This document shows positions 1 to 64,000 of a DNA stretch of 64,000 nt, piece after piece. The notes under the pieces are model-generated. The model was not told where the DNA came from, ran no database searches, and saw only the letters and a list, made by a program, of their open reading frames with translations. A program made the translations under genes and the position numbers. Origin of the DNA: ANME-2 cluster archaeon. Its GTDB lineage: Archaea; Halobacteriota; Methanosarcinia; Methanosarcinales; Methanocomedenaceae. The DNA lies in contig JAAXOC010000044.1 of assembly GCA_014237145.1 (NCBI GenBank), positions 1-64,000 of the forward strand. Direction: 5' to 3'. The stretch's first letter is position 1. The number at the start of each line of letters is the position of its first letter.

Positions 1-930
1 GTTTTTAAAGAAAACTATTTAGAATTTTTTAGCAATTATCCACTATTGCCACACAGAAAAGTTATTAAGACATATGACTTAAACAATAGTTTCAAAAATA
101 ACAGAAAAGACTTACTAAGTTGTATGAAATTATTTGTTATATTTTTAGCTAAGAATGATGTACATATTAATGTAGTTTTTACCACTTTTGATACTAATCG
201 ATTACCAGATGGTATTAAAAAATACGGTGTTGGTAGATCTCCAACAAAGACAATAAAAACTTTAAAATTTTTAGATGAACTTAATAATTATTATTCATAT
301 ATTGCTCCATGGAAAGTTTCAATAAATGAAAAATTTAGAAATATAGATGTTCAACTAGATAGTTTCAATGGTGAACATACAAAAGCATGGAGTGAACTTT
401 GCAGTTTTAACAAAGTTAATGTGGTTCTAAAAGGAGATTTATGTAATTCCTTTATTTCTTCAGCTGATTTAGTAGCCGGATATATTGATGAATATCTGGC
501 CTTAAACCATTTACATTTAGAAGAATCAACGATACAAGAAGCAATAAATGATTGTTTTAATCAGTATAATGATGTAAATTTCCAGACATTTTATGTCGGG
601 CACGAAGATTTAGATAAAATAGTACCACATGAAAATATAAAAATAAATCTTTCAGATTATTATAAACGACCAATGATTTATATCATTAAAGAAAACTTCT
701 TAGAAAATGAAAACAAATTTATTGAAAATTCTCCGCTATGGGACAAATTATTAAATTTCAGTTTTGAAATAAATTCTGGAATCAAATACATGAGTTATAC
801 TGAAGATCCGAAATATATCAAAAATGATGATTATTTTATTTATTTAGGGGAAAAAGGCAAAAATGAGGCAGAATATATAAAAAATTTATGGTGCCAGGAT
901 GTTAATATAGTTTCTTTAAATAAAATTTGA
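1..930 (+). CDS. 5'-truncated accessory protein, possibly DUF3800-like
   Basis: The reading frame is open from the first base of the window, so the gene starts upstream; at least 309 codons are present and the TTG at 46 is only an internal candidate start. The protein is AT-rich in codon use (many Lys, Asn, Ile), unlike the core genes that follow. The stretch SADLVAGYIDEY (about residues 144-155 counting from 46) resembles the ADL(I/V)AG motif near the C-terminus of DUF3800 proteins, which are RNase H-like proteins often found in accessory and mobile regions. The N-terminal acidic motif of that family would lie outside the window, so the assignment is a weak inference. No signal peptide or membrane segment is visible. 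Confidence 0.5.
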   Translation, partial: VFKENYLEFFSNYPLLPHRKVIKTYDLNNSFKNNRKDLLSCMKLFVIFLAKNDVHINVVFTTFDTNRLPDGIKKYGVGRSPTKTIKTLKFLDELNNYYSYIAPWKVSINEKFRNIDVQLDSFNGEHTKAWSELCSFNKVNVVLKGDLCNSFISSADLVAGYIDEYLALNHLHLEESTIQEAINDCFNQYNDVNFQTFYVGHEDLDKIVPHENIKINLSDYYKRPMIYIIKENFLENENKFIENSPLWDKLLNFSFEINSGIKYMSYTEDPKYIKNDDYFIYLGEKGKNEAEYIKNLWCQDVNIVSLNKI

Positions 931-1051
931 AAACTCAACGATTTATTAATTATGAAACAATAGTGTTAAATATCATTAAATGCAAACAGTGAAATAGAAT
1001 ATTCCTATACCAAGGGATAATCTAATTCGCACATATTTAATAGAAAAAAGC

Positions 1052-1070
1052 GCCCCGGTTAAACCGGGGC
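1052..1070. terminator. GC-rich hairpin, probable terminator
   Basis: GCCCCGG and CCGGGGC are separated by five A/T bases, giving a 7-bp GC stem (extendable to 9 bp) in AT-rich DNA about 120 bp after the stop of the truncated gene. It lies between convergent genes and could serve either strand. There is no strong U-tract immediately after it on the + strand. Confidence 0.4.
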
Positions 1071-1136
1071 CAAATCTTATTTAAAATCATATTTTATTGA
1101 TTCATAAAACATGTATGAATCTGCGAAAATTCTCAA

Positions 1137-1222
1137 CTAGTGTCACGTCAACATCAAAGTGTCGAATTATAAGGCGTATTGATAGCATATTTGGATACAT
1201 TCTGTAGTTAACTCGACACTAG
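1137..1222. repeat. 86-bp element with imperfect terminal inverted repeats
   Basis: CTAGTGTCACGTCAAC at 1137-1152 and the reverse complement of 1207-1222 match at 13 of 16 positions, with the outer eight bases (CTAGTGTC / GACACTAG) identical. The 54 bp between them has no ORF. The structure is like a miniature inverted-repeat element or the joined ends of a deleted insertion sequence. No transposase is adjacent. Confidence 0.4.
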
Positions 1223-1292
1223 CGCCAAGTTTCTAAAGAAATAAGCTGGCATCTATATATATATATTTTTAGTGGGGCATGAATTATCTTTC

Positions 1293-1360
1293 TGCAGTTG
1301 CGGTATACCCCGGATAAATGTACAAGGCCTGTATATAGCGTTTTTTCAGGATTATCGTAT
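1293..1360 (+). repeat. Dispersed intergenic repeat, copy A
   Basis: The segment shares the blocks CGGTATACCCCGGA, GCCTGTATA and a TTTTTCAGG tail, in the same order and spacing, with a second copy at 29634-29700. Both copies lie between the end of an AT-rich accessory gene on the + strand and the 3' end of a core gene on the minus strand. Function unknown. Confidence 0.5.
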
Positions 1361-1483
1361 CCACTTCAAATCTAAGGGTAATTCAAAAATTATTAGACAG
1401 GATTAATAGAATCGACAAGATATACCCCAACGTAAACATCCTGTAAATCCGGTCAAAATACCATGCTTTTTGAAGTGAATACG
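1356..1483. repeat. 128-bp segment bounded by 15-bp inverted repeats
   Basis: CGTATCCACTTCAAA at 1356-1370 is repeated in inverted orientation at 1469-1483 with one mismatch. The 98 bp between has no ORF. It may be a second miniature element, or the two arms may form a long-range hairpin after the aldolase gene. Confidence 0.4.
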
Positions 1484-1544
1484 GATTATCCCCTATTAGA
1501 GCTCTACTTCAGTCCGCACAGGAGAACAACCTTCTACCCTACCC

Positions 1545-2681
1545 TCACATCGAATCCCTGACAATCTGCGCCGTGCCCCCGGCATTGAACGCCTTTAAGA
1601 ACACCAGTGTCTCGGCATACGTCAGCGCAGTAATGGCCTGCTTCGTATCCTCGCCCACACCATAGATCCTGTCAAAGAACTGCTTAATAGCAAACTTGCA
1701 GAACTTTCCGAATACCTCATTGTCAGCCTTACCCTTGGCCTGCTCCCTGTAATTCTCCAGCGTCCAGTTCCAGATATCACCGTACAGTTCAGGCTCATAC
1801 ACCTTGAACAGGTCCCACACCAGATTCTGGTAGAACGTAGCCACATTACCCTTGACAACATCCCCGTGCGGGAAATAATTGTGAATCAGGTCGCGGGGCG
1901 TACCAGTGATACCGTGCTGGGCAATCCTCACATCCAGGTTATGGTCCCTCAAAGCCTTTGCCACAGCCATGGTCCGTGGGATATCGATAGACACCTGCTC
2001 GATAAGGTTACCCTCGGCATCATAAGTATTGCCGTGGGCACTGCCGTTAGCAATGGCCAGCACATGTGGCTTGATGCCGTTCTCGTTCAGCGCCGTAATA
2101 AAAGTGACTCCCTCCTCAGGACTTGTCAGTACCCTGCCCGATTCGTCCTCCCTGCCTATCTCACCGACCTCAACCTCAAGGCCGTACCCCCTTCCTGCCA
2201 TCTTCTCCTCGATATGCCTTCCAATCTCGGTGGTAGCATTGATATTATCGGCCAGCTCCTCCCTCAGGTCGCCGCCCTGGAAATTGAACAGGTGGGACGC
2301 ATCAATAGCAAATGAGGTAAAACCCGCATCGATCTGGCCGTTTACCAGTTCCTTGGTACCCTCAATATCCTCTGGCGTGCCCTTCTTGATACCGATATGG
2401 TCAGCATGCAATGCCCATATGTCAAATCCAACCTCCCTGGCTGTTTCGTTGATCCTGCGCGAGAACTCGGCCGGGTTTAGTCCCGTGTATCCACCTTTCA
2501 GGTCACATTCAGACCTGGCAATCTCAACGATCAACGCCGCATCCATATCTTTGGCAGCCTGGAATATACCCTTGCTCACCAGGGCAATTCTGGGATTGGC
2601 CGCCAGTATAATACTATTCTTATCTTTCAGGCTGTTAAACAACAAAGCACCGGATTTAGGTCCAAGATCTACATCATTCAT
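1545..2681 (-). CDS. Class II fructose-bisphosphate aldolase family protein
   Basis: A 378-residue class II (metal-dependent) aldolase-family protein, expected to act in gluconeogenesis or a related retro-aldol step in the cytoplasm. Family landmarks are HADH (92-95, metal ligand region), the IDAS strand (127-130), EVEVGEIG (169-176), ANGSAHGN (211-218), QHGITGTP (255-262) and KGNVAT (277-282), all at the spacing of fructose/tagatose-bisphosphate aldolases. HADH replaces the usual HLDH. The start ATG overlaps the stop of the upstream geranylgeranyl reductase gene (ATGA), so it is the last gene of a three-gene coupled operon with a ferredoxin and the reductase. Substrate cannot be fixed from sequence; a sugar bisphosphate is likely. 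Confidence 0.85.
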
Positions 2682-3904
2682 GAATTTACCTCCACACTCG
2701 CTTCCATTTCGATTTCCTTAATACCCTTAAATATACTCCTTAAGTCCCATAATAGTTTCTTATTAGCCTTGAACAGAGCCCACAAAAGCCCGATAAGTGT
2801 AACGCTGCCCAGGTCAATTCCCTCAAGGGAATGGCCCAGCGTATTCAGCTCATCATCTGTCAGTCTCATAAACCGCTCCTTGACAACCAAACTCATGTCC
2901 AGGTCACGCCCCAGTCCGGCACGCCATTTCGTCTCATACTCCTGCAGGAACAGAGCAGATACATCCGAATGCTTAATGGCATTGACTGCCACCTTGCCCG
3001 CAATATCCCCGGCCCATATGGAATTAAATATCCCGCCACCGGTTACCGGGTCTGACTGGCGTGCAGCATCCCCCACAAGCATGAGCCCGTCGGCCACTGT
3101 CCTCTCAATTGTACCGCACACAGGCACCCCCCCAACTATAAATTCTATCACCTTACCGCCAGGGTAACGCTTCTGCACAAAATCATCCAGTAGGTCCTTT
3201 GCCCTGACCTCGCCTGACATATTACCTGTAATACCTATCCCGACATTAGCCATATTATTACCTTTCGGAAATACCCAGATATACCCCAATGGAGCGATCT
3301 TGTGCCCCACGTAGAACTCACAAAAATCAGTATCAATCTCAATATCGGTCATGAGATACTGGGCACAGGTGCAAATATCCTTTGGCTTTAAGGTTGTATC
3401 AATACCGGCCCAGCGGCCTACCTTTGACTCAACTCCATCGGCACCCACCACAATATCTGCCCGGATGTTATATTTTTCATCCATGTGTTCTGCTTTAATG
3501 CCTTTAACAAAACCATCTTCCATCAACAATCCGGTTGCCCTTGTCTTGACCATCACCTCAGCCCCGGCCAGTGCAGCATCCCTGGCCAGCGCACGGTCAA
3601 ACACTTTGCGCTCCAGTACATATCCAACTTCAGCGCCAGCGATCTCTTCACTCATCTCAACCATGGCACCGTCCGGTGCGTATATCTTCGAACCCTTGAC
3701 CTCGGCAGATATCCATGCAGGGTCCGGCTGGATATATTCCTTAAGATATTTCTTATTCACACCCTCAGCACACCGCACCGGGTCACCTATCTGCTGCCGT
3801 TTCTCGATAAGCAGGACATCCAGCCCCGCGTTAGCTGCAGTTTTTGCCGTCATTGAACCTGCAGGTCCTGCACCTACTACGATAACATCATAACGGTCCT
3901 TCAT
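2678..3904 (-). CDS. Geranylgeranyl reductase family (digeranylgeranylglycerophospholipid reductase)
   Basis: A 408-residue flavoprotein that saturates the isoprenoid chains of archaeal membrane lipids. The N-terminus has the FAD dinucleotide-binding motif GAGPAG (11-16), then the PVRCAEG motif typical of geranylgeranyl reductases, a second FAD motif around GDAARQSDP, and a C-terminal helical part. The start was set at 3904 rather than 3934 because that ATG overlaps the stop of the upstream ferredoxin (ATGA). Known work on Methanosarcina acetivorans showed that the reductase there needs a ferredoxin encoded next to it, which matches this arrangement. The gene is translationally coupled to the aldolase downstream. 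Confidence 0.9.
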
Positions 3905-4080
3905 TTTGGGACCTCCAGCGCCCCAACCGGACATATTTTAGCACATATCCCACAGTCAGTGCATGTCTCATCCACTTCGATCCATGTTTCAATAAGTTCA
4001 AGAGCACCGGGGGGACAGACACTCACACATGCACCACAATATCCACATTTGAACCTGTTTACTTTCACTGTCAAAACCAT
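3901..4080 (-). CDS. 2x[4Fe-4S] ferredoxin, partner of geranylgeranyl reductase
   Basis: A 59-residue protein whose two cysteine motifs, [12 protein letters not shown] and [12 protein letters not shown], each match CxxCxxCxxxCP and would bind two [4Fe-4S] clusters. It begins at ATG 4080 ([10 protein letters not shown]) and its TGA overlaps the ATG of the reductase gene, so the two products are made together. The likely role is to deliver low-potential electrons to the reductase for lipid saturation. It is the first gene of the operon. Confidence 0.9.
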
Positions 4081-4189
4081 CGCTCCGGTCCGAAAATTTG
4101 TATATTCACTTTCATTTTAAATCCACTTAAACCTGTCGTATTTTTCAGTGAACCCTGGTAAATACTTGAACAATCTTTAAACCAAAATC

Positions 4190-5470
4190 TCATAAGAACC
4201 GTGCCGGAACAAGTTGTTTTGCCATCAGGTCATCAAAGTTCTCGGCCTTCCTGATAACATCCACTTTACCTTCATTGACCAGTATTTCCGCACACCTGGG
4301 CCGCCCGTTATACTGGCTGCTCATACAAAAACCATAGGCTCCGGCATCAAGTATGGCAATAATATCACCCTTCTCCACTGCGGGCAGTTCCCTGTCATGT
4401 GCCAGTATGTCACCAGTCTCACATATCGGCCCGACCACAGTATATATACTGGAGACCGGGGCAGCCACCTTATTGGCCACTACCACATGGTGATAGCTAT
4501 CGTACATTACCGGTCTTATCAACAGGTTGAACCCCGCATCTACGCCCACGAACTTCTTTGCCGCCTTCTTCATCGTATTCACAGAGGTAAGCAGGATGGT
4601 AGTATCTCCCAGTAAATACCTGCCCGGCTCGATCACAAGCTTTACATCCACACCAATTGCCTGGGACCGCTTCCGGAATATGGGGAGTACTATATCAGAC
4701 AGGTCCTGTGGTGTCGGTGCGACCTCACCTTTCTTGTAAGGGATACCCAGGCCCGAACCGATATCCAGGAATTCCAGTTCCACACCAAGTCGTGTCACCT
4801 GTTCAACCAGGTCCATCATACGGTTGATGGTTTCGCTGAACGGGGATGTGTCAAGTATCTGGCTGCCGATATGGCAGTGCATACCAATAGGGTTTATCCC
4901 TTCAAGTTCTACTGCTTCCTTGTAGGCTTCCACAACTTCCTTGTGTGGTATCCCGAACTTGGAGGTCTTGAGTCCTGTACTTATCTTGGGATGGGTTACA
5001 GGCGATACATCAGGATTGACCCTCAAGGCTATATCCATGGTCTTTTTCTGTGAAGAGGCTATCCGGCTTAGTGTATGCAGCTCATCCAGTGAATCTACTG
5101 ATACCCTTACTCCGGTCTCAACCGCCATTTCCAGTTCCCTGTCGGTCTTGGAGTTGCCGTTGAAAAGTATCTTTTCCCTGGGTATTCCTGCAAGCAGGGC
5201 AAGATAAAGTTCACCGTCACTGAATACATCGGCACCTGCACCCTCTTGTGCCAGGATACGCATGATTGTTAGATTATTATTGGCCTTGGCAGCATAATAG
5301 AGGTCTACTTCGGGAAATGCCTGATGGTACCTGCGGTAATTGTCCCTGATGCGCTGCTCGTTCGTTACGTACAGTGGTGTCCCGAATTCTTTAACCAGAT
5401 CAATGGTATCCACACCTCCGATTATGAGGTGACCATTGCGTTTTTCAAGATGGTTTTTTATTGTGAACAT
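4190..5470 (-). CDS. lysA: Diaminopimelate decarboxylase
   Basis: A 426-residue fold-type III PLP enzyme that decarboxylates meso-diaminopimelate to lysine. The PLP lysine is K62 in YYAAKANNN, HCHIGSQI and the EPGRYLLGD phosphate-binding segment follow, and the active-site Cys is in GPICETGDILA, with the substrate-binding YNGRPR near the C-terminus. Length is standard. It is transcribed away from tRNA-Ala and dapF, so both last steps of the DAP route to lysine flank the tRNA gene. About 110 bp separates its 3' end from the ferredoxin start, so it may or may not be co-transcribed with that operon. Confidence 0.95.
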   Translation of the reverse strand: MFTIKNHLEKRNGHLIIGGVDTIDLVKEFGTPLYVTNEQRIRDNYRRYHQAFPEVDLYYAAKANNNLTIMRILAQEGAGADVFSDGELYLALLAGIPREKILFNGNSKTDRELEMAVETGVRVSVDSLDELHTLSRIASSQKKTMDIALRVNPDVSPVTHPKISTGLKTSKFGIPHKEVVEAYKEAVELEGINPIGMHCHIGSQILDTSPFSETINRMMDLVEQVTRLGVELEFLDIGSGLGIPYKKGEVAPTPQDLSDIVLPIFRKRSQAIGVDVKLVIEPGRYLLGDTTILLTSVNTMKKAAKKFVGVDAGFNLLIRPVMYDSYHHVVVANKVAAPVSSIYTVVGPICETGDILAHDRELPAVEKGDIIAILDAGAYGFCMSSQYNGRPRCAEILVNEGKVDVIRKAENFDDLMAKQLVPARFL

Positions 5471-5734
5471 GGATATCCCCCTTTTAGTATTATGTAATAT
5501 GTAATAGGAATTTTACGATACAATTAGGATAATATGATAAAAACCTTATCAGGTTTTTAGTTTTGCATTTGAAGTATAGCACTATGAACCCGGATTATTC
5601 TTAATAAAAGCGAACATTTCTGTACTTCGGACATTAGGCATTTGGTATTGGGCATTGAGCATAAAACATGATTCCTCCATAAACCAAACAAAAGCTTTAT
5701 TTCAGATTGGATATATGACAGAACACCCCAATGT

Positions 5735-5839
5735 GGGCCGGTAGATCAGGGGAAGATCGCTACCTTGGCATTTGGACTGGCCAAACAGGCTGTCCAACCT
5801 GAATGGTAGAGGCCTCGGGTTCAATTCCCGACCGGTCCA
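5735..5839 (+). tRNA. tRNA-Ala(GGC) with a 33-nt intron
   Basis: The acceptor stem is GGGCCGG/CCGGTCC with the G3:U70 wobble pair that marks alanine tRNAs, followed by discriminator A73. The D stem is GATC/GATC, the anticodon stem is CTACC (5760-5764) with GGTAG (5805-5809), and the T arm is TCGGG/CCCGA around TTCAATT. Anticodon GGC is at 5767-5769. After A37 (5770) comes a 33-nt intron (5771-5803) at the usual archaeal 37/38 position; its ends pair as TTGGAC/GTCCAA, consistent with a bulge-helix-bulge splicing substrate. The mature tRNA would be 72 nt. A T-rich box A-like stretch lies about 35-45 bp upstream. Confidence 0.9.
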
Positions 5840-5908
5840 TATTTCATTTTCGTAAAATTTACCTGACAGTCGAAACCCTTATTATAACATCTACCGATTT
5901 CTGCTATT

Positions 5909-6730
5909 ATGATACAATTCACCAAGCTCCATGGAAATGGCAACGATTTCATTGTCATCGACGAATACAACGGCTTAGTAGTACCGGATAATAGCAAACC
6001 CGGCTTTGCAGAAAAATACTGCGACAGGCGGTTCGGCATCGGCGCTGATGGTGTGATCTTCCTGTCAGTATCAGCTTCATCTGACATAAAAATGAAGCTA
6101 TTCCAGCCCGACCGTTCAGAAGCAGAGATGTGCGGCAACGGTATCAGGTGTCTGGTGAGATATGCCATGGATTCAGGATATATCTCCCCTGGCACTGCAA
6201 TGGTAGAGACTATGGCAGGGATACTCCCTGTTGAAGTGAAAGGCCAGGGTAATAAGATGCGAGTGAAGGTGAACATGGGAAAGCCCCTGTTCGACGGTAA
6301 GGACATACCCATGAGAGTCAAAGGTGAGTTCATTGACGAAGAACTTGAAAATATGCAGGTATCCCTCGTCAATACAGGCGTCCCCCATGCCGTGATATTT
6401 GTGGATGATCTGGAAAGTATCGATATAGACAAACTGGCCCGGCCTATTAGGTACCACTTTGTATTCCCAAAAGGAACAAATGTAAATTTTGTCAATGTTA
6501 CTCCTGACGGCATCTTGAACGTGCGCACCTATGAACGGGGTATAGAGGGGGAGACCCTTAGCTGCGGTACAGGCTCAGTGGCTGCTGCCGTGATTGCTCA
6601 CCGTCTGGGCCGGACCGGGAACGAGGTCACAATAAACACACTGGGCGGAATACTCAATATCACAATCGAAAATGATCTTACATTCATGGAAGGCCCGGCT
6701 GTTACCGTATTTAACGGAACCATCCCATGA
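5909..6730 (+). CDS. dapF: Diaminopimelate epimerase
   Basis: A 273-residue cofactor-independent epimerase converting LL- to meso-diaminopimelate for lysine synthesis. The two catalytic cysteines are C75 in EMCGNGIRC and C219 in LSCGTGS, and the N-terminal HGNGNDF motif is present. Length and domain order (two alpha/beta halves) are as in the family. The last bases form an ATGA overlap with tiaS, so the two are co-translated. lysA, the next enzyme, is divergent on the other side of the tRNA gene. Confidence 0.95.
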   Translation: MIQFTKLHGNGNDFIVIDEYNGLVVPDNSKPGFAEKYCDRRFGIGADGVIFLSVSASSDIKMKLFQPDRSEAEMCGNGIRCLVRYAMDSGYISPGTAMVETMAGILPVEVKGQGNKMRVKVNMGKPLFDGKDIPMRVKGEFIDEELENMQVSLVNTGVPHAVIFVDDLESIDIDKLARPIRYHFVFPKGTNVNFVNVTPDGILNVRTYERGIEGETLSCGTGSVAAAVIAHRLGRTGNEVTINTLGGILNITIENDLTFMEGPAVTVFNGTIP

Positions 6731-8007
6731 TCATAGGAATTGATGATACAGACTCTGTAGATGGGATGTGCACCACCTATCTAACAGCCATTCTCACTGA
6801 CAAACTAAAAGGACTGGGAGATATCAGGGGGCTGCCACACCTTATCAGGTTGAATCCGAACATAAAATACAAGACCCGGGGCAATGCAGCACTGGCAGTA
6901 GAGATAGATGCTTACCCGGATTCTGAAGAGCAGATAATGACTACTGCCATATCCCTTGTGGAAGACATGGCCGACATGGACTGCGAGAATACTAACCCTG
7001 GCATAGTCTTTTTAAGCGACAAGGAACGAAACAATCCTGGATTCAGGCAAGACCTGGAAAGTTTCATGTGGCAGGCCATGCGTGATGTATTATTAGTAGA
7101 GGATGCCCGCTCCCTTATTGGTAAATACGGGATAACCCACCAGGGATTCAAGAACGGTAGAGGCCTTATCGGTGCCCTGGCAGCATGCGGTTCTGTGCTG
7201 TGCGGCCTGCCCGACCACACCTATGAACTTATCGCATACCGCAAGCCAGGGAACTTCGGCACTCCAAGGGAGATCGACAGGGAATCTGTGTTCAGGGCAG
7301 ACAGGGAGACTTACCCGGGAACATGGGATACAGTGGATATTTCAAATAACACTATTGTATTTGCACCACACTCCCCTGACCCTATACTGTTCGGGATCAG
7401 GGGCGACGATATCCGGTCCATTGAAAATGCTTTCGATATTATCGGCTCAGAACCTGCCGGGCTTACACTATTATACAGGACCAACCAGGGAACGGATTTT
7501 CACCTGCTTGATGCACAGATCAGTGATGTACTGGAAGAAAGGTCTTACAAGTTGACAGGGACTGTGGTTGACAGGCCAGTAACTATCAGGGGGGGTCATA
7601 TGTTCTTCACCCTAAAGGGTTCAGGCAGCATCAGGTGTGCGGCCTTTGAGCCAACCAAAGGTTTCAGGAATATTATTAAAGAACTGATACCAGGCGATAA
7701 AGTGAGTGTTTATGGTGGTGTTGCAGACGGGACCCTGAATGTTGAGAAGATAAAGATACTTGAACTGGCAGCTTATGAAAAGACCAGTAATCCTGTTTGC
7801 CAAACGTGCGGCAAGCGCATGAAATCCGCAGGTAGCGGGCAGGGCTTCAGGTGCAAAGGCTGTAATACAAAAAGTGACGAGGTCGTCAGAACCCCTGTGG
7901 ATAGAGGTATCAGACCAGGTATATATGAAGTGCCGCCCTGTGCCAGGAGGCATATCTCAAAACCACTGGTCAGGTCAGCCGAACCTGATGTTTATCCTTC
8001 GAGATAA
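6727..8007 (+). CDS. tiaS: tRNA(Ile2) 2-agmatinylcytidine synthetase
   Basis: A 426-residue enzyme that attaches agmatine to C34 of tRNA-Ile(CAU) so that it decodes AUA. The N-terminus has the IDDTDS motif (5-10) of the TiaS catalytic domain, the middle contains the ferredoxin-like and OB-fold parts, and the C-terminus carries a zinc ribbon with CQTCGKR and CKGC pairs. Length matches archaeal TiaS. It is coupled to dapF by ATGA, though the two pathways are unrelated. Confidence 0.93.
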   Translation: MIIGIDDTDSVDGMCTTYLTAILTDKLKGLGDIRGLPHLIRLNPNIKYKTRGNAALAVEIDAYPDSEEQIMTTAISLVEDMADMDCENTNPGIVFLSDKERNNPGFRQDLESFMWQAMRDVLLVEDARSLIGKYGITHQGFKNGRGLIGALAACGSVLCGLPDHTYELIAYRKPGNFGTPREIDRESVFRADRETYPGTWDTVDISNNTIVFAPHSPDPILFGIRGDDIRSIENAFDIIGSEPAGLTLLYRTNQGTDFHLLDAQISDVLEERSYKLTGTVVDRPVTIRGGHMFFTLKGSGSIRCAAFEPTKGFRNIIKELIPGDKVSVYGGVADGTLNVEKIKILELAAYEKTSNPVCQTCGKRMKSAGSGQGFRCKGCNTKSDEVVRTPVDRGIRPGIYEVPPCARRHISKPLVRSAEPDVYPSR

Positions 8008-8038
8008 GGAATAATTCGTTTGGGAAAGATAAGAAGTA

Positions 8039-8110
8039 CGTCCCGACCGGGACTCGAACCCGGGTCTAAAGCTCCGCAAGCTTCAAGGATATCCGCTACC
8101 CTATCGGGAC
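8039..8110 (-). tRNA. tRNA-Arg(GCG)
   Basis: On the minus strand the 7-bp acceptor GTCCCGA/TCGGGAC is perfect, the D stem is GGGT/ATCC, the anticodon stem is GAAGC/GCTTT with loop TTGCGGA giving anticodon GCG, and the T arm is CCGGG/CCCGG around TTCGAGT. Discriminator is G. Length is 72 nt without intron and the 3' CCA is not encoded. It faces tiaS, with 31 bp between the two 3' ends. Confidence 0.93.
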
Positions 8111-8163
8111 ACTGCTCCCTTAAAAACACAAGGAGAGCAAACTTCTTATTCTATCCAATTATC

Positions 8164-8334
8164 TTAAACCTTATCTATCACCTGTCGAAGGCTGTTCACT
8201 TCGCCCCTCAGTTCCTGCAATTCCATGTGTACTTCCATGAGAAGATTGTGGGTGGGACTGCGGTCGTCCTTTACTGCCTGCTGCTGGGAGAACACCATCT
8301 TACTTGGCAGGATAAATATGTACACAAATATCAT
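8164..8334 (-). CDS. Small membrane protein with C-terminal coiled-coil tail
   Basis: A 56-residue protein starting MIFVYIFILPSKMVF, i.e. one N-terminal hydrophobic segment followed by a charged, heptad-like tail (ELQELRGEVNSLRQVIDKV). Its ATG at 8334 overlaps the TGA of the preceding small gene (ATGA), the same coupling used elsewhere in this window, which supports it being real. No family is recognised. It probably works in the membrane with the 73-residue protein upstream. Confidence 0.6.
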   Translation of the reverse strand: MIFVYIFILPSKMVFSQQQAVKDDRSPTHNLLMEVHMELQELRGEVNSLRQVIDKV

Positions 8335-8552
8335 GGCCACAAGCGCAGCAGCAGCCAGGACCCCAGGAACAGCAGGTAATTTGGGAATAACTGGCGCATA
8401 TACGCGTCGCCGGGGTTGTAGTACTGTATCCTGGTCACCAACACGAAGTTAAACAGGGAGAACAGGAACATGGTCTCACCGAGCAGTATGAGCATTCCGC
8501 CTACGGTCGTAGACATGCGTTTTTGTTTTGGTATGAATCTGGTAATGGGCAT
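8331..8552 (-). CDS. Small two-helix membrane protein
   Basis: A 73-residue protein with a basic N-terminus (RFIPKQKR) and two hydrophobic segments, about residues 16-40 and 55-71. It is the first gene of a two-gene unit, its stop overlapping the start of the 56-residue coiled-coil membrane protein. I do not recognise the family. An alternative is a single gene with a frameshift, since the second frame also reads open through the join, but the ATGA overlap favours two proteins. Confidence 0.55.
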   Translation of the reverse strand: MPITRFIPKQKRMSTTVGGMLILLGETMFLFSLFNFVLVTRIQYYNPGDAYMRQLFPNYLLFLGSWLLLRLWP

Positions 8553-8638
8553 TGTTGAATCACTCCGATCAGATATTCTTTTGAAAGTATTTAGGGATTG
8601 TAGTCTTTGAAATGCAATGTGGGGGCTGTAATGGGTAG

Positions 8639-8693
8639 ATTGTCAGACCAAAACGACAATTTAATACTAAAATTGTCAGATTCAACCGACAAT
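8639..8693. promoter_or_regulatory. Two TTGTC-N10-GACAA palindromes, probable operator pair
   Basis: Two copies of a 22-bp interrupted palindrome, with half-sites ATTGTC and GACAAT, lie at 8639-8660 and 8672-8693. Their centres are 33 bp apart, about three helical turns, and the second ends 10 bp before the first ATG of the ATPase gene. The spacing and symmetry suggest cooperative binding by a dimeric regulator. Confidence 0.5.
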
Positions 8694-8703
8694 TTCATAA
8701 ATA

Positions 8704-10050
8704 ATGAACTCAAACTGGATAAATATGAAAGAATACCTGTTTCAGGTTAACAACTGGTGGACAACCGGTAACATCCCGTCCGAATACCAGGATACGATCC
8801 CACGTGAAAAAACAAGGGAAATTGAACGGTTCATAGATGACCGGGAGATACTGACGCTAATAGGTCCCCGCAGGTCTGGAAAAACAACCATCATTTACCA
8901 GCTTATAGACTCACTCCTGCAAAGCGGAACAAATCCGAAGAATGTCCTGTATATATCCCTGGATGATCCGGAAATAACCCTGGATATGGGAGATGACCTA
9001 TTTATCAGGCTGTTTGAATCGTATCAGGAGATCATCTTACGAGAATTGAAAAAAGGGAAAATATACATCTTCATAGACGAGATCCAGTATTTCAAAGGCT
9101 GGGAGATGTGGCTGAAAAAATACTTCGACCAGTATTCGAATATAAAGTTCATTGTATCCGGTTCAAGTTCACTTGCCATAAAAGATGAATCTGCTGCTCT
9201 TACCGGACGCAATTTACGGTTCTTGATATATCCATTTTCTTACCGTGAGTTCATACGGGCTAAGGATAATATCCTGATAGAAAAAACAGTTTTTTCCTAC
9301 GAAAACTTTGAAGATGCTTATAATGCTGCCCTTCCGGTAAAAAATAAACTGGTACTCTTATTCCAGGAATATCTTCACTGTGGCGGCTATCCAAGAACAG
9401 TTAATGAGGACGCTGGCAAATCCAGGGAAATATTAAAACAGTATTTCTATGATACGATATACAAAGATGTTTTAAAAATGTATTCTGTCAAGGATGTAAG
9501 GGCTCTTGAGAGTATTGCAGCGTATCTTGCACAGAATATCGGTAACAGGTTTAGCTTTAGGAAAATTTCATCTGCCCTTGGTATTGATGTGGATACCGTG
9601 ATAAGGTATGTCAGGTATCTTGAGGAAACGTACCTTGTTTTCATGGTGAATTATTTTTCCTATTCATCAAAAGCGGTGATGCAAAAAGAAAAGAAGGTCT
9701 ACATGATAGATACAGGGCTCAGGAATGCTATTTCCACATCTGCTGATGAACCTGTACTGGTGGAAAATTGTGTATTCACCCATTTGATCAGGAAATTTGA
9801 AAACGTCAGTTACTGGCGGGATATTGAAGAGGTGGACTTTGTAGTTTCAATTGATAATGCACTGTTACCTGTAGAAGTTAAATACCAGAATTCAATAGGC
9901 CAGAGCGACATCAAATCTGTTTTGAAATTCTGTAAGAGATTCAAGTTAAATAAAGGTGTCATAGTCACAAAGAATGATCTTAAAAGAAAAATAATCAATG
10001 GGATTGAAGTCTGGTTCATTCCTGTATGGCTGTTTATAGCAGTAATATAG
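8704..10050 (+). CDS. ATPase of the AAA_14/DUF4143 type
   Basis: A 448-residue P-loop protein. Walker A is GPRRSGKTT (54-62), Walker B is IYIFIDEIQ (120-128), and SGSSS (around 157) is a sensor-like motif. After the ATPase core comes the winged-helix linker and a C-terminal DUF4143-like part with an EVKY segment (PVEVKYQ) resembling a PD-(D/E)XK core. Such proteins are common and patchily distributed in archaea; their function is unknown, and nuclease, DNA-binding or stress roles have been suggested. The first ATG (8704) is used here; MKEYLF at 8725 is an alternative. A paired palindrome sits just upstream. It is a single gene flanked by unrelated genes. Confidence 0.8.
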   Translation: MNSNWINMKEYLFQVNNWWTTGNIPSEYQDTIPREKTREIERFIDDREILTLIGPRRSGKTTIIYQLIDSLLQSGTNPKNVLYISLDDPEITLDMGDDLFIRLFESYQEIILRELKKGKIYIFIDEIQYFKGWEMWLKKYFDQYSNIKFIVSGSSSLAIKDESAALTGRNLRFLIYPFSYREFIRAKDNILIEKTVFSYENFEDAYNAALPVKNKLVLLFQEYLHCGGYPRTVNEDAGKSREILKQYFYDTIYKDVLKMYSVKDVRALESIAAYLAQNIGNRFSFRKISSALGIDVDTVIRYVRYLEETYLVFMVNYFSYSSKAVMQKEKKVYMIDTGLRNAISTSADEPVLVENCVFTHLIRKFENVSYWRDIEEVDFVVSIDNALLPVEVKYQNSIGQSDIKSVLKFCKRFKLNKGVIVTKNDLKRKIINGIEVWFIPVWLFIAVI

Positions 10051-10066
10051 TTGATGTCATTTATGG

Positions 10067-10600
10067 CTACAGGGCAGCCCCTATCCTATAAGCCCGGTCC
10101 AGCTCTTCGACATTCCCGGAAATCTCGCCTTTCCCGTAAGCCGTTGGCAGCAATACATCTGCTATATCCACACTCAGGTAGTCCAGGGACAGCCTGAACA
10201 TCGTAACAACAGGCTCACATGCATCAGCCCCCTCGGCAGAAGGGATTATCAGCACTGCCCGTTTGCCTTTCAACTTATCAGTCTCGCTGTATGGTAGCAG
10301 CCTGTCCATCAATAGCTTCATTGGTCCAGTGGGTCCGTACCAGTACAGAGGTGTGCCAAACAGGATCACATCAGCAGCATCGATCCTGGGGTAGATGTCC
10401 TGCATGTCGTCATCCCTGCTGCAGAACCTGTCACCTGAACTGCAGTTGCGGCAGTCTATGCATGGCAGGAGGTTGAGGTCGTACAAGTATAGTTTTTCAG
10501 CCTGGTGTCCGGCAGCCTGTGCGCCGTTAATGACCTTGTCGATCAGTATGTCTGTATTTCCCTCTTTTCTGGGGCTGGCCATAAGTGCAAGTATTTTCAT
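10067..10600 (-). CDS. NADPH-dependent FMN reductase-like iron-sulfur flavoprotein
   Basis: A 177-residue flavodoxin-fold protein beginning MKILALMASPRKEGNTD, the FMN phosphate-binding loop. The compact cysteine motif CIDCRNC followed by a further Cys (SGDRFC) is the [4Fe-4S] signature of Methanosarcina-type iron-sulfur flavoproteins (Isf), which take part in oxidative-stress electron transfer. TPLYWYGPTGPMKLLMDR is the conserved flavin-contact segment. The start at 10600 was preferred to 10630 because GGAG sits about 10 nt upstream of it. Convergent with the ATPase gene. Confidence 0.85.
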   Translation of the reverse strand: MKILALMASPRKEGNTDILIDKVINGAQAAGHQAEKLYLYDLNLLPCIDCRNCSSGDRFCSRDDDMQDIYPRIDAADVILFGTPLYWYGPTGPMKLLMDRLLPYSETDKLKGKRAVLIIPSAEGADACEPVVTMFRLSLDYLSVDIADVLLPTAYGKGEISGNVEELDRAYRIGAAL

Positions 10601-10793
10601 TTGTTCATATCTCCGGTTGGTGCTGATCAATACTCTTTACTGCTACTTCTCTTTTACTCATTGTCTCAATGGCACCGGCGCCCGCCTGTGCCATCTGGCA
10701 GAGTGCACCTGCTGGTTAAAAAATGTTTTATACAGGGGAAATGGGAAAATAGGCCATTACCTATTTCATCATTACAAAAAAAACAAATACGTC

Positions 10794-11402
10794 TTATTTT
10801 GTCTTTTTTATCTCTGAAGATATCATTTCAATTATTTCCTCATCTTCCTCCATTTCCTTTGCTTTTTTAAGAGCAATTTTAAGTTGGGTTTGGCTGTCTT
10901 TCTTTTTACCCAATTTTAAATATAGGCGGCCCAGATCAAAATTAGGCTCAAAATCTTCAGGAAACTTATCTATTATGTCCTTGTATACCTGTTCAGCAGC
11001 CTCATAGGATTTTTCCATTTCAAATTGTTTTCCCATATCCAGCATATCAAACATATCGTACTCAACCATATTATCCATAAAATCGCTGAAAAAGTTTTCA
11101 ATTATTGAATTATCCAATTCGTTATTTTTTAATTTCTCTAGAAGGTCGCCCATATCCTCTTGTGTTATTATGCCTTTATTGATCAATGCCAAATATAACA
11201 ACGTTACAGGCATCTCTAAAGATGAGATATTGTCTTCTTCTTCTTCTTCAATCAAACCAAAGTTTCTTGATAAAAAACTCGAAACTGCTATATTTACAAA
11301 ATCCGAAAAAGAAGCAAAATCGCCATCTTCAACAAGATCAGTTATTTCCCTGTGCAAATAGGGTGATATGCGTATCTTCTCGGTAATCATTGATTTTCCC
11401 AT
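10794..11402 (-). CDS. Ribbon-helix-helix-like protein with TPR domain
   Basis: A 202-residue protein. Residues 5-50 (EKIRISPYLHREITDLV...FSDFVNIAVSSFL) look like a ribbon-helix-helix DNA-binding fold. An acidic run (EEEEED) follows, and residues about 135-180 contain a TPR pair (YEAAEQVYKDIIDKFPED, FDLGRLYLKLGKKKD). It is AT-rich and strongly acidic overall. It lies 20 bp downstream of the 145-residue gene on the same strand, forming a two-gene unit. A transcriptional regulator that takes a protein partner through its TPR is an inference; no named family is recognised. Confidence 0.6.
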   Translation of the reverse strand: MGKSMITEKIRISPYLHREITDLVEDGDFASFSDFVNIAVSSFLSRNFGLIEEEEEDNISSLEMPVTLLYLALINKGIITQEDMGDLLEKLKNNELDNSIIENFFSDFMDNMVEYDMFDMLDMGKQFEMEKSYEAAEQVYKDIIDKFPEDFEPNFDLGRLYLKLGKKKDSQTQLKIALKKAKEMEEDEEIIEMISSEIKKTK

Positions 11403-11422
11403 AATATCATCTTCCCTTAAGT

Positions 11423-11860
11423 TTATTTCTCCATCATTTGCTTTTGAAAACGCCTTTTTAACAGTACATCACAATACACATCCATCACATCATCTTTATT
11501 GATAGCTACTGCTGTTTTCACCTCATCATCACTCATTTCTTCGAATTCAATAGCAAGTTCTTCAAGTACATCAAATAACACCGCATCTACTTTTGCTTCC
11601 GTAAGACCAGTCAGGCAGATAACCTTCCTGAGTACTTCCAGATACGGGACATCTGACTCACCACTAAGTTCAAAAACAACTTCTGCCGCCTGACGAATTT
11701 GTTCTTCTTCAGATGGTAAATGCCGGATATGCATCTTTAATTTATCCAGGACAGCATTTTTTCCCAATTTCTTCTTGAGTTTTTTATACTTGAAAACCAG
11801 GTCATTAATACGATTTACTTTGGTTTCAGTCAGTTGCTTAAGTCTGCCTCGAAGCTGCAT
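11423..11860 (-). CDS. Conserved-looking helical protein, function unknown
   Basis: A 145-residue all-helical protein, basic at the N-terminus (KYKKLKKKLGKNAVLDKL) and acidic in the middle (EELAIEFEEMSDDEV). No membrane segment, no Cys motif. It is the first gene of a unit with the RHH/TPR protein. I do not recognise a family. The charge distribution suits a nucleic-acid or protein-binding adaptor, which is only a guess. Confidence 0.5.
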   Translation of the reverse strand: MQLRGRLKQLTETKVNRINDLVFKYKKLKKKLGKNAVLDKLKMHIRHLPSEEEQIRQAAEVVFELSGESDVPYLEVLRKVICLTGLTEAKVDAVLFDVLEELAIEFEEMSDDEVKTAVAINKDDVMDVYCDVLLKRRFQKQMMEK

Positions 11861-11964
11861 ATCGACAAAACTAATTTTGTGTTATTTAAATGTAGCTATT
11901 TTGTCTACTTCCTGGCAGAAAAATGCCTTTACTCCTCCGTATATTGCCCTTATTATCCCATGTC

Positions 11965-12720
11965 TCAAACCTCAATGATCTGCAGGTCATATCCGATCTC
12001 CACAAGACACCCGCAGGCTTCTGCCAGCACCTTAACCATCCCGGCCTCGAATCCCCTGGTCTGGGGATACAGGTGGGTAAGTACGATCCGCCCTATTGAA
12101 GTTCCCTCGATTTTTTCTGCCAGGGTGCCAGGGGTGGTGTGGTTGGTCACTTCAAAGGTGTCAGGGAACGAACACTCATGGATGAGCAGGTCGATGCCCT
12201 CTGACGCTTTTACGATATCATCCACAGGTTCGGTATCTCCTGAATAGAGCATGGTCTTCCCCCCTGATGTTACCTTGAACCCCAGCGAAGGCAGGGCATG
12301 GACCGTGTGTAGACATTCCACTTCCAGCCCATCGACCCCTACCACCTGACCGGGCACAAGTTCCGTTATCCTGATATCTACCTTGTCCTGCATGTACGGA
12401 TAGGCTGCCAGCAGGTCGTCCAGCCACTGCCCGGTACCCACAGGACCCCACAAGTTCATTTTGATTGTATCACAAAGCCAGTTTGCCTTGACCAGTGCCA
12501 GCAGGTCGCCGCAATGGTCCAGATGCAGGTGGGAAAGGAACACACTGGTGATGTGGGTATGCCTGTATCCGCTCTGGAAAATTCTCTGCAGTACACCGCA
12601 ACCGCAATCAAAAAGTACAGGACTATATCCATTATCGCATCCTGCATCCACTATCAGCCCGGACTGCACCCTGTCCTTTTGTGGTATGGCAACACCGGTT
12701 CCAAGCAGAATAATTTTCAT
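11965..12720 (-). CDS. MBL-fold hydrolase, RNase Z-like
   Basis: A 251-residue metallo-beta-lactamase-fold protein. It starts MKIILLGTG, has the metal motif HLHLDH (64-69), a later His near HTVHALPSLGF, the SGDT segment that supplies the bridging Asp, and a C-terminal HLYP His. This order fits the ElaC/RNase Z branch, but the flexible-arm exosite that grips tRNA is not obvious, so tRNA 3'-end processing is not certain. It begins 11 bp after the cysteine desulfurase stop and is probably co-transcribed with it. Confidence 0.8.
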   Translation of the reverse strand: MKIILLGTGVAIPQKDRVQSGLIVDAGCDNGYSPVLFDCGCGVLQRIFQSGYRHTHITSVFLSHLHLDHCGDLLALVKANWLCDTIKMNLWGPVGTGQWLDDLLAAYPYMQDKVDIRITELVPGQVVGVDGLEVECLHTVHALPSLGFKVTSGGKTMLYSGDTEPVDDIVKASEGIDLLIHECSFPDTFEVTNHTTPGTLAEKIEGTSIGRIVLTHLYPQTRGFEAGMVKVLAEACGCLVEIGYDLQIIEV

Positions 12721-12731
12721 TTGTGTACCTC

Positions 12732-13913
12732 TCAGGTCAGGGTGGTAGCTATCTGCTCCACTGTATCTACCAGCAGGTCCACTTCTTCGGTCAGGTTGTA
12801 TGCACCAAAGGAAGCCCTGATAGTCCCCTCAACCTTGAGGAAGTTGACGCTGGGGATGGCACAGTGATAGCCGCTGCGCACGCAAATCTTGCGGGTCTCA
12901 TCCAGTATCATGGCTACATCATGGGAATTTAAGCCCACTACATTGAAGGGTACCACAGCAGCCCTGTCCTGTGGTCCGTACACCTCCACCTTATCTATCT
13001 CAGAAAGCCGTTTGGCAGCGTCCCTGCCCAGAGCTTCTTCATGCCGCTGAATATCTTCTACGCCCAATGACTTCACATATTCCACACTCCTGCCCAGTCC
13101 TATAACGCCCGGAATATTTGGCGTACCATACTCGAACCGCCCGGGCGCATCCTCCAGTTTATAATCGTCCCCGGTCATGGCATAAATTGTGCCGCCGCCA
13201 AGGTATACAGGCTTGATGGAATCGGTATCCTTCAAATACAGCACGCCTGTACCCTGGGGTCCGAGCATTCCTTTATGACCGGACACTGCCATGAAGTCGC
13301 AATCAATCTTCTTCACGTCAAAAGGCATGTGGCCCACGCTCTGTGCGGCATCTACCAGTGACATGCAGCCATTTCGATGAGCGATCTTTGTTATTTCTTC
13401 CACATCCATAACAGAGCCAAATACGTTGGATACATGAGTTAGTGCTACCAGTTTTGTTTGTTCAGTAATGGCACTGTCAATGTCCTTAGGATCAACTGTT
13501 CCATCCGGATTTGGTGTAACTGCTGTTATTTCCACGCCTTTTTCTTTTAAACTGAGCCAAGGCAGCAAATTGGAATGATGCTCAACATGGGTGGTTACCA
13601 CATGGTCGCCGGCCTCCCAGTCAAGTCCCAATGCTACCATATTGATACTCTCGGTGGTGTTGCGGGTGAATATGGTATGTTCGTATTCCCCGCAAAGGAA
13701 TCCGGCAACGGCTTCCCTGGCATCCTCGTAATGGTTGGTGGTCTCCCTGGCAAGCCTGTGTGCGCCCCGGCCGTGGTTGGCGGCATAATTGTAGAAATAG
13801 TCGCACATGGCTTCCACAACCTGGCGCGGTGTCTGGGTGGTGGCTGCACTGTCAAGGTATACATATTTCTCAAGTACAGGAAAGTCCTTGCGTATGTCTG
13901 GAGGATTGAACAT
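12732..13913 (-). CDS. sufS: Cysteine desulfurase, SufS type
   Basis: A 393-residue class V aminotransferase-fold enzyme that removes sulfur from cysteine as a persulfide for Fe-S cluster or thio-modification pathways. The PLP lysine is K214 in SGHKGMLGP, HVEHHSN (109-115) holds the PLP-stacking His, and the catalytic Cys is C351 in RSGYHCAIP. The Cys loop is of the short SufS/CsdA type, not the IscS type. Many methanogens lack a canonical desulfurase, so its presence is worth noting. The MBL gene follows 11 bp downstream. Confidence 0.9.
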   Translation of the reverse strand: MFNPPDIRKDFPVLEKYVYLDSAATTQTPRQVVEAMCDYFYNYAANHGRGAHRLARETTNHYEDAREAVAGFLCGEYEHTIFTRNTTESINMVALGLDWEAGDHVVTTHVEHHSNLLPWLSLKEKGVEITAVTPNPDGTVDPKDIDSAITEQTKLVALTHVSNVFGSVMDVEEITKIAHRNGCMSLVDAAQSVGHMPFDVKKIDCDFMAVSGHKGMLGPQGTGVLYLKDTDSIKPVYLGGGTIYAMTGDDYKLEDAPGRFEYGTPNIPGVIGLGRSVEYVKSLGVEDIQRHEEALGRDAAKRLSEIDKVEVYGPQDRAAVVPFNVVGLNSHDVAMILDETRKICVRSGYHCAIPSVNFLKVEGTIRASFGAYNLTEEVDLLVDTVEQIATTLT

Positions 13914-14268
13914 TGTTGGTTGTATTGACCTTTATTAGAAATATATTTGTTGAATATGGTTGCTTAACTATTTGTACGTTATTTTGGGTGCACTCCAGCA
14001 CTCGACAGGATTTCTTCTCTGTGTCCTCTGTGAGCTCTGTGGCAGATAAATATAAACAATAATTTATACAAATTTTATTACCCTACTTTTTGAAAGGGAT
14101 ACTTTTAGTCACTTAATAAGCATCATAATTCAGGATAAAGCCAATTCTCTTCCGGTTTCGCAATTAAGTAACGATATATTTAATAGTGATGTATTTTTAT
14201 TTACACTTGTTTTCGAAGATGAGAACGGTAGAAAAAAGCAAAGTGGAACAGTAGGAGGAAAAGGAACA
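13914..14268. other. 355-bp divergent promoter region
   Basis: This gap separates sufS (leftward) from PEPCK (rightward) and holds no ORF. A TATA-like stretch (GATATATTTAAT, about 14171-14182) lies roughly 90 bp ahead of the PEPCK start, and AGGAGG (14253-14258) is a strong ribosome-binding site 10 nt before its ATG. The TTCTCTGTGTCC...CTCTGTGG motif near 14014-14041 resembles short repeats seen in many environmental genomes, but only this copy was found here. Confidence 0.5.
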
Positions 14269-16125
14269 ATGGATACATTACAAGAGAAGTTGGGCGAGGT
14301 AAATTACCAGAAACTTATCAAAATAGATAATCCCAAGCTCCATAAATTTATTGCTACATATATTGATCTTTGCAATCCGGATAAAATTTTTATCTGTACA
14401 GATTCACCTGAGGATTTGCAGCACATCAGGCAAGAGTCAATAAAAGCAGGCGAGGAAGAAGTGCTTGCTGTAGATGGGCATACAGTACATTTTGACGGCT
14501 ATTACGACCAGGCAAGAGATAAAGATAATTCCAAGTACCTTTTACCGCCTGGTGTCGAGTTAGGACCTAATATTAATGCGATGGACCGGGAGGAAGGACT
14601 CAAAGAAATTAACCCGATCATGAAAGACATCATGCAGGGGCACCAGTTGTTCGTGCGATTCTTCTGCCTGGGACCGCTCAATTCAGAATTCTCAATACCA
14701 GCAGTTCAACTCACCGATTCCGGTTATGTTGCACACTCAGAGGATCTGTTGTACAGGCAAGGATACGAAGAGTTCGTAAGACTGGGACAATCTGCACGGT
14801 TTTTAAAGTTTGTACATTCCGCAGGAGAGCTGGACGAAAGGAATACCTCCAAAAACATTGAAAAACGCCGGGTTTATATTGACCTTGAAGACGAGACAGT
14901 ATTTAGCCTGAATACACAGTACGGCGGCAATACAATAGGGCTTAAGAAATTAGCGATGCGTCCTGCAATAAACAGAGCCTCAAAAGAAGGCTGGCTGACC
15001 GAGCACATGTTCATTATGGGTGTGGTCGGACCTTCCGAACGGGTAACGTATTTTACAGGCGCATTTCCTTCGCTCTGCGGTAAGACATCTACATCCATGC
15101 TGCCCGGAGAGTCTATTGTCGGTGATGATATCGCCTATCTCAGGAATGTGGATGGCACAATACACGCAGTCAATCCCGAAAATGGCATGTTCGGGATTAT
15201 ACAGGGCGTAAACTCAGTAGACGACCCATTGATCTGGAAGGCGCTCCACAGTCCGGGTGAGGTAATATTCTCTAATGTGCTGGTCACTGAAGAGAAAGGC
15301 CTTCACTGGATAGGTAAAGATGCCAAGGAGCCGGAAAAGGGGTTAAATTATTCAGGGGAATGGACGCCAGCAAAAAAAGACGAAAATGGTAATATTTTGT
15401 CATCTTCACATCCGAATGCCAGGTTCACGCTTGACCTGAAACTATTAGAGAATGTGGATCCAAAACTCAGTGATCCTGATGGTGTGCTTGTCGGTGGGAT
15501 AATATATGGCGGACGGGATTCGGACACTAAGGTACCTGTTGAGGAATCCTTTGATTGGGTGCATGGTGTTGTTACGATGGGCGCCGCACTGGAATCAGAG
15601 ACTACGGCTGCTACACTGGGAAAAGAAGGTGTCAGGAAGATCAATCCTATGTCAAATTTGGATTTCCTTTCGATTCCTATCGGAAGATATATCGAAAGTC
15701 ATCTGGATTTTGGTGCTAAATTGAATAATCCGCCATCTATATACTGTGTTAATTATTTCCTGAAAGATGCAGAAGGGAATTATACAAATGATATAGCAGA
15801 TAAGGCGGTCTGGCTTAAATGGATGGAACTGCGTTCACATCACGAAGTTGAAGCGATAGAAACGCCTACCGGATTCATACCAAAATATGAAGATCTTAAC
15901 AGGCTGTTCAGGGAAGTGCTTTCTAAAGACTATCCAAAAGAGAATTATATTAACCAGTTCTCTGTGCGTATAACTGAAAATCTTGCTAAGATCGAGCGAA
16001 TCCAGGAGTTCTACAAGACTAAAGTGGCTGATACACCACAGATATTGTTTGAGGTGCTGGAGGAGCAAAGGCAGAGATTGATCGAAGCACAAAAGAAATA
16101 TGGCGATTATATATCGCCATTATAG
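14269..16125 (+). CDS. pckG: Phosphoenolpyruvate carboxykinase (GTP)
   Basis: A 618-residue enzyme interconverting oxaloacetate and PEP with GTP/GDP. The kinase P-loop FPSLCGKTS (266-274), with the reactive Cys of the GTP family, is clear, and RFFCLGP and ESFDWVHGVVTMGA segments fit the family. Length is standard for the GTP class. A strong AGGAGG precedes the ATG. With malic enzyme, malate dehydrogenase and fumarase 4-8 kb downstream it gives the organism a C4 node around oxaloacetate and malate, though these genes are not in one operon. Confidence 0.95.
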   Translation: MDTLQEKLGEVNYQKLIKIDNPKLHKFIATYIDLCNPDKIFICTDSPEDLQHIRQESIKAGEEEVLAVDGHTVHFDGYYDQARDKDNSKYLLPPGVELGPNINAMDREEGLKEINPIMKDIMQGHQLFVRFFCLGPLNSEFSIPAVQLTDSGYVAHSEDLLYRQGYEEFVRLGQSARFLKFVHSAGELDERNTSKNIEKRRVYIDLEDETVFSLNTQYGGNTIGLKKLAMRPAINRASKEGWLTEHMFIMGVVGPSERVTYFTGAFPSLCGKTSTSMLPGESIVGDDIAYLRNVDGTIHAVNPENGMFGIIQGVNSVDDPLIWKALHSPGEVIFSNVLVTEEKGLHWIGKDAKEPEKGLNYSGEWTPAKKDENGNILSSSHPNARFTLDLKLLENVDPKLSDPDGVLVGGIIYGGRDSDTKVPVEESFDWVHGVVTMGAALESETTAATLGKEGVRKINPMSNLDFLSIPIGRYIESHLDFGAKLNNPPSIYCVNYFLKDAEGNYTNDIADKAVWLKWMELRSHHEVEAIETPTGFIPKYEDLNRLFREVLSKDYPKENYINQFSVRITENLAKIERIQEFYKTKVADTPQILFEVLEEQRQRLIEAQKKYGDYISPL

Positions 16126-16518
16126 TGAACCAGTAGAATATTGCGGCAGGAATTACCTGAACTGAAAAAAATGGTGTGAAAAAAGTCTCAGGGAACCAAG
16201 CTGCAATCATAGAAGTGTTGGGCATGGCTGGTAAATTGTTGATAAATATATCGCCGGACAAGATAGAAAATCGTGATGCGGAGTATTATAAACAGGCCCT
16301 GGACTTAAGTCCGGGGTATAGGTGACTCGCGTAATATCGCAAGTATGGACATCTAATATAAGGTTGGGGATGCCCTGGACTTGTAGTCCGGCGGTGGAAC
16401 GGCTGGGGCTGCGGGTTGGCTGATTTATGCTCGAATGAGAGATATTCATTTAATAAAAATATTTAATTGTGAGTCAAAAATGATACATTACTATCAACAA
16501 CGAAAGTAGAATATAATA
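16126..16518. other. 393-bp gap with two related hairpins
   Basis: No convincing ORF. Two similar hairpins with stems around CCTGGACT/AGTCCGG occur at 16297-16316 and 16373-16394, 76 bp apart. They could be terminators of PEPCK, the remains of a duplicated structured RNA, or repeat debris. TATA-like AT-rich DNA follows before the FRG gene, marking the border of an AT-rich island. Confidence 0.4.
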
Positions 16519-17568
16519 GTGAAGAGATTGTTTGGTAACGTAGTAATGACAGGAATAGTTTATAGAGACGTTTTTGAAGTAATAAAATGCATCCAACACA
16601 AATTTGAAAATATTGAGAGGAGTTTGAACACCAGCCCTACGTGGAGAGGAGAGTTCTACAGAGATTTGCTTTTTCATAAGACAGAAAAATTCTGTCCCAC
16701 AACGATGCCAGACGGAACAACATGTCTTGTTCCAGATAATCAGCGAATGTTTTTATATAGAGGTCAAACTGAAGATCATCCACAGTGCATCCCTCGACTC
16801 TATCGAAAGAATCCGAGTGAAATAGAGATATTTCTTGCTCGTTTGCATACTGTAGAATTTGAGATGGTATTCAGACATCATCCAGCAGTTCAAGAGCTTA
16901 TTAAAGACGGTTTGTATGTAAATTTTCCAGGCCTTGCTCAGCATTATGGCATAAAAACGGAATTACTTGATTTAACTAGTGATTATTGTACTGCTGCCTT
17001 CTTTGCTGTTTGCAAATATAATGAATCTGATGATTCATATCAGCCAATTTCTAATTCAAATGACAAATCTGGCGTCATGTATGAATCTCCGTTTTTAGAT
17101 CTTTATACACCCACAATAAGTGAACACAAACTTGATGTTGTTGGATTGCAGCCTTTTCCGAGACCAGGTTTACAAAAAGCATATTCTTACAAATTAAGTA
17201 AAAATGAGCATTTTCCCGCACATAAAATGCAATTCAAACATTCAGAAGTTGCTTCGAAGAGAATTTTTGAAATGTTTGAAAATGGAAAACGGATAATACC
17301 TAAAGACCCCATTCACACAAAAGCAAGCGAAATAATTAAAGGTCTTAAATTTTCCTCTACTGCATTTCAAGAAGTCCTTAATCGCTATCCGTTCAATAAG
17401 GATAAATCGTTTTACCTTAATGAACTGGAACATAAAGAGATTCATATTGTGAATTGGCAACCCCACAACTTTTCAACAAAACAGACCAAGTTGTTTAAAA
17501 AACAATGGTATCGTGAAAACAAAGAGAAATTCTATCAACAAATCAGTCCACCTCGAATGACATTTTAA
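16519..17568 (+). CDS. FRG-domain protein
   Basis: A 349-residue protein. The FRG signature is present as FLYRGQTEDHPQCIPRLYR (about 78-96) and LAQHYGIKTELLDLTSDYCTAAFFA (about 139-163), the FRGQ / G-x-T-x-LLD pattern for which the domain is named. FRG domains are frequent in phage-related and accessory regions and their activity is unknown, with nuclease or ADP-ribosyl-type roles proposed. A GTG start at 16519 is used; ATG 16546 is an alternative. AT-rich codon use and the isolated position suggest recent transfer. Confidence 0.75.
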   Translation: MKRLFGNVVMTGIVYRDVFEVIKCIQHKFENIERSLNTSPTWRGEFYRDLLFHKTEKFCPTTMPDGTTCLVPDNQRMFLYRGQTEDHPQCIPRLYRKNPSEIEIFLARLHTVEFEMVFRHHPAVQELIKDGLYVNFPGLAQHYGIKTELLDLTSDYCTAAFFAVCKYNESDDSYQPISNSNDKSGVMYESPFLDLYTPTISEHKLDVVGLQPFPRPGLQKAYSYKLSKNEHFPAHKMQFKHSEVASKRIFEMFENGKRIIPKDPIHTKASEIIKGLKFSSTAFQEVLNRYPFNKDKSFYLNELEHKEIHIVNWQPHNFSTKQTKLFKKQWYRENKEKFYQQISPPRMTF

Positions 17569-17860
17569 GTCATAGTAAATGACAAATCGGACTAAATGTA
17601 ACCGATTAATGCTATCAACTAATATTTCATCAAACTCGACATAACTATAATTCTTATCACAATTTTATTTAAAGATAAATTAATCTAATTAAATAATACT
17701 ACCCGAGCATCCCCTTGATGCCCCGTTTTTTAAGTTGTGCCATTTGGCCAGTACTCCTATTTATCTAATTATGCATTTAGCAGGCTGTCCCAAAACCCCG
17801 CAGCTCTGCAGCGGTTGGGTGTGCCGTCGTAACGTTTGACTTCTCAAAAAAGCAAAATAT

Positions 17861-18160
17861 TTACGATTTTAACAAAATATGTAATCCTGAATATACGTTA
17901 TTACGCAATTTTTTTGCCAATTCCTCGGCAATTTTTTTCCCTTTAGCATTTAAACAATAGTTTTCCTTTCTATAAAGACGTAAAATACCTTTGCTAATTA
18001 GACTTTTTATTGTTTTTTTTAGATTTGCATGATATTGTTTAGGTAATTTCTTTCGAATCGTACTTTCATTTATATTTTTGTGTTGTGATATATGTAGCCT
18101 TCCAAGAACTTCAAGAATCTTTATTTCGTCTTCTGTTAGGGCATCTTCAATATCATTCAT
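17861..18160 (-). CDS. Winged-helix DNA-binding protein
   Basis: A 99-residue protein with a winged-helix layout: helices around LTEDEIKILEVLGRL and NESTIRKKLP, a recognition helix in LKKTIKSLISKGILRLYR, and a wing YCLNAKGKKIAEELAK. It is basic and AT-rich. It is transcribed divergently from another winged-helix regulator 116 bp away, so the shared intergenic region is a likely target. No specific family was recognised. Confidence 0.65.
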   Translation of the reverse strand: MNDIEDALTEDEIKILEVLGRLHISQHKNINESTIRKKLPKQYHANLKKTIKSLISKGILRLYRKENYCLNAKGKKIAEELAKKLRNNVYSGLHILLKS

Positions 18161-18276
18161 TGTGTTATAACTGAGTAAGAGATTTATAAATATTCCGTAA
18201 TCGAAAAGATTAAAGCGTAATACTTATGTATATTAATTGTACTTTATAGACTATACATTATACTATAGGAATTGAT

Positions 18277-18810
18277 ATGTCTGTGTTATCAGAAATTTTT
18301 GGAAATTGTCCGCAAATGAAGATTATTGAAACTTTTGCGGAAAACTACAATGACAAATTGTATGCTGCTGATATTGTTCGAATGACAGATGTGCATAAAG
18401 CAACTGTTCATTCACATTTAAATAAATTACTGGATGAAGGTTTGATAGAAAAGATAGAAAAAATTGGAAATATACAGTTCTATCAACTTAATTTGGATAA
18501 TCCAAAAGCAAAAATAATCTTAATGCTAGAAAGTTATATTGTTTCAGAGCGTCTTGAAAAATTAGCTATAGAAAATCTTGAAAAAGAAATAGAAGTTTCA
18601 AGTTTAACGCTTACTACTCCTGAGTTAACTGCTTCTAAATCAGTTACTTCTGATCCAGTATATAATGAACTTTCTTCACATGTTGATATCTATAAGAAAA
18701 ATGAATCCTACTCCATTATTACAAAACTTATTACATTAAAAAATTATATGACTAATTTTTCTAACATAAACGATATATCAAAAACATCAAAGGGGACCAC
18801 TTATGGCTAA
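18277..18810 (+). CDS. Winged-helix transcriptional regulator
   Basis: A 177-residue protein. Residues 1-75 read as an ArsR/MarR-like winged helix (ADIVRMTDVHKATVHSHLNKLLDEGLIEKIEKIGNIQFYQL), the rest being a helical stretch with a Ser/Thr-rich linker. It overlaps the DUF3467 gene by 8 bp, so the pair is co-expressed. It is divergent from the 99-residue regulator. Autoregulation through the shared gap is an inference. Confidence 0.7.
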   Translation: MSVLSEIFGNCPQMKIIETFAENYNDKLYAADIVRMTDVHKATVHSHLNKLLDEGLIEKIEKIGNIQFYQLNLDNPKAKIILMLESYIVSERLEKLAIENLEKEIEVSSLTLTTPELTASKSVTSDPVYNELSSHVDIYKKNESYSIITKLITLKNYMTNFSNINDISKTSKGTTYG

Positions 18811-19066
18811 AGAGAATCAAAAAGATATTCCAGTAAAAAAAATTGATGTGAATGAACCAAAGATACGATATGATTATACATTTTATTCTAATGTTGCTCG
18901 AGCTACCACAAGCGAGGTAGATGCTTACATTGATTTTATGCAGTTTCCACCAGTAGAAAATATAACACCTGCAGTAAGAATATATTTATCACAAGCTCAT
19001 CTCAAGCAACTATTTGATGTGTTAAGTAAAATGCCTGGGTTTTTAGAAAAAGAGGATGAAGAGTAA
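18803..19066 (+). CDS. DUF3467-like small protein
   Basis: An 87-residue protein whose pattern YSNVARATTSEVDAYIDFMQFPP...VRIYLSQAHLKQLFDVL matches the DUF3467 layout (FSN-x-V at the start, a central FxxDF, then an R-I-x-x-S/T-P-x-x-A-K-x-L element). The family's role is unknown. The 8-bp overlap with the winged-helix regulator suggests that it may modulate that regulator, as many small partners in two-gene units do. Confidence 0.6.
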   Translation: MAKENQKDIPVKKIDVNEPKIRYDYTFYSNVARATTSEVDAYIDFMQFPPVENITPAVRIYLSQAHLKQLFDVLSKMPGFLEKEDEE

Positions 19067-19320
19067 AAGTATTTTTGCTTAATTTTATTTTTTTTATGTG
19101 ACACATTAGAGCCAATTGTCAACGCTTGTTTCTATTTGCCTATGCGTCCTAAAGATGCCCTGCTTTTCTAAAACAGGATTCGTGACTTCATGGGCGAGGT
19201 CGTGACTTTCAGGAGGATGACATGGCGTACATGGAGGTCGGGATGGTCGTGTAGTCGAAAGGTTTTTATGGAGTGGGATTGGTACATAATAATTAAGTGA
19301 CTCTAAAATATGAGTGAATC

Positions 19321-19494
19321 ATGACTGAAGAAAACAACACAGTATCTAACTTGCATATACTACCAAATTTTCATTCCAATACACACTTTCTAGCACAAGA
19401 AGATATGGAAGAAATATATGATGAGACATTCTGGGCTCGTCAACGCGAATTGCTTAAAGAAAAGGATAAGTTTGTAAGCATTGATGAGTTATGA
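19321..19494 (+). CDS. Probable RelB-type antitoxin
   Basis: A 57-residue acidic protein (MTEENNTVSNLHILPN...FVSIDEL). Its last codons overlap the ATG of a RelE-like gene, the usual antitoxin-toxin layout. There is no recognisable DNA-binding fold in the N-terminus. Because the toxin downstream is frameshifted, the antitoxin may be a relic. Confidence 0.6.
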   Translation: MTEENNTVSNLHILPNFHSNTHFLAQEDMEEIYDETFWARQRELLKEKDKFVSIDEL

Positions 19495-19749
19495 AATACG
19501 TCTTCATCCAAAAGCTGCAAGTTTTCTCAATAGGTGCAATCAAGCAACTAAAGAGCAATTAAAATCCAAAATAAGAGTATTGGAGAATAATCCGAAACTC
19601 AAACGATCTGGTACTGATATTAAGAAAATCAGAGATGCTAGCCAGAAGCATATAGGTTGAGGATAGGCGATTACAGAGTGATTTATGTTATCGAAGAGGG
19701 CATCGTTTGGATCACAGAAATAATGCATCGACAAAAAGGCTATCGTTAG
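19484..19749 (+). pseudogene. RelE-family toxin broken by a frameshift
   Basis: From ATG 19484 the frame reads MSYEIRLHPKAASFLNR...KKIRDASQKH and ends at TGA 19658. A shift of frame near 19650 restores YRLRIGDYRVIYVIEEG and then ITEIMHRQKGYR to TAG 19749. Together these form a complete RelE/ParE-fold toxin with the typical YRLRIGDYRVIY strand and C-terminal R-x-x-x-YR. The total length is one base short of a whole number of codons, so a single-base deletion explains it. The gene is probably inactive; a sequencing error is the alternative. Confidence 0.75.
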
Positions 19750-19923
19750 CATTAATTTTTCTGCTATTGTACTCACATGTTCCACGCACCTCAGCTACGC
19801 TTACACATGTATGCGACCTTAAGCCCGCGGATGCCCCCAAATTCTATTCGGGGTGGCGCGGACGGGGCTTCAACTGAACATGCCTCCAAACCCTTATCCC
19901 TCCTGCATCCCAATATACCCACT

Positions 19924-20616
19924 ATGCTCTCGATAGGAATCATTACCCGCGGCAAGTACGGCAGGCGGCTGCTGGACACTATCACCCGCCGCACAGAATT
20001 CACTGTCTCATCCGCAGACATACCCCCCACCCTGCCCGACTTCATCGACGACCCCGCACCCTTCGTGGACAACCTTGACCTTGACCCCGGAGTCCTGTCC
20101 TCAGACCTTCTCATAACCTACAGCCTGAATCCCGACATCACACCCGAGATCGTCGAACGTGCAGCCAGTGCGGGAGCAAAGGCCGTCATCATACCAGGAG
20201 GCTGGGCCATGGCAGGTGACCCTGAGCAAATGAAGGAGATATCTGCACAGTACGGCACCAGGATACTGGTAGAGGATATCTGCTGCGATATAGGTGGTGA
20301 TACCTACTCTCCCGACCCCACCATCAACGAATTTGCATCCGTGCTGGGCCGCCCCAAGTTAGAAGTGCAGGTGGGGGACGGGAAAATAAGCAATGTAAAA
20401 GTGATCTGCGGTGCTCCATGCGGTTCAACATGGTGGATGGCAGAACATTTAAAAGGCGTCCCAGTCTCAGAAGCACCCGCCTGGGCCGGTTTGCTGGTGC
20501 AGCAGTACCCCTGCCGGGCTGTCCGGGGAATGACCGGGGGGATACACCACTCAGCAGAACTGCACAAACGTGCAATGGAAGCAGCAATAAAGAAGTACTA
20601 TGGCGATAATGATTAG
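19924..20616 (+). CDS. DUF166 family protein
   Basis: A 230-residue protein of a family found almost only in methanogens and relatives, function not established (older annotation as thymidylate synthase-like). Features are the N-terminal Rossmann-like strand MLSIGIITRGKYG, PGGWAM, and several conserved cysteines, DICCDIGG and CGAPCGSTWW, that could bind a metal or cluster. The start at 19924 is preferred; the upstream 49 codons are compositionally unlike the family. The stop is 3 bp from the malic enzyme start, so they share an operon. Confidence 0.75.
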   Translation: MLSIGIITRGKYGRRLLDTITRRTEFTVSSADIPPTLPDFIDDPAPFVDNLDLDPGVLSSDLLITYSLNPDITPEIVERAASAGAKAVIIPGGWAMAGDPEQMKEISAQYGTRILVEDICCDIGGDTYSPDPTINEFASVLGRPKLEVQVGDGKISNVKVICGAPCGSTWWMAEHLKGVPVSEAPAWAGLLVQQYPCRAVRGMTGGIHHSAELHKRAMEAAIKKYYGDND

Positions 20617-20619
20617 TGT

Positions 20620-21876
20620 ATGGGAGAAAATGATTCGATATATGAAGAATCTTTAAAAGTACACGAACTGCATCGCGGTGTGCTTGAAGTAGCCAGTAAA
20701 GTGTCACTGGATGATATGCATGACCTGAGCATTGACTATACTCCAGGCGTAGCTGAACCCTGCAGGGTCATCCAGGCAGACCCGGATGAGGTTTATAAAT
20801 ATACCAGTAAAGGCAATTTTGTTGCAGTGGTCACAGACGGCTCTGCTGTACTGGGGCTGGGAGATATCGGGGCTTCTGCCGCCATGCCTGTAATGGAGGG
20901 TAAAGCAATATTGTTCAAACAACTGGGCGGCATTGATGCTTTTCCAATATGCCTGGATACGAAAGATACCGAAGAGATCATAAAGACCGTAAAGCACATA
21001 GCACCAACCTTTGGGGGCATCAACCTGGAGGACATTAGTGCACCCCGTTGTTTCGAGATCGAAGAGAGGCTACGGCAGGAACTGGATATACCAGTGTTCC
21101 ATGACGACCAGCATGGCACTGCAGTTGTGGTATATGCCGGACTGATCAATGCACTGAAAATTGTGGATAAAGATATCAGTAATATCAGGGTAGTAATAAA
21201 CGGTGCCGGTGCTGCCGGTGCTGCAATTGCGCTTACTCTTATACGAGCGGGTGTACGTGACCTGGTGATATGTGACAGCCGGGGCATACTCGGCCAGTCA
21301 CGCAGGGAAGGTATGAACTCCATGAAGTTCATGCTTGCTGGCCTGACCAATATCAGGGGTTTGATGGGCGGGCTTAAAATCGCTATGCAAGGATCCGACG
21401 TGTTCATCGGTGTATCTGTAGGTGGAATTGTTTCTAAGGATATGGTGCACAGTATGGCTGCAGACCCCATAGTGTTTGCAATGGCAAACCCAGTTCCTGA
21501 GATCATGCCAGAGGATGCAATGGATGCCGGTGCCAGGGTGATGGCCACAGGCCGCTCCGATTATCCCAACCAGGTGAACAACGTGCTGGGGTTCCCTGGC
21601 ATCTTCAGGGGTGCGCTGGATACAAGGGCAACAGATATCAATATCGAGATGAAGATGGCTGCTGCCAGGGCACTGGCAGGTATCATTGAAGATGAAAAAC
21701 TGGATGATAAGCACATCCTGCCCGGACCGCTTGATAAACGAGTAGTACCTGTTATTGCGGCGGCAGTGGCTGAGGCATCAGTGCGAAGCGGGGCTGCAAG
21801 AGTTACACCACATCCAGACGAAGTGGCCAAGCATGCCAGGGAAATGGTGCAGTACAGTAAATTGCACAAAATATAA
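20620..21876 (+). CDS. Malic enzyme (oxaloacetate-decarboxylating malate dehydrogenase)
   Basis: A 418-residue enzyme converting malate to pyruvate and CO2 with NAD(P). The malic N-domain motif YTPGVAEPC (about 40-48), the catalytic Lys region EGKAILFKQLGGIDAFPICLDT, the metal-binding FHDDQHGTA, and the NAD-binding NGAGAAGAAIA are all present. It is the short form without a phosphotransacetylase domain. It follows the DUF166 gene by 3 bp and precedes malate dehydrogenase. Confidence 0.95.
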   Translation: MGENDSIYEESLKVHELHRGVLEVASKVSLDDMHDLSIDYTPGVAEPCRVIQADPDEVYKYTSKGNFVAVVTDGSAVLGLGDIGASAAMPVMEGKAILFKQLGGIDAFPICLDTKDTEEIIKTVKHIAPTFGGINLEDISAPRCFEIEERLRQELDIPVFHDDQHGTAVVVYAGLINALKIVDKDISNIRVVINGAGAAGAAIALTLIRAGVRDLVICDSRGILGQSRREGMNSMKFMLAGLTNIRGLMGGLKIAMQGSDVFIGVSVGGIVSKDMVHSMAADPIVFAMANPVPEIMPEDAMDAGARVMATGRSDYPNQVNNVLGFPGIFRGALDTRATDINIEMKMAAARALAGIIEDEKLDDKHILPGPLDKRVVPVIAAAVAEASVRSGAARVTPHPDEVAKHAREMVQYSKLHKI

Positions 21877-21912
21877 ATTGATTTATAATCAAGAACCAAA
21901 CAATTCAAACTA

Positions 21913-21983
21913 TCTTTGCGTACTTTGCGCTTTTTGCGGTGACCAAGATCATACACCGCAAAGAACGCCAAGAGCGCAAAGTG
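21913..21983. repeat. Long imperfect hairpin with CTTTGCG repeats
   Basis: The left arm (21913-21941) has three CTTTGCG-like units ending in TTTTGCGGTG, and the right arm (21954-21983) is its near-perfect reverse complement starting CACCGCAAAG, with a 12-nt loop. It lies 36 bp after the malic enzyme stop. Palindromes of this type recur across unrelated environmental genomes as miniature repeat elements; it could also act as a transcript-end structure. Confidence 0.6.
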
Positions 21984-22157
21984 TTCAGGGTATATGTCAA
22001 AGATATTATGTTCTTGACTATAATATCTGGCAGTGCAGGGTTATTTTTATTGATGTCAACAGATGAACATCAGCAACATCAAAACCTATAAACTTTATGG
22101 ACTATATAGGATAATAAAATATCAGGATAATATTATTTTCGATCAGGAGGATTCAAA

Positions 22158-23081
22158 TTGACAAAAATTACAGTCGTAGGTGCCGGATTTGTGGGTGCCA
22201 CCACAGTCCAGCGTATCGCAGAGAAGGAACTGGGCGATGTGATGATGACAGACATTATAGATGGCATGCCCCAGGGTAAGGCACTGGACCTGATGGAATC
22301 AGCACCAATTGTTGGTTTTGATGTGAATGTGGTAGGGACCAATGATTACAAGGACATGCAGGATTCTGACATTGTTGTAATAACAGCCGGAATTGCCAGA
22401 AAGCCGGGAATGAGCAGGGATGATCTTATAAAAACCAACAGTAAAATAGTAAGCGAGGTCAGTGAGAACATCCAGAAATATGCACCCGACTCCATTGTTA
22501 TTGTAGTAACCAATCCTCTCGATATAATGACCCATGTAGCCCTCATGAAGACGGGTTTCCATCCCGGCAGAGTGATCGGCATGAGCGGGGTACTGGATTC
22601 TGCCAGGTTCGCTACCTTTGTGTCTATGGAACTGGGCTGTTCTACCAGAGACGTTGATGCCATGGTACTTGGCGGACACGGGGACTTAATGGTACCGCTG
22701 CCCAGGCACACTACAGTGTCAGGTATACCAATCACTGAACTTATGGACGAAGCTGCCATTGACAGGCTGGTGCAGCGTACAATCAACGGTGGTGCCGAGA
22801 TCGTAGAACTGCTAAAGACCGGCAGTGCATTCTATGCGCCCTCTGCAGCCATCACTTTAATGGTGGAATCCATTGTACGGGACCAGAAACGCATCCTGCC
22901 TGTCGCAGCCTATATGTACGGGCAGTACGGCTATGAGGAAATATACCTGGGCGTGCCTGTGAAACTGGGACGGATGGGTGTGGAAGCGGTAATAGAATTA
23001 GACCTTACTGAACCTGAACAGGAGATGCTTGCCCGGTCGGCAGAGGCTGTGAAAGAAGCTATTTCAACACTGGATTTATGA
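22158..23081 (+). CDS. mdh: Malate dehydrogenase
   Basis: A 307-residue NAD(P)-dependent enzyme of the LDH-like MDH family. The Rossmann motif is VGAGFVGA (7-14), the substrate loop IARKPGMSRDDL carries the Arg pair, and the catalytic His is in LGGHGD. The TTG start at 22158 is supported by AGGAGG 10 nt upstream (GATCAGGAGGATTCAAA). Its stop overlaps the fumarase ATG. It supplies malate to both fumarase and malic enzyme. Confidence 0.95.
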   Translation: MTKITVVGAGFVGATTVQRIAEKELGDVMMTDIIDGMPQGKALDLMESAPIVGFDVNVVGTNDYKDMQDSDIVVITAGIARKPGMSRDDLIKTNSKIVSEVSENIQKYAPDSIVIVVTNPLDIMTHVALMKTGFHPGRVIGMSGVLDSARFATFVSMELGCSTRDVDAMVLGGHGDLMVPLPRHTTVSGIPITELMDEAAIDRLVQRTINGGAEIVELLKTGSAFYAPSAAITLMVESIVRDQKRILPVAAYMYGQYGYEEIYLGVPVKLGRMGVEAVIELDLTEPEQEMLARSAEAVKEAISTLDL

Positions 23082-24661
23082 ATGCATTAAAAAGCCAGGT
23101 AGTGGCAGATGCTGTAGAAGAGATAATCAAACAGGCAGAGAACAGACTGCCTGTTGATGTGATCAAGGCTTTGTTTGGTGCCATGGATGCAGAAACCGAT
23201 AAAACAGCCACGTCCCAGCTCGATGCCATACTGGAGAACATATCTATTGCAGATGACAGGGCTATCCCAATGTGCCAGGATACTGGAATCCTGGTGTTCT
23301 TTGTCGATATTGGCAGGGACGCCCGTATTGGTTTTGACCTGGAGTGGGCCATCCGGGAGGGTGTGAAGCAGGCGACAAACAGCGTGCCTTTGCGTCCCAA
23401 TGCAGTGGAGCCCATGACAAGGCTAAACTCAGGTGACAATACAGGGGATGGCCTGCCTGATATCAATTATTCCTTTAAGGACGGTAAGGCCATCACTATC
23501 ACAGTGGCCCCGAAAGGTGCGGGCTCAGAGAATATGAGTGCTTTCAGGATGTTAAAGCCTTCACAGGTGGGTAGTGTCAAGGATTTTGTGGTCGAGACCG
23601 TGCAGAAGGCCGGAGGTATGCCATGCCCGCCCATTATTGTGGGTGTTGGTATTGGCGGCAGTTTTGACAAGTCAGCCAGGTTGGCAAAGCGCTCGCTGCT
23701 GCGGAGTCTGGGAGATATGGATGAGTATGAACTGGATATACTGAAAGCTATTAATTCACTTGGTATCGGTCCCATGGGACTGGGCGGCAGGACCACTGCA
23801 CTGGCTGTGCATGTGGAAAAAGCTCACTGCCATACAGCATCGCTACCTGTGGCCGTGAATATACAGTGCTGGGCCAACCGACACGCATCAGTGACCCTGG
23901 ATGCAGGACATGACCTGGCTCACGTGACTGAACAATACAAAACCAAGTACCACTTAACCGAACAGCACACGAACAAGCACCACCCGGCCAAGCAGAACAT
24001 AACCAAGCACCAACTAGCCGAGGAAAACATAACCAAGCACCAACTAGCCGAGGAGAACACGAACAAGCATCACCTGACTGAACAGCATAAGACCGGGCAG
24101 GACGTGCCCCATCACCTGACCACACCCCTTACCCGGGATGATATTATGGAATTGCAGGCAGGGGACATAGTTTACCTATCAGGCACCATATATACGGCAA
24201 GGGATGAAGCACACTTAAGGATTCTGGAACTGACTAACGAGGGTAAGCCGCTGCCATTTGACCTGGACGGTGCTGCCCTTTATCACTGCGGGCCGCTGAT
24301 GCAGAAAGACAAAGATGGCTGGAGGACAGTTGCAGCAGGACCTACTACCAGTGCCAGGATGACTGACATGACGCCCCAGGTGCTTGACAATTACAATGTC
24401 AGGGCCATCATTGGTAAAGGTGGCATGAAAAACATTGCACCAGTCCTGGAGGACAGGTGCGTGTACCTGGCATATACGGGTGGATGTGCGGCTCTGGCTG
24501 TGGATATGATAAAGGATGTCAGGGACGTGCACTGGCTGGATCTGGGGATGCCGGAGGCTGTGTGGGTGCTGGAGGTTGAGAACTTCGGGCCGCTGGTTCT
24601 GGGAGTGGATGCAAAGGGCAGGGACCTCTATGAAGAGGTACTTGGATTGGCTTTGAAATGA
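23078..24661 (+). CDS. fumA: Class I fumarate hydratase, fused alpha-beta with a repeat linker
   Basis: A 527-residue oxygen-sensitive [4Fe-4S] fumarase. Residues about 1-276 are the alpha part (in archaea usually a separate gene) with C66 in MCQDTG, CPPIIVGVGIGGSFDKSA and AHCHTASLPV; residues about 345-527 are the beta part with LYHCGPLM, AAGPTTSARM and IIGKGGM. Between them is a 60-residue linker of six 10-residue units such as NITKHQLAEE, Lys/His/Glu-rich and unlike any fumarase segment. The ATG overlaps the mdh stop (ATGA). Fused class I fumarases exist in bacteria and eukaryotes, but this linker looks like a recent tandem expansion. Confidence 0.92.
   Translation: MNALKSQVVADAVEEIIKQAENRLPVDVIKALFGAMDAETDKTATSQLDAILENISIADDRAIPMCQDTGILVFFVDIGRDARIGFDLEWAIREGVKQATNSVPLRPNAVEPMTRLNSGDNTGDGLPDINYSFKDGKAITITVAPKGAGSENMSAFRMLKPSQVGSVKDFVVETVQKAGGMPCPPIIVGVGIGGSFDKSARLAKRSLLRSLGDMDEYELDILKAINSLGIGPMGLGGRTTALAVHVEKAHCHTASLPVAVNIQCWANRHASVTLDAGHDLAHVTEQYKTKYHLTEQHTNKHHPAKQNITKHQLAEENITKHQLAEENTNKHHLTEQHKTGQDVPHHLTTPLTRDDIMELQAGDIVYLSGTIYTARDEAHLRILELTNEGKPLPFDLDGAALYHCGPLMQKDKDGWRTVAAGPTTSARMTDMTPQVLDNYNVRAIIGKGGMKNIAPVLEDRCVYLAYTGGCAALAVDMIKDVRDVHWLDLGMPEAVWVLEVENFGPLVLGVDAKGRDLYEEVLGLALK
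23906..24085 (+). repeat. 30-nt tandem repeat encoding the fumarase linker
   Basis: Six 30-nt units run in frame from 23906. The fourth and fifth (23996-24025 and 24026-24055) are identical except for the last base; the outer ones are diverged (GHDLAHVTEQ, YKTKYHLTEQ, HTNKHHPAKQ, NTNKHHLTEQ). The gradient points to growth by slippage or unequal exchange from the middle. Confidence 0.85.
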
Positions 24662-24829
24662 AACGGTTCACGATGTATTGAACCCTCCAATTAGTGATAT
24701 GCAAATCATCATACTCATACTCTTTGAAAAGCTCTTGTATTTATTATTTTAATTTTTATTTCACTTAAATTTATTGAATTGTGACAGTATCTCCAAAACA
24801 TTTCCAATTTTCGTATCAGATCTATGAGG

Positions 24830-24847
24830 ATCTGGACCTCTCCAGAT
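24830..24847. promoter_or_regulatory. Perfect inverted repeat ahead of the CoA-ligase gene
   Basis: ATCTGGA and TCCAGAT flank a CCTC loop, about 98 bp before the ligase start. GATC words on either side extend the symmetry. It could be an operator or the terminator of the fumarase operon. A TATA-like ATATATTTAAATATA lies between it and the start. Confidence 0.35.
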
Positions 24848-24944
24848 AGATCCAAACGGAGGATCTTTTCTATGACTCTGTAAACCAATATATTTAAATA
24901 TAAAAAAAACAAAAAAACCAGTACAATCATTTTCGGAGGGAATT

Positions 24945-26501
24945 ATGTCCATTGACCTTGATAATCTACCAGAACAATTAAATGCTGCTAGCATATTTAT
25001 CGATGAGAACATTCGGGATAAAAGAGGGGATAATATTGCGATATACTATGGTGATGAAATACTGACTTATCATGATGTTTTTAATAAGGTAAATAAAACA
25101 GGTAATGCCCTGAAGAATTTGGGAGTAAATGTAGAAGAAAGAGTAATGCTACTATTATTCGACTCACCTGAGTTTGTTGCCACTTTTTTCGGAGCAATGA
25201 AAATTGGTGCGGTTCCGATTCCCATCAATACAATGCTGAATTCGAAAGATTTTCAATATTACTTAAATGATAGCGGCGCTAAGACATTAATTGTTCAAAG
25301 CACACTGTTAAAAGAAATAGAAAACATCAAGGATGATTTAAAATATCTAAAAAATATTATCGTTGTCGGAAGTGAAGAAACTAAGTATCAATCGTTTGAT
25401 GATTTTATAAAAAATGAATCCAGTGATCTGGAAGCAGCAGAGACTAACAAAGATGATGCCGCATTCTGGTTGTATAGTTCAGGGAGTACTGGATCTCCAA
25501 AAGGAGTCGTGCACTTGCACCATGATATGTTCTATTCCAGTGATCTCTATGCAAAAAATGTTCTTGGAATTACTGAGAAAGATATTACATACTCAGTAGC
25601 AAAACTCTTTTTTGCATACGGACTTGGAAATAGCCTTTATTTTCCATTCAGGGTTGGAGCTTCAGTAGTCTTATTTCCAGATAAACCTGATCCAGATACG
25701 GTTTTCCATATAATTGAAAAATATAAACCTTCCCTTTTTTATGGCGTTCCAACACTATATACAAAAATGATTCAAAGCATGGAAAATATGGATAAGAAAC
25801 CAAATATGGATTCACTTCGCCTGTGTATTTCAGCAGGAGAACAGTTGCCTGAAGAAATATACCACAAGTGGAAAAATCACACCAGTCTGGAAGTACTGGA
25901 TGGAATTGGCTCCACAGAAGCTTTGCATATCTTTATCTCGAATTTTAAAGAGAACGTTAAACCTGGAAGTAGCGGTCAAATAGTTCCAGGGTATGAGGCT
26001 AAAATTGTAGATGAGAATGAAATAAATGTTGAAACAGGTGAAATTGGCAATTTATTGATAAAAGGAGACAGTAACGCACCCTATTATTGGAGAAATCATG
26101 TAAAAACTAAAGAAACAATGATTGGGGAATGGCTTCATACTGGAGATAAATATTATATGGATTCAGATGGATATTTTTGGCATTGTGGAAGATCTGATGA
26201 TATGCTGAAAGTGAATGGAATGTGGGTATCTCCAATAGAAATTGAAAATATTTTGATGTCTCATGAGGCGGTTTTAGAGTGTGCGGTGGTAGGTAACTTT
26301 GGTGAGGATAAACTTGTTAAGCCCAAGGCTTTTGTAGTATTGAAGGAAGGCTTCAGTGAAGCTGAAGAACTTAAAGATGAATTGAAAAAACATGTTATTG
26401 ATAGGACAACGCCTTTTAAATATCCAAGGTGGATAGAGTTTATTGATAGTCTGCCAAGAACAGCAACTGGAAAAGTACAGAGGTTTAAATTGAGATGTTG
26501 A
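24945..26501 (+). CDS. AMP-dependent acyl-CoA ligase, benzoate-CoA ligase family
   Basis: A 518-residue adenylate-forming enzyme. The P-loop YSSGSTGSPKGVVH (about 176-189), the aromatic-acid-ligase segment FFAYGLGNSLYFPF, GSTEALHIF, the LHTGDKY motif, GRSDDMLKVNG and the C-terminal catalytic Lys in TATGKVQRFK are all present. The FAYGLGN stretch is typical of benzoate and aryl-CoA ligases, but exact substrate is unknown. GGAGG precedes the ATG. The gene is AT-rich and overlaps the HMGR-like gene by 7 bp, so the CoA thioester it makes is probably handed to that enzyme. Confidence 0.88.
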   Translation: MSIDLDNLPEQLNAASIFIDENIRDKRGDNIAIYYGDEILTYHDVFNKVNKTGNALKNLGVNVEERVMLLLFDSPEFVATFFGAMKIGAVPIPINTMLNSKDFQYYLNDSGAKTLIVQSTLLKEIENIKDDLKYLKNIIVVGSEETKYQSFDDFIKNESSDLEAAETNKDDAAFWLYSSGSTGSPKGVVHLHHDMFYSSDLYAKNVLGITEKDITYSVAKLFFAYGLGNSLYFPFRVGASVVLFPDKPDPDTVFHIIEKYKPSLFYGVPTLYTKMIQSMENMDKKPNMDSLRLCISAGEQLPEEIYHKWKNHTSLEVLDGIGSTEALHIFISNFKENVKPGSSGQIVPGYEAKIVDENEINVETGEIGNLLIKGDSNAPYYWRNHVKTKETMIGEWLHTGDKYYMDSDGYFWHCGRSDDMLKVNGMWVSPIEIENILMSHEAVLECAVVGNFGEDKLVKPKAFVVLKEGFSEAEELKDELKKHVIDRTTPFKYPRWIEFIDSLPRTATGKVQRFKLRC

Positions 26502-27673
26502 ATAGTGAAGGCATGGATAAGATCCCCCGTTCAATCACTGATAATTACTCTGGGGAAATTGTCGAAGAAAGGATTAACTGGCTAAAGAAAAAGACGGAAC
26601 TTGAACTTTCATGCATAACAGAATATTCTATGTCTCCACAGGATACAAGAGGTAATATTGAAAATTTTATTGGGATTGCACAGGTTCCGGTAGGCTTAGC
26701 CGGTCCCATTAAAATAAACGGAGACCATGCAAAAGATCATTTTTTTATTCCATTAGCTACAACAGAAGGTGCGCTGGTCGCAAGTTATAATAGAGGTATG
26801 AAAATCATTTCTGAGTCAGGAGGTGCAAATCCCAGACTTTTGAATGATGAAACATATATTGGAGTGATCATTGATTTTAATGACCTTTCCGAAGTTATTG
26901 AATTTTTTAACTGGATTGATGACAATTTCAATAAATTGAAAAAAGTCGCAGAATCTACCACAAAACATGGAAAACTGCGACATATTGAAAATTTTGTCCA
27001 GGGAAAACGTGCATTGTTAAATTTCTATTATACAACCGGGGATGCAAGTGGTTTAAATATGATTACAGTTGCAACAAAAGCTGTAATAGATATCATTATG
27101 AAAAAGACAAAAGCCCAAAAATACATCCTGCCTGTTACTTTTAATGATAAAAAATCCACGTCAATGAATGTCATAAAAGGCAGAGGAAAAAAAGTCTCAG
27201 CAGATGTAGTAATCCCAAGAAAGATGGTAGAAAAAGCATTACGAACGACTCCGGAAGAGATGTCTCATAGTTGCTACTCCAATTATCTTATGGCAGGTGC
27301 AACCATTGGAACTTTAACATATAACCATCATTTTTCGAACGGGCTTGCAGCCCTTTTTATTGCATGTGGTCAGGATGTGGCTTATGTTGCCGAATCATCA
27401 GTTGGTTCCACAATAATGGACACAACAGGAGACGGGGACCTTTATGTAAGTGTCAATTTACCTGATCTGATAATAGCTACTGTGGGGGGAGGCACTGGTC
27501 TTGGAACCTCAAAAGAATATCTGGAATTGATTGGATGTTATGGAACCGGAAAAGTTAATAAATTTGCAGAGATAATTGCGGCAGTTTTATTGTCAGGTGA
27601 AATTTCCATATGGGGTTCAATAGTCTCAGGAGAATTTACACAGGCACATGACAGATATGGAAGAAATAGGTAG
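26495..27673 (+). CDS. Divergent HMG-CoA reductase homologue
   Basis: A 392-residue class I HMG-CoA reductase-fold protein. The family segments ENFIGIAQVPVGLAGP (57-71), ATTEGALVASYNRG (88-101), NDKKSTSMN (217-225), ACGQD (290-294) and the C-terminal HDRYGRNR are there, so the catalytic set E91, K219, D294 and H385 is intact. However, DAMGMN of canonical enzymes is DASGLN (183-188) and the MTRxP loop is absent. This points to a paralogue reducing another CoA thioester, although a diverged mevalonate-pathway enzyme cannot be excluded. It is translationally coupled to the acyl-CoA ligase and AT-rich like it. Confidence 0.8.
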   Translation: MLNSEGMDKIPRSITDNYSGEIVEERINWLKKKTELELSCITEYSMSPQDTRGNIENFIGIAQVPVGLAGPIKINGDHAKDHFFIPLATTEGALVASYNRGMKIISESGGANPRLLNDETYIGVIIDFNDLSEVIEFFNWIDDNFNKLKKVAESTTKHGKLRHIENFVQGKRALLNFYYTTGDASGLNMITVATKAVIDIIMKKTKAQKYILPVTFNDKKSTSMNVIKGRGKKVSADVVIPRKMVEKALRTTPEEMSHSCYSNYLMAGATIGTLTYNHHFSNGLAALFIACGQDVAYVAESSVGSTIMDTTGDGDLYVSVNLPDLIIATVGGGTGLGTSKEYLELIGCYGTGKVNKFAEIIAAVLLSGEISIWGSIVSGEFTQAHDRYGRNR

Positions 27674-27878
27674 TGTACTACTTTATGTCTGGCATTTTAA
27701 TTTTAAAAAGTGACGTTCCCAGGGATTTTGCTAACACTCAAATCCGGGGCATCTCGAGGGTGCATAAGAAGAAATAGGTTTATGTTTTTTATATAATTGG
27801 AATTCTTCATATCAAGTTACGATAAATTAATAATCGATAAATAGAAATACTATATAGATTAGAGTTGTTGAAGTTATT

Positions 27879-28622
27879 ATGAATTCTACAGATGAGATAT
27901 TTACTAATCCACCACTTCACGAAGTAGCTTTTGAAGTTCGATTTCCACATTTATTTTACCTGAATCAAAGAATTGGAGAATTTCAATTAGAAATAATGGA
28001 TGATTTTCCTAAATCTTCACAAATTTTTGAACAAGCATTTGCCATTGATGAGAAGGGGGTTACAGTTAAAGATAATGAAAACCCAATACCAAGTTGGCAT
28101 TTTGAAAATGAGTCAGGGAAAACTAAAATTACTGTTCATTCAAATAAATTAAATATCATTTCCAATGAATATAAATCATATAATCATCCTTCTGAAAAAA
28201 AATTTAGGGATATTATAGAACAAATAGTTACACTTTTTATTAAACAGGTTCCTATTAAAAATTTTACGAGACTTGGTATAAGATATATAGATTATTGCCC
28301 ATTGGAAAAATTAGAAAATGAATACTTTAAAAATTTTTACACACCTCTTTTTGACATTGACAGATATAAATTGGAAGATATTCTAGAAAATAGAATGTTA
28401 TTTAGAGTAAGAAAAAATGATTATCAGCTCTTACTTCAATCTGCTATTAGGGAAATTGATGACTCTTACAAATATATTATAGATTTTGATGGTTATGCCA
28501 TCAATGTTGAAGCGAGTAATTTCATAAATGTTACTGATGATTTAAAACGTCTAATAAAAAAGGAATTTCTTTCTAATATTACTGAGAACTTTAAAGAATA
28601 TATGAGAAGGACAAATGAATAA
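27879..28622 (+). CDS. TIGR04255 family protein
   Basis: A 247-residue protein with the family's N-terminal NPPLHEVAFEVRF and the central RLGIRYIDYCPL motif, and a C-terminal Phe-rich helix (NITENFKEYM). TIGR04255 proteins are scattered among bacteria and archaea without known function, often beside other uncharacterised small genes. Here it overlaps the next gene by 8 bp in a three-gene AT-rich unit. A defence or toxin-antitoxin-like role is only inferred from the distribution and context. Confidence 0.7.
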   Translation: MNSTDEIFTNPPLHEVAFEVRFPHLFYLNQRIGEFQLEIMDDFPKSSQIFEQAFAIDEKGVTVKDNENPIPSWHFENESGKTKITVHSNKLNIISNEYKSYNHPSEKKFRDIIEQIVTLFIKQVPIKNFTRLGIRYIDYCPLEKLENEYFKNFYTPLFDIDRYKLEDILENRMLFRVRKNDYQLLLQSAIREIDDSYKYIIDFDGYAINVEASNFINVTDDLKRLIKKEFLSNITENFKEYMRRTNE

Positions 28623-28941
28623 GATAAAGAATATCACGGCTAGTTTAATTGTTGAATCTGAAAATACTTCTGATATTGATTCAACGGGGGGGAGTATATT
28701 ATTTCAAAATTCAGAAAAAAAAGAGTTTGAGGATGATATAGGGGTTGGTTTTGAAGAAATAGAAGGATTACACATTCAATATTTAGAATTCGGAAAATAC
28801 AAAATCGGTTTAATTGAAAATGATAATCATGAAGTTGTGGGCATTAAGAGTGTCGAAATAATTAAAAAATTGTATTCTGATGAACAAATAAGCAAAAGAT
28901 ATAATTATTGGGATGTTGAAAAATATTATGAGGATGATTAA
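28615..28941 (+). CDS. Small acidic protein of the TIGR04255 unit
   Basis: A 108-residue protein, acidic, with no membrane segment and no recognised motif. It overlaps the TIGR04255 gene by 8 bp and precedes the 197-residue gene by 12 bp, so it is almost certainly part of the same transcript. Its size and charge would suit an antitoxin or adaptor, which is a guess. Confidence 0.6.
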   Translation: MNKIKNITASLIVESENTSDIDSTGGSILFQNSEKKEFEDDIGVGFEEIEGLHIQYLEFGKYKIGLIENDNHEVVGIKSVEIIKKLYSDEQISKRYNYWDVEKYYEDD

Positions 28942-28953
28942 ACGGTTTTTACT

Positions 28954-29547
28954 ATGTTCTATAAAGTCCATCTCGATCAAATTATTAGACAAGGAGATAT
29001 CATTAAAGGATTGATTAGTCCTGGTGTGATTACTTATAAATTTCTTGATATTGATAATTTTGATCATCCAGATCCTTCTTTTTCTATTGATGTTCGATTT
29101 AATCTAGTTGCAGTGATTACACCGTGTTGTACAATTCAGAAAGCAGATTACATATCATTATGTCCTTTAAATCCACTTTTAAAATCTATTAACAAAAATC
29201 CATATTTAATTGAAGATCCTACTAGATTGAATCTAAAAGTGAAACCAGAAAATTGTGTACCCCCGGATGTTTGGAAAGATAAGTTACCTCCTGATGAAAA
29301 ACAAAGAAGAATTGAATTGGGATCTTCATATATTTATTTTCAATATTTTGTTCTTGAAAAACATAATGGCATTATTAACAATGACATGATGATTGATTTT
29401 AATAACATTTTTAATATAAGAAGAAAAGACTTAGGTAACAACAATGAAAAAATGTTGCCTTCAAAGTTACTCCAATTGAGTGACGAAACAAGAGAAATGT
29501 TGCGCCATAAATTAAGTGCCTATTATTTAAGAGTGCCTGAAGAATAA
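28954..29547 (+). CDS. Third protein of the TIGR04255 unit, unknown
   Basis: A 197-residue protein. The strand LVAVITPCCTIQKADYISLCPL (about 50-71) has a hydrophobic beta strand ending in a CC pair with a nearby Cys, a pattern seen in small proteins annotated as hypothetical next to TIGR04255. The rest is Asn/Lys-rich with a C-terminal helix. No family is named with confidence. Followed by a copy of the dispersed repeat. Confidence 0.6.
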   Translation: MFYKVHLDQIIRQGDIIKGLISPGVITYKFLDIDNFDHPDPSFSIDVRFNLVAVITPCCTIQKADYISLCPLNPLLKSINKNPYLIEDPTRLNLKVKPENCVPPDVWKDKLPPDEKQRRIELGSSYIYFQYFVLEKHNGIINNDMMIDFNNIFNIRRKDLGNNNEKMLPSKLLQLSDETREMLRHKLSAYYLRVPEE

Positions 29548-29633
29548 TAATCCTCACGTTTAAAAATGTAATTTATAAACTCTTAATTATTTTTTAAATT
29601 CTAATGTAGAAGGATGCGCATGTTTGGCCATTT

Positions 29634-29700
29634 TGCAGTCACCGGTATACCCCGGACAAGATGTAACGCAGCCTGTATAGCGATTTTTCAGGTGTAATAG
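29634..29700 (+). repeat. Dispersed intergenic repeat, copy B
   Basis: Shares CGGTATACCCCGGA, GCCTGTATA and GCG-x-TTTTTCAGG with copy A at 1293-1360, by eye about three quarters identical over 65 bp. It lies 87 bp after the TIGR04255 unit and a few bp from the 3' end of the pilin gene. Confidence 0.5.
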
Positions 29701-29704
29701 TATA

Positions 29705-30223
29705 TCAAACCCGATGCTCAGGTGATGAAATTATCGCTCCCGAGGGGCGGTGATAGATGGTAACCTTGAGGAGGTCGCCGGAGTTTAGTTCCCGATTTGT
29801 GGTCTTTGCAATGTTGAAATCGCCCAGGTCACCCGGGTCCCATATGTTATCATAATCATAATTTGCCGTGGCCCCTGATAATTTATGAAGCACTCCGCCA
29901 AGAGCGCCATAGAAACCAGTTGTGCTCCCCACCACAGGAAGGTCCTCCAGATTATTATCCAGCGTTTCCCCGTTTACACTAATAAAAATACTGATCTCTG
30001 TTACATCAAAAGAATTACCGCCCCTGTGCACCAGCACCACTTCCTGATTGTTGGACAGATCCACACTCTTGATATCAATATTCGCGATCACCGGTTGCTT
30101 GAGCTCGTAGACATTGACCACAGTATAAGCAATGGCTGAAGCCGCCACTACTATTGCCGTGATCAGGATAACTCCTATTACTTCCGACATTCCACTGTCA
30201 TTGCTAATACTCTTGTAAGTCAT
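29705..30223 (-). CDS. Type IV pilin-like protein
   Basis: A 172-residue secreted protein. The N-terminus MTYKSISNDSG followed by MSEVIGVILITAIVVAASAIAYTVV is a class III signal: cleavage by prepilin peptidase after Gly11, then the hydrophobic helix that packs the pilus core. The rest is a beta-rich head domain as in archaeal DUF1628-type pilins. It follows the sulfatase-like gene by 31 bp on the same strand, so both surface proteins may be made together. Confidence 0.8.
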   Translation of the reverse strand: MTYKSISNDSGMSEVIGVILITAIVVAASAIAYTVVNVYELKQPVIANIDIKSVDLSNNQEVVLVHRGGNSFDVTEISIFISVNGETLDNNLEDLPVVGSTTGFYGALGGVLHKLSGATANYDYDNIWDPGDLGDFNIAKTTNRELNSGDLLKVTIYHRPSGAIISSPEHRV

Positions 30224-30254
30224 TCATGTTCCCACACAAATTCTTTTTCAGGTT

Positions 30255-31676
30255 CTAATCCCTGATCCTGTTGATCAACAGCAATCCCCCAATAATAACA
30301 ATAAATATCATGACTGAAGCAACAGACCTCCTCGTTGTCCTGCCATCCCACACTATTGTATCACCATTGGAAACCACCGTATCAAACCTCATCAGGCGGT
30401 CCACGTCCAGATGCACTGACTGTTCCAGTATATCCTTCCCGTTAAAAACCCTGACAATATAATTGGTTTTTGGTTTTAATCCGGTAAAAATATACATGAT
30501 ATCCCCGGACCCACCAGACACCACTTCAGAACCCTGGATCACCTCCACATCAGATTCACTGTTAACACTGACCCGCAAATCAGCATAATCCTTAACCGGA
30601 ATTGCCTCCCCGTCAGAATATCTCAGTTGAGCAGGTATATCTAGAATGGAAAGCAAGGTCGGTGCCAGATCCTCCTGGCCGTACCTTCCCTGATCCATAC
30701 CAGGAGCCACATTGGGAGAGATGATCAATAGCGGTACAGTAACAGCTTCACTTGAATAGTAATCCTCTGACGCATGTCCACCCCTGGACGATTCCGGAGT
30801 CTTGAAAGCCATACCATGGTCGGCAGTGATAATTAGTGCAGTATTACTATCCCGGGCAGCACTATACAAAGGTTCCAACTTGCTATCCACACCCTCAATA
30901 GAGCCAATATACCCATCCACACCATTGTAGTGCCCGGCGCTGTCCACCACCCCCACATTAATGGTAAGGATATACTTCATATCAGGATGCTGCCGGGCCA
31001 TAAGTGTTACAATATCCCTTGAAGCATCCAGTTCCCAGTCCGAATATGCAATATAGCTATCCAGCCCATCAGTCCCTTCTAAATATCCAGGCAGTTCCTG
31101 TTTCTGGAATTCAAGTTCCCTGACAATATCCTCGGGTACGGTCGCATCATTTACCTGCACATGTAGATATGGAGTTGATATTGAATTGGATGGGCTGTAG
31201 AGGATAATATTCTGTTCATTACACATTCCGGAAAAATCACCCATGTGCATGATGGCAATACAAAGGAAGCCTTCGTTTTTGAGCACATCGTAGATGGTAG
31301 CATCATCAAGTTCTACCATTTCCTGTTCTGCCCCGGAAAAACCTGTGATGATAACTGAATGGGCAGGTCCGGTACTGGGAGTCGGGACTATGATCTGGGG
31401 CAGTAGTATTCCGTCACTGATCATATTCTTAAAAAAAGGCACATCAGCGGAATCTACCGGATCACCATTGAGTGCCAGCGGGGTACTTCCCGGAGTAACA
31501 TACGCTGACCCCATACCATCAACGATCAGCAGGACAATATTCTGCGGCGGGTTGGTCTCCCCCACCTCGATAGTGGTCTGGGCCCCAGTTAAGGATATGG
31601 AAAATGATACCCAGAGAATAAAAAATGCTAACAGCCCGTACCGACATATTCCTGACCCTGATATCATTTTCATCAC
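30255..31676 (-). CDS. Membrane-anchored sulfatase / alkaline phosphatase superfamily protein
   Basis: A 473-residue exported protein: a signal peptide or N-terminal anchor (about 10-32), the metal-binding NIVLLIVDGMGS (about 46-57) with the first Asp, TADHGMAF with the Asp-His pair and a later GGHA His, then a beta-sandwich region and a C-terminal membrane helix (about 450-468). This is the alkaline-phosphatase-like metalloenzyme fold; substrate (phosphodiester, phospho-glycan or sulfate) cannot be told. The active site would face outside the cell. Confidence 0.8.
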   Translation of the reverse strand: MMKMISGSGICRYGLLAFFILWVSFSISLTGAQTTIEVGETNPPQNIVLLIVDGMGSAYVTPGSTPLALNGDPVDSADVPFFKNMISDGILLPQIIVPTPSTGPAHSVIITGFSGAEQEMVELDDATIYDVLKNEGFLCIAIMHMGDFSGMCNEQNIILYSPSNSISTPYLHVQVNDATVPEDIVRELEFQKQELPGYLEGTDGLDSYIAYSDWELDASRDIVTLMARQHPDMKYILTINVGVVDSAGHYNGVDGYIGSIEGVDSKLEPLYSAARDSNTALIITADHGMAFKTPESSRGGHASEDYYSSEAVTVPLLIISPNVAPGMDQGRYGQEDLAPTLLSILDIPAQLRYSDGEAIPVKDYADLRVSVNSESDVEVIQGSEVVSGGSGDIMYIFTGLKPKTNYIVRVFNGKDILEQSVHLDVDRLMRFDTVVSNGDTIVWDGRTTRRSVASVMIFIVIIGGLLLINRIRD

Positions 31677-31752
31677 TAAGAGAACCGAAGTCCTTCAATT
31701 TTATTTGTGGATTTCCCTGGGTCAATTTTAGTAAAAGGTTCTGCTATAAGAT

Positions 31753-33210
31753 TTACCCTTTTGCTACCCCGATGGGTTTAACCCTTACCACCTTGCGGGC
31801 AATATTCAATTCATGTACCACGTTGACCACTTCGCTGCTGGATTTGTATACTTCCGGTGCTTCCTCTGCCAGCATGGACGGGTGGGTGGCCTTAACCGTG
31901 ATACCCTTATCTGCCAGCTGTTTCTCAAGCACTTCGCCCCTGAATTTCCGCTTTGCTTCACCCCTGCCCATGACCCTGCCCGCTCCATGACAGGCAGACC
32001 CGAAGGTCAGTTCCATTGCCCGCTCACCGCCATGCAGGATATATGACGGCGTGCCCATGCTGCCAGGAATGAGTACGGGCTGGCCTACTGACCTGTACGC
32101 TTGTGGAATGTCTGTGTGCCCGGCAGGGAAGGCCCTTGTGGCACCTTTCCGGTGCACATAGACCGACTTCTTTTCACCGTCGATCTCATGCTCTTCAAGC
32201 TTTGCCACATTGTGTGCTACGTCGTACACCAGATCCATGCCCAGTTCATCGGCATCCCTGCCAAAGACCCTCTCAAAGGTTTCCCTGACCCAGTGGGTGA
32301 TGACCTGGCGATTGGCCCATGCATAGTTGGCACCGGCAGCCATGGCCTTGAAATAGTCCTGCCCCTCCCTGCTGTCGGCAGGCGCACATGCCAGCTGCTT
32401 GTCAGGCAGATCGATGCCGTATTTCCTGGATGCCTGCTCCATGATCCGCAGGTAATCAGTACATATCTGGTGGCCTGCGCCCCTGGAACCACAGTGGATC
32501 ATGATAGTGATCGTCCCTTCCTTGATCCCGTATGCTTTTGCAATTTCAGGGTCGTATATCTTATCCACTTCCTGTACCTCAAGGAAATGGTTGCCGCTGC
32601 CCAGTGTACCGAACTGGGGCTTGCCACGCTTGCGGGCCTTATCTCCCACTTTCAGGGGATCAGCCGCATCCATGAACCCGCCGTCCTCGCAATGTTCGAT
32701 ATCAGCCTCTACTCCATAACCGCTCTCTACCGCCCAGCGTGCGCCGTAGTTGAAGGCATCGTCCAGTTCGCTGCCGGACACTCTCAGCCTGCTCTTCGAG
32801 CCCACACCCGAGGGGACGGCCTTGAACAGCTCGTCCATCAATTCACTGATGCGCGGCCTGACCTCGCTTGCCTCCATGTCGGTCCTGATGATACGCACCC
32901 CGCAATTGATATCGAACCCCACGCCGCCTGGAGAGATGATCCCCTCATGTGCATCGAAGGCGGCTACACCGCCAATGGGGAAGCCGTAGCCAAAGTGGGC
33001 ATCGGGCATTGCCATTGAATACTTCCAGATACCAGGGAGCATTGCCACGTTGGCGGTCTGGCGCAACGTGTTCACTTCAAGGTCGTGCATGAGTTTATCT
33101 GACACGAATATACGGCCAGGGACCCTCATGCCTTCCTGGAAGTCAGTAGGGATCTCAAAGATGTTCTCTTTCACCTTTCGTACCAGTTCCTTTGCCTGCT
33201 GCTGTGTCAT
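31753..33210 (-). CDS. rtcB: RNA-splicing ligase RtcB
   Basis: A 485-residue GTP- and metal-dependent ligase that joins 2',3'-cyclic phosphate and 5'-OH RNA ends, including tRNA exons after intron removal. MPDAHFGYGFPIGGVAAF, GGVGFDINCGVR (with the metal Cys), GSGNHFLEVQ, HCGSRGAGHQ and the C-terminal SCHGAGRVMGR with the guanylated His are present. There is no intein, although many archaeal rtcB genes carry one. It lies 72 bp after the archease gene on the same strand. The intron-bearing tRNA-Ala in this window is a likely substrate. Confidence 0.96.
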   Translation of the reverse strand: MTQQQAKELVRKVKENIFEIPTDFQEGMRVPGRIFVSDKLMHDLEVNTLRQTANVAMLPGIWKYSMAMPDAHFGYGFPIGGVAAFDAHEGIISPGGVGFDINCGVRIIRTDMEASEVRPRISELMDELFKAVPSGVGSKSRLRVSGSELDDAFNYGARWAVESGYGVEADIEHCEDGGFMDAADPLKVGDKARKRGKPQFGTLGSGNHFLEVQEVDKIYDPEIAKAYGIKEGTITIMIHCGSRGAGHQICTDYLRIMEQASRKYGIDLPDKQLACAPADSREGQDYFKAMAAGANYAWANRQVITHWVRETFERVFGRDADELGMDLVYDVAHNVAKLEEHEIDGEKKSVYVHRKGATRAFPAGHTDIPQAYRSVGQPVLIPGSMGTPSYILHGGERAMELTFGSACHGAGRVMGRGEAKRKFRGEVLEKQLADKGITVKATHPSMLAEEAPEVYKSSSEVVNVVHELNIARKVVRVKPIGVAKG

Positions 33211-33282
33211 ATTCGATAATTCTCTGTTGTATGATATTACCCTAACGGTCGGTTTGTATCCTACTGTATATACTGTACATAT

Positions 33283-33717
33283 TCACGTATCAACTATAAC
33301 GTGTGCGCTGTACCCATCCTTCTCTTTTGTGATTTCCAACTGGTGGTAAGTGACAGCCTTTACCTCAGTTTCAAAACTGTGACGCTCCTGGTCTAAGTTC
33401 TCGCCAGAAGCCTGTCCGTGCAGGATATAACTGCCGTCGGCCTTTTCAATGGAATCCACCCGGAACTGGCCGAATACGATTTCCTCCACCTCGAACAGGT
33501 ACAGCAGTTCAGACAGGTAGTCGTACAGCAGGTTCTCAAGCCCTTCAGATTCCAGTTTAATATCCACTGAGTGTTCGGGATCCAGTGCAGCAGTATCAAT
33601 GATAACATGGAACATGGCATGGGCTGCCTGCTCAAAGACTTCTTCCAGGGTGGCGCCGTATGCCATGAACCTGACATCTGCAGGGTGGGGAAGGTATTCG
33701 TAGCCGGGAATGTTCAT
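33283..33717 (-). CDS. Archease, RtcB cofactor
   Basis: A 144-residue protein that speeds guanylation of RtcB and allows multiple turnovers. YEYLPHPADVRFMAYG (6-21) holds the conserved Asp of the metal site, and the C-terminal EVKAVTYHQLEI strand is the family signature. Same strand and directly upstream of rtcB, the commonest arrangement in archaea. Confidence 0.93.
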   Translation of the reverse strand: MNIPGYEYLPHPADVRFMAYGATLEEVFEQAAHAMFHVIIDTAALDPEHSVDIKLESEGLENLLYDYLSELLYLFEVEEIVFGQFRVDSIEKADGSYILHGQASGENLDQERHSFETEVKAVTYHQLEITKEKDGYSAHVIVDT

Positions 33718-33785
33718 AAGGTTATATATATTTCAGACATAAGTAAAAGTGACGTTTTACTTATTGAATTTGTGTGATAATTAGG

Positions 33786-34298
33786 TCATATAGAGCTCAT
33801 TTTGTCAATAATTTTCCTTACCAACATGGCATCCAGCCTTGCACCCACTGAAATTAGCTCGTCAACGGTTGCAATTCCAAATTCTGGAGTAATAGTCCCT
33901 AATTGTACAGCATGAAAAACCATCCCCAACGTACCTGTTACCGGAATGGATAATGCCTGCGCCCCTTTACGTGCAGGCTTATCATCCAGCACTGCAATCA
34001 CATCATGCCCTGCCCCTAAAAGCTGGTGAGCTTTTGCAATAACATCTACTTCACCCCGTTTGATATCCTCACCAATGATCGAGGAAATCATTAAAGCATT
34101 TGGCACATCATCAAATGTATTCAACCAATTGTTTAACGCATTTTCCAGTGCAAGTGTTTCGGGTGTCTTTTTTCGTTTAACTTCCTCAACCACTCGTATA
34201 GGTGCAATGGATTTTCGTCCGGCCATCATAAGCAATTCCAGTTTTCCAATCTTGCCGAGCAAAATAATGGGAGATGCATTGATTACCAGATATTTCAT
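33786..34298 (-). CDS. PIN-like toxin, DUF3368 family
   Basis: A 170-residue PIN-fold protein. N-terminal YLVINASPIILLGKIGKLELL, the KRGEVDVIAKA acidic centre and VIAVLDDKPARKGAQALSIPVTGTLGML-like strand match DUF3368 proteins, which are VapC-like RNases. Asp at the first position of the usual D-x-S motif is replaced by Asn (NAS), as is common in this subfamily or a sign of lowered activity. The start overlaps the antitoxin stop (ATGA). Confidence 0.85.
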   Translation of the reverse strand: MKYLVINASPIILLGKIGKLELLMMAGRKSIAPIRVVEEVKRKKTPETLALENALNNWLNTFDDVPNALMISSIIGEDIKRGEVDVIAKAHQLLGAGHDVIAVLDDKPARKGAQALSIPVTGTLGMVFHAVQLGTITPEFGIATVDELISVGARLDAMLVRKIIDKMSSI

Positions 34299-34600
34299 CC
34301 AATATGCTCCAGCATATCAATATCCTGCAGAAAGTCATCTAATGAGTATTGGTAAAGAATCTTTCGTCTATGAGCCTCATCGATCATACTCGAAAGGCTC
34401 TTGCCAGCCAGTTCGGCTGCCTTCCACAGTGATATTTCCTCCCTCTGGTATAGCTCCAGTGCCTGTTCAATTAGTTCTTCTTCCAAGCCTTCATCAATCA
34501 CTTTTCGCAGAACCTGTGATCGGCTGGTATGCTGGAACCGGGCCAGCCAGTCCAATTTTAATACTTCATCTTCTGAAAGGCGAGTGGTTACTGTCTCCAT
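34295..34600 (-). CDS. Antitoxin of the PIN toxin, UPF0175-like
   Basis: A 101-residue protein. Residues 1-45 are a ribbon-helix-helix-like domain (TVTTRLSEDEVLKLDWLARFQHTSRSQVLRKVI) and the rest (REEISLWKAAELAGKSLSSMIDEAHRR) matches the UPF0175 helix-turn-helix type found beside DUF3368 toxins. The start at METV (34600) is preferred to the longer frame from 34651. Coupled to the toxin by a 4-bp overlap, with the antitoxin first. Confidence 0.82.
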   Translation of the reverse strand: METVTTRLSEDEVLKLDWLARFQHTSRSQVLRKVIDEGLEEELIEQALELYQREEISLWKAAELAGKSLSSMIDEAHRRKILYQYSLDDFLQDIDMLEHIG

Positions 34601-34680
34601 GTTTAATACATTTGATGTAATTGTATATATTAGTATTGACACGGATTTCAAAACTTTAAATGTTCAGAATGGGCAATTTT

Positions 34681-35766
34681 CTATGCCTTTTCAACATACA
34701 CCGTCTGTGTGGGGAAGGCTATTTCCACGCCCATCTCTTCCAGCATCTGCATTATCTTCAGGTGGAATTCTTCCCTGACAGTAAGGTACTCGTCCCACAC
34801 CGTGGTCTTGGTGAAACAGTAGATGAAGATGTTCAGGGAAAAGTCACCAAAGTCAGTGAAATGTACCATATAGAAATTATGGTCGAAACGGTGGTCTTCT
34901 TTGATGATCTGCTTGATGCCCTCGACCACTTCGGTCATCTGGATGGCAGTAGTACCATAAGTTACTCCCAGGTTGAACTTTATCCTGCGCTTTTTCATGG
35001 CAGAATAATTGATCACCCCATTCTTGATGAACTGGCTGTTGGGAACCGTGACCTGGGCCTGGTCGAACCGCCTGACGCGGGTGGACCTGAAACCTACTTC
35101 TTCCACTGTACCCTCAAAGCCGCCTATTTTTATCCAGTCGCCTATGTGGAAGGGTTTGTCAGCGAAGATGGTAAAGGAGCCGAACAGGTTGCTCACAGTA
35201 TCCTGGGCAGCCAGGGCAAAGGCCAGGCCGCCTATACCTAAGCCTGCCAGCAGGTACGCTATGTTATACCCAAAGTTGTTCAGGATGAATAGTACACCCA
35301 GGGTGATCACAAATACACGCAGGCGTTTTACGATAAGGGGTGCGAACTGGTCATCCAGTTTACTAGCGGTCTTTTATGTGGTCTTGTAGATGAAGTGGCC
35401 TACTACGTCAATGAGCTTGAATAAGTAATACAAAAGGAGGAATGACAGGATCAGCACATATGCTTTCTGGACAACGCCTGTGATATTTACGACTCCTATC
35501 GTTTCAGGAAGCTGTAGAGAGATTATGGCAAAGTAGAAGCCGTGCAGCAATATCAGGTAACCTAATGGGGCTTTTGAGGCCTGTACTACCAGGTCATCAA
35601 ATTCGGTACTGGTCTTTTGTGTGAGGAGGATTATTTTCTTCTCAACGATATGCAGGAAAAGGAATCTAACTATGTAGGTCAGCAATATGATGATGAAGAA
35701 TGTTCCGAGCTTTTCCACTGAGAGGTTAAGCATTTCTATATTGAGGATTTCCGATATTGTTGCCAT
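34681..35766 (-). pseudogene. MscS-family mechanosensitive channel interrupted by TAA
   Basis: The frame from ATG 35766 reads 130 residues with two to three membrane helices, then TAA at 35374-35376, then continues in the same frame: KTASKLDDQFAPLIVKRLR, the pore helix GIGGLAFALAAQDTVSNLFGS, the beta domain (GFEGTVEEVGFRSTRVRR) and the C-terminal domain to 34681. A read-through product would be 361 residues, normal for the family, and the residue lost is in the conserved KT-x-KLDD region. A one-base change from AAA, GAA or CAA explains it. The downstream part could start at ATG 35310 but would lack the first helices. Probably inactive. Confidence 0.85.
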
Positions 35767-35884
35767 AGGACTATTGAATTAAGCGTGTTATCGATATTTA
35801 AAGGTTATCGCTATGGAAAAAGGTACATGGGGATATGCACTAAATTAACAAACCTTATATGCTTACTCGCCAGTATGTTACTGT

Positions 35885-37312
35885 ATGGTAAGGTTTTTTA
35901 ACCGCACACATGATCTGTCAATCCTTGAAGATTTATACCGCGCCCCGTCCTCATCACTTGTAGTACTCTATGGGCGCCGCCGTGTTGGGAAAACAGAGCT
36001 TGCTAAAGAGTTTATCAAAAACAAGAAAAGCATATATCTTTTTATTGAGACAAAACCTGAAAAACTTCTCTTAAAGGACCTGGAAGCTTCCCTTGAAAAG
36101 ATAATGGATTTCAGGCCCAGGCTGGACGACTGGGATGATTTCTTTAATATCATCTTCAAGATCAAGGAAAAAATTATAATCGTGTTTGATGAGTTCCAGA
36201 ATTTTAGAAAAATAGACCCACAATTCTTCTCGAAATTCCAGAAATACTGGGATGAACATCACAGGGAATCACGTCACATGTTCATAGTCATAGGTTCATA
36301 CGTGGGCATGATAAAAAGAATATTCCAGGGAGATAAAGAACCGCTGTTCGGACGCGCCACATTACTTTATAATCTTATGCCGTTTGGTTTTTCAGATAGT
36401 CATACATTTTTGCGCGGTTTTTATGATCTGGATACAAAAGAAGCAATGAAATTCTACTTCATTCTCGGCGGCGTGCCAAAATATTTACTTCTTGCCGGAG
36501 AATTCGGCACACCAGATGCCAATAAGACATTTAAAAAACTCTTTATCGACACCCGGATACTTATGGAAGAAGGTATGAACATACTAAAACTTGAGTTCGG
36601 CACTGAACACAAAAGCTATTTTTCAATACTTGAAGCCATCGCATCAGGCAAAGCAACGCCTAAAGACATATCAGATTATACAGGCATACAAGCTTCCACA
36701 GTCTCAAAATACCTGCATGAACTGCTCCATGACTACGAGATTGTAAAAAAGGAAGAACCTGTGATACAAACAAAGGCAAGAAGCGGCAGGTATTTCTTAA
36801 ATGATAATTTCTTTAATTTTTGGTTCAGGTTTATCTATAAGAATTATGGAACATTCGAAATAGACCCTGATATGGGGGTGGAACTTGTCAGGAAGGATTC
36901 CAATACCTATTTTGGTACAGCTTTTGAAAGTGTGGCAAAGGAATTCCTTATTGCAATAAATAAAAAAGATGGAAAAGATGGAAAAGATGGAAAAGATGGA
37001 AAAGATGGAAAAGGCAGAGAAGATAGGAAAGGTGGACTCCCATTCAGGTTCTTAGAAATAGGCAGGTGGTGGGATAAAGATGTTGAGATCGATTTGATCG
37101 GTTTTAATAAAACTACTCGTGAAATCCTGTTTTGTGAAGTAAAATGGAAAAATCTTACCAAAAATGAGGCAGAACAAATAATGCGAAAACTAAAAAAAAA
37201 AGCAGTAAAAGTGAAGGGTAAGTGGATAGAACATTACTGCCTGATCGCAAAAGAGATCGGGCAAAAAGAAGAACTTGATTTCCTGGCTTTCGATATTGCA
37301 GATATGGAATGA
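35885..37312 (+). CDS. ATPase with DUF234, archaeal ATPase family
   Basis: A 475-residue P-loop protein: Walker A YGRRRVGKTEL (about 29-39), Walker B IIIVFDEFQNF (about 98-108), a winged helix around DISDYTGIQASTVSKYLHEL, and a C-terminal DUF234 nuclease-like domain with EIDLIGF and FCEVKW (a PD-(D/E)XK pattern). These archaeal ATPases are abundant and of unknown function. Between the DUF234 halves is a tandem KDG repeat, five 9-nt units, absent in relatives as far as I know. The gene is divergent from mscS. Confidence 0.82.
   Translation: MVRFFNRTHDLSILEDLYRAPSSSLVVLYGRRRVGKTELAKEFIKNKKSIYLFIETKPEKLLLKDLEASLEKIMDFRPRLDDWDDFFNIIFKIKEKIIIVFDEFQNFRKIDPQFFSKFQKYWDEHHRESRHMFIVIGSYVGMIKRIFQGDKEPLFGRATLLYNLMPFGFSDSHTFLRGFYDLDTKEAMKFYFILGGVPKYLLLAGEFGTPDANKTFKKLFIDTRILMEEGMNILKLEFGTEHKSYFSILEAIASGKATPKDISDYTGIQASTVSKYLHELLHDYEIVKKEEPVIQTKARSGRYFLNDNFFNFWFRFIYKNYGTFEIDPDMGVELVRKDSNTYFGTAFESVAKEFLIAINKKDGKDGKDGKDGKDGKGREDRKGGLPFRFLEIGRWWDKDVEIDLIGFNKTTREILFCEVKWKNLTKNEAEQIMRKLKKKAVKVKGKWIEHYCLIAKEIGQKEELDFLAFDIADME
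36968..37012 (+). repeat. Five GATGGAAAA units in the DUF234 ATPase
   Basis: Five exact 9-nt copies encode (DGK)5. The unit is a multiple of three, so copy-number change keeps the frame. It sits in a surface loop just before the C-terminal nuclease-like core. Confidence 0.9.
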
Positions 37313-37354
37313 GTGCAACTTTGCTGATCATATACATCATATACTAATCCTTTT

Positions 37355-38068
37355 ATGGATTGCACCAAATACTCTCCTCTAATGACAGGCGCAATAGCAC
37401 TACTATCCTCGGGCCTGGACTCCACTGTGGCGTTCAAGCAGGCCCTGGACACCTTTGGCAGCGTGATCTGCCTCACATTTGACTACGGGCAGCGTGCGGC
37501 CACCATCGAGATCGAGAACGCTGCAGCCATCTGCAGCAAATATGGCTGTGAGCACCATGTGATCCCCCTGCCCTGGTACAGGGACTTTGGCGGCGCCCTC
37601 ACCGGGACAAAGGAACTGCCTACCCCGTCTGCCAGTGACCTGGACAACCTGGAAATATCAGAAGAAAGCGCCCGCAGCGTCTGGGTTCCGGCGCGAAATA
37701 TGGTCTTTTTGTCGATTGCCGCTGCCTTTGCCGAGGAGCGCGGACTAAAACATATCGTGGTGGGATTCGATGCAGAAGAAGGAGCTACATTCCCTGACAA
37801 TACACCTGAGTTCATTGAACTGTTTGACAGGGCCATGGAATACGGCACCATGAACCATCCTGCCATATTCGCACCCCTTGCGGGACTTGATAAGGACGAA
37901 ATAGTAAGGCTGGGGCTTAAGATACAGGCACCTCTGGAATACTCATGGTCATGTTACACGGCCGGACCATTACCCTGCGGCGTATGCGAGTCATGTATGA
38001 GACGAAAACGCGCTTTTTTAAGTGTAAGTATTACTGACCCTCTTCTGGCAAGACTGGGAAAATCTTAA
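37355..38068 (+). CDS. queC: 7-cyano-7-deazaguanine synthase
   Basis: A 237-residue ATP-pyrophosphatase-type enzyme making preQ0 from 7-carboxy-7-deazaguanine, the base precursor of archaeosine. The PP-loop is ALLSSGLDST (SGG variant, about 13-22), and the C-terminal zinc motif is CYTAGPLPCGVCESC. MTGAIALLSSG at 37382 is an alternative start. Its end product is inserted by TGT and finished by ArcS, encoded 20 kb away in this window. The DRG GTPase follows 28 bp after its stop. Confidence 0.93.
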   Translation: MDCTKYSPLMTGAIALLSSGLDSTVAFKQALDTFGSVICLTFDYGQRAATIEIENAAAICSKYGCEHHVIPLPWYRDFGGALTGTKELPTPSASDLDNLEISEESARSVWVPARNMVFLSIAAAFAEERGLKHIVVGFDAEEGATFPDNTPEFIELFDRAMEYGTMNHPAIFAPLAGLDKDEIVRLGLKIQAPLEYSWSCYTAGPLPCGVCESCMRRKRAFLSVSITDPLLARLGKS

Positions 38069-38096
38069 TGCTGACACCAGCGGTTATAGAATCGAA

Positions 38097-39188
38097 ATGA
38101 GCCTGGACGAAGAAATCACAGCCATAGAGGATGAGATACGCAAGACCCCCTACAACAAGGCTACCTCACACCATATTGGTAAACTGAAAGCAAAACTGTC
38201 CCGCCTGAAGGAAGAAGTGCAAAAGCGTGCCTCGTCTAAAGGAGGCGGTGAAGGGTATTCGGTTCGCAAATCAGGAGATGCGACCGTAGTACTGGTGGGC
38301 TACCCGTCAGTGGGTAAATCAACACTACTGAACAGGTTGACTGGAGCCCAATCCAAGATAGCGGCATACGAATTCACCACACTGGACGTGATACCTGGCA
38401 CAATGTTCCACAAAGATGCCACCATCCAGATACTTGATGTACCCGGCCTGGTCCGGGGTGCGGCATCGGGTCGCGGCAGGGGAAAAGAAGTCATATCAGT
38501 GGTCCGCAACGCCGACCTGATAGTGTTTTTAATAGACGTATTCCAGACCGAACATCTGGAAATACTTAAAAATGAACTATATGATGCCGGTATCAGGGTC
38601 AATACAAAGAGACCTGACGTGAAGATAATAAGGAAGTTCAGGGGCGGTGTCAGTATCAATGCCACTGTTGAAACTGAACTTGACAGGTATATCATCCTGT
38701 CCATATTAAAGGAATACAAGATCCACAATGCCGATGTGCTCATCCGTGACCAGGTGGGTATTGACGAGTTCATTGACGCCCTGTTGGGCAACCGCAGGTA
38801 TATCAGGGCTGTGACAGTTGTCAATAAGGTCGACCTGGCCGATGATGAGCATATATCTGATGTCAGGACCCGTTTCCCTGATGCATTACTTATTTCTGCA
38901 GACCAGGACGAGAACCTGGATACATTGAAGGATGCAATCTTCGACCAGCTAAAATTCATACGCATCTTCATGAAACCCCAGGGTCAGCCCCCTGACCTGG
39001 ATGAGCCCATGATCGTTAGGGGTGGTGTGAATGTGGGTGATATTTGTGATAATATCCACCGCGATTTTAAAAAGAGGTTCAGGTATGCCCAGGTCTGGGG
39101 CATATCTGCCAAACATGCGGGACAGCGGGCCGGCCTGGAACATATATTAATGGACGGGGATATATTGACCATAGTAATACAGAAATGA
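38097..39188 (+). CDS. DRG-family GTPase
   Basis: A 363-residue translation-associated GTPase of the Obg-HflX/DRG type. N-terminal coiled coil and basic region (1-60), G1 GYPSVGKST (68-76), G3 DVPGLVRG with an S/G-rich G2 loop, G4 NKVD, and a C-terminal TGS domain (about 290-363) ending in VWGISAKHAGQRAGLEHILMD. This is the archaeal homologue of eukaryotic DRG proteins, which bind polysomes. It follows queC closely and is followed at once by a small membrane protein. Confidence 0.93.
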   Translation: MSLDEEITAIEDEIRKTPYNKATSHHIGKLKAKLSRLKEEVQKRASSKGGGEGYSVRKSGDATVVLVGYPSVGKSTLLNRLTGAQSKIAAYEFTTLDVIPGTMFHKDATIQILDVPGLVRGAASGRGRGKEVISVVRNADLIVFLIDVFQTEHLEILKNELYDAGIRVNTKRPDVKIIRKFRGGVSINATVETELDRYIILSILKEYKIHNADVLIRDQVGIDEFIDALLGNRRYIRAVTVVNKVDLADDEHISDVRTRFPDALLISADQDENLDTLKDAIFDQLKFIRIFMKPQGQPPDLDEPMIVRGGVNVGDICDNIHRDFKKRFRYAQVWGISAKHAGQRAGLEHILMDGDILTIVIQK

Positions 39189-39192
39189 AAAA

Positions 39193-39396
39193 ATGAAGGA
39201 AATGACACCGGTCCGGAAGATAAATATATTCCTGAATATTGGTATCTATGCTTCACTGCTGTGCTCGTTTGTCTCCCTGTACACAGACAGGCTGTTTATG
39301 ATGTGGGTGTTCCTGACCCTTGGATTATTATTCCTGATAGTAAGGAATTTGTCCTTCATACTGGAGAAAATGGAAAAAATTGACTTTGGCAGATGA
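39193..39396 (+). CDS. Small two-helix membrane protein
   Basis: A 67-residue protein with two hydrophobic segments (about 10-28 and 34-52) and a short charged tail. Starts 4 bp after the DRG stop, so it is in the same transcript. No family recognised. It may be a conserved but uncharacterised partner, or simply co-expressed. Confidence 0.6.
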   Translation: MKEMTPVRKINIFLNIGIYASLLCSFVSLYTDRLFMMWVFLTLGLLFLIVRNLSFILEKMEKIDFGR

Positions 39397-39410
39397 GTTA
39401 AACTTTTATC

Positions 39411-39578
39411 GGCAAGTCAGCAACGGCAAGTTCTTATCGACAAGTCAGTAGCAGCAAGTCCTTATCGGCAAGTCAGTAGCAGCAAGTCCTTATCGGCAAG
39501 TCAGTAGCAGCAAGTCCTTATCGGCAAGTCAGTAGCAGCAAGTCCTTATCGGCAAGTCAGTAGCAGCAAGTCCTTATC
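39411..39578. repeat. Six tandem copies of a 28-bp repeat
   Basis: Units start GGCAAGTCAGTAGC at 39411, 39439, 39467, 39495, 39523 and 39551. The last four are identical; the first two carry substitutions. Each unit is itself two related 14-mers. There are no spacers, so it is not a CRISPR array. It lies between the 3' ends of two convergent operons, where it could act in termination, or be neutral satellite DNA. Confidence 0.92.
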
Positions 39579-39625
39579 GGACGCCGGGTCGCTTTTCAGA
39601 TAAGCCTGGCAGTTCCTCGTCTATT

Positions 39626-40786
39626 TTATGAAAGGAACTCTTCTATTTTTTCAAGCGCAGTTTTCAGTTCGTCCAGGCTGGAAGCATAGGAACACCGCAG
39701 GAACCCGTCACCGGACTGCCCGAATACCTCTCCCGGGACCACTGCCACTTTCTGCTGGTGCAAAAGTTCCTCTGCGAACTGTGAGGAGGTCATTCCAGTG
39801 GACTTAACTGAGGGGAAAGCATAGAATGCCCCCCTGGGCTCGAAACAGTCCAGGCCCAGCCTGTTCAGTCCGGTCACAAAAAGCCTTCTGCGACGGTTAT
39901 ACTCCCTTACCATGGCCTGCATCTCGGCCTCGCCGTTACGCAGTGCCTCTATGGCCCCCATCTGGGCTGTGATAGGTGCACACAGCATGGTATACTGGTG
40001 AATGAGCAACATGGCACTGATAAGTCCGGGCGGCCCCATTGCATATCCCACTCTTAGGCCGGTCATGGCATGGGACTTTGACAGGCCATTTAGCAGTATA
40101 GTACGGTCTTCCATACCGTTTAAAGATGAAAAGCAGGTGTGTTTCCCGTTATAGGTAAGCTTGTCATAGACTTCATCGGAAATGACCAGCAGGTCATGTT
40201 CCACCACAACATCGGCCACCTCTTCCAGGTCCTGCTTTTGCATTACAGCTCCTGTGGGATTATTAGGATAACTAAGAATAATTGCTTTCGTCCTGTCGGT
40301 AATGGCTGCTTCTATCTGCTCACCTGTGACCCTGAACTCATTGTCCCTGGTTGTGGATACAGGGACGGGTGTGCCTCCGGACAGTATAATACTTGGTTTG
40401 TAGGAAACATAACAAGGCTCGTGGAGTATTACTTCGTCCCCTGGGTTTACCAATGCACGCAGGGCCAGGTCTGCAGCTTCGCTGACCCCTGTGGTTACTA
40501 AAATCTGGTCATCGGGGTTGTAATCCACCCCGTAATCATTATGAAATGAATCCGAAATTGCCTCCCTGAGTTCAATGAGACCCGAATTTGATGTATATGA
40601 CGTATGTCCTTTCTCCAGTGAATAGATACATGCCTCCCTGATGTGCCACGGGGTCACGAAATCTGGCTCACCCACTCCCAGGGAGATGACATCGTCCATC
40701 CCTATGACCATGTCAAAGTATTTCCTGATACCTGAGGGGGGAACAGTCTTTATTTTATCTGAGAGGAACTTTTTTACATCAGTCAT
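39626..40786 (-). CDS. Class I/II aminotransferase (aspartate/aromatic type)
   Basis: A 386-residue PLP enzyme. SYPNNPTGAV, SDEVYDKLTY, the PLP lysine in GLSKSHAMTGLRVGY and the C-terminal GFLRCSYASS Arg are standard fold-type I features. In archaea this subgroup includes aspartate and aromatic amino-acid aminotransferases; substrate is not resolved. The Lrp regulator lies 18 bp upstream on the same strand, which suggests that amino-acid levels control it. Confidence 0.88.
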   Translation of the reverse strand: MTDVKKFLSDKIKTVPPSGIRKYFDMVIGMDDVISLGVGEPDFVTPWHIREACIYSLEKGHTSYTSNSGLIELREAISDSFHNDYGVDYNPDDQILVTTGVSEAADLALRALVNPGDEVILHEPCYVSYKPSIILSGGTPVPVSTTRDNEFRVTGEQIEAAITDRTKAIILSYPNNPTGAVMQKQDLEEVADVVVEHDLLVISDEVYDKLTYNGKHTCFSSLNGMEDRTILLNGLSKSHAMTGLRVGYAMGPPGLISAMLLIHQYTMLCAPITAQMGAIEALRNGEAEMQAMVREYNRRRRLFVTGLNRLGLDCFEPRGAFYAFPSVKSTGMTSSQFAEELLHQQKVAVVPGEVFGQSGDGFLRCSYASSLDELKTALEKIEEFLS

Positions 40787-40804
40787 TAGCTTATCACTTT
40801 AAAC

Positions 40805-41290
40805 CTAAGGCGATATGGCAAGCCGTTTTGATTTTTCCTGCTCGAAGAGGGGAACACCGTCCTCTTTGTATGTCTTAAGCACGAAATGGGTAACAGTACT
40901 CTGCACCTGGTCAAGTGATGCTATCTTCTCTACAACAAAAAAGGCCACATCCTTCATGGATTTGCCTCTCACTGTTAATGACAGGTCATGATCCCCTGAT
41001 ATCAGGCGAATGGACCTGACCTCATTAAAACTGGCAATCCGATGGGCAATGGTATCATATCCTGACCTGTCACCCAGTGTGATCTTAAGCTCGATTATGG
41101 CATAGACATACTCTTCCCCGACCCTGTCCCAGTCTATTACTGCCTTATATTTCCGGATGATACCGCTGTCTTCAAGTTCCTTGATGCGTGTTTGAACCTC
41201 TTTTTCTGAATACCCTGTAAGCAGGGCTATCTCTGATGGGTCTTTTTTAGGGTCTTGCTCAATTATTTCAAGTATCTCGTTCATAACCAT
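40805..41290 (-). CDS. Lrp/AsnC-family transcriptional regulator
   Basis: A 161-residue protein. N-terminal winged helix ending (KKDPSEIALLTGYSEKEVQTRIKELEDSGII) and C-terminal RAM ligand-binding domain with GDHDLSLTVRG. The two possible starts are 41290 and 41284 (MNEILE). It sits 18 bp before the aminotransferase gene and is therefore its likely local, amino-acid-responsive regulator and probably autoregulatory. Confidence 0.88.
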   Translation of the reverse strand: MVMNEILEIIEQDPKKDPSEIALLTGYSEKEVQTRIKELEDSGIIRKYKAVIDWDRVGEEYVYAIIELKITLGDRSGYDTIAHRIASFNEVRSIRLISGDHDLSLTVRGKSMKDVAFFVVEKIASLDQVQSTVTHFVLKTYKEDGVPLFEQEKSKRLAISP

Positions 41291-41320
41291 GCCTCTTCAT
41301 CAGTTTTGTGTTGATTTTGA

Positions 41321-41887
41321 TTATGTTGATGTAAATTTTTTAAGGGTGCTGCATAATTTATTTACCGTATCTTCGACTGTCTTCATTCCAACATCATCCG
41401 AATCTACGTCTTTTTGTGCGATGCCCCCGAAATGATTGTTATCACCCACTACGATCATTCCATGGATATGCATCCAGGCATGGATGGACCAGATAGTATA
41501 TTCCTGGCCGCCATTTCGTGATGCACCAACAGCCAGGGCCGCACCGATCTTGTCCTTTAATAGAAATCCATTCCTTTTTAACGGAAGTGTACGGTCGAAC
41601 AACATCTTCAACTGCCCTGAAAGTGTTCCGAAATATACAGGTGAGGATACGATTAATCCGTCCGCTGATTCGATTATTCCATATATCTTTCCCATGTCGT
41701 CATCAATAGGGCATGTTCTTTCGTTTTTGCATACTCCACAATCCGTACAGGGAGAAATGTTTAGATCGGCAAGGGATATTTTTTCAATATCAAATCCATT
41801 CTCTTTTGCGATTTCCAGTGAATGATCCACCATCCTGCTATTGTTACCCTTGCGGTTAGGACTGCCTGATATTCCAACTATTTTCAT
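41321..41887 (-). CDS. NADPH-dependent FMN reductase-like iron-sulfur flavoprotein
   Basis: A 188-residue flavodoxin-fold protein starting MKIVGISGSPNRKGNNS. The compact CTDCGVCKNERTC motif would bind a [4Fe-4S] cluster as in archaeal Isf proteins, and SPVYFGTLSGQLKMLFDR is the flavin contact. It is a second, different member of the family in this window (the other at 10067-10600). The start at 41887 is preferred to 41914. Ends 31 bp before the Lrp gene, which may make it part of the same transcript. Confidence 0.85.
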   Translation of the reverse strand: MKIVGISGSPNRKGNNSRMVDHSLEIAKENGFDIEKISLADLNISPCTDCGVCKNERTCPIDDDMGKIYGIIESADGLIVSSPVYFGTLSGQLKMLFDRTLPLKRNGFLLKDKIGAALAVGASRNGGQEYTIWSIHAWMHIHGMIVVGDNNHFGGIAQKDVDSDDVGMKTVEDTVNKLCSTLKKFTST

Positions 41888-41969
41888 ATTTTGTTTCACC
41901 TGCTTGTGCTTCAAAGAATAAGTATCATATTTTCAGTGTGTAATTATCATCTTTTTCAGAGGGTAAGTA

Positions 41970-42524
41970 TTATCTCAAATTCTTCAGAGTTCTTGTGCCG
42001 GATTCAATGGCTTCCATTTGCTGTTTAATCTTGCCCTGATCTGTTTCGCGCTGAAGGTCCAGGCAGAGCTGGACTACTTTGTTAACAATCGTATTGCTGA
42101 TAAAATCATAAGTCTCCGGGGATATATTTGAAGGAGGTCCTGTGGGCTGTGCAGTTACCTGCTGAGCCTCTGTTAAAGGTTGTGGAACCTTCGTGAAAGA
42201 TTGGGAAGCCTCACTTAAATGTTGATTTTCAGGTAAGGGTATCGCTTCCTCCGATGTCTGGACCTTCTGAATCTTCTGTTCTGTCTGAGATGAGATCAAG
42301 GGAGGATTTTTCCCTGGTTTTCTATGGGTTTTTTGTATTTTTTCCCGGGATTCAATAGGTTCTTTTGAGTTTGAATCACAGATAGGACATATTACGTTGC
42401 CGTGGTACCTGAATAAAGGAGCCCCACATTCACAGTGATTTGCAAGCATAGTGCCGCCCAGTTCAAGTAATTTTCCTATTTTATCCAGTTTAATGTCTTC
42501 TTCACTTTTTTCCAATGTTATCAC
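41970..42524 (-). CDS. UPF0148 (autoantigen p27-like) zinc-ribbon protein
   Basis: A 184-residue protein. The N-terminal half has the UPF0148 zinc ribbon CECGAPLFRYHGNVICPIC (about 37-55), which resembles the Sjogren/scleroderma autoantigen 1 domain; the middle is a Pro/Gln/Ser-rich linker, and a short helix ends the protein. Function unknown. Divergent from the UPF0147 gene across a 154-bp gap. Confidence 0.8.
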   Translation of the reverse strand: MITLEKSEEDIKLDKIGKLLELGGTMLANHCECGAPLFRYHGNVICPICDSNSKEPIESREKIQKTHRKPGKNPPLISSQTEQKIQKVQTSEEAIPLPENQHLSEASQSFTKVPQPLTEAQQVTAQPTGPPSNISPETYDFISNTIVNKVVQLCLDLQRETDQGKIKQQMEAIESGTRTLKNLR

Positions 42525-42678
42525 CGAAACGCTTCAAATACTATAAGTAATATGAACACTTAAAATGAGCGCTAGTTTTTATAATTTAGCAAACTAAAAC
42601 ATAACATATAAGCAAAATAAATTAAAATTATTTATTTTATTCAAATTTGATTAAAGTTTTTTCAATATAAGTTAAGAG

Positions 42679-42957
42679 ATGATGAAAATGTCGGTAAATC
42701 CAGATGAAATTATCAAGCAATGCACAGAAGTTATTGAGCGTATAATTAACGATGATTCGGTCCCAAAGAATATCAGGCGATCTGCAGATGAAATTAGGAC
42801 TATACTACTAAAAGAAGAAGATTCCCAGTCTATCAGAGCAGCTCTTAGCATAAGGATACTGGATGATATAAGCACTGATCAGAATCTTCCCCTTCATACA
42901 AGAACTTTAATATGGAATCTTGCAGGGCAACTTGAGACTATTCCGGTAAGTGACTGA
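42679..42957 (+). CDS. UPF0147 family protein
   Basis: A 92-residue all-helical archaeal protein ([48 protein letters not shown]) that matches UPF0147. The family is archaea-specific with no assigned role. It is immediately left of the replication origin and on the same strand as orc1/cdc6. Confidence 0.85.
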
Positions 42958-43630
42958 AATATAAATATTATTAATATTTACCTTTTTTTTTATATTATAT
43001 AATTTAATTATTGATAGTTTGTAATAGTTTGATATTTACTCAATAATACCTAAATCCCCACCCTTTGATTTCAACTGGAAATGTCTATTTTTATGTAGAC
43101 AAAGTATGATTTATCCACATTTTTCACATATTGACGATTTTATTATATTTTATTATATTAGATTTCACTATTTTTTATTTCAAAGATGTTTAAAAATTAA
43201 ATAACAAAGTTTATATATATTAAAATTAAAGTCAACAACAAGCTTTTATTTTTTATTAATATTTATACACTTTTTATCTAATTTTATCATTTCCAGTGGA
43301 AATCATACGGTCCCACTTGTTTATATATTCTCCAGAGGAAATTAAGGGGTTATACAAGAATTTCGTTCAATTATTGTGTCATTATTAATCTTACTCGAGA
43401 AAATATTTTTAATTTAAAGGCTATTGTTAATGTTTTTTGTAAATCTATAATGATTAATTACATTTTCTACTTGAAATGGAGGGGTGTTGACCAGAACCTA
43501 TAAAAAGGTATATTTCATATGGAGTATTCAGTCAGGGTTGAAGAGAGGGCTTGAAAAGTGTTACTAAATTACACAAACTGTATGAATTGTATATTCCTTA
43601 CATTTATCTTAAAAACGTGGTGAAATTTGT
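42958..43630. other. oriC: Chromosomal replication origin (oriC) with ORB elements
   Basis: A 673-bp, strongly AT-rich gap directly upstream of orc1/cdc6. Four origin-recognition-box-like sites have a TTTCCA-x-TTGAAA or TCCAGAGGAAA core followed by a G-rich run: one on the minus strand (43055-43083, ending AAAGGGTGGGG) and three on the plus strand (43289-43314; 43330-43352, TCCAGAGGAAATTAAGGGG; 43463-43486, CTTGAAATGGAGGGG). The opposed orientation around about 200 bp of AT-rich DNA (43095-43285) fits an unwinding element between ORBs. A TATA-like TATAAAAAGG near 43499 may serve orc1. Confidence 0.88.
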
Positions 43631-44902
43631 ATGTCAAAAATAAAATTAACATCAAAAACATCTAAAAAAAAGCCCACACGTGGGATATTTGATGACTTTC
43701 TTAAAAATACTGAAATTTTTGAGAATAAAGAAGTATTAAGACCTAATTACACACCTGATAATCTGCCTCACAGGGATAAGCAGATCCAGTCACTTGCCAG
43801 TATGCTTGTTCCGGCTATCCGGGGAGACACACCTTCAAATATTCTTATTTATGGAAAAACAGGTACAGGTAAGACAGCAGTTGTAAAATTTATGGGGCAG
43901 GAACTGCAAAATACAAGTGAGTCTCATGAAACAGCATGTTTAGTGTTGTATGTTAACTGTGAAATTGTAGATACACAGTATCGACTCCTGGCTACATTGG
44001 CAAAACATATTGGAAAAGAAGTACCAATGACCGGATGGCCTACAGATCAGGTTTTTGAAGAATTTAAAAAAACTGTTGATAAGGAAAAACGTGTTGTAAT
44101 AATAATAATGGATGAAATAGACAAACTGGTCAGGAAAGGTGATGATGTGCTCTATAACCTTTCCCGGATAAATGGCGACCTGGAGAACGCCAGGATAAGT
44201 CTGATCGGCATTTCCAATGACCTTAAGTTCACAGAATTCCTGGATCCCAGGGTTAAGAGTTCCCTTGGTGAAGAAGAGATTATTTTTCCGCCATATGATG
44301 CAGAACAGATACATGATATTCTGGAACAGAGGGCGGGTCTGGCTTTTAAGAGTAATATGCTAGATGAAACTGTGACCCGCCTGTGTGCCGCCTTTGCTGC
44401 TCAAGAACACGGAGATGCCAGACGCGCGTTAGACCTTCTGCGCGTGTCTGGTGAAATAGCGGAGCGGACAAAATCGCCAGTAGTTGAAGAAAAACATGTA
44501 AGGATTGCACAGGAAAAAATCGAGAATGATAGAGTTGTTGAAGTGGTCAGGACCCTCCCAACCCAGTCCAAACTCGTACTGTTAAGTGTGCTTCTGCTCA
44601 GTAAGATCAGGAAAAATAATGTTTCCACTGGTGAAGCTTACACTGTTTATAAACATATGTGTAATGACATCGGCTCTGATATACTCACCCAGCGCAGGAT
44701 TACCGACCTTATTTCAGAACTGGATATGCTGGGCATCGTTAATGCTATGGTTGTGAGCAAAGGCCGGTATGGCAGGACCAAGGAAATATCATTGAGCGTT
44801 CCGATGAGTGATACTAAGGGAGTGCTCATGGAAGATTACAGGTTAAAACCACTGGAGAATTATCAACCTGATCTGCTCATTGTACAATCCAGATTAATGT
44901 AG
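43631..44902 (+). CDS. cdc6: Orc1/Cdc6 replication initiator
   Basis: A 423-residue initiator that binds ORB sites and loads MCM. AAA+ motifs: Walker A GKTGTGKTA (75-83), Walker B IIIIMDEIDKL (about 155-165), sensor 1 GISND (about 194), arginine/sensor 2 segment EHGDARRALDLL; the C-terminal winged helix follows from about 320. Length is standard for archaeal Orc1-1. It starts 144 bp after the nearest ORB-like site, the classic oriC arrangement. Confidence 0.96.
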   Translation: MSKIKLTSKTSKKKPTRGIFDDFLKNTEIFENKEVLRPNYTPDNLPHRDKQIQSLASMLVPAIRGDTPSNILIYGKTGTGKTAVVKFMGQELQNTSESHETACLVLYVNCEIVDTQYRLLATLAKHIGKEVPMTGWPTDQVFEEFKKTVDKEKRVVIIIMDEIDKLVRKGDDVLYNLSRINGDLENARISLIGISNDLKFTEFLDPRVKSSLGEEEIIFPPYDAEQIHDILEQRAGLAFKSNMLDETVTRLCAAFAAQEHGDARRALDLLRVSGEIAERTKSPVVEEKHVRIAQEKIENDRVVEVVRTLPTQSKLVLLSVLLLSKIRKNNVSTGEAYTVYKHMCNDIGSDILTQRRITDLISELDMLGIVNAMVVSKGRYGRTKEISLSVPMSDTKGVLMEDYRLKPLENYQPDLLIVQSRLM

Positions 44903-44913
44903 GCCAGTAGATA

Positions 44914-45456
44914 TCAATGTACAGCCAGTGAGAGATATCCTACCCAGGGAATATGCCACCTGGCCACCCCGATGACCCATTCCTTTTTTACAGGTTGGAG
45001 CCTGCTGGTAGAGGCCTTCTGGTCAATGGCCATATTATTGTCCCCTTTGGTTATGTATCCTGAATGAGGTGCAGCAGGTCCACCTGACCACATAGGCTCC
45101 CCCTCCTCCACCCAGTACATAGCCCTGTGGATGATTGGTGTATCTTCAGTACTTCCATACTTCATATATAAAATTACATCCCCGTATTCATCGAATGATG
45201 TATACCCTGATATAACACCCTCAGTATATGAGATGATCTGGGTCCGCTGGGCGTTTTGTATGATAACCACATCACCAATACCGATATTGGGTAGCATGCT
45301 GCCAGATTCTACAGCCACCGCCGGCATTGAAATACCAAGATTAATTTGCGAGATAAGCATGAGCAATCCGATCATTACAGCTGCGGACAGTAGGTCATTT
45401 AACCGGCAGATCCAGAAATTATTACTGTTCCTGAACAGTTTAGCATAATAAAACAA
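44914..45456 (-). CDS. Signal peptidase I (S26B), copy 1
   Basis: A 180-residue archaeal/ER-type signal peptidase, cleaving Sec signal peptides at the outer face of the membrane. One N-terminal membrane helix (about 22-42), the nucleophile Ser in ESGSMLPNIG, the catalytic His in TPIIHRAMYW and the Asp in TKGDNNMAID form the Ser-His-Asp set. No ATG precedes the helix; TTG at 45456 is the likely start. It is the left copy of a tandem duplication with 45630-46091. Confidence 0.88.
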   Translation of the reverse strand: MFYYAKLFRNSNNFWICRLNDLLSAAVMIGLLMLISQINLGISMPAVAVESGSMLPNIGIGDVVIIQNAQRTQIISYTEGVISGYTSFDEYGDVILYMKYGSTEDTPIIHRAMYWVEEGEPMWSGGPAAPHSGYITKGDNNMAIDQKASTSRLQPVKKEWVIGVARWHIPWVGYLSLAVH

Positions 45457-45540
45457 TTTATCGATAATGGTTTTCTCTTCCCGTGGATTTATATGGCGAA
45501 TATTTATAGCGTGTAAAGTGATAATAGTTTATACGATTTT

Positions 45541-45603
45541 ATGGAAAACATTGATCATGCTTCATTCATTGTAGAGCAGTTTGCCGAGGCGGGTTACCGA
45601 TAA
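45541..45603 (+). pseudogene. 20-codon stub of the DP1 gene
   Basis: Reads MENIDHASFIVEQFAEAGYR then TAA. It matches the first 20 codons of the true DP1 gene (46258) almost exactly. It is the right end of the left duplication unit and has the same upstream promoter sequence. It may be transcribed, but would make only a peptide. Confidence 0.92.
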
Positions 45604-45629
45604 TCCAGGTTGATATATGTCGTTCCATA

Positions 45630-46091
45630 TCAATGTACAGCCAGTGAGAGATATCCTACCCAAGGAATACGCCACCGGGCCACCCCGATGATCCATTCCT
45701 TTTTTACAGGCTGGAGCTTGCTGGTATCACTCTTCTGGTCAATGCCCCAATTATGATCCCCTTTGGTTATGTATCCCGAATGAGGTGCAGCAGGTCCACC
45801 GGACCACATGGGCTCCCCTTTATCCACCCAGTACATTGCCCTGTGGATGATTGGTGTATCTTCAGTACTCCCGAACTTCCTATATAAAATTACATCCCCG
45901 TATTCATCAAATGATGTGTATCCTGACAGGGTGCCCTCAGTATGTGAAATGATCTGGGTCCGCTGTGCGCTTTGAATGATAACCACATCACCAATACCAA
46001 TATTAGGCAGCATGCTACCGGATTCTACAGCCACCGCCGGCCTGGGAGTACCAAGACCGATCTGCGAGATAAGCATGAAGATGCCGATCAT
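45630..46091 (-). CDS. Signal peptidase I (S26B), copy 2
   Basis: A 153-residue or longer copy of the peptidase with Ser (ESGSMLPNIG), His (IIHRAMYW) and Asp (TKGDHNWGID) intact. The frame is open for about 40 more codons upstream (IIDKLFYYVKRFRNSDNFW...), but the TTG used by copy 1 is TTA here, so ATG 46091 is the first clear start and falls inside the membrane helix. It may be translated from a non-standard start or be weakened. Its promoter region is shared with DP1. Confidence 0.8.
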   Translation of the reverse strand: MIGIFMLISQIGLGTPRPAVAVESGSMLPNIGIGDVVIIQSAQRTQIISHTEGTLSGYTSFDEYGDVILYRKFGSTEDTPIIHRAMYWVDKGEPMWSGGPAAPHSGYITKGDHNWGIDQKSDTSKLQPVKKEWIIGVARWRIPWVGYLSLAVH

Positions 46092-46257
46092 TAAAGCTAC
46101 GAACAGCAGGTCATTTAACAGGCCGATCCAGAAATTATCACTGTTCCTGAATCGTTTTACATAATAAAATAATTTATCGATAATGCTTTTCTCTTCCCGT
46201 GTATTTATGTGGCGAATACTTATAGCGTGTAAAGTGATAATAGTTTGTGCGATTTTA

Positions 46258-47775
46258 ATGCAAAATACTGATTATGCTTCATTCATTGTAGAGCAATTTG
46301 CAGAGGCCGGTTACCAGATAGACCCTGACGCCCTCACATTGCTTACGGAACAGGACACCAGTCCTTCACTTATCAGCCAGATACTTGATTCACTTGACGA
46401 GTCCACACTTGTGGTGGGCCCTGGCCAGATAGACCCGGCTTTTAATACCAGGACCACACCGCAGCCAGGGACCGAGTACCCCATGGTACCAAGGGACCCG
46501 GATTATGAAGATGAAGATGAATGGACTGGTGAACTGGACGTGATCTCAGATATTACTGAACAGTCAACATGTGTAGGTGAATACAGGGAATTCGTGGACT
46601 TTTTCAGGAACAGGTTCTCCAGGCTGGGGGATATGTTGAGGAACCGGGGTGTTGGTTTCAGGCCCATAGAAAGCCTGAACAGGCGCAAACTTGGCCTGGT
46701 GGAAGGCAGGGAGGAGGTTTCGGTTATAGGCATGGTTTCCGACCTGCGCATATCCAAGAACGGTCACAGGATGATAGAGATCGAGGATACTACAGCAAGC
46801 CTGCGCACAATGGTGCTGAAGAATAAACATGATATTTTTGAGCAGGGCCAAAAAGTGATGCTGGATGAAGTGATCGGTGTCACCGGCAACCTGAGTGATG
46901 ATGGAAATCTGCTGTTCATAAATAGTATCATGTGGCCTGATATGCCACTCAGGACCAGTTCAGAACTGGGCGAGCGCAATGTGAGCGGCAAGGCTGTAAT
47001 GATATCTGATGTGCATGTAGGTAGTGACACCTTCCTTGAAGACCAATGGCTGGGTTTTATCGACTGGCTGAATCACGGAGGGTCAGTGGCAGGCAACGGA
47101 TCTGTGGACGTGAAGGATATCAGGTATCTTGTGGTGGCAGGTGACCTGGTGGACGGTATCGGAATATATCCGAACCAGGAGGAAGAACTGGCTATTACCG
47201 ATGTCTATGAACAATATAAGGTAGCTGCGGATTACTTCAACCAGATACCCAAATACATCAAGGTGATCATATCCCCGGGCAACCACGATGCGGTCAGGCA
47301 GGCCGAACCCCAGCCCACATTTCCTGAAAAGATAAGGAAGATGTTCAGGCCGGACGTGGTGTTCGTGGGCAATCCGGCAGTGATATCCATGGATGGGGTA
47401 CGAACCCTGGTCTATCACGGGCGCAGTATTGATGATATAGTGGCCAACATGCCTGGCATGAAATACGAAGATCCCACACGGCCCATGATCGAGATGTTGA
47501 GGCGCAGGCACCTGTCTCCCATGTACGGCAGCCGGGTATCTATTGCGCCTGAAAGAGAAGACCACCTGGTGATCGACAAGCCACCCCATATCCTGCACTG
47601 CGGCCATGTACATACAGTTGGATACGCTACTTACCGTGGCGTCACAGTGATAAACAGTGGTACTTGGCAGTCCCAGACAGAGTTCCAGAGACGTATGAAC
47701 CTTAAGCCTGATCCAGCCAAGGCTGCCATCGTGGACCTGGCCACACTTAACACAAACATTATCTCATTTCAATAA
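46258..47775 (+). CDS. polB: DNA polymerase D small subunit DP1
   Basis: A 505-residue subunit of replicative PolD, carrying the 3'-5' exonuclease. An N-terminal helical region, an OB fold (VSVIGMVSDLRISKNGHRMIEIED, about 175-210) and a calcineurin-type phosphoesterase domain with SDVHVG, AGDLVDG, PGNHDA and HCGHVHTVG metal motifs. The start ATG 46258 replaces a longer reading frame from 46183 that runs through the promoter; the duplicated stub at 45541 starts at the same codon, which supports this. The TYW1 gene follows by 14 bp. Confidence 0.95.
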   Translation: MQNTDYASFIVEQFAEAGYQIDPDALTLLTEQDTSPSLISQILDSLDESTLVVGPGQIDPAFNTRTTPQPGTEYPMVPRDPDYEDEDEWTGELDVISDITEQSTCVGEYREFVDFFRNRFSRLGDMLRNRGVGFRPIESLNRRKLGLVEGREEVSVIGMVSDLRISKNGHRMIEIEDTTASLRTMVLKNKHDIFEQGQKVMLDEVIGVTGNLSDDGNLLFINSIMWPDMPLRTSSELGERNVSGKAVMISDVHVGSDTFLEDQWLGFIDWLNHGGSVAGNGSVDVKDIRYLVVAGDLVDGIGIYPNQEEELAITDVYEQYKVAADYFNQIPKYIKVIISPGNHDAVRQAEPQPTFPEKIRKMFRPDVVFVGNPAVISMDGVRTLVYHGRSIDDIVANMPGMKYEDPTRPMIEMLRRRHLSPMYGSRVSIAPEREDHLVIDKPPHILHCGHVHTVGYATYRGVTVINSGTWQSQTEFQRRMNLKPDPAKAAIVDLATLNTNIISFQ

Positions 47776-47782
47776 CTCATAT

Positions 47783-47848
47783 ATTACCAATGAGCACCTC
47801 ACCCAAACATCAATTATTACCAATGAGCACCTTACCCGAACATCAATT
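47783..47848 (+). repeat. 33-bp tandem duplication at the TYW1 start
   Basis: The 33 bp around ATG 47790 (ATTACCAATGAGCACC...) are repeated with a few changes at 47816-47848, giving two in-frame starts (47790 and 47823) and two copies of MST-x-PxHQL. Confidence 0.85.
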
Positions 47849-48752
47849 GGAATTATTCAAAAAAATGGGATATCACATAGTAGGCAGTCATGGCGCTGTC
47901 AAACCCTGCCTCTGGTCTGGCAGGTCTATAAAGGGAATGGGCAGCTGCTATAAATCCCAGTTCTACGACATCCGGTCACACCGTTGTATCCAGATGACGC
48001 CTTTTTTAGGCTGCAACCAGTCGTGCCTCCATTGCTGGCGCCCGGTCGAACACCCGGTCGACATGCCTGCCGAGTGGGATTCTCCAGAGGAAATTGTGGG
48101 GGGTTGTATCATGGAGCAGCGCAGGTTGATGTCAGGGTACGGCGGCCTGGATGATGCTGACAAAGTAAAATGGAAGGAATCCCTGGAGCCCAAACATGCG
48201 GCCATATCATTGGCAGGGGAACCCACACTGTACCCGTTCCTGCCCGAACTGGTCCGGGAGTTCCACAAACAGGGACTTACCACCTTTGTGGTGACCAACG
48301 GTACAAAACCCGATGTTATTGAAATTATCAGGCCCTCACAACTGTACATGAGCCTGGACGCTCCGGATAAGGAGACTTACATTCGTTCCTGTGCTCCAGA
48401 TCATCAGGATCAGTGGGAGCATATCCTGGAATCCCTGGAAGTGCTGTGCCACCATCCTTGCCGGATTGCCATCAGGCTAACTCTGACAAAAGGTTTGAAT
48501 TTTAAAGATGTCACCGGGTATGCCCGGCTTATCAAACTTGCAGAACCCGACTTTGTGGAGGTAAAGGCATATATGCATCTGGGTTATTCCCGCAAACGAC
48601 TTAAGCGGGATGCCATGCCCGGGCATGAAGAGATACTTGAGTTTACTTCAGAACTTGGCAGGGAGCTGGGTTATCATATGGCCGATCACGTTGAACTCAG
48701 CAGGGTGGCATTACTGTCAAAGAATGAAAAAGTGACTCCTGTAACCCTGTAG
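47790..48752 (+). CDS. taw1: 4-demethylwyosine synthase TYW1
   Basis: A 320-residue radical SAM enzyme that builds the tricyclic base of wyosine at G37 of tRNA-Phe. The radical SAM cluster motif is CNQSCLHCW (about 72-80), a second Cys set lies in KPCLWSGRSIKGMGSCYKSQ near the N-terminus, and AGEPTLYP follows. Length is as in archaeal TYW1. Because of the start duplication, the protein begins at 47790 or 47823. It follows DP1 closely on the same strand. Confidence 0.93.
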   Translation: MSTSPKHQLLPMSTLPEHQLELFKKMGYHIVGSHGAVKPCLWSGRSIKGMGSCYKSQFYDIRSHRCIQMTPFLGCNQSCLHCWRPVEHPVDMPAEWDSPEEIVGGCIMEQRRLMSGYGGLDDADKVKWKESLEPKHAAISLAGEPTLYPFLPELVREFHKQGLTTFVVTNGTKPDVIEIIRPSQLYMSLDAPDKETYIRSCAPDHQDQWEHILESLEVLCHHPCRIAIRLTLTKGLNFKDVTGYARLIKLAEPDFVEVKAYMHLGYSRKRLKRDAMPGHEEILEFTSELGRELGYHMADHVELSRVALLSKNEKVTPVTL

Positions 48753-48806
48753 TTTAGACCGGTCTGGTAGTCTTTAGGTTAATTTGTGCCCTGTATGTCA
48801 TACCTG

Positions 48807-48922
48807 CCTGATAGTTTCCAGATTCATTGGTGCCTTGCATCTCAGATCAACCTGATAGTTTCCAGGTTCATTGGTGCCTTGCATCTCAGATCAGCCTGAT
48901 AGTTTCCAGGTTCATTGGTGCC
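48807..48922. repeat. 44-bp repeat duplicating the fttA 3' end
   Basis: Two full copies (48807-48850 and 48851-48894) and a partial third (48895-48922) of CCTGATAGTTTCCAGG-type units. The third is the coding end of fttA ([10 protein letters not shown]) read on the minus strand. The duplicated copies therefore lie just past the stop codon, which is inside the second copy. Confidence 0.9.
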
Positions 48923-50799
48923 CTGGTTTCGATACGGTATTTTCTGTATATCGAACTGGCCAGGTCCAGACAACACTTCTCATCACCATGTTCCGTAAGG
49001 ACATGTTCGGGCCTGGGTTTCATCTTCTTGATATAATCCATCAGTTGCCTGCGGTCAGAGTGTCCCGAGAATCCATCCACTGTGTGCACATTCAGGTTGA
49101 TCTTGATAATATCAGTCTTGCCGTTATTATAGACGGGAACTTCACTCCAGCCTTTCTGCAACCTCCGGCCCATAGTTCCTTCTGCCTGGTATCCCACAAA
49201 TACCAGTGCGTTCTTTTCGTCAGGGCCGTATGCCCTCAGGTATTCCATGATTGGGCCGCCGTTTAGCATACCAGAGGTTGCCAGTATGACACCAGGTCTG
49301 GGGTTGGTCAGGATATCTGTTCGTTTCTCAACAGAATCCACCTGTTCGAAACAATCGGCCAAAAACGGGTTCATGCCTTTATGGAATATCAGGTTTTTCA
49401 GTTCTCCATTCAGGTATTCGGGGTAAGTAGTATGGATGGCCGTGGCTTCCCAGATCATACCATCCAGGTAGACCGGGATATTATCATCGATAAAACCTTT
49501 ACGGATGATCTCCTCCAGCACCAGCATGACCTCCTGGCTCCTGCCCACTGCAAAGGCCGGGATCAGGACAGTACCGCCCCTGGCTATCGTTTCTTTTACT
49601 ATTTCTTTTAACCGGTTCTCGGCCTCCCTTCTATTGGGCTGCATATCTTTAGAACCGCCGTAGGTTGACTCGGTGATTATGGTTTCAATCCTGGGAAATG
49701 AATTGACTGCCGGGTCGAACAGGCGGGTCTTCTCATATTTATGATCCCCGCTAAATGCAATATTATACAGCCCGTCGCCCACATGGAAATGGACCACAGA
49801 TGAACCCAGGATATGGCCGGCATTGTGCAGGGTAAGCTTCATATCCGGAGCAATATCGGTAACGTCACCGTAATTAAGTGTAATGGTATGTTTCAGGGTC
49901 TCACGTATCATTGAGGATTCATACGGTATGGTCTTGCCTTCCTTGGCAGCCACATCAATGAAATCCAACTGCAAGAGAGCCATCAGGTCCCGGGTTGGAG
50001 GTGTACAGTATACTGGCCCCTCATACCCGTATTTGTACAGCAGGGGTATCAGGCCCGAATGGTCCAGGTGGGCATGGGTAAGCACCACTGCATCTATCTG
50101 GCTGATAGGCGTTACCTCTGGTATGTACAGGTAAGGTGTGCCGTTATCATCGGAACCTACGTTCACTCCACAGTCAATGAGTACCTTGGTCTCAGGGGTT
50201 GACAGCATGAAACAACTGCGTCCTACTTCCCGGCAGCCTCCCAATGCAGTGACCCTGACCCATTTATCCTTGGATGATACTTCCCTGTGGATTTTCCTGC
50301 CAATGGTTTTAAGCAGGGCTTTACGTTCTTCTTTGTGGTCCCTGTTGTACTGTCGGATATTCTTTACAGTGGATGATTTTATAGGCGGGGTCCTTACCAC
50401 CTTTGGTGTCCAGCCAATTTCCTTGGTAATCTCCCTTAGAGTGCTGCCATGTCGGCCGATTACGATACCTGGCTTCTCGGCTTCGATTATCACTTCACCT
50501 GTATCAGGGTCAAAATAATGACTTGTAATACCAGCATCTTCAGGTACGATCTTGGAGATCGTTTCAATTACAACATCCGGATCTGCCAGTACTCCAGGAT
50601 CAGGCCTGACCACTAACCGCTTCCTGAGATCCTTTGCCAGATTACGGATGACATCACCATTATCTGCAAGTTTTTTCGGTTCCGGGGTATATATTACAAG
50701 TTCCGGTCCCTCGAACTCTATAAGTGATATAGTCACTCCCGCTGGTAATTTTTTTGATATCTTTGCTTTTAATTCTTCGAGTACCTGTTCTACCGACAT
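48886..50799 (-). CDS. fttA: aCPSF1/FttA beta-CASP ribonuclease, transcription termination factor
   Basis: A 637-residue protein that ends transcription in archaea, related to CPSF73. Two KH-type domains (about 1-150, including [12 protein letters not shown]) are followed by the metallo-beta-lactamase domain with THAHLDHSG (about 241-249) and the beta-CASP insert, then [11 protein letters not shown] and the C-terminal dimer region with TEHGDEKC. The length and KH-KH-MBL-beta-CASP order are those of the ubiquitous aCPSF1. It is downstream of psmB on the same strand. Its 3' end overlaps a tandem repeat. Confidence 0.96.
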
Positions 50800-50881
50800 G
50801 GTATTTACGTCCTGTGAAAAAATCAGAAAATGAATATTAAAAAATTAAGTATAGATGTAAGGTTTCCTTAATGTTCGGGTC

Positions 50882-51523
50882 TTATAAAGCATCAAGGAAA
50901 GCATCACGTGTTTCTTGTATAACAGAATCCTCTATCTCGAAATACCCTTCCGATGTGATCTTGGTAACCTTAATACCGTTCCCGGAAGCAGAATCTCGTT
51001 TCATAACGTTATGTAGTGCCCTGATTGCAAGCTTTACACCATCATCAATAGGCATATTCTCTTCGTATCTATCCTCAAGTATTCCGTAGGCAAATGGAGA
51101 TCCTGAACCTGTGGCTACGGCTTTGTTCTCTTCAATCTGGCCTCCGAGGGCATCAAGTGAATAGAGGCCCGGGCCGTTCTTGTCCACTCCACCTACAACA
51201 AGCTGGACCATTAATGGAAAATACCTGTTTCCTGCAAGGATGTTGGACAACAGACTGGTGATACCTCTGATGGTCATGTTATCCTGTCTGCGCATTTTAT
51301 ATAATTTTGATTCGACCTGCATTGTTTTTACAAGCCTTTGTGCATCTCCCACTGAACCGGCTGTGGTCATTCCCACAAGGTCATCTATCTGGTATATTTT
51401 CTTTGCATCTTTACTTGCGATGAAATGACCCATAGTAGCCCGGCTCTCTGTGCCCAGTACCACGCCTTCACTGCAGACTAGTCCAATAGTTGTTGTACCT
51501 TTAAGTTCGTTATCATTAACCAT
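50882..51523 (-). CDS. psmB: Proteasome beta subunit
   Basis: A 213-residue catalytic subunit of the 20S proteasome. A 9-residue propeptide (MVNDNELKG) precedes Thr10, the N-terminal nucleophile exposed by self-cleavage; E26 and K42 correspond to positions 17 and 33 of the mature archaeal subunit. [15 protein letters not shown] and [13 protein letters not shown] fit the family. It is directly upstream of fttA with 82 bp between, an arrangement widespread in Methanosarcinales relatives. Confidence 0.96.
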
Positions 51524-51691
51524 CTCTATACCTCATAGAAAAAATGAGAAAATCAGCTAACTTTCACCTTATATTTGTATCTGCCTATATAAGAGTTTTC
51601 CCGTTTTTAGCCTTGCACTTTTGTAACTATTCAGCCCTGTCCAAATCTCGCCTGAAGCATTCAGTTTTTTCAGTCAATACCGTTCCAGTTA

Positions 51692-52651
51692 CTACCCCTT
51701 GTGCCCCAGGTACACCCACTGGTCATATATCCCGTTCTCATCAGTATTATCAATGATCTCACCTACCGCACCCAGACCGTCCAGTACACTTTCCAGGATA
51801 TCCATCTCTTCACGCTTATTAACTGTGAACAGCAGCGTCCCTCCCGGCTTAACTACCTTCAGGGATTCATACATCATTGCGGCCCAGATATCCTTGTTAA
51901 AACTATAAATAGTACCAAGCATGAAACCAATAACAGCATCAAATGAGGCCCCCTCAAAGAAATCAGTCAGCCTCGTGGCATCCATCACAATAGTCCGCCT
52001 GGGCTTCAGCACACCATGTTCCAGTCCTTGGCACACCTGGCAGCGGTCATAATCAGTTGTCAGCGGGAATATGCCCAGCTTTTCCAACGACAGCGTCGCC
52101 ATACCGTTGCCGCAGCAAATTTCCAGTACCATGCCGGATGCATCGAACTCATCACCAAGTTTCCTGAACAGCTCATCCAACCGTTGGACCCTGATATCCA
52201 GGTACACCATGTCATAGGTTTCAGTAGGCTTAACGCAGCCATCACATAACTGTCTCTCGACCAGGGCAATGGAAAAATATTCCTGTAATGCACCTATCAA
52301 TTCCCTGGCCGGTACATCGATCAAGTTCACGTCATCAGCAGCCTGTAATAGAACAGAGGCCAGACCGCCAAATCGTTCCACAGCCGCCGACTGGATACCG
52401 GACCGGGCCACCACATTGGTGAACACTGCCCAAAACGAAGGATATTCCCCTGTAGCCGGGTTATTTATTGCCAGACAGATGATATCCCTATCATCCTGCA
52501 CGGCCCTGACCTCACCGTCAATCCCCTGGGACTGTACCATCTGTTCCATGAACCCCAGGGTCCGGTAGAGGTCGTTCAGGTTACTGTAACTTTCTTCAGG
52601 CAGGAACAGGTTCTCATCATTATCCAGGCCCAGAACCTGGTGAATCAGCAT
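51692..52651 (-). CDS. SAM-dependent methyltransferase, class I
   Basis: A 319-residue protein. The C-terminal two-thirds is a Rossmann methyltransferase with motif I VLEICCGNG (about 174-182), motif II TTDYDR and VVKPGGTLLFTV. The N-terminal 150 residues are helical and unlike known families; they contain QLCDGCVKP with two cysteines. Substrate unknown; it lies on the same strand as the DUF2150 gene with a 40-bp gap. Confidence 0.8.
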   Translation of the reverse strand: MLIHQVLGLDNDENLFLPEESYSNLNDLYRTLGFMEQMVQSQGIDGEVRAVQDDRDIICLAINNPATGEYPSFWAVFTNVVARSGIQSAAVERFGGLASVLLQAADDVNLIDVPARELIGALQEYFSIALVERQLCDGCVKPTETYDMVYLDIRVQRLDELFRKLGDEFDASGMVLEICCGNGMATLSLEKLGIFPLTTDYDRCQVCQGLEHGVLKPRRTIVMDATRLTDFFEGASFDAVIGFMLGTIYSFNKDIWAAMMYESLKVVKPGGTLLFTVNKREEMDILESVLDGLGAVGEIIDNTDENGIYDQWVYLGHKG

Positions 52652-52691
52652 AAAACAATAAACCCCTGGAAAAAAATTAACAAAATACTAT

Positions 52692-53345
52692 TTATTCATC
52701 AGCCTCATCGAACTTATAACTGTCATCACCCATCATGGCGGCTGATATGGAATCTATACCGTCGATCCATTCGGCGACCAGGCCGTAAGGCATATCTGAT
52801 AAAGTATCCTCAGGGATTTCGGCCCCTGCGATCACACTTGCCCCGATTGTGGCAACATAACCAATAGCAGTTCCCGGGTCATCTGCCTCCTCTGCTTCCA
52901 ATGCACTTTTTATGATCGGGGTAAGATCAGCCGACTTGTCATAAGCACCATCGATATAACACTCGCAGGAAGCAAAAACACCGATCAATGAGGTCTGCAA
53001 TGAATCGAGCATAAGGTCAATAGGCTCACTGATCGAATCCATTGGGTTCAATACAATGTTCTTAACCTCATCCAGGGCATCGAAGGCCCCGTCACCCGTC
53101 AACTCATTATTTTGGTATTTAGCAATGACCTTTAAACATGCAAGGATTATGTCATCTTCCATATTGACAAATATCTTGCCAGAATCACCCGGGTCTTCGT
53201 CTTCATTGAGTTCAAAACCACTCTCTTTGACCTGCTCTATCCAGTTGTTCCATCGGTCTTCTGAATAGAATGGAAATACGGTTTTAGATTTGGGGCTTGC
53301 TGCTGGTTCTTTCTTTGTTTTTCCTTTTGACTTTTTCTTAGCCAT
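52692..53345 (-). CDS. DUF2150 family protein
   Basis: A 217-residue acidic protein, conserved in methanogens and of unknown function. The Lys-rich N-terminus is followed by the conserved FYSEDRWNNWIEQVKESGFE and a C-terminal acidic, helical part. The start at 53345 (MAKKKSKG) is preferred because AGGAG lies 9 nt upstream; the longer reading frame adds ten unlike residues. Confidence 0.78.
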   Translation of the reverse strand: MAKKKSKGKTKKEPAASPKSKTVFPFYSEDRWNNWIEQVKESGFELNEDEDPGDSGKIFVNMEDDIILACLKVIAKYQNNELTGDGAFDALDEVKNIVLNPMDSISEPIDLMLDSLQTSLIGVFASCECYIDGAYDKSADLTPIIKSALEAEEADDPGTAIGYVATIGASVIAGAEIPEDTLSDMPYGLVAEWIDGIDSISAAMMGDDSYKFDEADE

Positions 53346-53409
53346 TGTGCTATGCTCCTGCAATCTGGTATTCAACTTTTTGAGTATTATACTTTGCGAC
53401 TAAATGCAA

Positions 53410-54213
53410 TCACCATACTGACTGTTTCATTTCTTTCTTTATTTTAAAACCCATATACAGTCCGAACATCAGTCCGGACAGGTGTGCTGCATGGGCTATC
53501 ATATCATTGGACCCCATCATAAGTATATCTACGAGGGCAAACAGTATCAGTGCCTGTGTGATTTTCATAGGGAAGAAATATACATAAACTCGTATATCCG
53601 GATCCAGCAGTGCAAGACAGGCAAATATACCGTATATGGCCCCGCTGGCACCTACTACTGGTGAGCCTGAAAATAGCATATGTCCCAGAGCAGATAATAA
53701 TCCGGCCCCGAAATACACGATAAGGAACTTGTGACTTCCTATCTTCCTCTCAAGGGTGGGACCGAAGAAGAACAGTACCAGCATGTTGAAGAACAGGTGA
53801 CCGCCACTTCCATGCAGAAACATATACGTGAAAACGGTCCAGGGGCGAACTGCAGCCAATTCGGGTACCAGCAGGAACAGACCCGTAAATGCCGGGATTA
53901 AATTCTGCAAAAAAAATGCCGCCACACATGCCATTATGATATACAGGGAATAATTCCTTGATATTGGGATAGCATACGGTGACCTCCCCCTATGCCCCAG
54001 TCTTGGTAAACCGATTGTGCGTTTCTTTGTGGTTTCCGGTTCGGGCTGGTACATGATCCTGCCGCTTTCCCTTACCTGTGTCTTGAGTTTTTCCAGCCCG
54101 GGGCAGTTGTGGTTCTCTGGCAGGCGGTGTTCAGAGCAGTATGTCCAGCCGCAGTACTTGCATTTATAGGGCAACATCTCCTTTTTACCGCATATGCTGC
54201 ATATATCTGCCAT
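53410..54213 (-). CDS. Rhomboid protease with an N-terminal AN1 zinc finger
   Basis: A 267-residue membrane protein. The N-terminus has an AN1-type finger with CSICGKK, CKYCG and CSEHRLPENHNC (about 5-38). Six membrane helices follow; the serine of GASGAIYG (about 192) and the His in AHAAHLSG form the rhomboid dyad. In eukaryotes this combination is rare, and in archaea it is typical of methanogen relatives. It starts one base after the stop of the S4/FtsJ gene, so the two are coupled. Confidence 0.9.
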   Translation of the reverse strand: MADICSICGKKEMLPYKCKYCGWTYCSEHRLPENHNCPGLEKLKTQVRESGRIMYQPEPETTKKRTIGLPRLGHRGRSPYAIPISRNYSLYIIMACVAAFFLQNLIPAFTGLFLLVPELAAVRPWTVFTYMFLHGSGGHLFFNMLVLFFFGPTLERKIGSHKFLIVYFGAGLLSALGHMLFSGSPVVGASGAIYGIFACLALLDPDIRVYVYFFPMKITQALILFALVDILMMGSNDMIAHAAHLSGLMFGLYMGFKIKKEMKQSVW

Positions 54214-54891
54214 TTACTCTTTCGCCTCGCTCTTTTTATTTCGTACTGCTATAACATAAACTTCTCTCTTTTCAGGCTCTAATATATGCTGGGTCGTCAA
54301 TCCCAGTTCCTTTAGCCTGTTAGTACACTCATTAAGGACCGATCTGTCAGGAAGTTTTAAGACCTGCAGCACACGACCGCCTGATTTCAGTAGTGGTAAG
54401 ACCCTTGCCAGTACTTTGATGGAATCAAGTGGCTCGACAGTAATATCGTTGAAGATTACATTAACTGGTTTATGCGACATTGATGACAGGGGCATGGTAA
54501 ATACATCATCCTTTACAACGGTAATATTGTCATGGGACCTGGCGATACTATTAAGTTGCGGCATGAACTCTTCGCTGTACTCGATGCCCTTTACATGCTC
54601 AGCAATCCCTGATGCAAACATGAGAAAACCGCCTGCACTGGAACCCAGGTCCAGTATAACATCTCCGGGGTGGATCATGCCGGTGCGGTCCTGGATATTT
54701 TTGAGTTTCATGTATCCTGCCGGCACGTCAATATTCTCTTTCACCTCGATCTCATTTTCATATCCAACTTGTCTGGACGCTTTGAGGATTATTTTCCCAT
54801 CAACCCTTACCAGACCATTGGTAATTGCACGCTGGGCCCTGCCCCGGCTGGCTACTTTTTCCTGTTCTACTAAAAATGCGTCCAGTCTCAT
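54214..54891 (-). CDS. S4-domain rRNA methyltransferase, TlyA/FtsJ type
   Basis: A 225-residue protein: an S4 RNA-binding domain (about 1-60, MRLDAFLVEQEKVASRGRAQRAI) and a methyltransferase domain with motif LDLGSSAGGF (about 80-89) and the VLQVLKLPD strand. This is the TlyA/RrmJ class that 2'-O-methylates rRNA, although the target is not clear here. The start at 54891 is preferred to 54915. The rhomboid gene begins immediately after its stop. Confidence 0.85.
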   Translation of the reverse strand: MRLDAFLVEQEKVASRGRAQRAITNGLVRVDGKIILKASRQVGYENEIEVKENIDVPAGYMKLKNIQDRTGMIHPGDVILDLGSSAGGFLMFASGIAEHVKGIEYSEEFMPQLNSIARSHDNITVVKDDVFTMPLSSMSHKPVNVIFNDITVEPLDSIKVLARVLPLLKSGGRVLQVLKLPDRSVLNECTNRLKELGLTTQHILEPEKREVYVIAVRNKKSEAKE

Positions 54892-55036
54892 AGTGACTAA
54901 TTTACCTGTTGTCAATTATCTGTTATTCAATTAAACCCATTACAGTATATTACCCATTATAGATATTGTATTTCTACCAAATGCTTCATCTTTTGCTTTT
55001 CAGGATAAAACCAATATGCTTTTAAGTTATTAATGA

Positions 55037-56053
<1,017 letters not shown>

Positions 56054-57193
56054 GTGAGCGCTGAGATCCCCGCACCACAAATGGGGTTCCCGAAGATATA
56101 CCAGGTAATAAAAAATTCACTGTGTACTGCATGCGGCGGATGCGAAGCCATCTGCCCTATGCAGGCAGCCAAGGTACAGTTGTACGATGAAGCGAACTAT
56201 GATAAGTTCACTCCTACCGTAGATGAACCTACTGTGGTCAAACTCTTCAGTGAGATCAGCAGGGAAGACAATTATTGTGCCAACAGGCAATGTTATGTGG
56301 ACTGTGACACATGTCTGGCCTGCCAGAACTGTCTGGCCTGTCAGCGTATCTGTCCAATCCTTGATGGCTTCCCTGGTGATGATGAATTAGATAATGTCAT
56401 CGACCAGCGGATTGGCAAGAGTTCCATACACGGCCAGGATGGTGGAGCTGTTACCGGTATCCTGAAATCACTCTTTGAACAGGGTGAGATCGATGCTGCC
56501 CTTAGTGTTTCACGGAATGAAGATTGGGAGACCGAGGTAGTGGTGCTGACCAGTGCCGAACAGGTGGCAAGTGCAGCCGGTACCAAATATACCTATGAAC
56601 CTGTATTATCCAGTCTGCGTGAAGTACTTAAGAACTATGAAAAGATCGCTGTGGTTGGCACTCCCTGTCAGGCACATGCAGCTTCACTGCTTCGGGAGAA
56701 CCTTACAGATAAGATCAAGCTGGTTATTGGCTTGATATGTATGGAGAGCTTTACCTATGATGATATGGGAGAGAATATCATACCCAACATTATGGGTCTG
56801 GATCGGAAAACTGTAAAGAAACTTGACTTTGCAAAAGGCAAGTTCGTAGCAGAGACCGCTGACGATAAAGCGTTGGTCCCGATTAAGGAAATTGCTCATC
56901 TGGCCCGAAAACCCTGCCATCACTGTATGGATTACACGTCCTATTATGCCGATATCAGTGTAGGTAGTATTGGCAGCCCGGATGGATGGAGTACCATCTT
57001 TATCCGCAATAATATAGGCAAGGAATACCTGGATAAAGTCAAGGGAATAGAATACCACGACAAACCCATCTTTATGGATATCGTCGTGAAACTTGCAGCC
57101 CAAAAACACAAGAATAATGCATGGGACTATGAAAAGTTCAATGAGGTAGTCTGGGCTGGCGGAGAATGGACTCCAGAAGAGCATTCTACATAG
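56054..57193 (+). CDS. fpoF: F420H2 dehydrogenase subunit F (FrhB family)
   Basis: A 379-residue flavin/iron-sulfur protein that oxidises F420H2 and passes electrons to the Fpo complex or ferredoxin. It has two ferredoxin motifs (CTACGGCEAICP at about 24-35 and CLACQRICP at about 94-102, with an extra CDTCLACQNC) and the FrhB beta-type domain. The GTG at 56054 directly follows the mer TAG. In Methanosarcina the two genes are also neighbours, so Mer-derived F420H2 is used at once. The gene overlaps nadM by 28 bp. Confidence 0.9.
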   Translation: MSAEIPAPQMGFPKIYQVIKNSLCTACGGCEAICPMQAAKVQLYDEANYDKFTPTVDEPTVVKLFSEISREDNYCANRQCYVDCDTCLACQNCLACQRICPILDGFPGDDELDNVIDQRIGKSSIHGQDGGAVTGILKSLFEQGEIDAALSVSRNEDWETEVVVLTSAEQVASAAGTKYTYEPVLSSLREVLKNYEKIAVVGTPCQAHAASLLRENLTDKIKLVIGLICMESFTYDDMGENIIPNIMGLDRKTVKKLDFAKGKFVAETADDKALVPIKEIAHLARKPCHHCMDYTSYYADISVGSIGSPDGWSTIFIRNNIGKEYLDKVKGIEYHDKPIFMDIVVKLAAQKHKNNAWDYEKFNEVVWAGGEWTPEEHST

Positions 57194-57690
57194 GACGGTT
57201 CCAACCATACCACCTGGGACACCAGAACGTGCTTGAGTCGATAGCACAAGAGGTAGATGAAATCATAATCGGCATCGGAAGCGCACAGGCAAGCCATGAG
57301 CCCGATGATCTGTTCACGGCAGGTGAGCGGGTGCTGCTGATGACCGAAGCACTGGAGACCTTGGGTGTTAAACACTACATAATACCTATTGAGGATATCC
57401 AGCGCAATTCAGTCTGGGTGTCCCATGTTATTTCTATGACACCTCCTTTCAAGGTGGTGTATTCAAACAACCCGTTAGTGATACGGCTATTCGAGGAAGC
57501 AGGATTTGAGGTCAGGCAGTCACCACTATTCAAGCGGGAGAGATATTCGGGCACTGAGATACGCCGTAGGATGCTACATGGTGAGGAGTGGCAATCACTG
57601 GTGCCGATTTCTACTGCAATGGTTATCAGTGAGATAGGCGGAGTAAAGAGATTGAAGATCATATCCGGTGGGGATAATGCCGAGGAATGA
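57166..57690 (+). CDS. nadM: Nicotinamide-nucleotide adenylyltransferase
   Basis: A 174-residue enzyme of the archaeal NadM type that makes NAD from NMN and ATP. The nucleotidyl-transferase HLGH motif (16-19) follows GRFQPYH, and ERYSGTEIRRRM is the ISSTxxR-like element. Length matches other archaeal NadM. It starts 28 bp inside the fpoF gene, so it may be expressed at high level with mer. A terminator-like hairpin follows. Confidence 0.93.
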   Translation: MDSRRAFYIGRFQPYHLGHQNVLESIAQEVDEIIIGIGSAQASHEPDDLFTAGERVLLMTEALETLGVKHYIIPIEDIQRNSVWVSHVISMTPPFKVVYSNNPLVIRLFEEAGFEVRQSPLFKRERYSGTEIRRRMLHGEEWQSLVPISTAMVISEIGGVKRLKIISGGDNAEE

Positions 57691-57704
57691 ACTTACTATT
57701 TAGC

Positions 57705-57736
57705 ATGAAAGTACCCTTGGGTTCTTTCATTTTTTG
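57705..57736 (+). terminator. Hairpin plus U-tract after nadM
   Basis: ATGAAAGTACCC pairs with GGGTTCTTTCAT (one mismatch) and is followed by TTTTTT. It lies 15 bp after the nadM stop, between it and the convergent fibrillarin gene. Confidence 0.6.
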
Positions 57737-57811
57737 AGCATGTCATTCGAAGAATTTCATGTACGTTTTCTTTACAATCTGGTGGATTTTGATAGATTTA
57801 TTTGAAAAAAG

Positions 57812-58513
57812 TCAGGTTCTTTGTGCAATAACTGCCAGATGGTCAGGATGATATGGTCTGAGTACTTTCTTATCAAGTAAATTGAACTCTTTACCAAGTT
57901 TATCCAATTCCTGCTCATACACTATTTTCGGGTTTACAGTACTATCTACGCTCCGGGCCTTGATAACCATTACAAGGTATCCACGTGGCTTAAGGAACTC
58001 CCTGGCATTGACCAATGCGATCTCAGCCTGGTTGGGCTGGGCCACATCCTGGTATATCACATCTACCGAACCTACAATAGCCTTGTACGACCCAGGCTGC
58101 CCGGCATCTGCAAAGACCGGGACCATGTTACTTCGCTGGCTGCATACATCAATAAGATCGCGCATGATCCTTGGTGAGAACTCAACCGCAAAGACGCGCC
58201 CCTTCGTTACGATATCAGAAACATGGCTGGCAGTAGTTCCAGATGCCGCGCCAAGATAAAGGACCCTGGAATCCTCCTTTAACGCTAAGTTCATCCCCTT
58301 TTCTATCATACCGGCCAGCTTACTGCGGTGGTGTGACCATAACCTGTATTCTATCCCATCGACCGTTATCAGTTTCTCACCATATACCTGTATGTCTGGT
58401 ACCAGGTTCTTGGTGACTAGCCTGGTATTTTCCCCTTCATCTATAGAGCAGACATTGGGTATATGTGTCGGTATATGTCCCGGTATATGTGTATTTACGA
58501 GTTTTGCAGGCAT
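57812..58513 (-). CDS. flpA: Fibrillarin-like rRNA/tRNA 2'-O-methyltransferase
   Basis: A 233-residue catalytic subunit of the box C/D sRNP. The SAM-binding region LYLGAASGTTASHVSDIV (about 85-102), the EFSPRIMRDL and YQDVAQPNQAEIALVNA strands, and the C-terminal PYHPDHLAVIAQ segment are typical of archaeal fibrillarin. The start at 58513 is used since the longer frame runs into the arcS gene. The N-terminus carries a HIP repeat (GHIPTHIPN) encoded by three 12-nt units. NOP5, often adjacent, is not here. Confidence 0.92.
   Translation of the reverse strand: MPAKLVNTHIPGHIPTHIPNVCSIDEGENTRLVTKNLVPDIQVYGEKLITVDGIEYRLWSHHRSKLAGMIEKGMNLALKEDSRVLYLGAASGTTASHVSDIVTKGRVFAVEFSPRIMRDLIDVCSQRSNMVPVFADAGQPGSYKAIVGSVDVIYQDVAQPNQAEIALVNAREFLKPRGYLVMVIKARSVDSTVNPKIVYEQELDKLGKEFNLLDKKVLRPYHPDHLAVIAQRT
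58458..58493 (-). repeat. Three 12-nt units in the fibrillarin gene
   Basis: Units starting GGTATATGT at 58458, 58470 and 58482 (plus strand) encode tandem HIP motifs near the protein N-terminus, in a region absent from the core fold. Confidence 0.8.
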
Positions 58514-58599
58514 CCGTATTAAGGAAATAGCTATTAGCCAATAAGATTTTCTAAATATACTTTTTAATGTTAAAGCACATATACTGCACCGGAATTGTA

Positions 58600-60429
58600 A
58601 TGACAAAATACTTTGAAGTAACAAGAAGGGATGCAGCCGCACGATTGGGTAAGTTGCTGCTGGACGACCGTTATCCCACACCCTTAATCCTGCATTCTGA
58701 AAAGGACAGCCCCATTGTTTTCGCAGGCAGCCTGTGGGCCCGGAATATATTATCACCTGAGGAAGTGGATCCTGGCAAACTTGTCATCCTGCCAGGTAAA
58801 CCAATGCCCCTGCATGCCAGACCTGAAATGGTAAAAGAGATCTATGACTCTGCAAAACATGAACGATATCATTGGGAAAAACGGGATGGTGCAACAGGCC
58901 AATTAGTACACCCGGCCTGCCATGATATCCTACATGCAGATATGTATGTCATAGGTGCGGCAAAACAGATGGAAAATGATCCCAGGATGTTGCTGGACAC
59001 TGTAATTCATATCAAGAACAATACTCCTCCTGATACAGCATTGTATGCTCCTGCACTGGCAACCCCTGAGAACCTTTGCCTGTTGATCTACCTGGGCATT
59101 GATGTTGTCGATGACATACTTCCCACGATCAAAGCATATGGTGGTATCTACATGATGCCCGATGGTGAGTACAGGCTATCAGACCTGCCAGTACTGCCCT
59201 GTTCATGTAGTGTATGCACTAATACCAGTGTGGAAGACCTGCAGGAAATGAGCGCACAAGAGCGGGGTAAACTGGTGTCCGGGCATAATGTGAACAGGCT
59301 GGTAGAGGAAAAACAGATCGCTGTCCAGCGTATCAGGGGCGGTAATCTCAGGGAATATGTGGAAGGAAAATGCCGTAGTAGTCCCTGGCTCACTGCACTG
59401 CTCCGGCTCATGGACCAGGAACATGTGTACCTTGAACAGCATACGCCGACATACCGAAGTGTTACCATGTACGCAAATACTTCTGAATCTCTGAACAGGG
59501 TAGAAGTAAAGCGGTTTGCTGATAGGGTACGCTCACAATACCAGGCACCTGCCGCAAATATACTGCTACTGCTTCCCTGCTCTGCCCGTAAGCCTTATTC
59601 CATATCCAACAGTCACCAGATGTTCAACCGTGCCACCGGGAGGAACAGGCGGGCATTGAACGAAGTGATAATCACATCGCCACTGGGTATAGTACCGCGG
59701 GAACTGGAACTGGTATATCCTGCCGCCCATTACGATATACCTGTGACAGGACACTGGGACCTTGAAGAACGTTCCTGGGTGACAGGGTGCCTTGTGGATT
59801 ACCTAAAAAACAATAAGTATTCACATATAATCGCCCATGTGGATGGTGCCTACAGGGATATTTGCCAGAGTGCTGCCGAAACGCTGGGTCTTGATATCAC
59901 ATACACAGCCCAGGGCAGCGTTACGTCTACCCGGTCACTGGGAACATTAAGGTCTACTGTATCTGGTATTGTCCGGGATGAGGAGTATTCACTTCGTAAG
60001 ACCACTGAGATTGCAAAGAACATGTTGAGGGGAATTGCAGATTACCAGTTTGGCAGAGGTGCAGGATGGCTTTTAGTCCCTGATGGTGCTTCTATCAAAG
60101 CACCGTTCCCGAAATACCAGGTATATTATGATAAAAAGCAGCTGGCCAGCCTTAATCCAAGGACAGGTACACTTATCCCAACAATTGAAGGTGCCATGAG
60201 GCTTCTTGAACTTGGCACTTACCAGGTCAGCATAGATGATTTTGTGCCCGGCGGCAACCTGCTGGCACCTGGTGTGGTGGATGCAAATATGAACATCCGG
60301 CCGTCCGACCAGGTGATAGTAGTAAGTGAGCGGGTGCTGGGTGTGGGCAGGGCAATGATGGGCGGTGCCGAGATGGTACGATCTACCAGGGGCATTGCGG
60401 TCGATCTGAGGAAGGTTATGGAGATCTAA
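58600..60429 (+). CDS. arcS: Archaeosine synthase ArcS
   Basis: A 609-residue enzyme converting preQ0 at tRNA position 15 to archaeosine. It has the TGT-like N-terminal barrel without the full TGT catalytic set, the ArcS motif PCSARKPYSISNSH (about 333-346), and a C-terminal PUA domain (about 520-600, ending VVSERVLGVGRAMMGGAEM). The CSCSVCTNT motif (about 204-212) is a zinc site. The start at 58600 (MTKYFEVTRRD) is preferred. With queC at 37.4 kb the window holds two archaeosine-pathway genes. Confidence 0.93.
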   Translation: MTKYFEVTRRDAAARLGKLLLDDRYPTPLILHSEKDSPIVFAGSLWARNILSPEEVDPGKLVILPGKPMPLHARPEMVKEIYDSAKHERYHWEKRDGATGQLVHPACHDILHADMYVIGAAKQMENDPRMLLDTVIHIKNNTPPDTALYAPALATPENLCLLIYLGIDVVDDILPTIKAYGGIYMMPDGEYRLSDLPVLPCSCSVCTNTSVEDLQEMSAQERGKLVSGHNVNRLVEEKQIAVQRIRGGNLREYVEGKCRSSPWLTALLRLMDQEHVYLEQHTPTYRSVTMYANTSESLNRVEVKRFADRVRSQYQAPAANILLLLPCSARKPYSISNSHQMFNRATGRNRRALNEVIITSPLGIVPRELELVYPAAHYDIPVTGHWDLEERSWVTGCLVDYLKNNKYSHIIAHVDGAYRDICQSAAETLGLDITYTAQGSVTSTRSLGTLRSTVSGIVRDEEYSLRKTTEIAKNMLRGIADYQFGRGAGWLLVPDGASIKAPFPKYQVYYDKKQLASLNPRTGTLIPTIEGAMRLLELGTYQVSIDDFVPGGNLLAPGVVDANMNIRPSDQVIVVSERVLGVGRAMMGGAEMVRSTRGIAVDLRKVMEI

Positions 60430-60430
60430 T

Positions 60431-61264
60431 ATGGAAATATCATGTTCGTCGTTGTTCCTGTGGGACTATGGTATTGATGAGATAGCAGAGATACTGGGCC
60501 AGGCAGGAATAGAGAATATTGAGTTCTGGGCAGAAACACCTGAATTCTGGCAGCACCGCCATGAAGCAAAAGTTGTGGAGCACCTGGATGATGTAATATC
60601 CACCTTTTTTGGACACTGCACTGTTCATGCTCCTATCCTTGACCTGAATCCGTCATCGTATAATGAGCATGTACGAAAAGCTACCATCAAAGAGACATTT
60701 TGGGCCATAGACCTGTCCTCAAAGCTGGATGCTCGTGTGCTGACCATACACCCCGGTAACAGGACCGTACACCGGCAGCCAACCCCGGAAGACATGAAGA
60801 AGTTTTTTGACTATCTCACTGTTTGTACCGGATACGCCCGTGAGATGGGCGTTGTCCTTGCTCTTGAGAATCTCTCGCCCAGGTTACAGAACATGTGTTA
60901 CGAACCGTCCCTTATGGGAGATGTGCTGGCAAAGTATCCTGATCTTATGATGACATTTGACGTAGCCCATGCTCTTCAAACAGGTCTTGATAATGCCCTG
61001 GATTTTATAAGTGAACTTGGCAGCAGGATCGTGAATGTACATGTGGGCGGTGTGCAAAACGGTACTCCACATTACCCTGGACATATGGCCAGGAATCCCG
61101 GGATCAGTGAAATACTTGGCAGGCTCCAAAAAAGTGGCTATGATAATGACCTGACCATTGAGATTGACGATAAGCTGATTAACCAGGACATGTCAAAGTT
61201 TGATAAGATATCTATATTAATAAAAGAAAAAGAATATTTTATTCAGGACATAAATATAAAATAA
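60431..61264 (+). CDS. Sugar-phosphate isomerase/epimerase (TIM barrel)
   Basis: A 277-residue AP-endonuclease-2-fold protein. HAPILDLNP, LTIHPGN, LALENLSP, TFDVAHA and VNVHVGG are the metal-ligand strands of the xylose isomerase-like superfamily. Substrate unknown. It starts 1 bp after the arcS stop, so it is co-transcribed, though a link to tRNA modification is not clear. Confidence 0.8.
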   Translation: MEISCSSLFLWDYGIDEIAEILGQAGIENIEFWAETPEFWQHRHEAKVVEHLDDVISTFFGHCTVHAPILDLNPSSYNEHVRKATIKETFWAIDLSSKLDARVLTIHPGNRTVHRQPTPEDMKKFFDYLTVCTGYAREMGVVLALENLSPRLQNMCYEPSLMGDVLAKYPDLMMTFDVAHALQTGLDNALDFISELGSRIVNVHVGGVQNGTPHYPGHMARNPGISEILGRLQKSGYDNDLTIEIDDKLINQDMSKFDKISILIKEKEYFIQDINIK

Positions 61265-61506
61265 TATGTAAATAATTGTTATCCTAAAATATTATCCTGA
61301 AGAGATTGTCGGAAAAGTCCCAAACTTATAATAATTTAACATACTGTCTACTTTCTAAATTTCTAGTTGGACATAATTTCAGATATTATGCACAACAAAT
61401 AAACGCCAGCTTCAGCGAACTTTTTCTTAAAAATCGATAGATTTGGAAGCATTTATATCATCTGAACATATTTATCACTTAAAATTTATGATATGAGTGT
61501 AATAAT

Positions 61507-61938
61507 ATGTTTTCAATACCAAAAGACATACAAACTACCTTCATTCATAGTCTAACTGTCTACAAAAATCTCATACCAGAAGACACAATTTTTTACTGGA
61601 TAAATCAAAAAATAGATTTTTCCTTCATGAACGAAGCATGCAGCGATCTCTATTCACCTAATAAAGGTGGACCAGTAAAAAACACCCCTGAAAGGATGTT
61701 CTTTTCAGCAATTGTTCAATATCTCAATGATTTTTCTGACAGACAAATGGAACATTTTGCCAGATTTGACATCATAACAAAATGGTTCATTGGAATCCCA
61801 ATAGAAGACAGATCTTATAATCACAGTGTACTATGAGATTTTCGAGATAGGTTTGGGGAAAAAACTGTTCTTCTCACTTTCCGCAGATCAAATGAGTATT
61901 CGTATTATTCTACTAAAACTTACCAATCATTGCTATAA
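61507..61938 (+). pseudogene. Truncated IS1182-like transposase with internal stop
   Basis: Reads PVKNTPERMFFSAIVQYL and GIPIEDRSYNHSVL, then a TGA (61834-61836), then DFRDRFGEKTVLL in the same frame up to TAA 61938. This is the N-terminal DUF772-type helical domain of IS1182/IS5-like transposases; the catalytic part is missing. The stop and the truncation show that the element is dead. Confidence 0.75.
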
Positions 61939-61943
61939 CATGA

Positions 61944-62055
61944 AATATTGCTTAAATTAAGCAATATTAACATTTTGTAGTATAAGAATAATAGTATATA
62001 AATATTATTAAACTTAATTGATAATTATAAATATGATTATTGCAATTATGCAATA
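61944..62055. promoter_or_regulatory. Two palindromes with TATTGC/GCAATA half-sites
   Basis: AATATTGCTTAA-A-TTAAGCAATATT (61944-61968) is a perfect 25-bp palindrome; TATTGCA-ATTA-TGCAATA (62038-62055) shares its half-sites. Both lie upstream of the regulator gene that starts at 62089, the second 33 bp away. They are probable binding sites for a dimeric regulator, perhaps that gene's own product. Confidence 0.55.
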
Positions 62056-62088
62056 TACTAGTCAAAGTGAAATGTAGATGAATTAAAA

Positions 62089-62865
62089 ATGAATATTCAA
62101 CGCCTTGCTGTCTGCTCTGATCTGAGAAAAAAAATCATCATCAGATTGTATTATGGTAAAAAACCGCTGGGTCATTTGCGGGATGATTTGAAAATAAACT
62201 CCACGACAGCTATACATGCTTTAAAAGAACTTGAAAAGTACAACATTACTTTTCAAGATAATGATAAAAATTATTCTCTCACAAATATCGGCAGGGTCAT
62301 AGCTGTAAAACTGCTGGATTTTAACGATCTAGCAGAGGTTTTGGAAAAACATAAAGAATTCTGGCTTGAGCATGACCTGAGCGGAATTCCTGAACATTTG
62401 ATTGAAAAGATCGGATGGTTAAAAGATTCTAAGCTTATCAAAGATACCGACACCGAAATTTTTAAAGCACATACAAATTATGTCAACTTATTGAAAAATG
62501 CAAAAGAAATTCGTGGAGTCTCTTCCATCTATATCCCAGATTTTGAATCCTTATATAAAGAACTTGCAACTGAAATGATTGATGTGCACCTTATATTATC
62601 TAAAGATGTGATTGCGAAAATAGATAAAACAATTTTAAATCAAATGAACATTGGAAGCAACTCAAATTTTAATTTGTCCGTAATGAATATAAATTTGAAA
62701 GCTGCTATTTCAGTTACTGATTATTTTCTATCGTTAGGATTATTTCGTCTGGATGGGACATATGATTACAGCAACGACCTGATAAGCTACAGCAAAGAAG
62801 CAATTGCCTGGGGAAATGAATTTTTTGATCATTATGCCAGATTATCAGAACGAGTGCTTTTTTAA
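62089..62865 (+). CDS. HTH regulator of the FilR1/DUF1724 type
   Basis: A 258-residue protein. The N-terminal winged helix (LRKKIIIRLYYGKKPLGHLRDDLKINSTTAIHALKELEKYNI) is followed by a 150-residue FilR1-like sensor domain with VSSIYIPDFESLYKELATEM. Such regulators are common in methanogens. It overlaps the UbiA gene by about 32 bp, so the two are co-expressed. Two palindromes precede it. Confidence 0.82.
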   Translation: MNIQRLAVCSDLRKKIIIRLYYGKKPLGHLRDDLKINSTTAIHALKELEKYNITFQDNDKNYSLTNIGRVIAVKLLDFNDLAEVLEKHKEFWLEHDLSGIPEHLIEKIGWLKDSKLIKDTDTEIFKAHTNYVNLLKNAKEIRGVSSIYIPDFESLYKELATEMIDVHLILSKDVIAKIDKTILNQMNIGSNSNFNLSVMNINLKAAISVTDYFLSLGLFRLDGTYDYSNDLISYSKEAIAWGNEFFDHYARLSERVLF

Positions 62866-63730
62866 AGGCGAAAATCCTCAAAATATCTTGATTTCCTTTT
62901 TTGACAAAATTTTTTCTTTCTTAACGGTGAGTTCCTTATTCATTGCAATGACTGGTTTTTCATTGCCCCTTGTTTCGTTCTTGCTTTACGGAATAAGTGT
63001 TGAGTTTGATTTAGTTCTTGCTTCCTTTTTTATTACGTTTGCTGTGTACAGTATCAATAAATTAACAGATATAAAAGAAGATTCGATAAATATGTTGGAT
63101 AGAGTAGAATTTACTACAAAAAATTGGCATTATATAATTTTTATGGTGATAATATCTTCCTTTGCTGCTCTCTATATATCGCTTTTACATTCTCTTTTTG
63201 CTATTTTTATAATTTTCTTTCCTTTCTGTGTAGGATTTGTTTATAGCATAAAAATAGCAAATTTTAGATTGAAAGATATATTTTGCATAAAAAGTATATC
63301 AGTTGCCTTAGCTTGGGCTGTGGTCGGAACTTTTATTCCGGTAATCGTTCATTCCAGTGATTTTATCACAATCTCTGCAATTTTCTATTTTTCTTTTATA
63401 AAGTTTTTTATTTATACCGTTCTTTTCGATATCCGTGATATTGAAGCCGATAGGCTAAATAATGTTATAACATTACCGGTATTTCTAGGAATAAATAAAA
63501 CAAAAAACCTTTTAATCCTCTTGAACTCAACATTCATTATCTGGCTTATATTATCCTATACATTTTTTTATAGATATCTTTTTATTTTGATCTTTTCAAT
63601 TGCATATGGATATTGGCAAATCCTGCATTTTACCCGGAAAGGAAAAAAAATAGGCAAATCGTTAGACTTACTTGTGGAGGGGGAATTTATCATGATAGCA
63701 ATCGTTGCTTCACTGTTTTTTCATACGTGA
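62834..63730 (+). CDS. UbiA-family prenyltransferase
   Basis: A 298-residue membrane protein with about eight helices and both UbiA metal motifs: NKLTDIKED (75-83) and DIRDIEADRLNNVITLP, i.e. the two Asp-rich sites that hold Mg-diphosphate. It transfers a prenyl chain, but the acceptor is unknown: candidates are a glyceryl lipid (DGGGP synthase), an aromatic ring, or another small molecule. The start (62834) is uncertain; ATG 62816 is possible. It is AT-rich, unlike core lipid genes, and coupled to a FilR1-type regulator. Confidence 0.82.
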   Translation: MPDYQNECFFKGENPQNILISFFDKIFSFLTVSSLFIAMTGFSLPLVSFLLYGISVEFDLVLASFFITFAVYSINKLTDIKEDSINMLDRVEFTTKNWHYIIFMVIISSFAALYISLLHSLFAIFIIFFPFCVGFVYSIKIANFRLKDIFCIKSISVALAWAVVGTFIPVIVHSSDFITISAIFYFSFIKFFIYTVLFDIRDIEADRLNNVITLPVFLGINKTKNLLILLNSTFIIWLILSYTFFYRYLFILIFSIAYGYWQILHFTRKGKKIGKSLDLLVEGEFIMIAIVASLFFHT

Positions 63731-63863
63731 TCGGTTAAGGAGTTTGAAAGGCTTACTGCTTATGTTTTTGATAAATCTCAATATCCCTATTATTGGTCAA
63801 GAGTTATTTGTAAAAATTTTAATATATTTACGCAGATATCTTCTTCATTCGGAGGGGTTCTGA

Positions 63864-64000
63864 ATGTCTAAAAAGAGAAATCAATTAAAAAAACCAAAAT
63901 TAATAGAAAAAAAGCTCAATACCATTTTTCTAAAGAATTCCTTGAAAAAACAGCTAAAAATACTAATCTCGTCATACGAAGTCGAATAATAACTCCTTTA
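63864..64000 (+). mobile_element. 5' part of an IS4-like transposase, frame break in an A7 run
   Basis: GGAGGGG precedes ATG 63864 by 7 nt. The first frame reads MSKKRNQLKKP; after the A run at about 63888-63894 the -1 frame gives HFSKEFLEKTAKNTN and LVIRSRIITPL, the typical N-terminus of IS4-family transposases. Either a programmed -1 shift at A7 joins the two, or the gene is mutated. The element runs off the right edge of the window. Confidence 0.65.

Follow-up and report, generated by a model that had tools for sequence, protein, structure and literature searches.

A benzoate-CoA-ligase-family gene overlapping that of a divergent HMG-CoA reductase homologue in a probable anaerobic methanotroph: a candidate acid-reducing pair

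What would a homologue of HMG-CoA reductase (HMGR) reduce when its gene overlaps that of an acyl-CoA ligase, and could the answer be the thioester that the ligase makes? The question is raised by two intact genes in the window, by which we mean the whole stretch of 64,000 nucleotides of archaeal DNA that was analysed, and whose features are collected in Table 1. The 7-bp overlap seen by the sequence-only reading is confirmed, and translational coupling of the two genes is likely. Their GC3 is 0.28-0.29 against 0.49-0.66 in the flanking genes, and the composition of the pair is foreign.

Table 1. Features of the ligase-reductase locus, in window coordinates
Feature	Position	Strand	Remarks
AT-rich island, ~4.9 kb	24705..29637	.	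missing in congener G002
Mobile unit (promoter region, ligase, reductase)	24785..27685	+	~2.9 kb; DNA common to G036
TATA-like box TTTAAATA	24893..24900	+	~45 bp upstream of ligase start; sequence reading; conserved in G036
Ribosome-binding site GGAGGG	24935..24940	+	upstream of ligase; sequence reading
Benzoate-CoA-ligase-family acyl-CoA ligase	24945..26501	+	intact ORF, 518 aa; TIGR02262 624.8 bits
Ligase/reductase overlap, 7 bp	26495..26501	+	reductase ATG at 26495 inside ligase; ligase stop ends at 26501
Divergent HMGR homologue	26495..27673	+	intact ORF, 392 aa; PF00368 367 bits
Catalytic E91 (human E559)	26765..26767	+	alignment with human HMGR
Lost M-x-R-x-P loop, residues 118-124 (D-E-T-Y-I-G-V)	26846..26866	+	R590 equivalent is I122
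Altered, shortened cis-loop ending D218-K219-K220 (K219 catalytic)	27128..27154	+	Ser684 lost
N263 in place of human K735 (salt bridge to HMG carboxylate)	27281..27283	+	alignment; role of K735 from PMC9500038
Catalytic D294 (human D767)	27374..27376	+	alignment with human HMGR
Catalytic H385 (human H866)	27647..27649	+	alignment with human HMGR
Passenger ORFs: TIGR04255-family protein and two ORFs without family	27879..29547	+	outside the unit shared with G036

The transfer of an AT-rich cassette, which had been proposed from the letters of the DNA, is supported by this composition and by comparison with two other genomes. In a genome of the same genus (G002), window positions 24705 and 29637 are joined, with 3 bp between the matches, which means that the island was either inserted here or lost there, the site alone leaving the direction unproven. 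In a genome of the ANME-2c family (G036, family f2), window positions 24785-26075 and 27571-27685 are matched at ~90% DNA identity among different flanks; the limits of these matches agree with those of the ligase-reductase unit and exclude the passenger ORFs that lie downstream, and the presence of pieces of the same unit among other neighbours implies that the unit moves. In G036, the reading frame of the ligase is disrupted by a frameshift and a stop and runs into a tail without homology, and, since the fragments lie on separate contigs that both end inside the unit, it is only by extension that we infer the adjacency of the two genes there. The empty site and the G036 fragments indicate that ligase and reductase travel together, and their horizontal acquisition as a unit is highly probable. 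The passenger ORFs, of which the TIGR04255-family protein scores 88.5 bits, have a GC3 of 0.17-0.21, below that of the pair, and are therefore perhaps of other origin.

A ligase of this type was found in 3 of the 186 genomes of the order, across three families; that of G073 (family f5) is 75% identical and open up to the end of a contig that stops inside the gene. The search for the pair in other genomes, which had been suggested as a check, yielded the pieces of both genes in G036, but intact adjacency in the window genome only, and the phylum-wide search (394 genomes) gave no second intact reductase at E <= 1e-96. No relative of either protein was found in the viral contigs searched, the plasmids searched contained only distant HMGR-like proteins and ligases of <60% identity, the island genes gave no PADLOC match of weight for a defence function, and no flanking direct repeats were found at the island ends. 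A Liv-type ABC transporter beside the G036 fragment was considered as a link to the Liv-type genes near archaeal ligases of 49% identity and was discarded, only the ATPases matching (27-36% identity). In the congeners G004 and G005 (L110, L112), other DNA is present just downstream of the fumarase gene, so that this spot seems prone to insertion or rearrangement. In this genus, the fumarase gene itself (window 23078-24661) is a single ORF whose alpha and beta parts are connected by a linker of TEQHTNKHH... repeats and whose length varies among congeners; sister genera have a separate ORF matching each part. Farther downstream (window 35885-37312), an ATPase matches a PADLOC defence candidate (PDC-S27, 136 bits) and carries a DGK repeat run near its end.

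The ligase contains both domains of an adenylating enzyme (PF00501, 275.6 bits, and PF13193, 73.6 bits, by profile search), and its full-length score against the benzoate-CoA ligase family TIGR02262, a family-level model, lies well above the cut-off of 375.25. Among PDB entries it is matched best by anthranilate- and benzoate-CoA ligases (E as low as 2e-151), and it keeps the stretches FFAYGLGN and LHIF, aligned with segments of benzoate-CoA ligase 2v7b that we take to be the aromatic pocket. The ligase is under purifying selection (pN 0.14 and pS 0.77 against G073; dN/dS ~0.18 against G036). By these resemblances, an aryl acyl-CoA is our best guess for the substrate of the pair. The window ligase differs from the benzoate-CoA ligases of its family (2v7b, 4eat) in its partner, which is a reductase homologue and not the ring-reducing benzoyl-CoA reductase pathway.

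The window genome encodes McrA, whose placement bears on the host, taken for a methanogen by the sequence-only reading. The McrA of the window's family (f1) is nearest to 9qqt and 9qr1, then to 1e6y; family f2 can be assigned to ANME-2c, as its McrA nearly matches 9qm5, which is named ANME-2c, and G073 has an McrA similar to 9qqt, presumably of Methanoperedens type. Family f1 is neither of these and is, as a best guess by elimination, ANME-2a/b, so that the assignment as a methanogen is probably wrong: within the ANME-2/Methanosarcina order, to which it belongs, the host probably falls among the anaerobic methanotrophs of the ANME-2 group. In ANME, a benzoate-CoA ligase has been assayed which makes benzoyl-CoA and accepts benzoate, 3- and 4-hydroxybenzoate (PMC10581246); this BadA (MBC2697931.1) is counted in the same TIGR02262 family, and its likeness to the window ligase is described at family level. 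No benzoyl-CoA reductase was found in the surveyed ANME genomes (PMC10581246), so that no further conversion of the CoA ester is known there; in the window genome, a search for the PF06050 class of these reductases gave a single match of 82.8 bits. The idea of a route so far undescribed in methanogens has to be narrowed: the benzoate-CoA ligase activity of ANME is already published (PMC10581246), and it is the reductive step that would be new. Our literature search found no paper on an HMGR-ligase pair. We know of no member of the HMGR family that converts an aroyl-CoA to an aldehyde or an alcohol.

The reductase homologue matches PF00368 from end to end (positions 2-368 of 368) and scores 356.9 bits with TIGR00533, the class I HMGR equivalog, whose cut-off of 441.8 it does not reach. 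The retention of E91, K219, D294 and H385 is borne out by the alignment with human HMGR, in which K219 and K220 correspond to K691 and K692, and in which D690, N755 and the CoA residues S565, N567 and R568 are also kept. With the class I enzymes it shares the fold, the catalytic Glu/Lys/Asp/His, most of the CoA contacts and the ENxIG dimer motif, and its predicted structure (pLDDT 81) has HMGR 6hr7 as best PDB match (TM 0.84); it departs from them in its HMG pocket and in its apparent operon with a ligase. In HMGR, the residues that bind the HMG group include S684, D690, K691, K692, K735 and N755 (PMC7503714); K735 forms a salt bridge to the terminal carboxylate, and R590 and S684 are among the conserved polar contacts of bound statin (PMC9500038). 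None of R590, S684 and K735 is kept in the window protein, which has I122, a residue other than Ser, and N263 in their places. The cis-loop is one to three residues shorter, the number varying with the alignment, and belongs to the low-confidence parts of the model (pLDDT <50 at 215-227 and 271-277), which makes the pocket geometry uncertain. The MTR loop is indeed absent, as had been read from the sequence, and among 32 aligned homologues the whole M-x-R-x-P loop is lost in the window protein only, M, R, A and P being present in 31/31 others; these make up 4 of the 8 columns that are altered here and shared by 30 or more of the 31 other homologues. The DAMGMN cofactor motif, held to be missing, is rather altered, DASGLN keeping D, A, G and N with both Met (M655/M657) changed. 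HMG is probably not the substrate of this HMGR-like enzyme, because the residues expected to hold its carboxylate and hydroxyl are replaced.

A canonical HMGR elsewhere in the genome had been named as the thing to look for, and it is present: a second PF00368 protein (457.6 bits) carries the full MTR, SGN..DKK and K735 set and clusters in the tree with the HMGRs from the rest of the order. Since this separate enzyme can cover mevalonate synthesis, the window copy is not needed for lipids, and it is very probably not the HMGR that serves the mevalonate pathway of this cell. The best tree places the window protein on a long branch (1.14-1.26) next to a bacterial clade of HMGR-like proteins (support 91); the tree that forces it together with the order's canonical HMGRs is 32.7 log-likelihood units lower and is not rejected by the AU test (p-AU 0.133), so that a recent duplicate of the cell's own canonical HMGR is disfavoured by the tree without rejection. 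Of the paralogue first proposed, the existence of a second, canonical HMGR holds, but the best tree gives a divergent lineage near bacterial proteins and not a recent paralogue; a position outside the archaeal mevalonate-pathway enzymes is found in that tree, the grouping with them remaining unrejected.

The divergent group, as classed here, consists of 43 homologues from a scan of genome contigs (L003-L038, L041, L043, L044, L046, L049, L052, L054), mostly bacterial, L049 being haloarchaeal. A Lys at the K735 position occurs in none of the 43 and Ser684 is missing in 36, while all 43 have the catalytic residues, which places the window protein in or beside a larger HMGR-like set; judged from these residues, the substrate of the set may differ from HMG-CoA. 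The nearest relatives of the window protein are divergent bacterial proteins (Chloroflexota, Bacteroidota, Alteromonas, Acidobacteria; L003 and others) of up to 47% identity, likewise without K735. They keep M-Q/N-R-A-P and mostly GDAAGQNM, whereas the window protein has lost that loop and, with it, R590, and so appears one step beyond the divergent set. Some of the bacterial relatives adjoin or lie near AMP-forming ligases (L014, L015, L020, L016, L107), and no neighbour other than these occasional ligases proved to be widely conserved. L107, an annotated plasmid relative, is named 'hydroxymethylglutaryl-CoA reductase'. As for other genomes of the order, those of the ANME-2c family (G020, G024, G036, G046, G055, G058) give no class I HMGR match except a fragment in G036, and several have only weak class II-like matches, so that the HMGR of this family seems to be of class II; in family f5, class I and class II are often both present.

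An altered HMG pocket, kept catalysis and an aryl-CoA-producing partner in an apparent operon are the observations from which we infer substrate and product, aroyl-CoA reduction being the simplest reading. In this model, the ligase, whose family is established, would join a benzoate-type acid, ATP and CoA to give an aroyl-CoA. The HMGR-like enzyme would hold the CoA thioester in the same L-domain as HMGR, and its conserved Glu/Lys/Asp/His would, by the chemistry of the HMGR family, move a hydride from NAD(P)H to the aroyl-CoA, giving an aldehyde or, if a second hydride follows, an alcohol. The pair would thus be a split anaerobic counterpart of carboxylic acid reductase (CAR), with a role in detoxifying or using aromatic acids, or in making an aryl aldehyde or alcohol. 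It resembles CAR in the ATP-dependent activation of the acid followed by NAD(P)H reduction; CAR is a single adenylation-carrier-reductase chain acting via a carrier-bound thioester, whereas the window pair consists of two ORFs, the ligase with PF00501 and PF13193 only and the reductase with PF00368 only, and would use free CoA. That the reductase homologue is an aroyl-CoA reductase partnered with a benzoate-type ligase is a proposal we put forward with some reserve, as slightly less than probable. In a genome of another family of the phylum (G422; L142:7626-10041), the gene behind a 74% identical ligase, at a distance of 25 bp, encodes a SAM-dependent methyltransferase, and there is no close homologue of the reductase, which means that this ligase type does not need the reductase and can serve other pathways; the methyltransferase is possibly a different use of the activated acid.

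Three other readings have to be weighed against aroyl-CoA reduction. As the ligase family has wide specificity, the pair might act on a non-aromatic CoA thioester, of a branched or cyclic acid for example, and provide an alcohol for a lipid or a secondary metabolite. The family-level scope of TIGR02262 would allow it, and on an Alteromonas plasmid an HMGR-like gene has in its vicinity genes of biosynthetic appearance (AMP-binding, SDR and iron-containing redox enzymes); we nevertheless consider it unlikely, the best solved relatives of the ligase being all anthranilate- or benzoate-CoA ligases, with the 2v7b pocket-aligned stretches kept, and the neighbours of a 49%-identical archaeal ligase, a PPDK_N protein and a UbiD-type decarboxylase, forming with it a set characteristic of phenol degradation. 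The decayed copy in G036, the G422 ligase without reductase and the long branch would suit a protein that binds a CoA ester without reducing it, or an early relic of a decaying mobile unit in which the ligase alone is useful. This is about equally unlikely, since the ORF is full-length, no catalytic residue is missing, the predicted fold is intact, and only eight conserved columns are changed, half of them in one substrate loop and not scattered.

The reductase homologue could also be a working second HMGR, or an enzyme oxidising mevalonate, next to a metabolically unrelated ligase. Its catalytic tetrad, the D690/K692 equivalents, the CoA residues and the fold agree with such a role, and class II HMGRs, whose HMG-binding pocket is unlike that of class I, offer a precedent for a different pocket. 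The replacement of R590, S684 and K735 together with the shortened cis-loop, the score below the TIGR00533 cut-off, the canonical HMGR already present, the overlap of the genes and the pieces of the same DNA unit in a second family all argue the other way, and make this the least likely of the three.

In conclusion, the HMGR family, among the best-studied enzyme families, is treated as HMG-CoA-specific. Our wider proposal, held more tentatively than the aroyl-CoA reductase itself and resting on two proteins, is that one of its members has switched to aroyl-CoA and would form, with a benzoate-CoA ligase, a mobile acid-reducing module in anaerobic methanotrophic archaea, giving aromatic acids a reductive fate other than that of the ring. 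If this is true, an HMGR re-tooled for another acyl-CoA breaks the rule of HMG-CoA specificity, and many bacterial 'HMG-CoA reductase' annotations become doubtful. Could such a reduction be the next step for the benzoyl-CoA of ANME, whose ring these archaea are unable to reduce according to the published gene survey? If so, the ligase-reductase pair suggests what that step may be.
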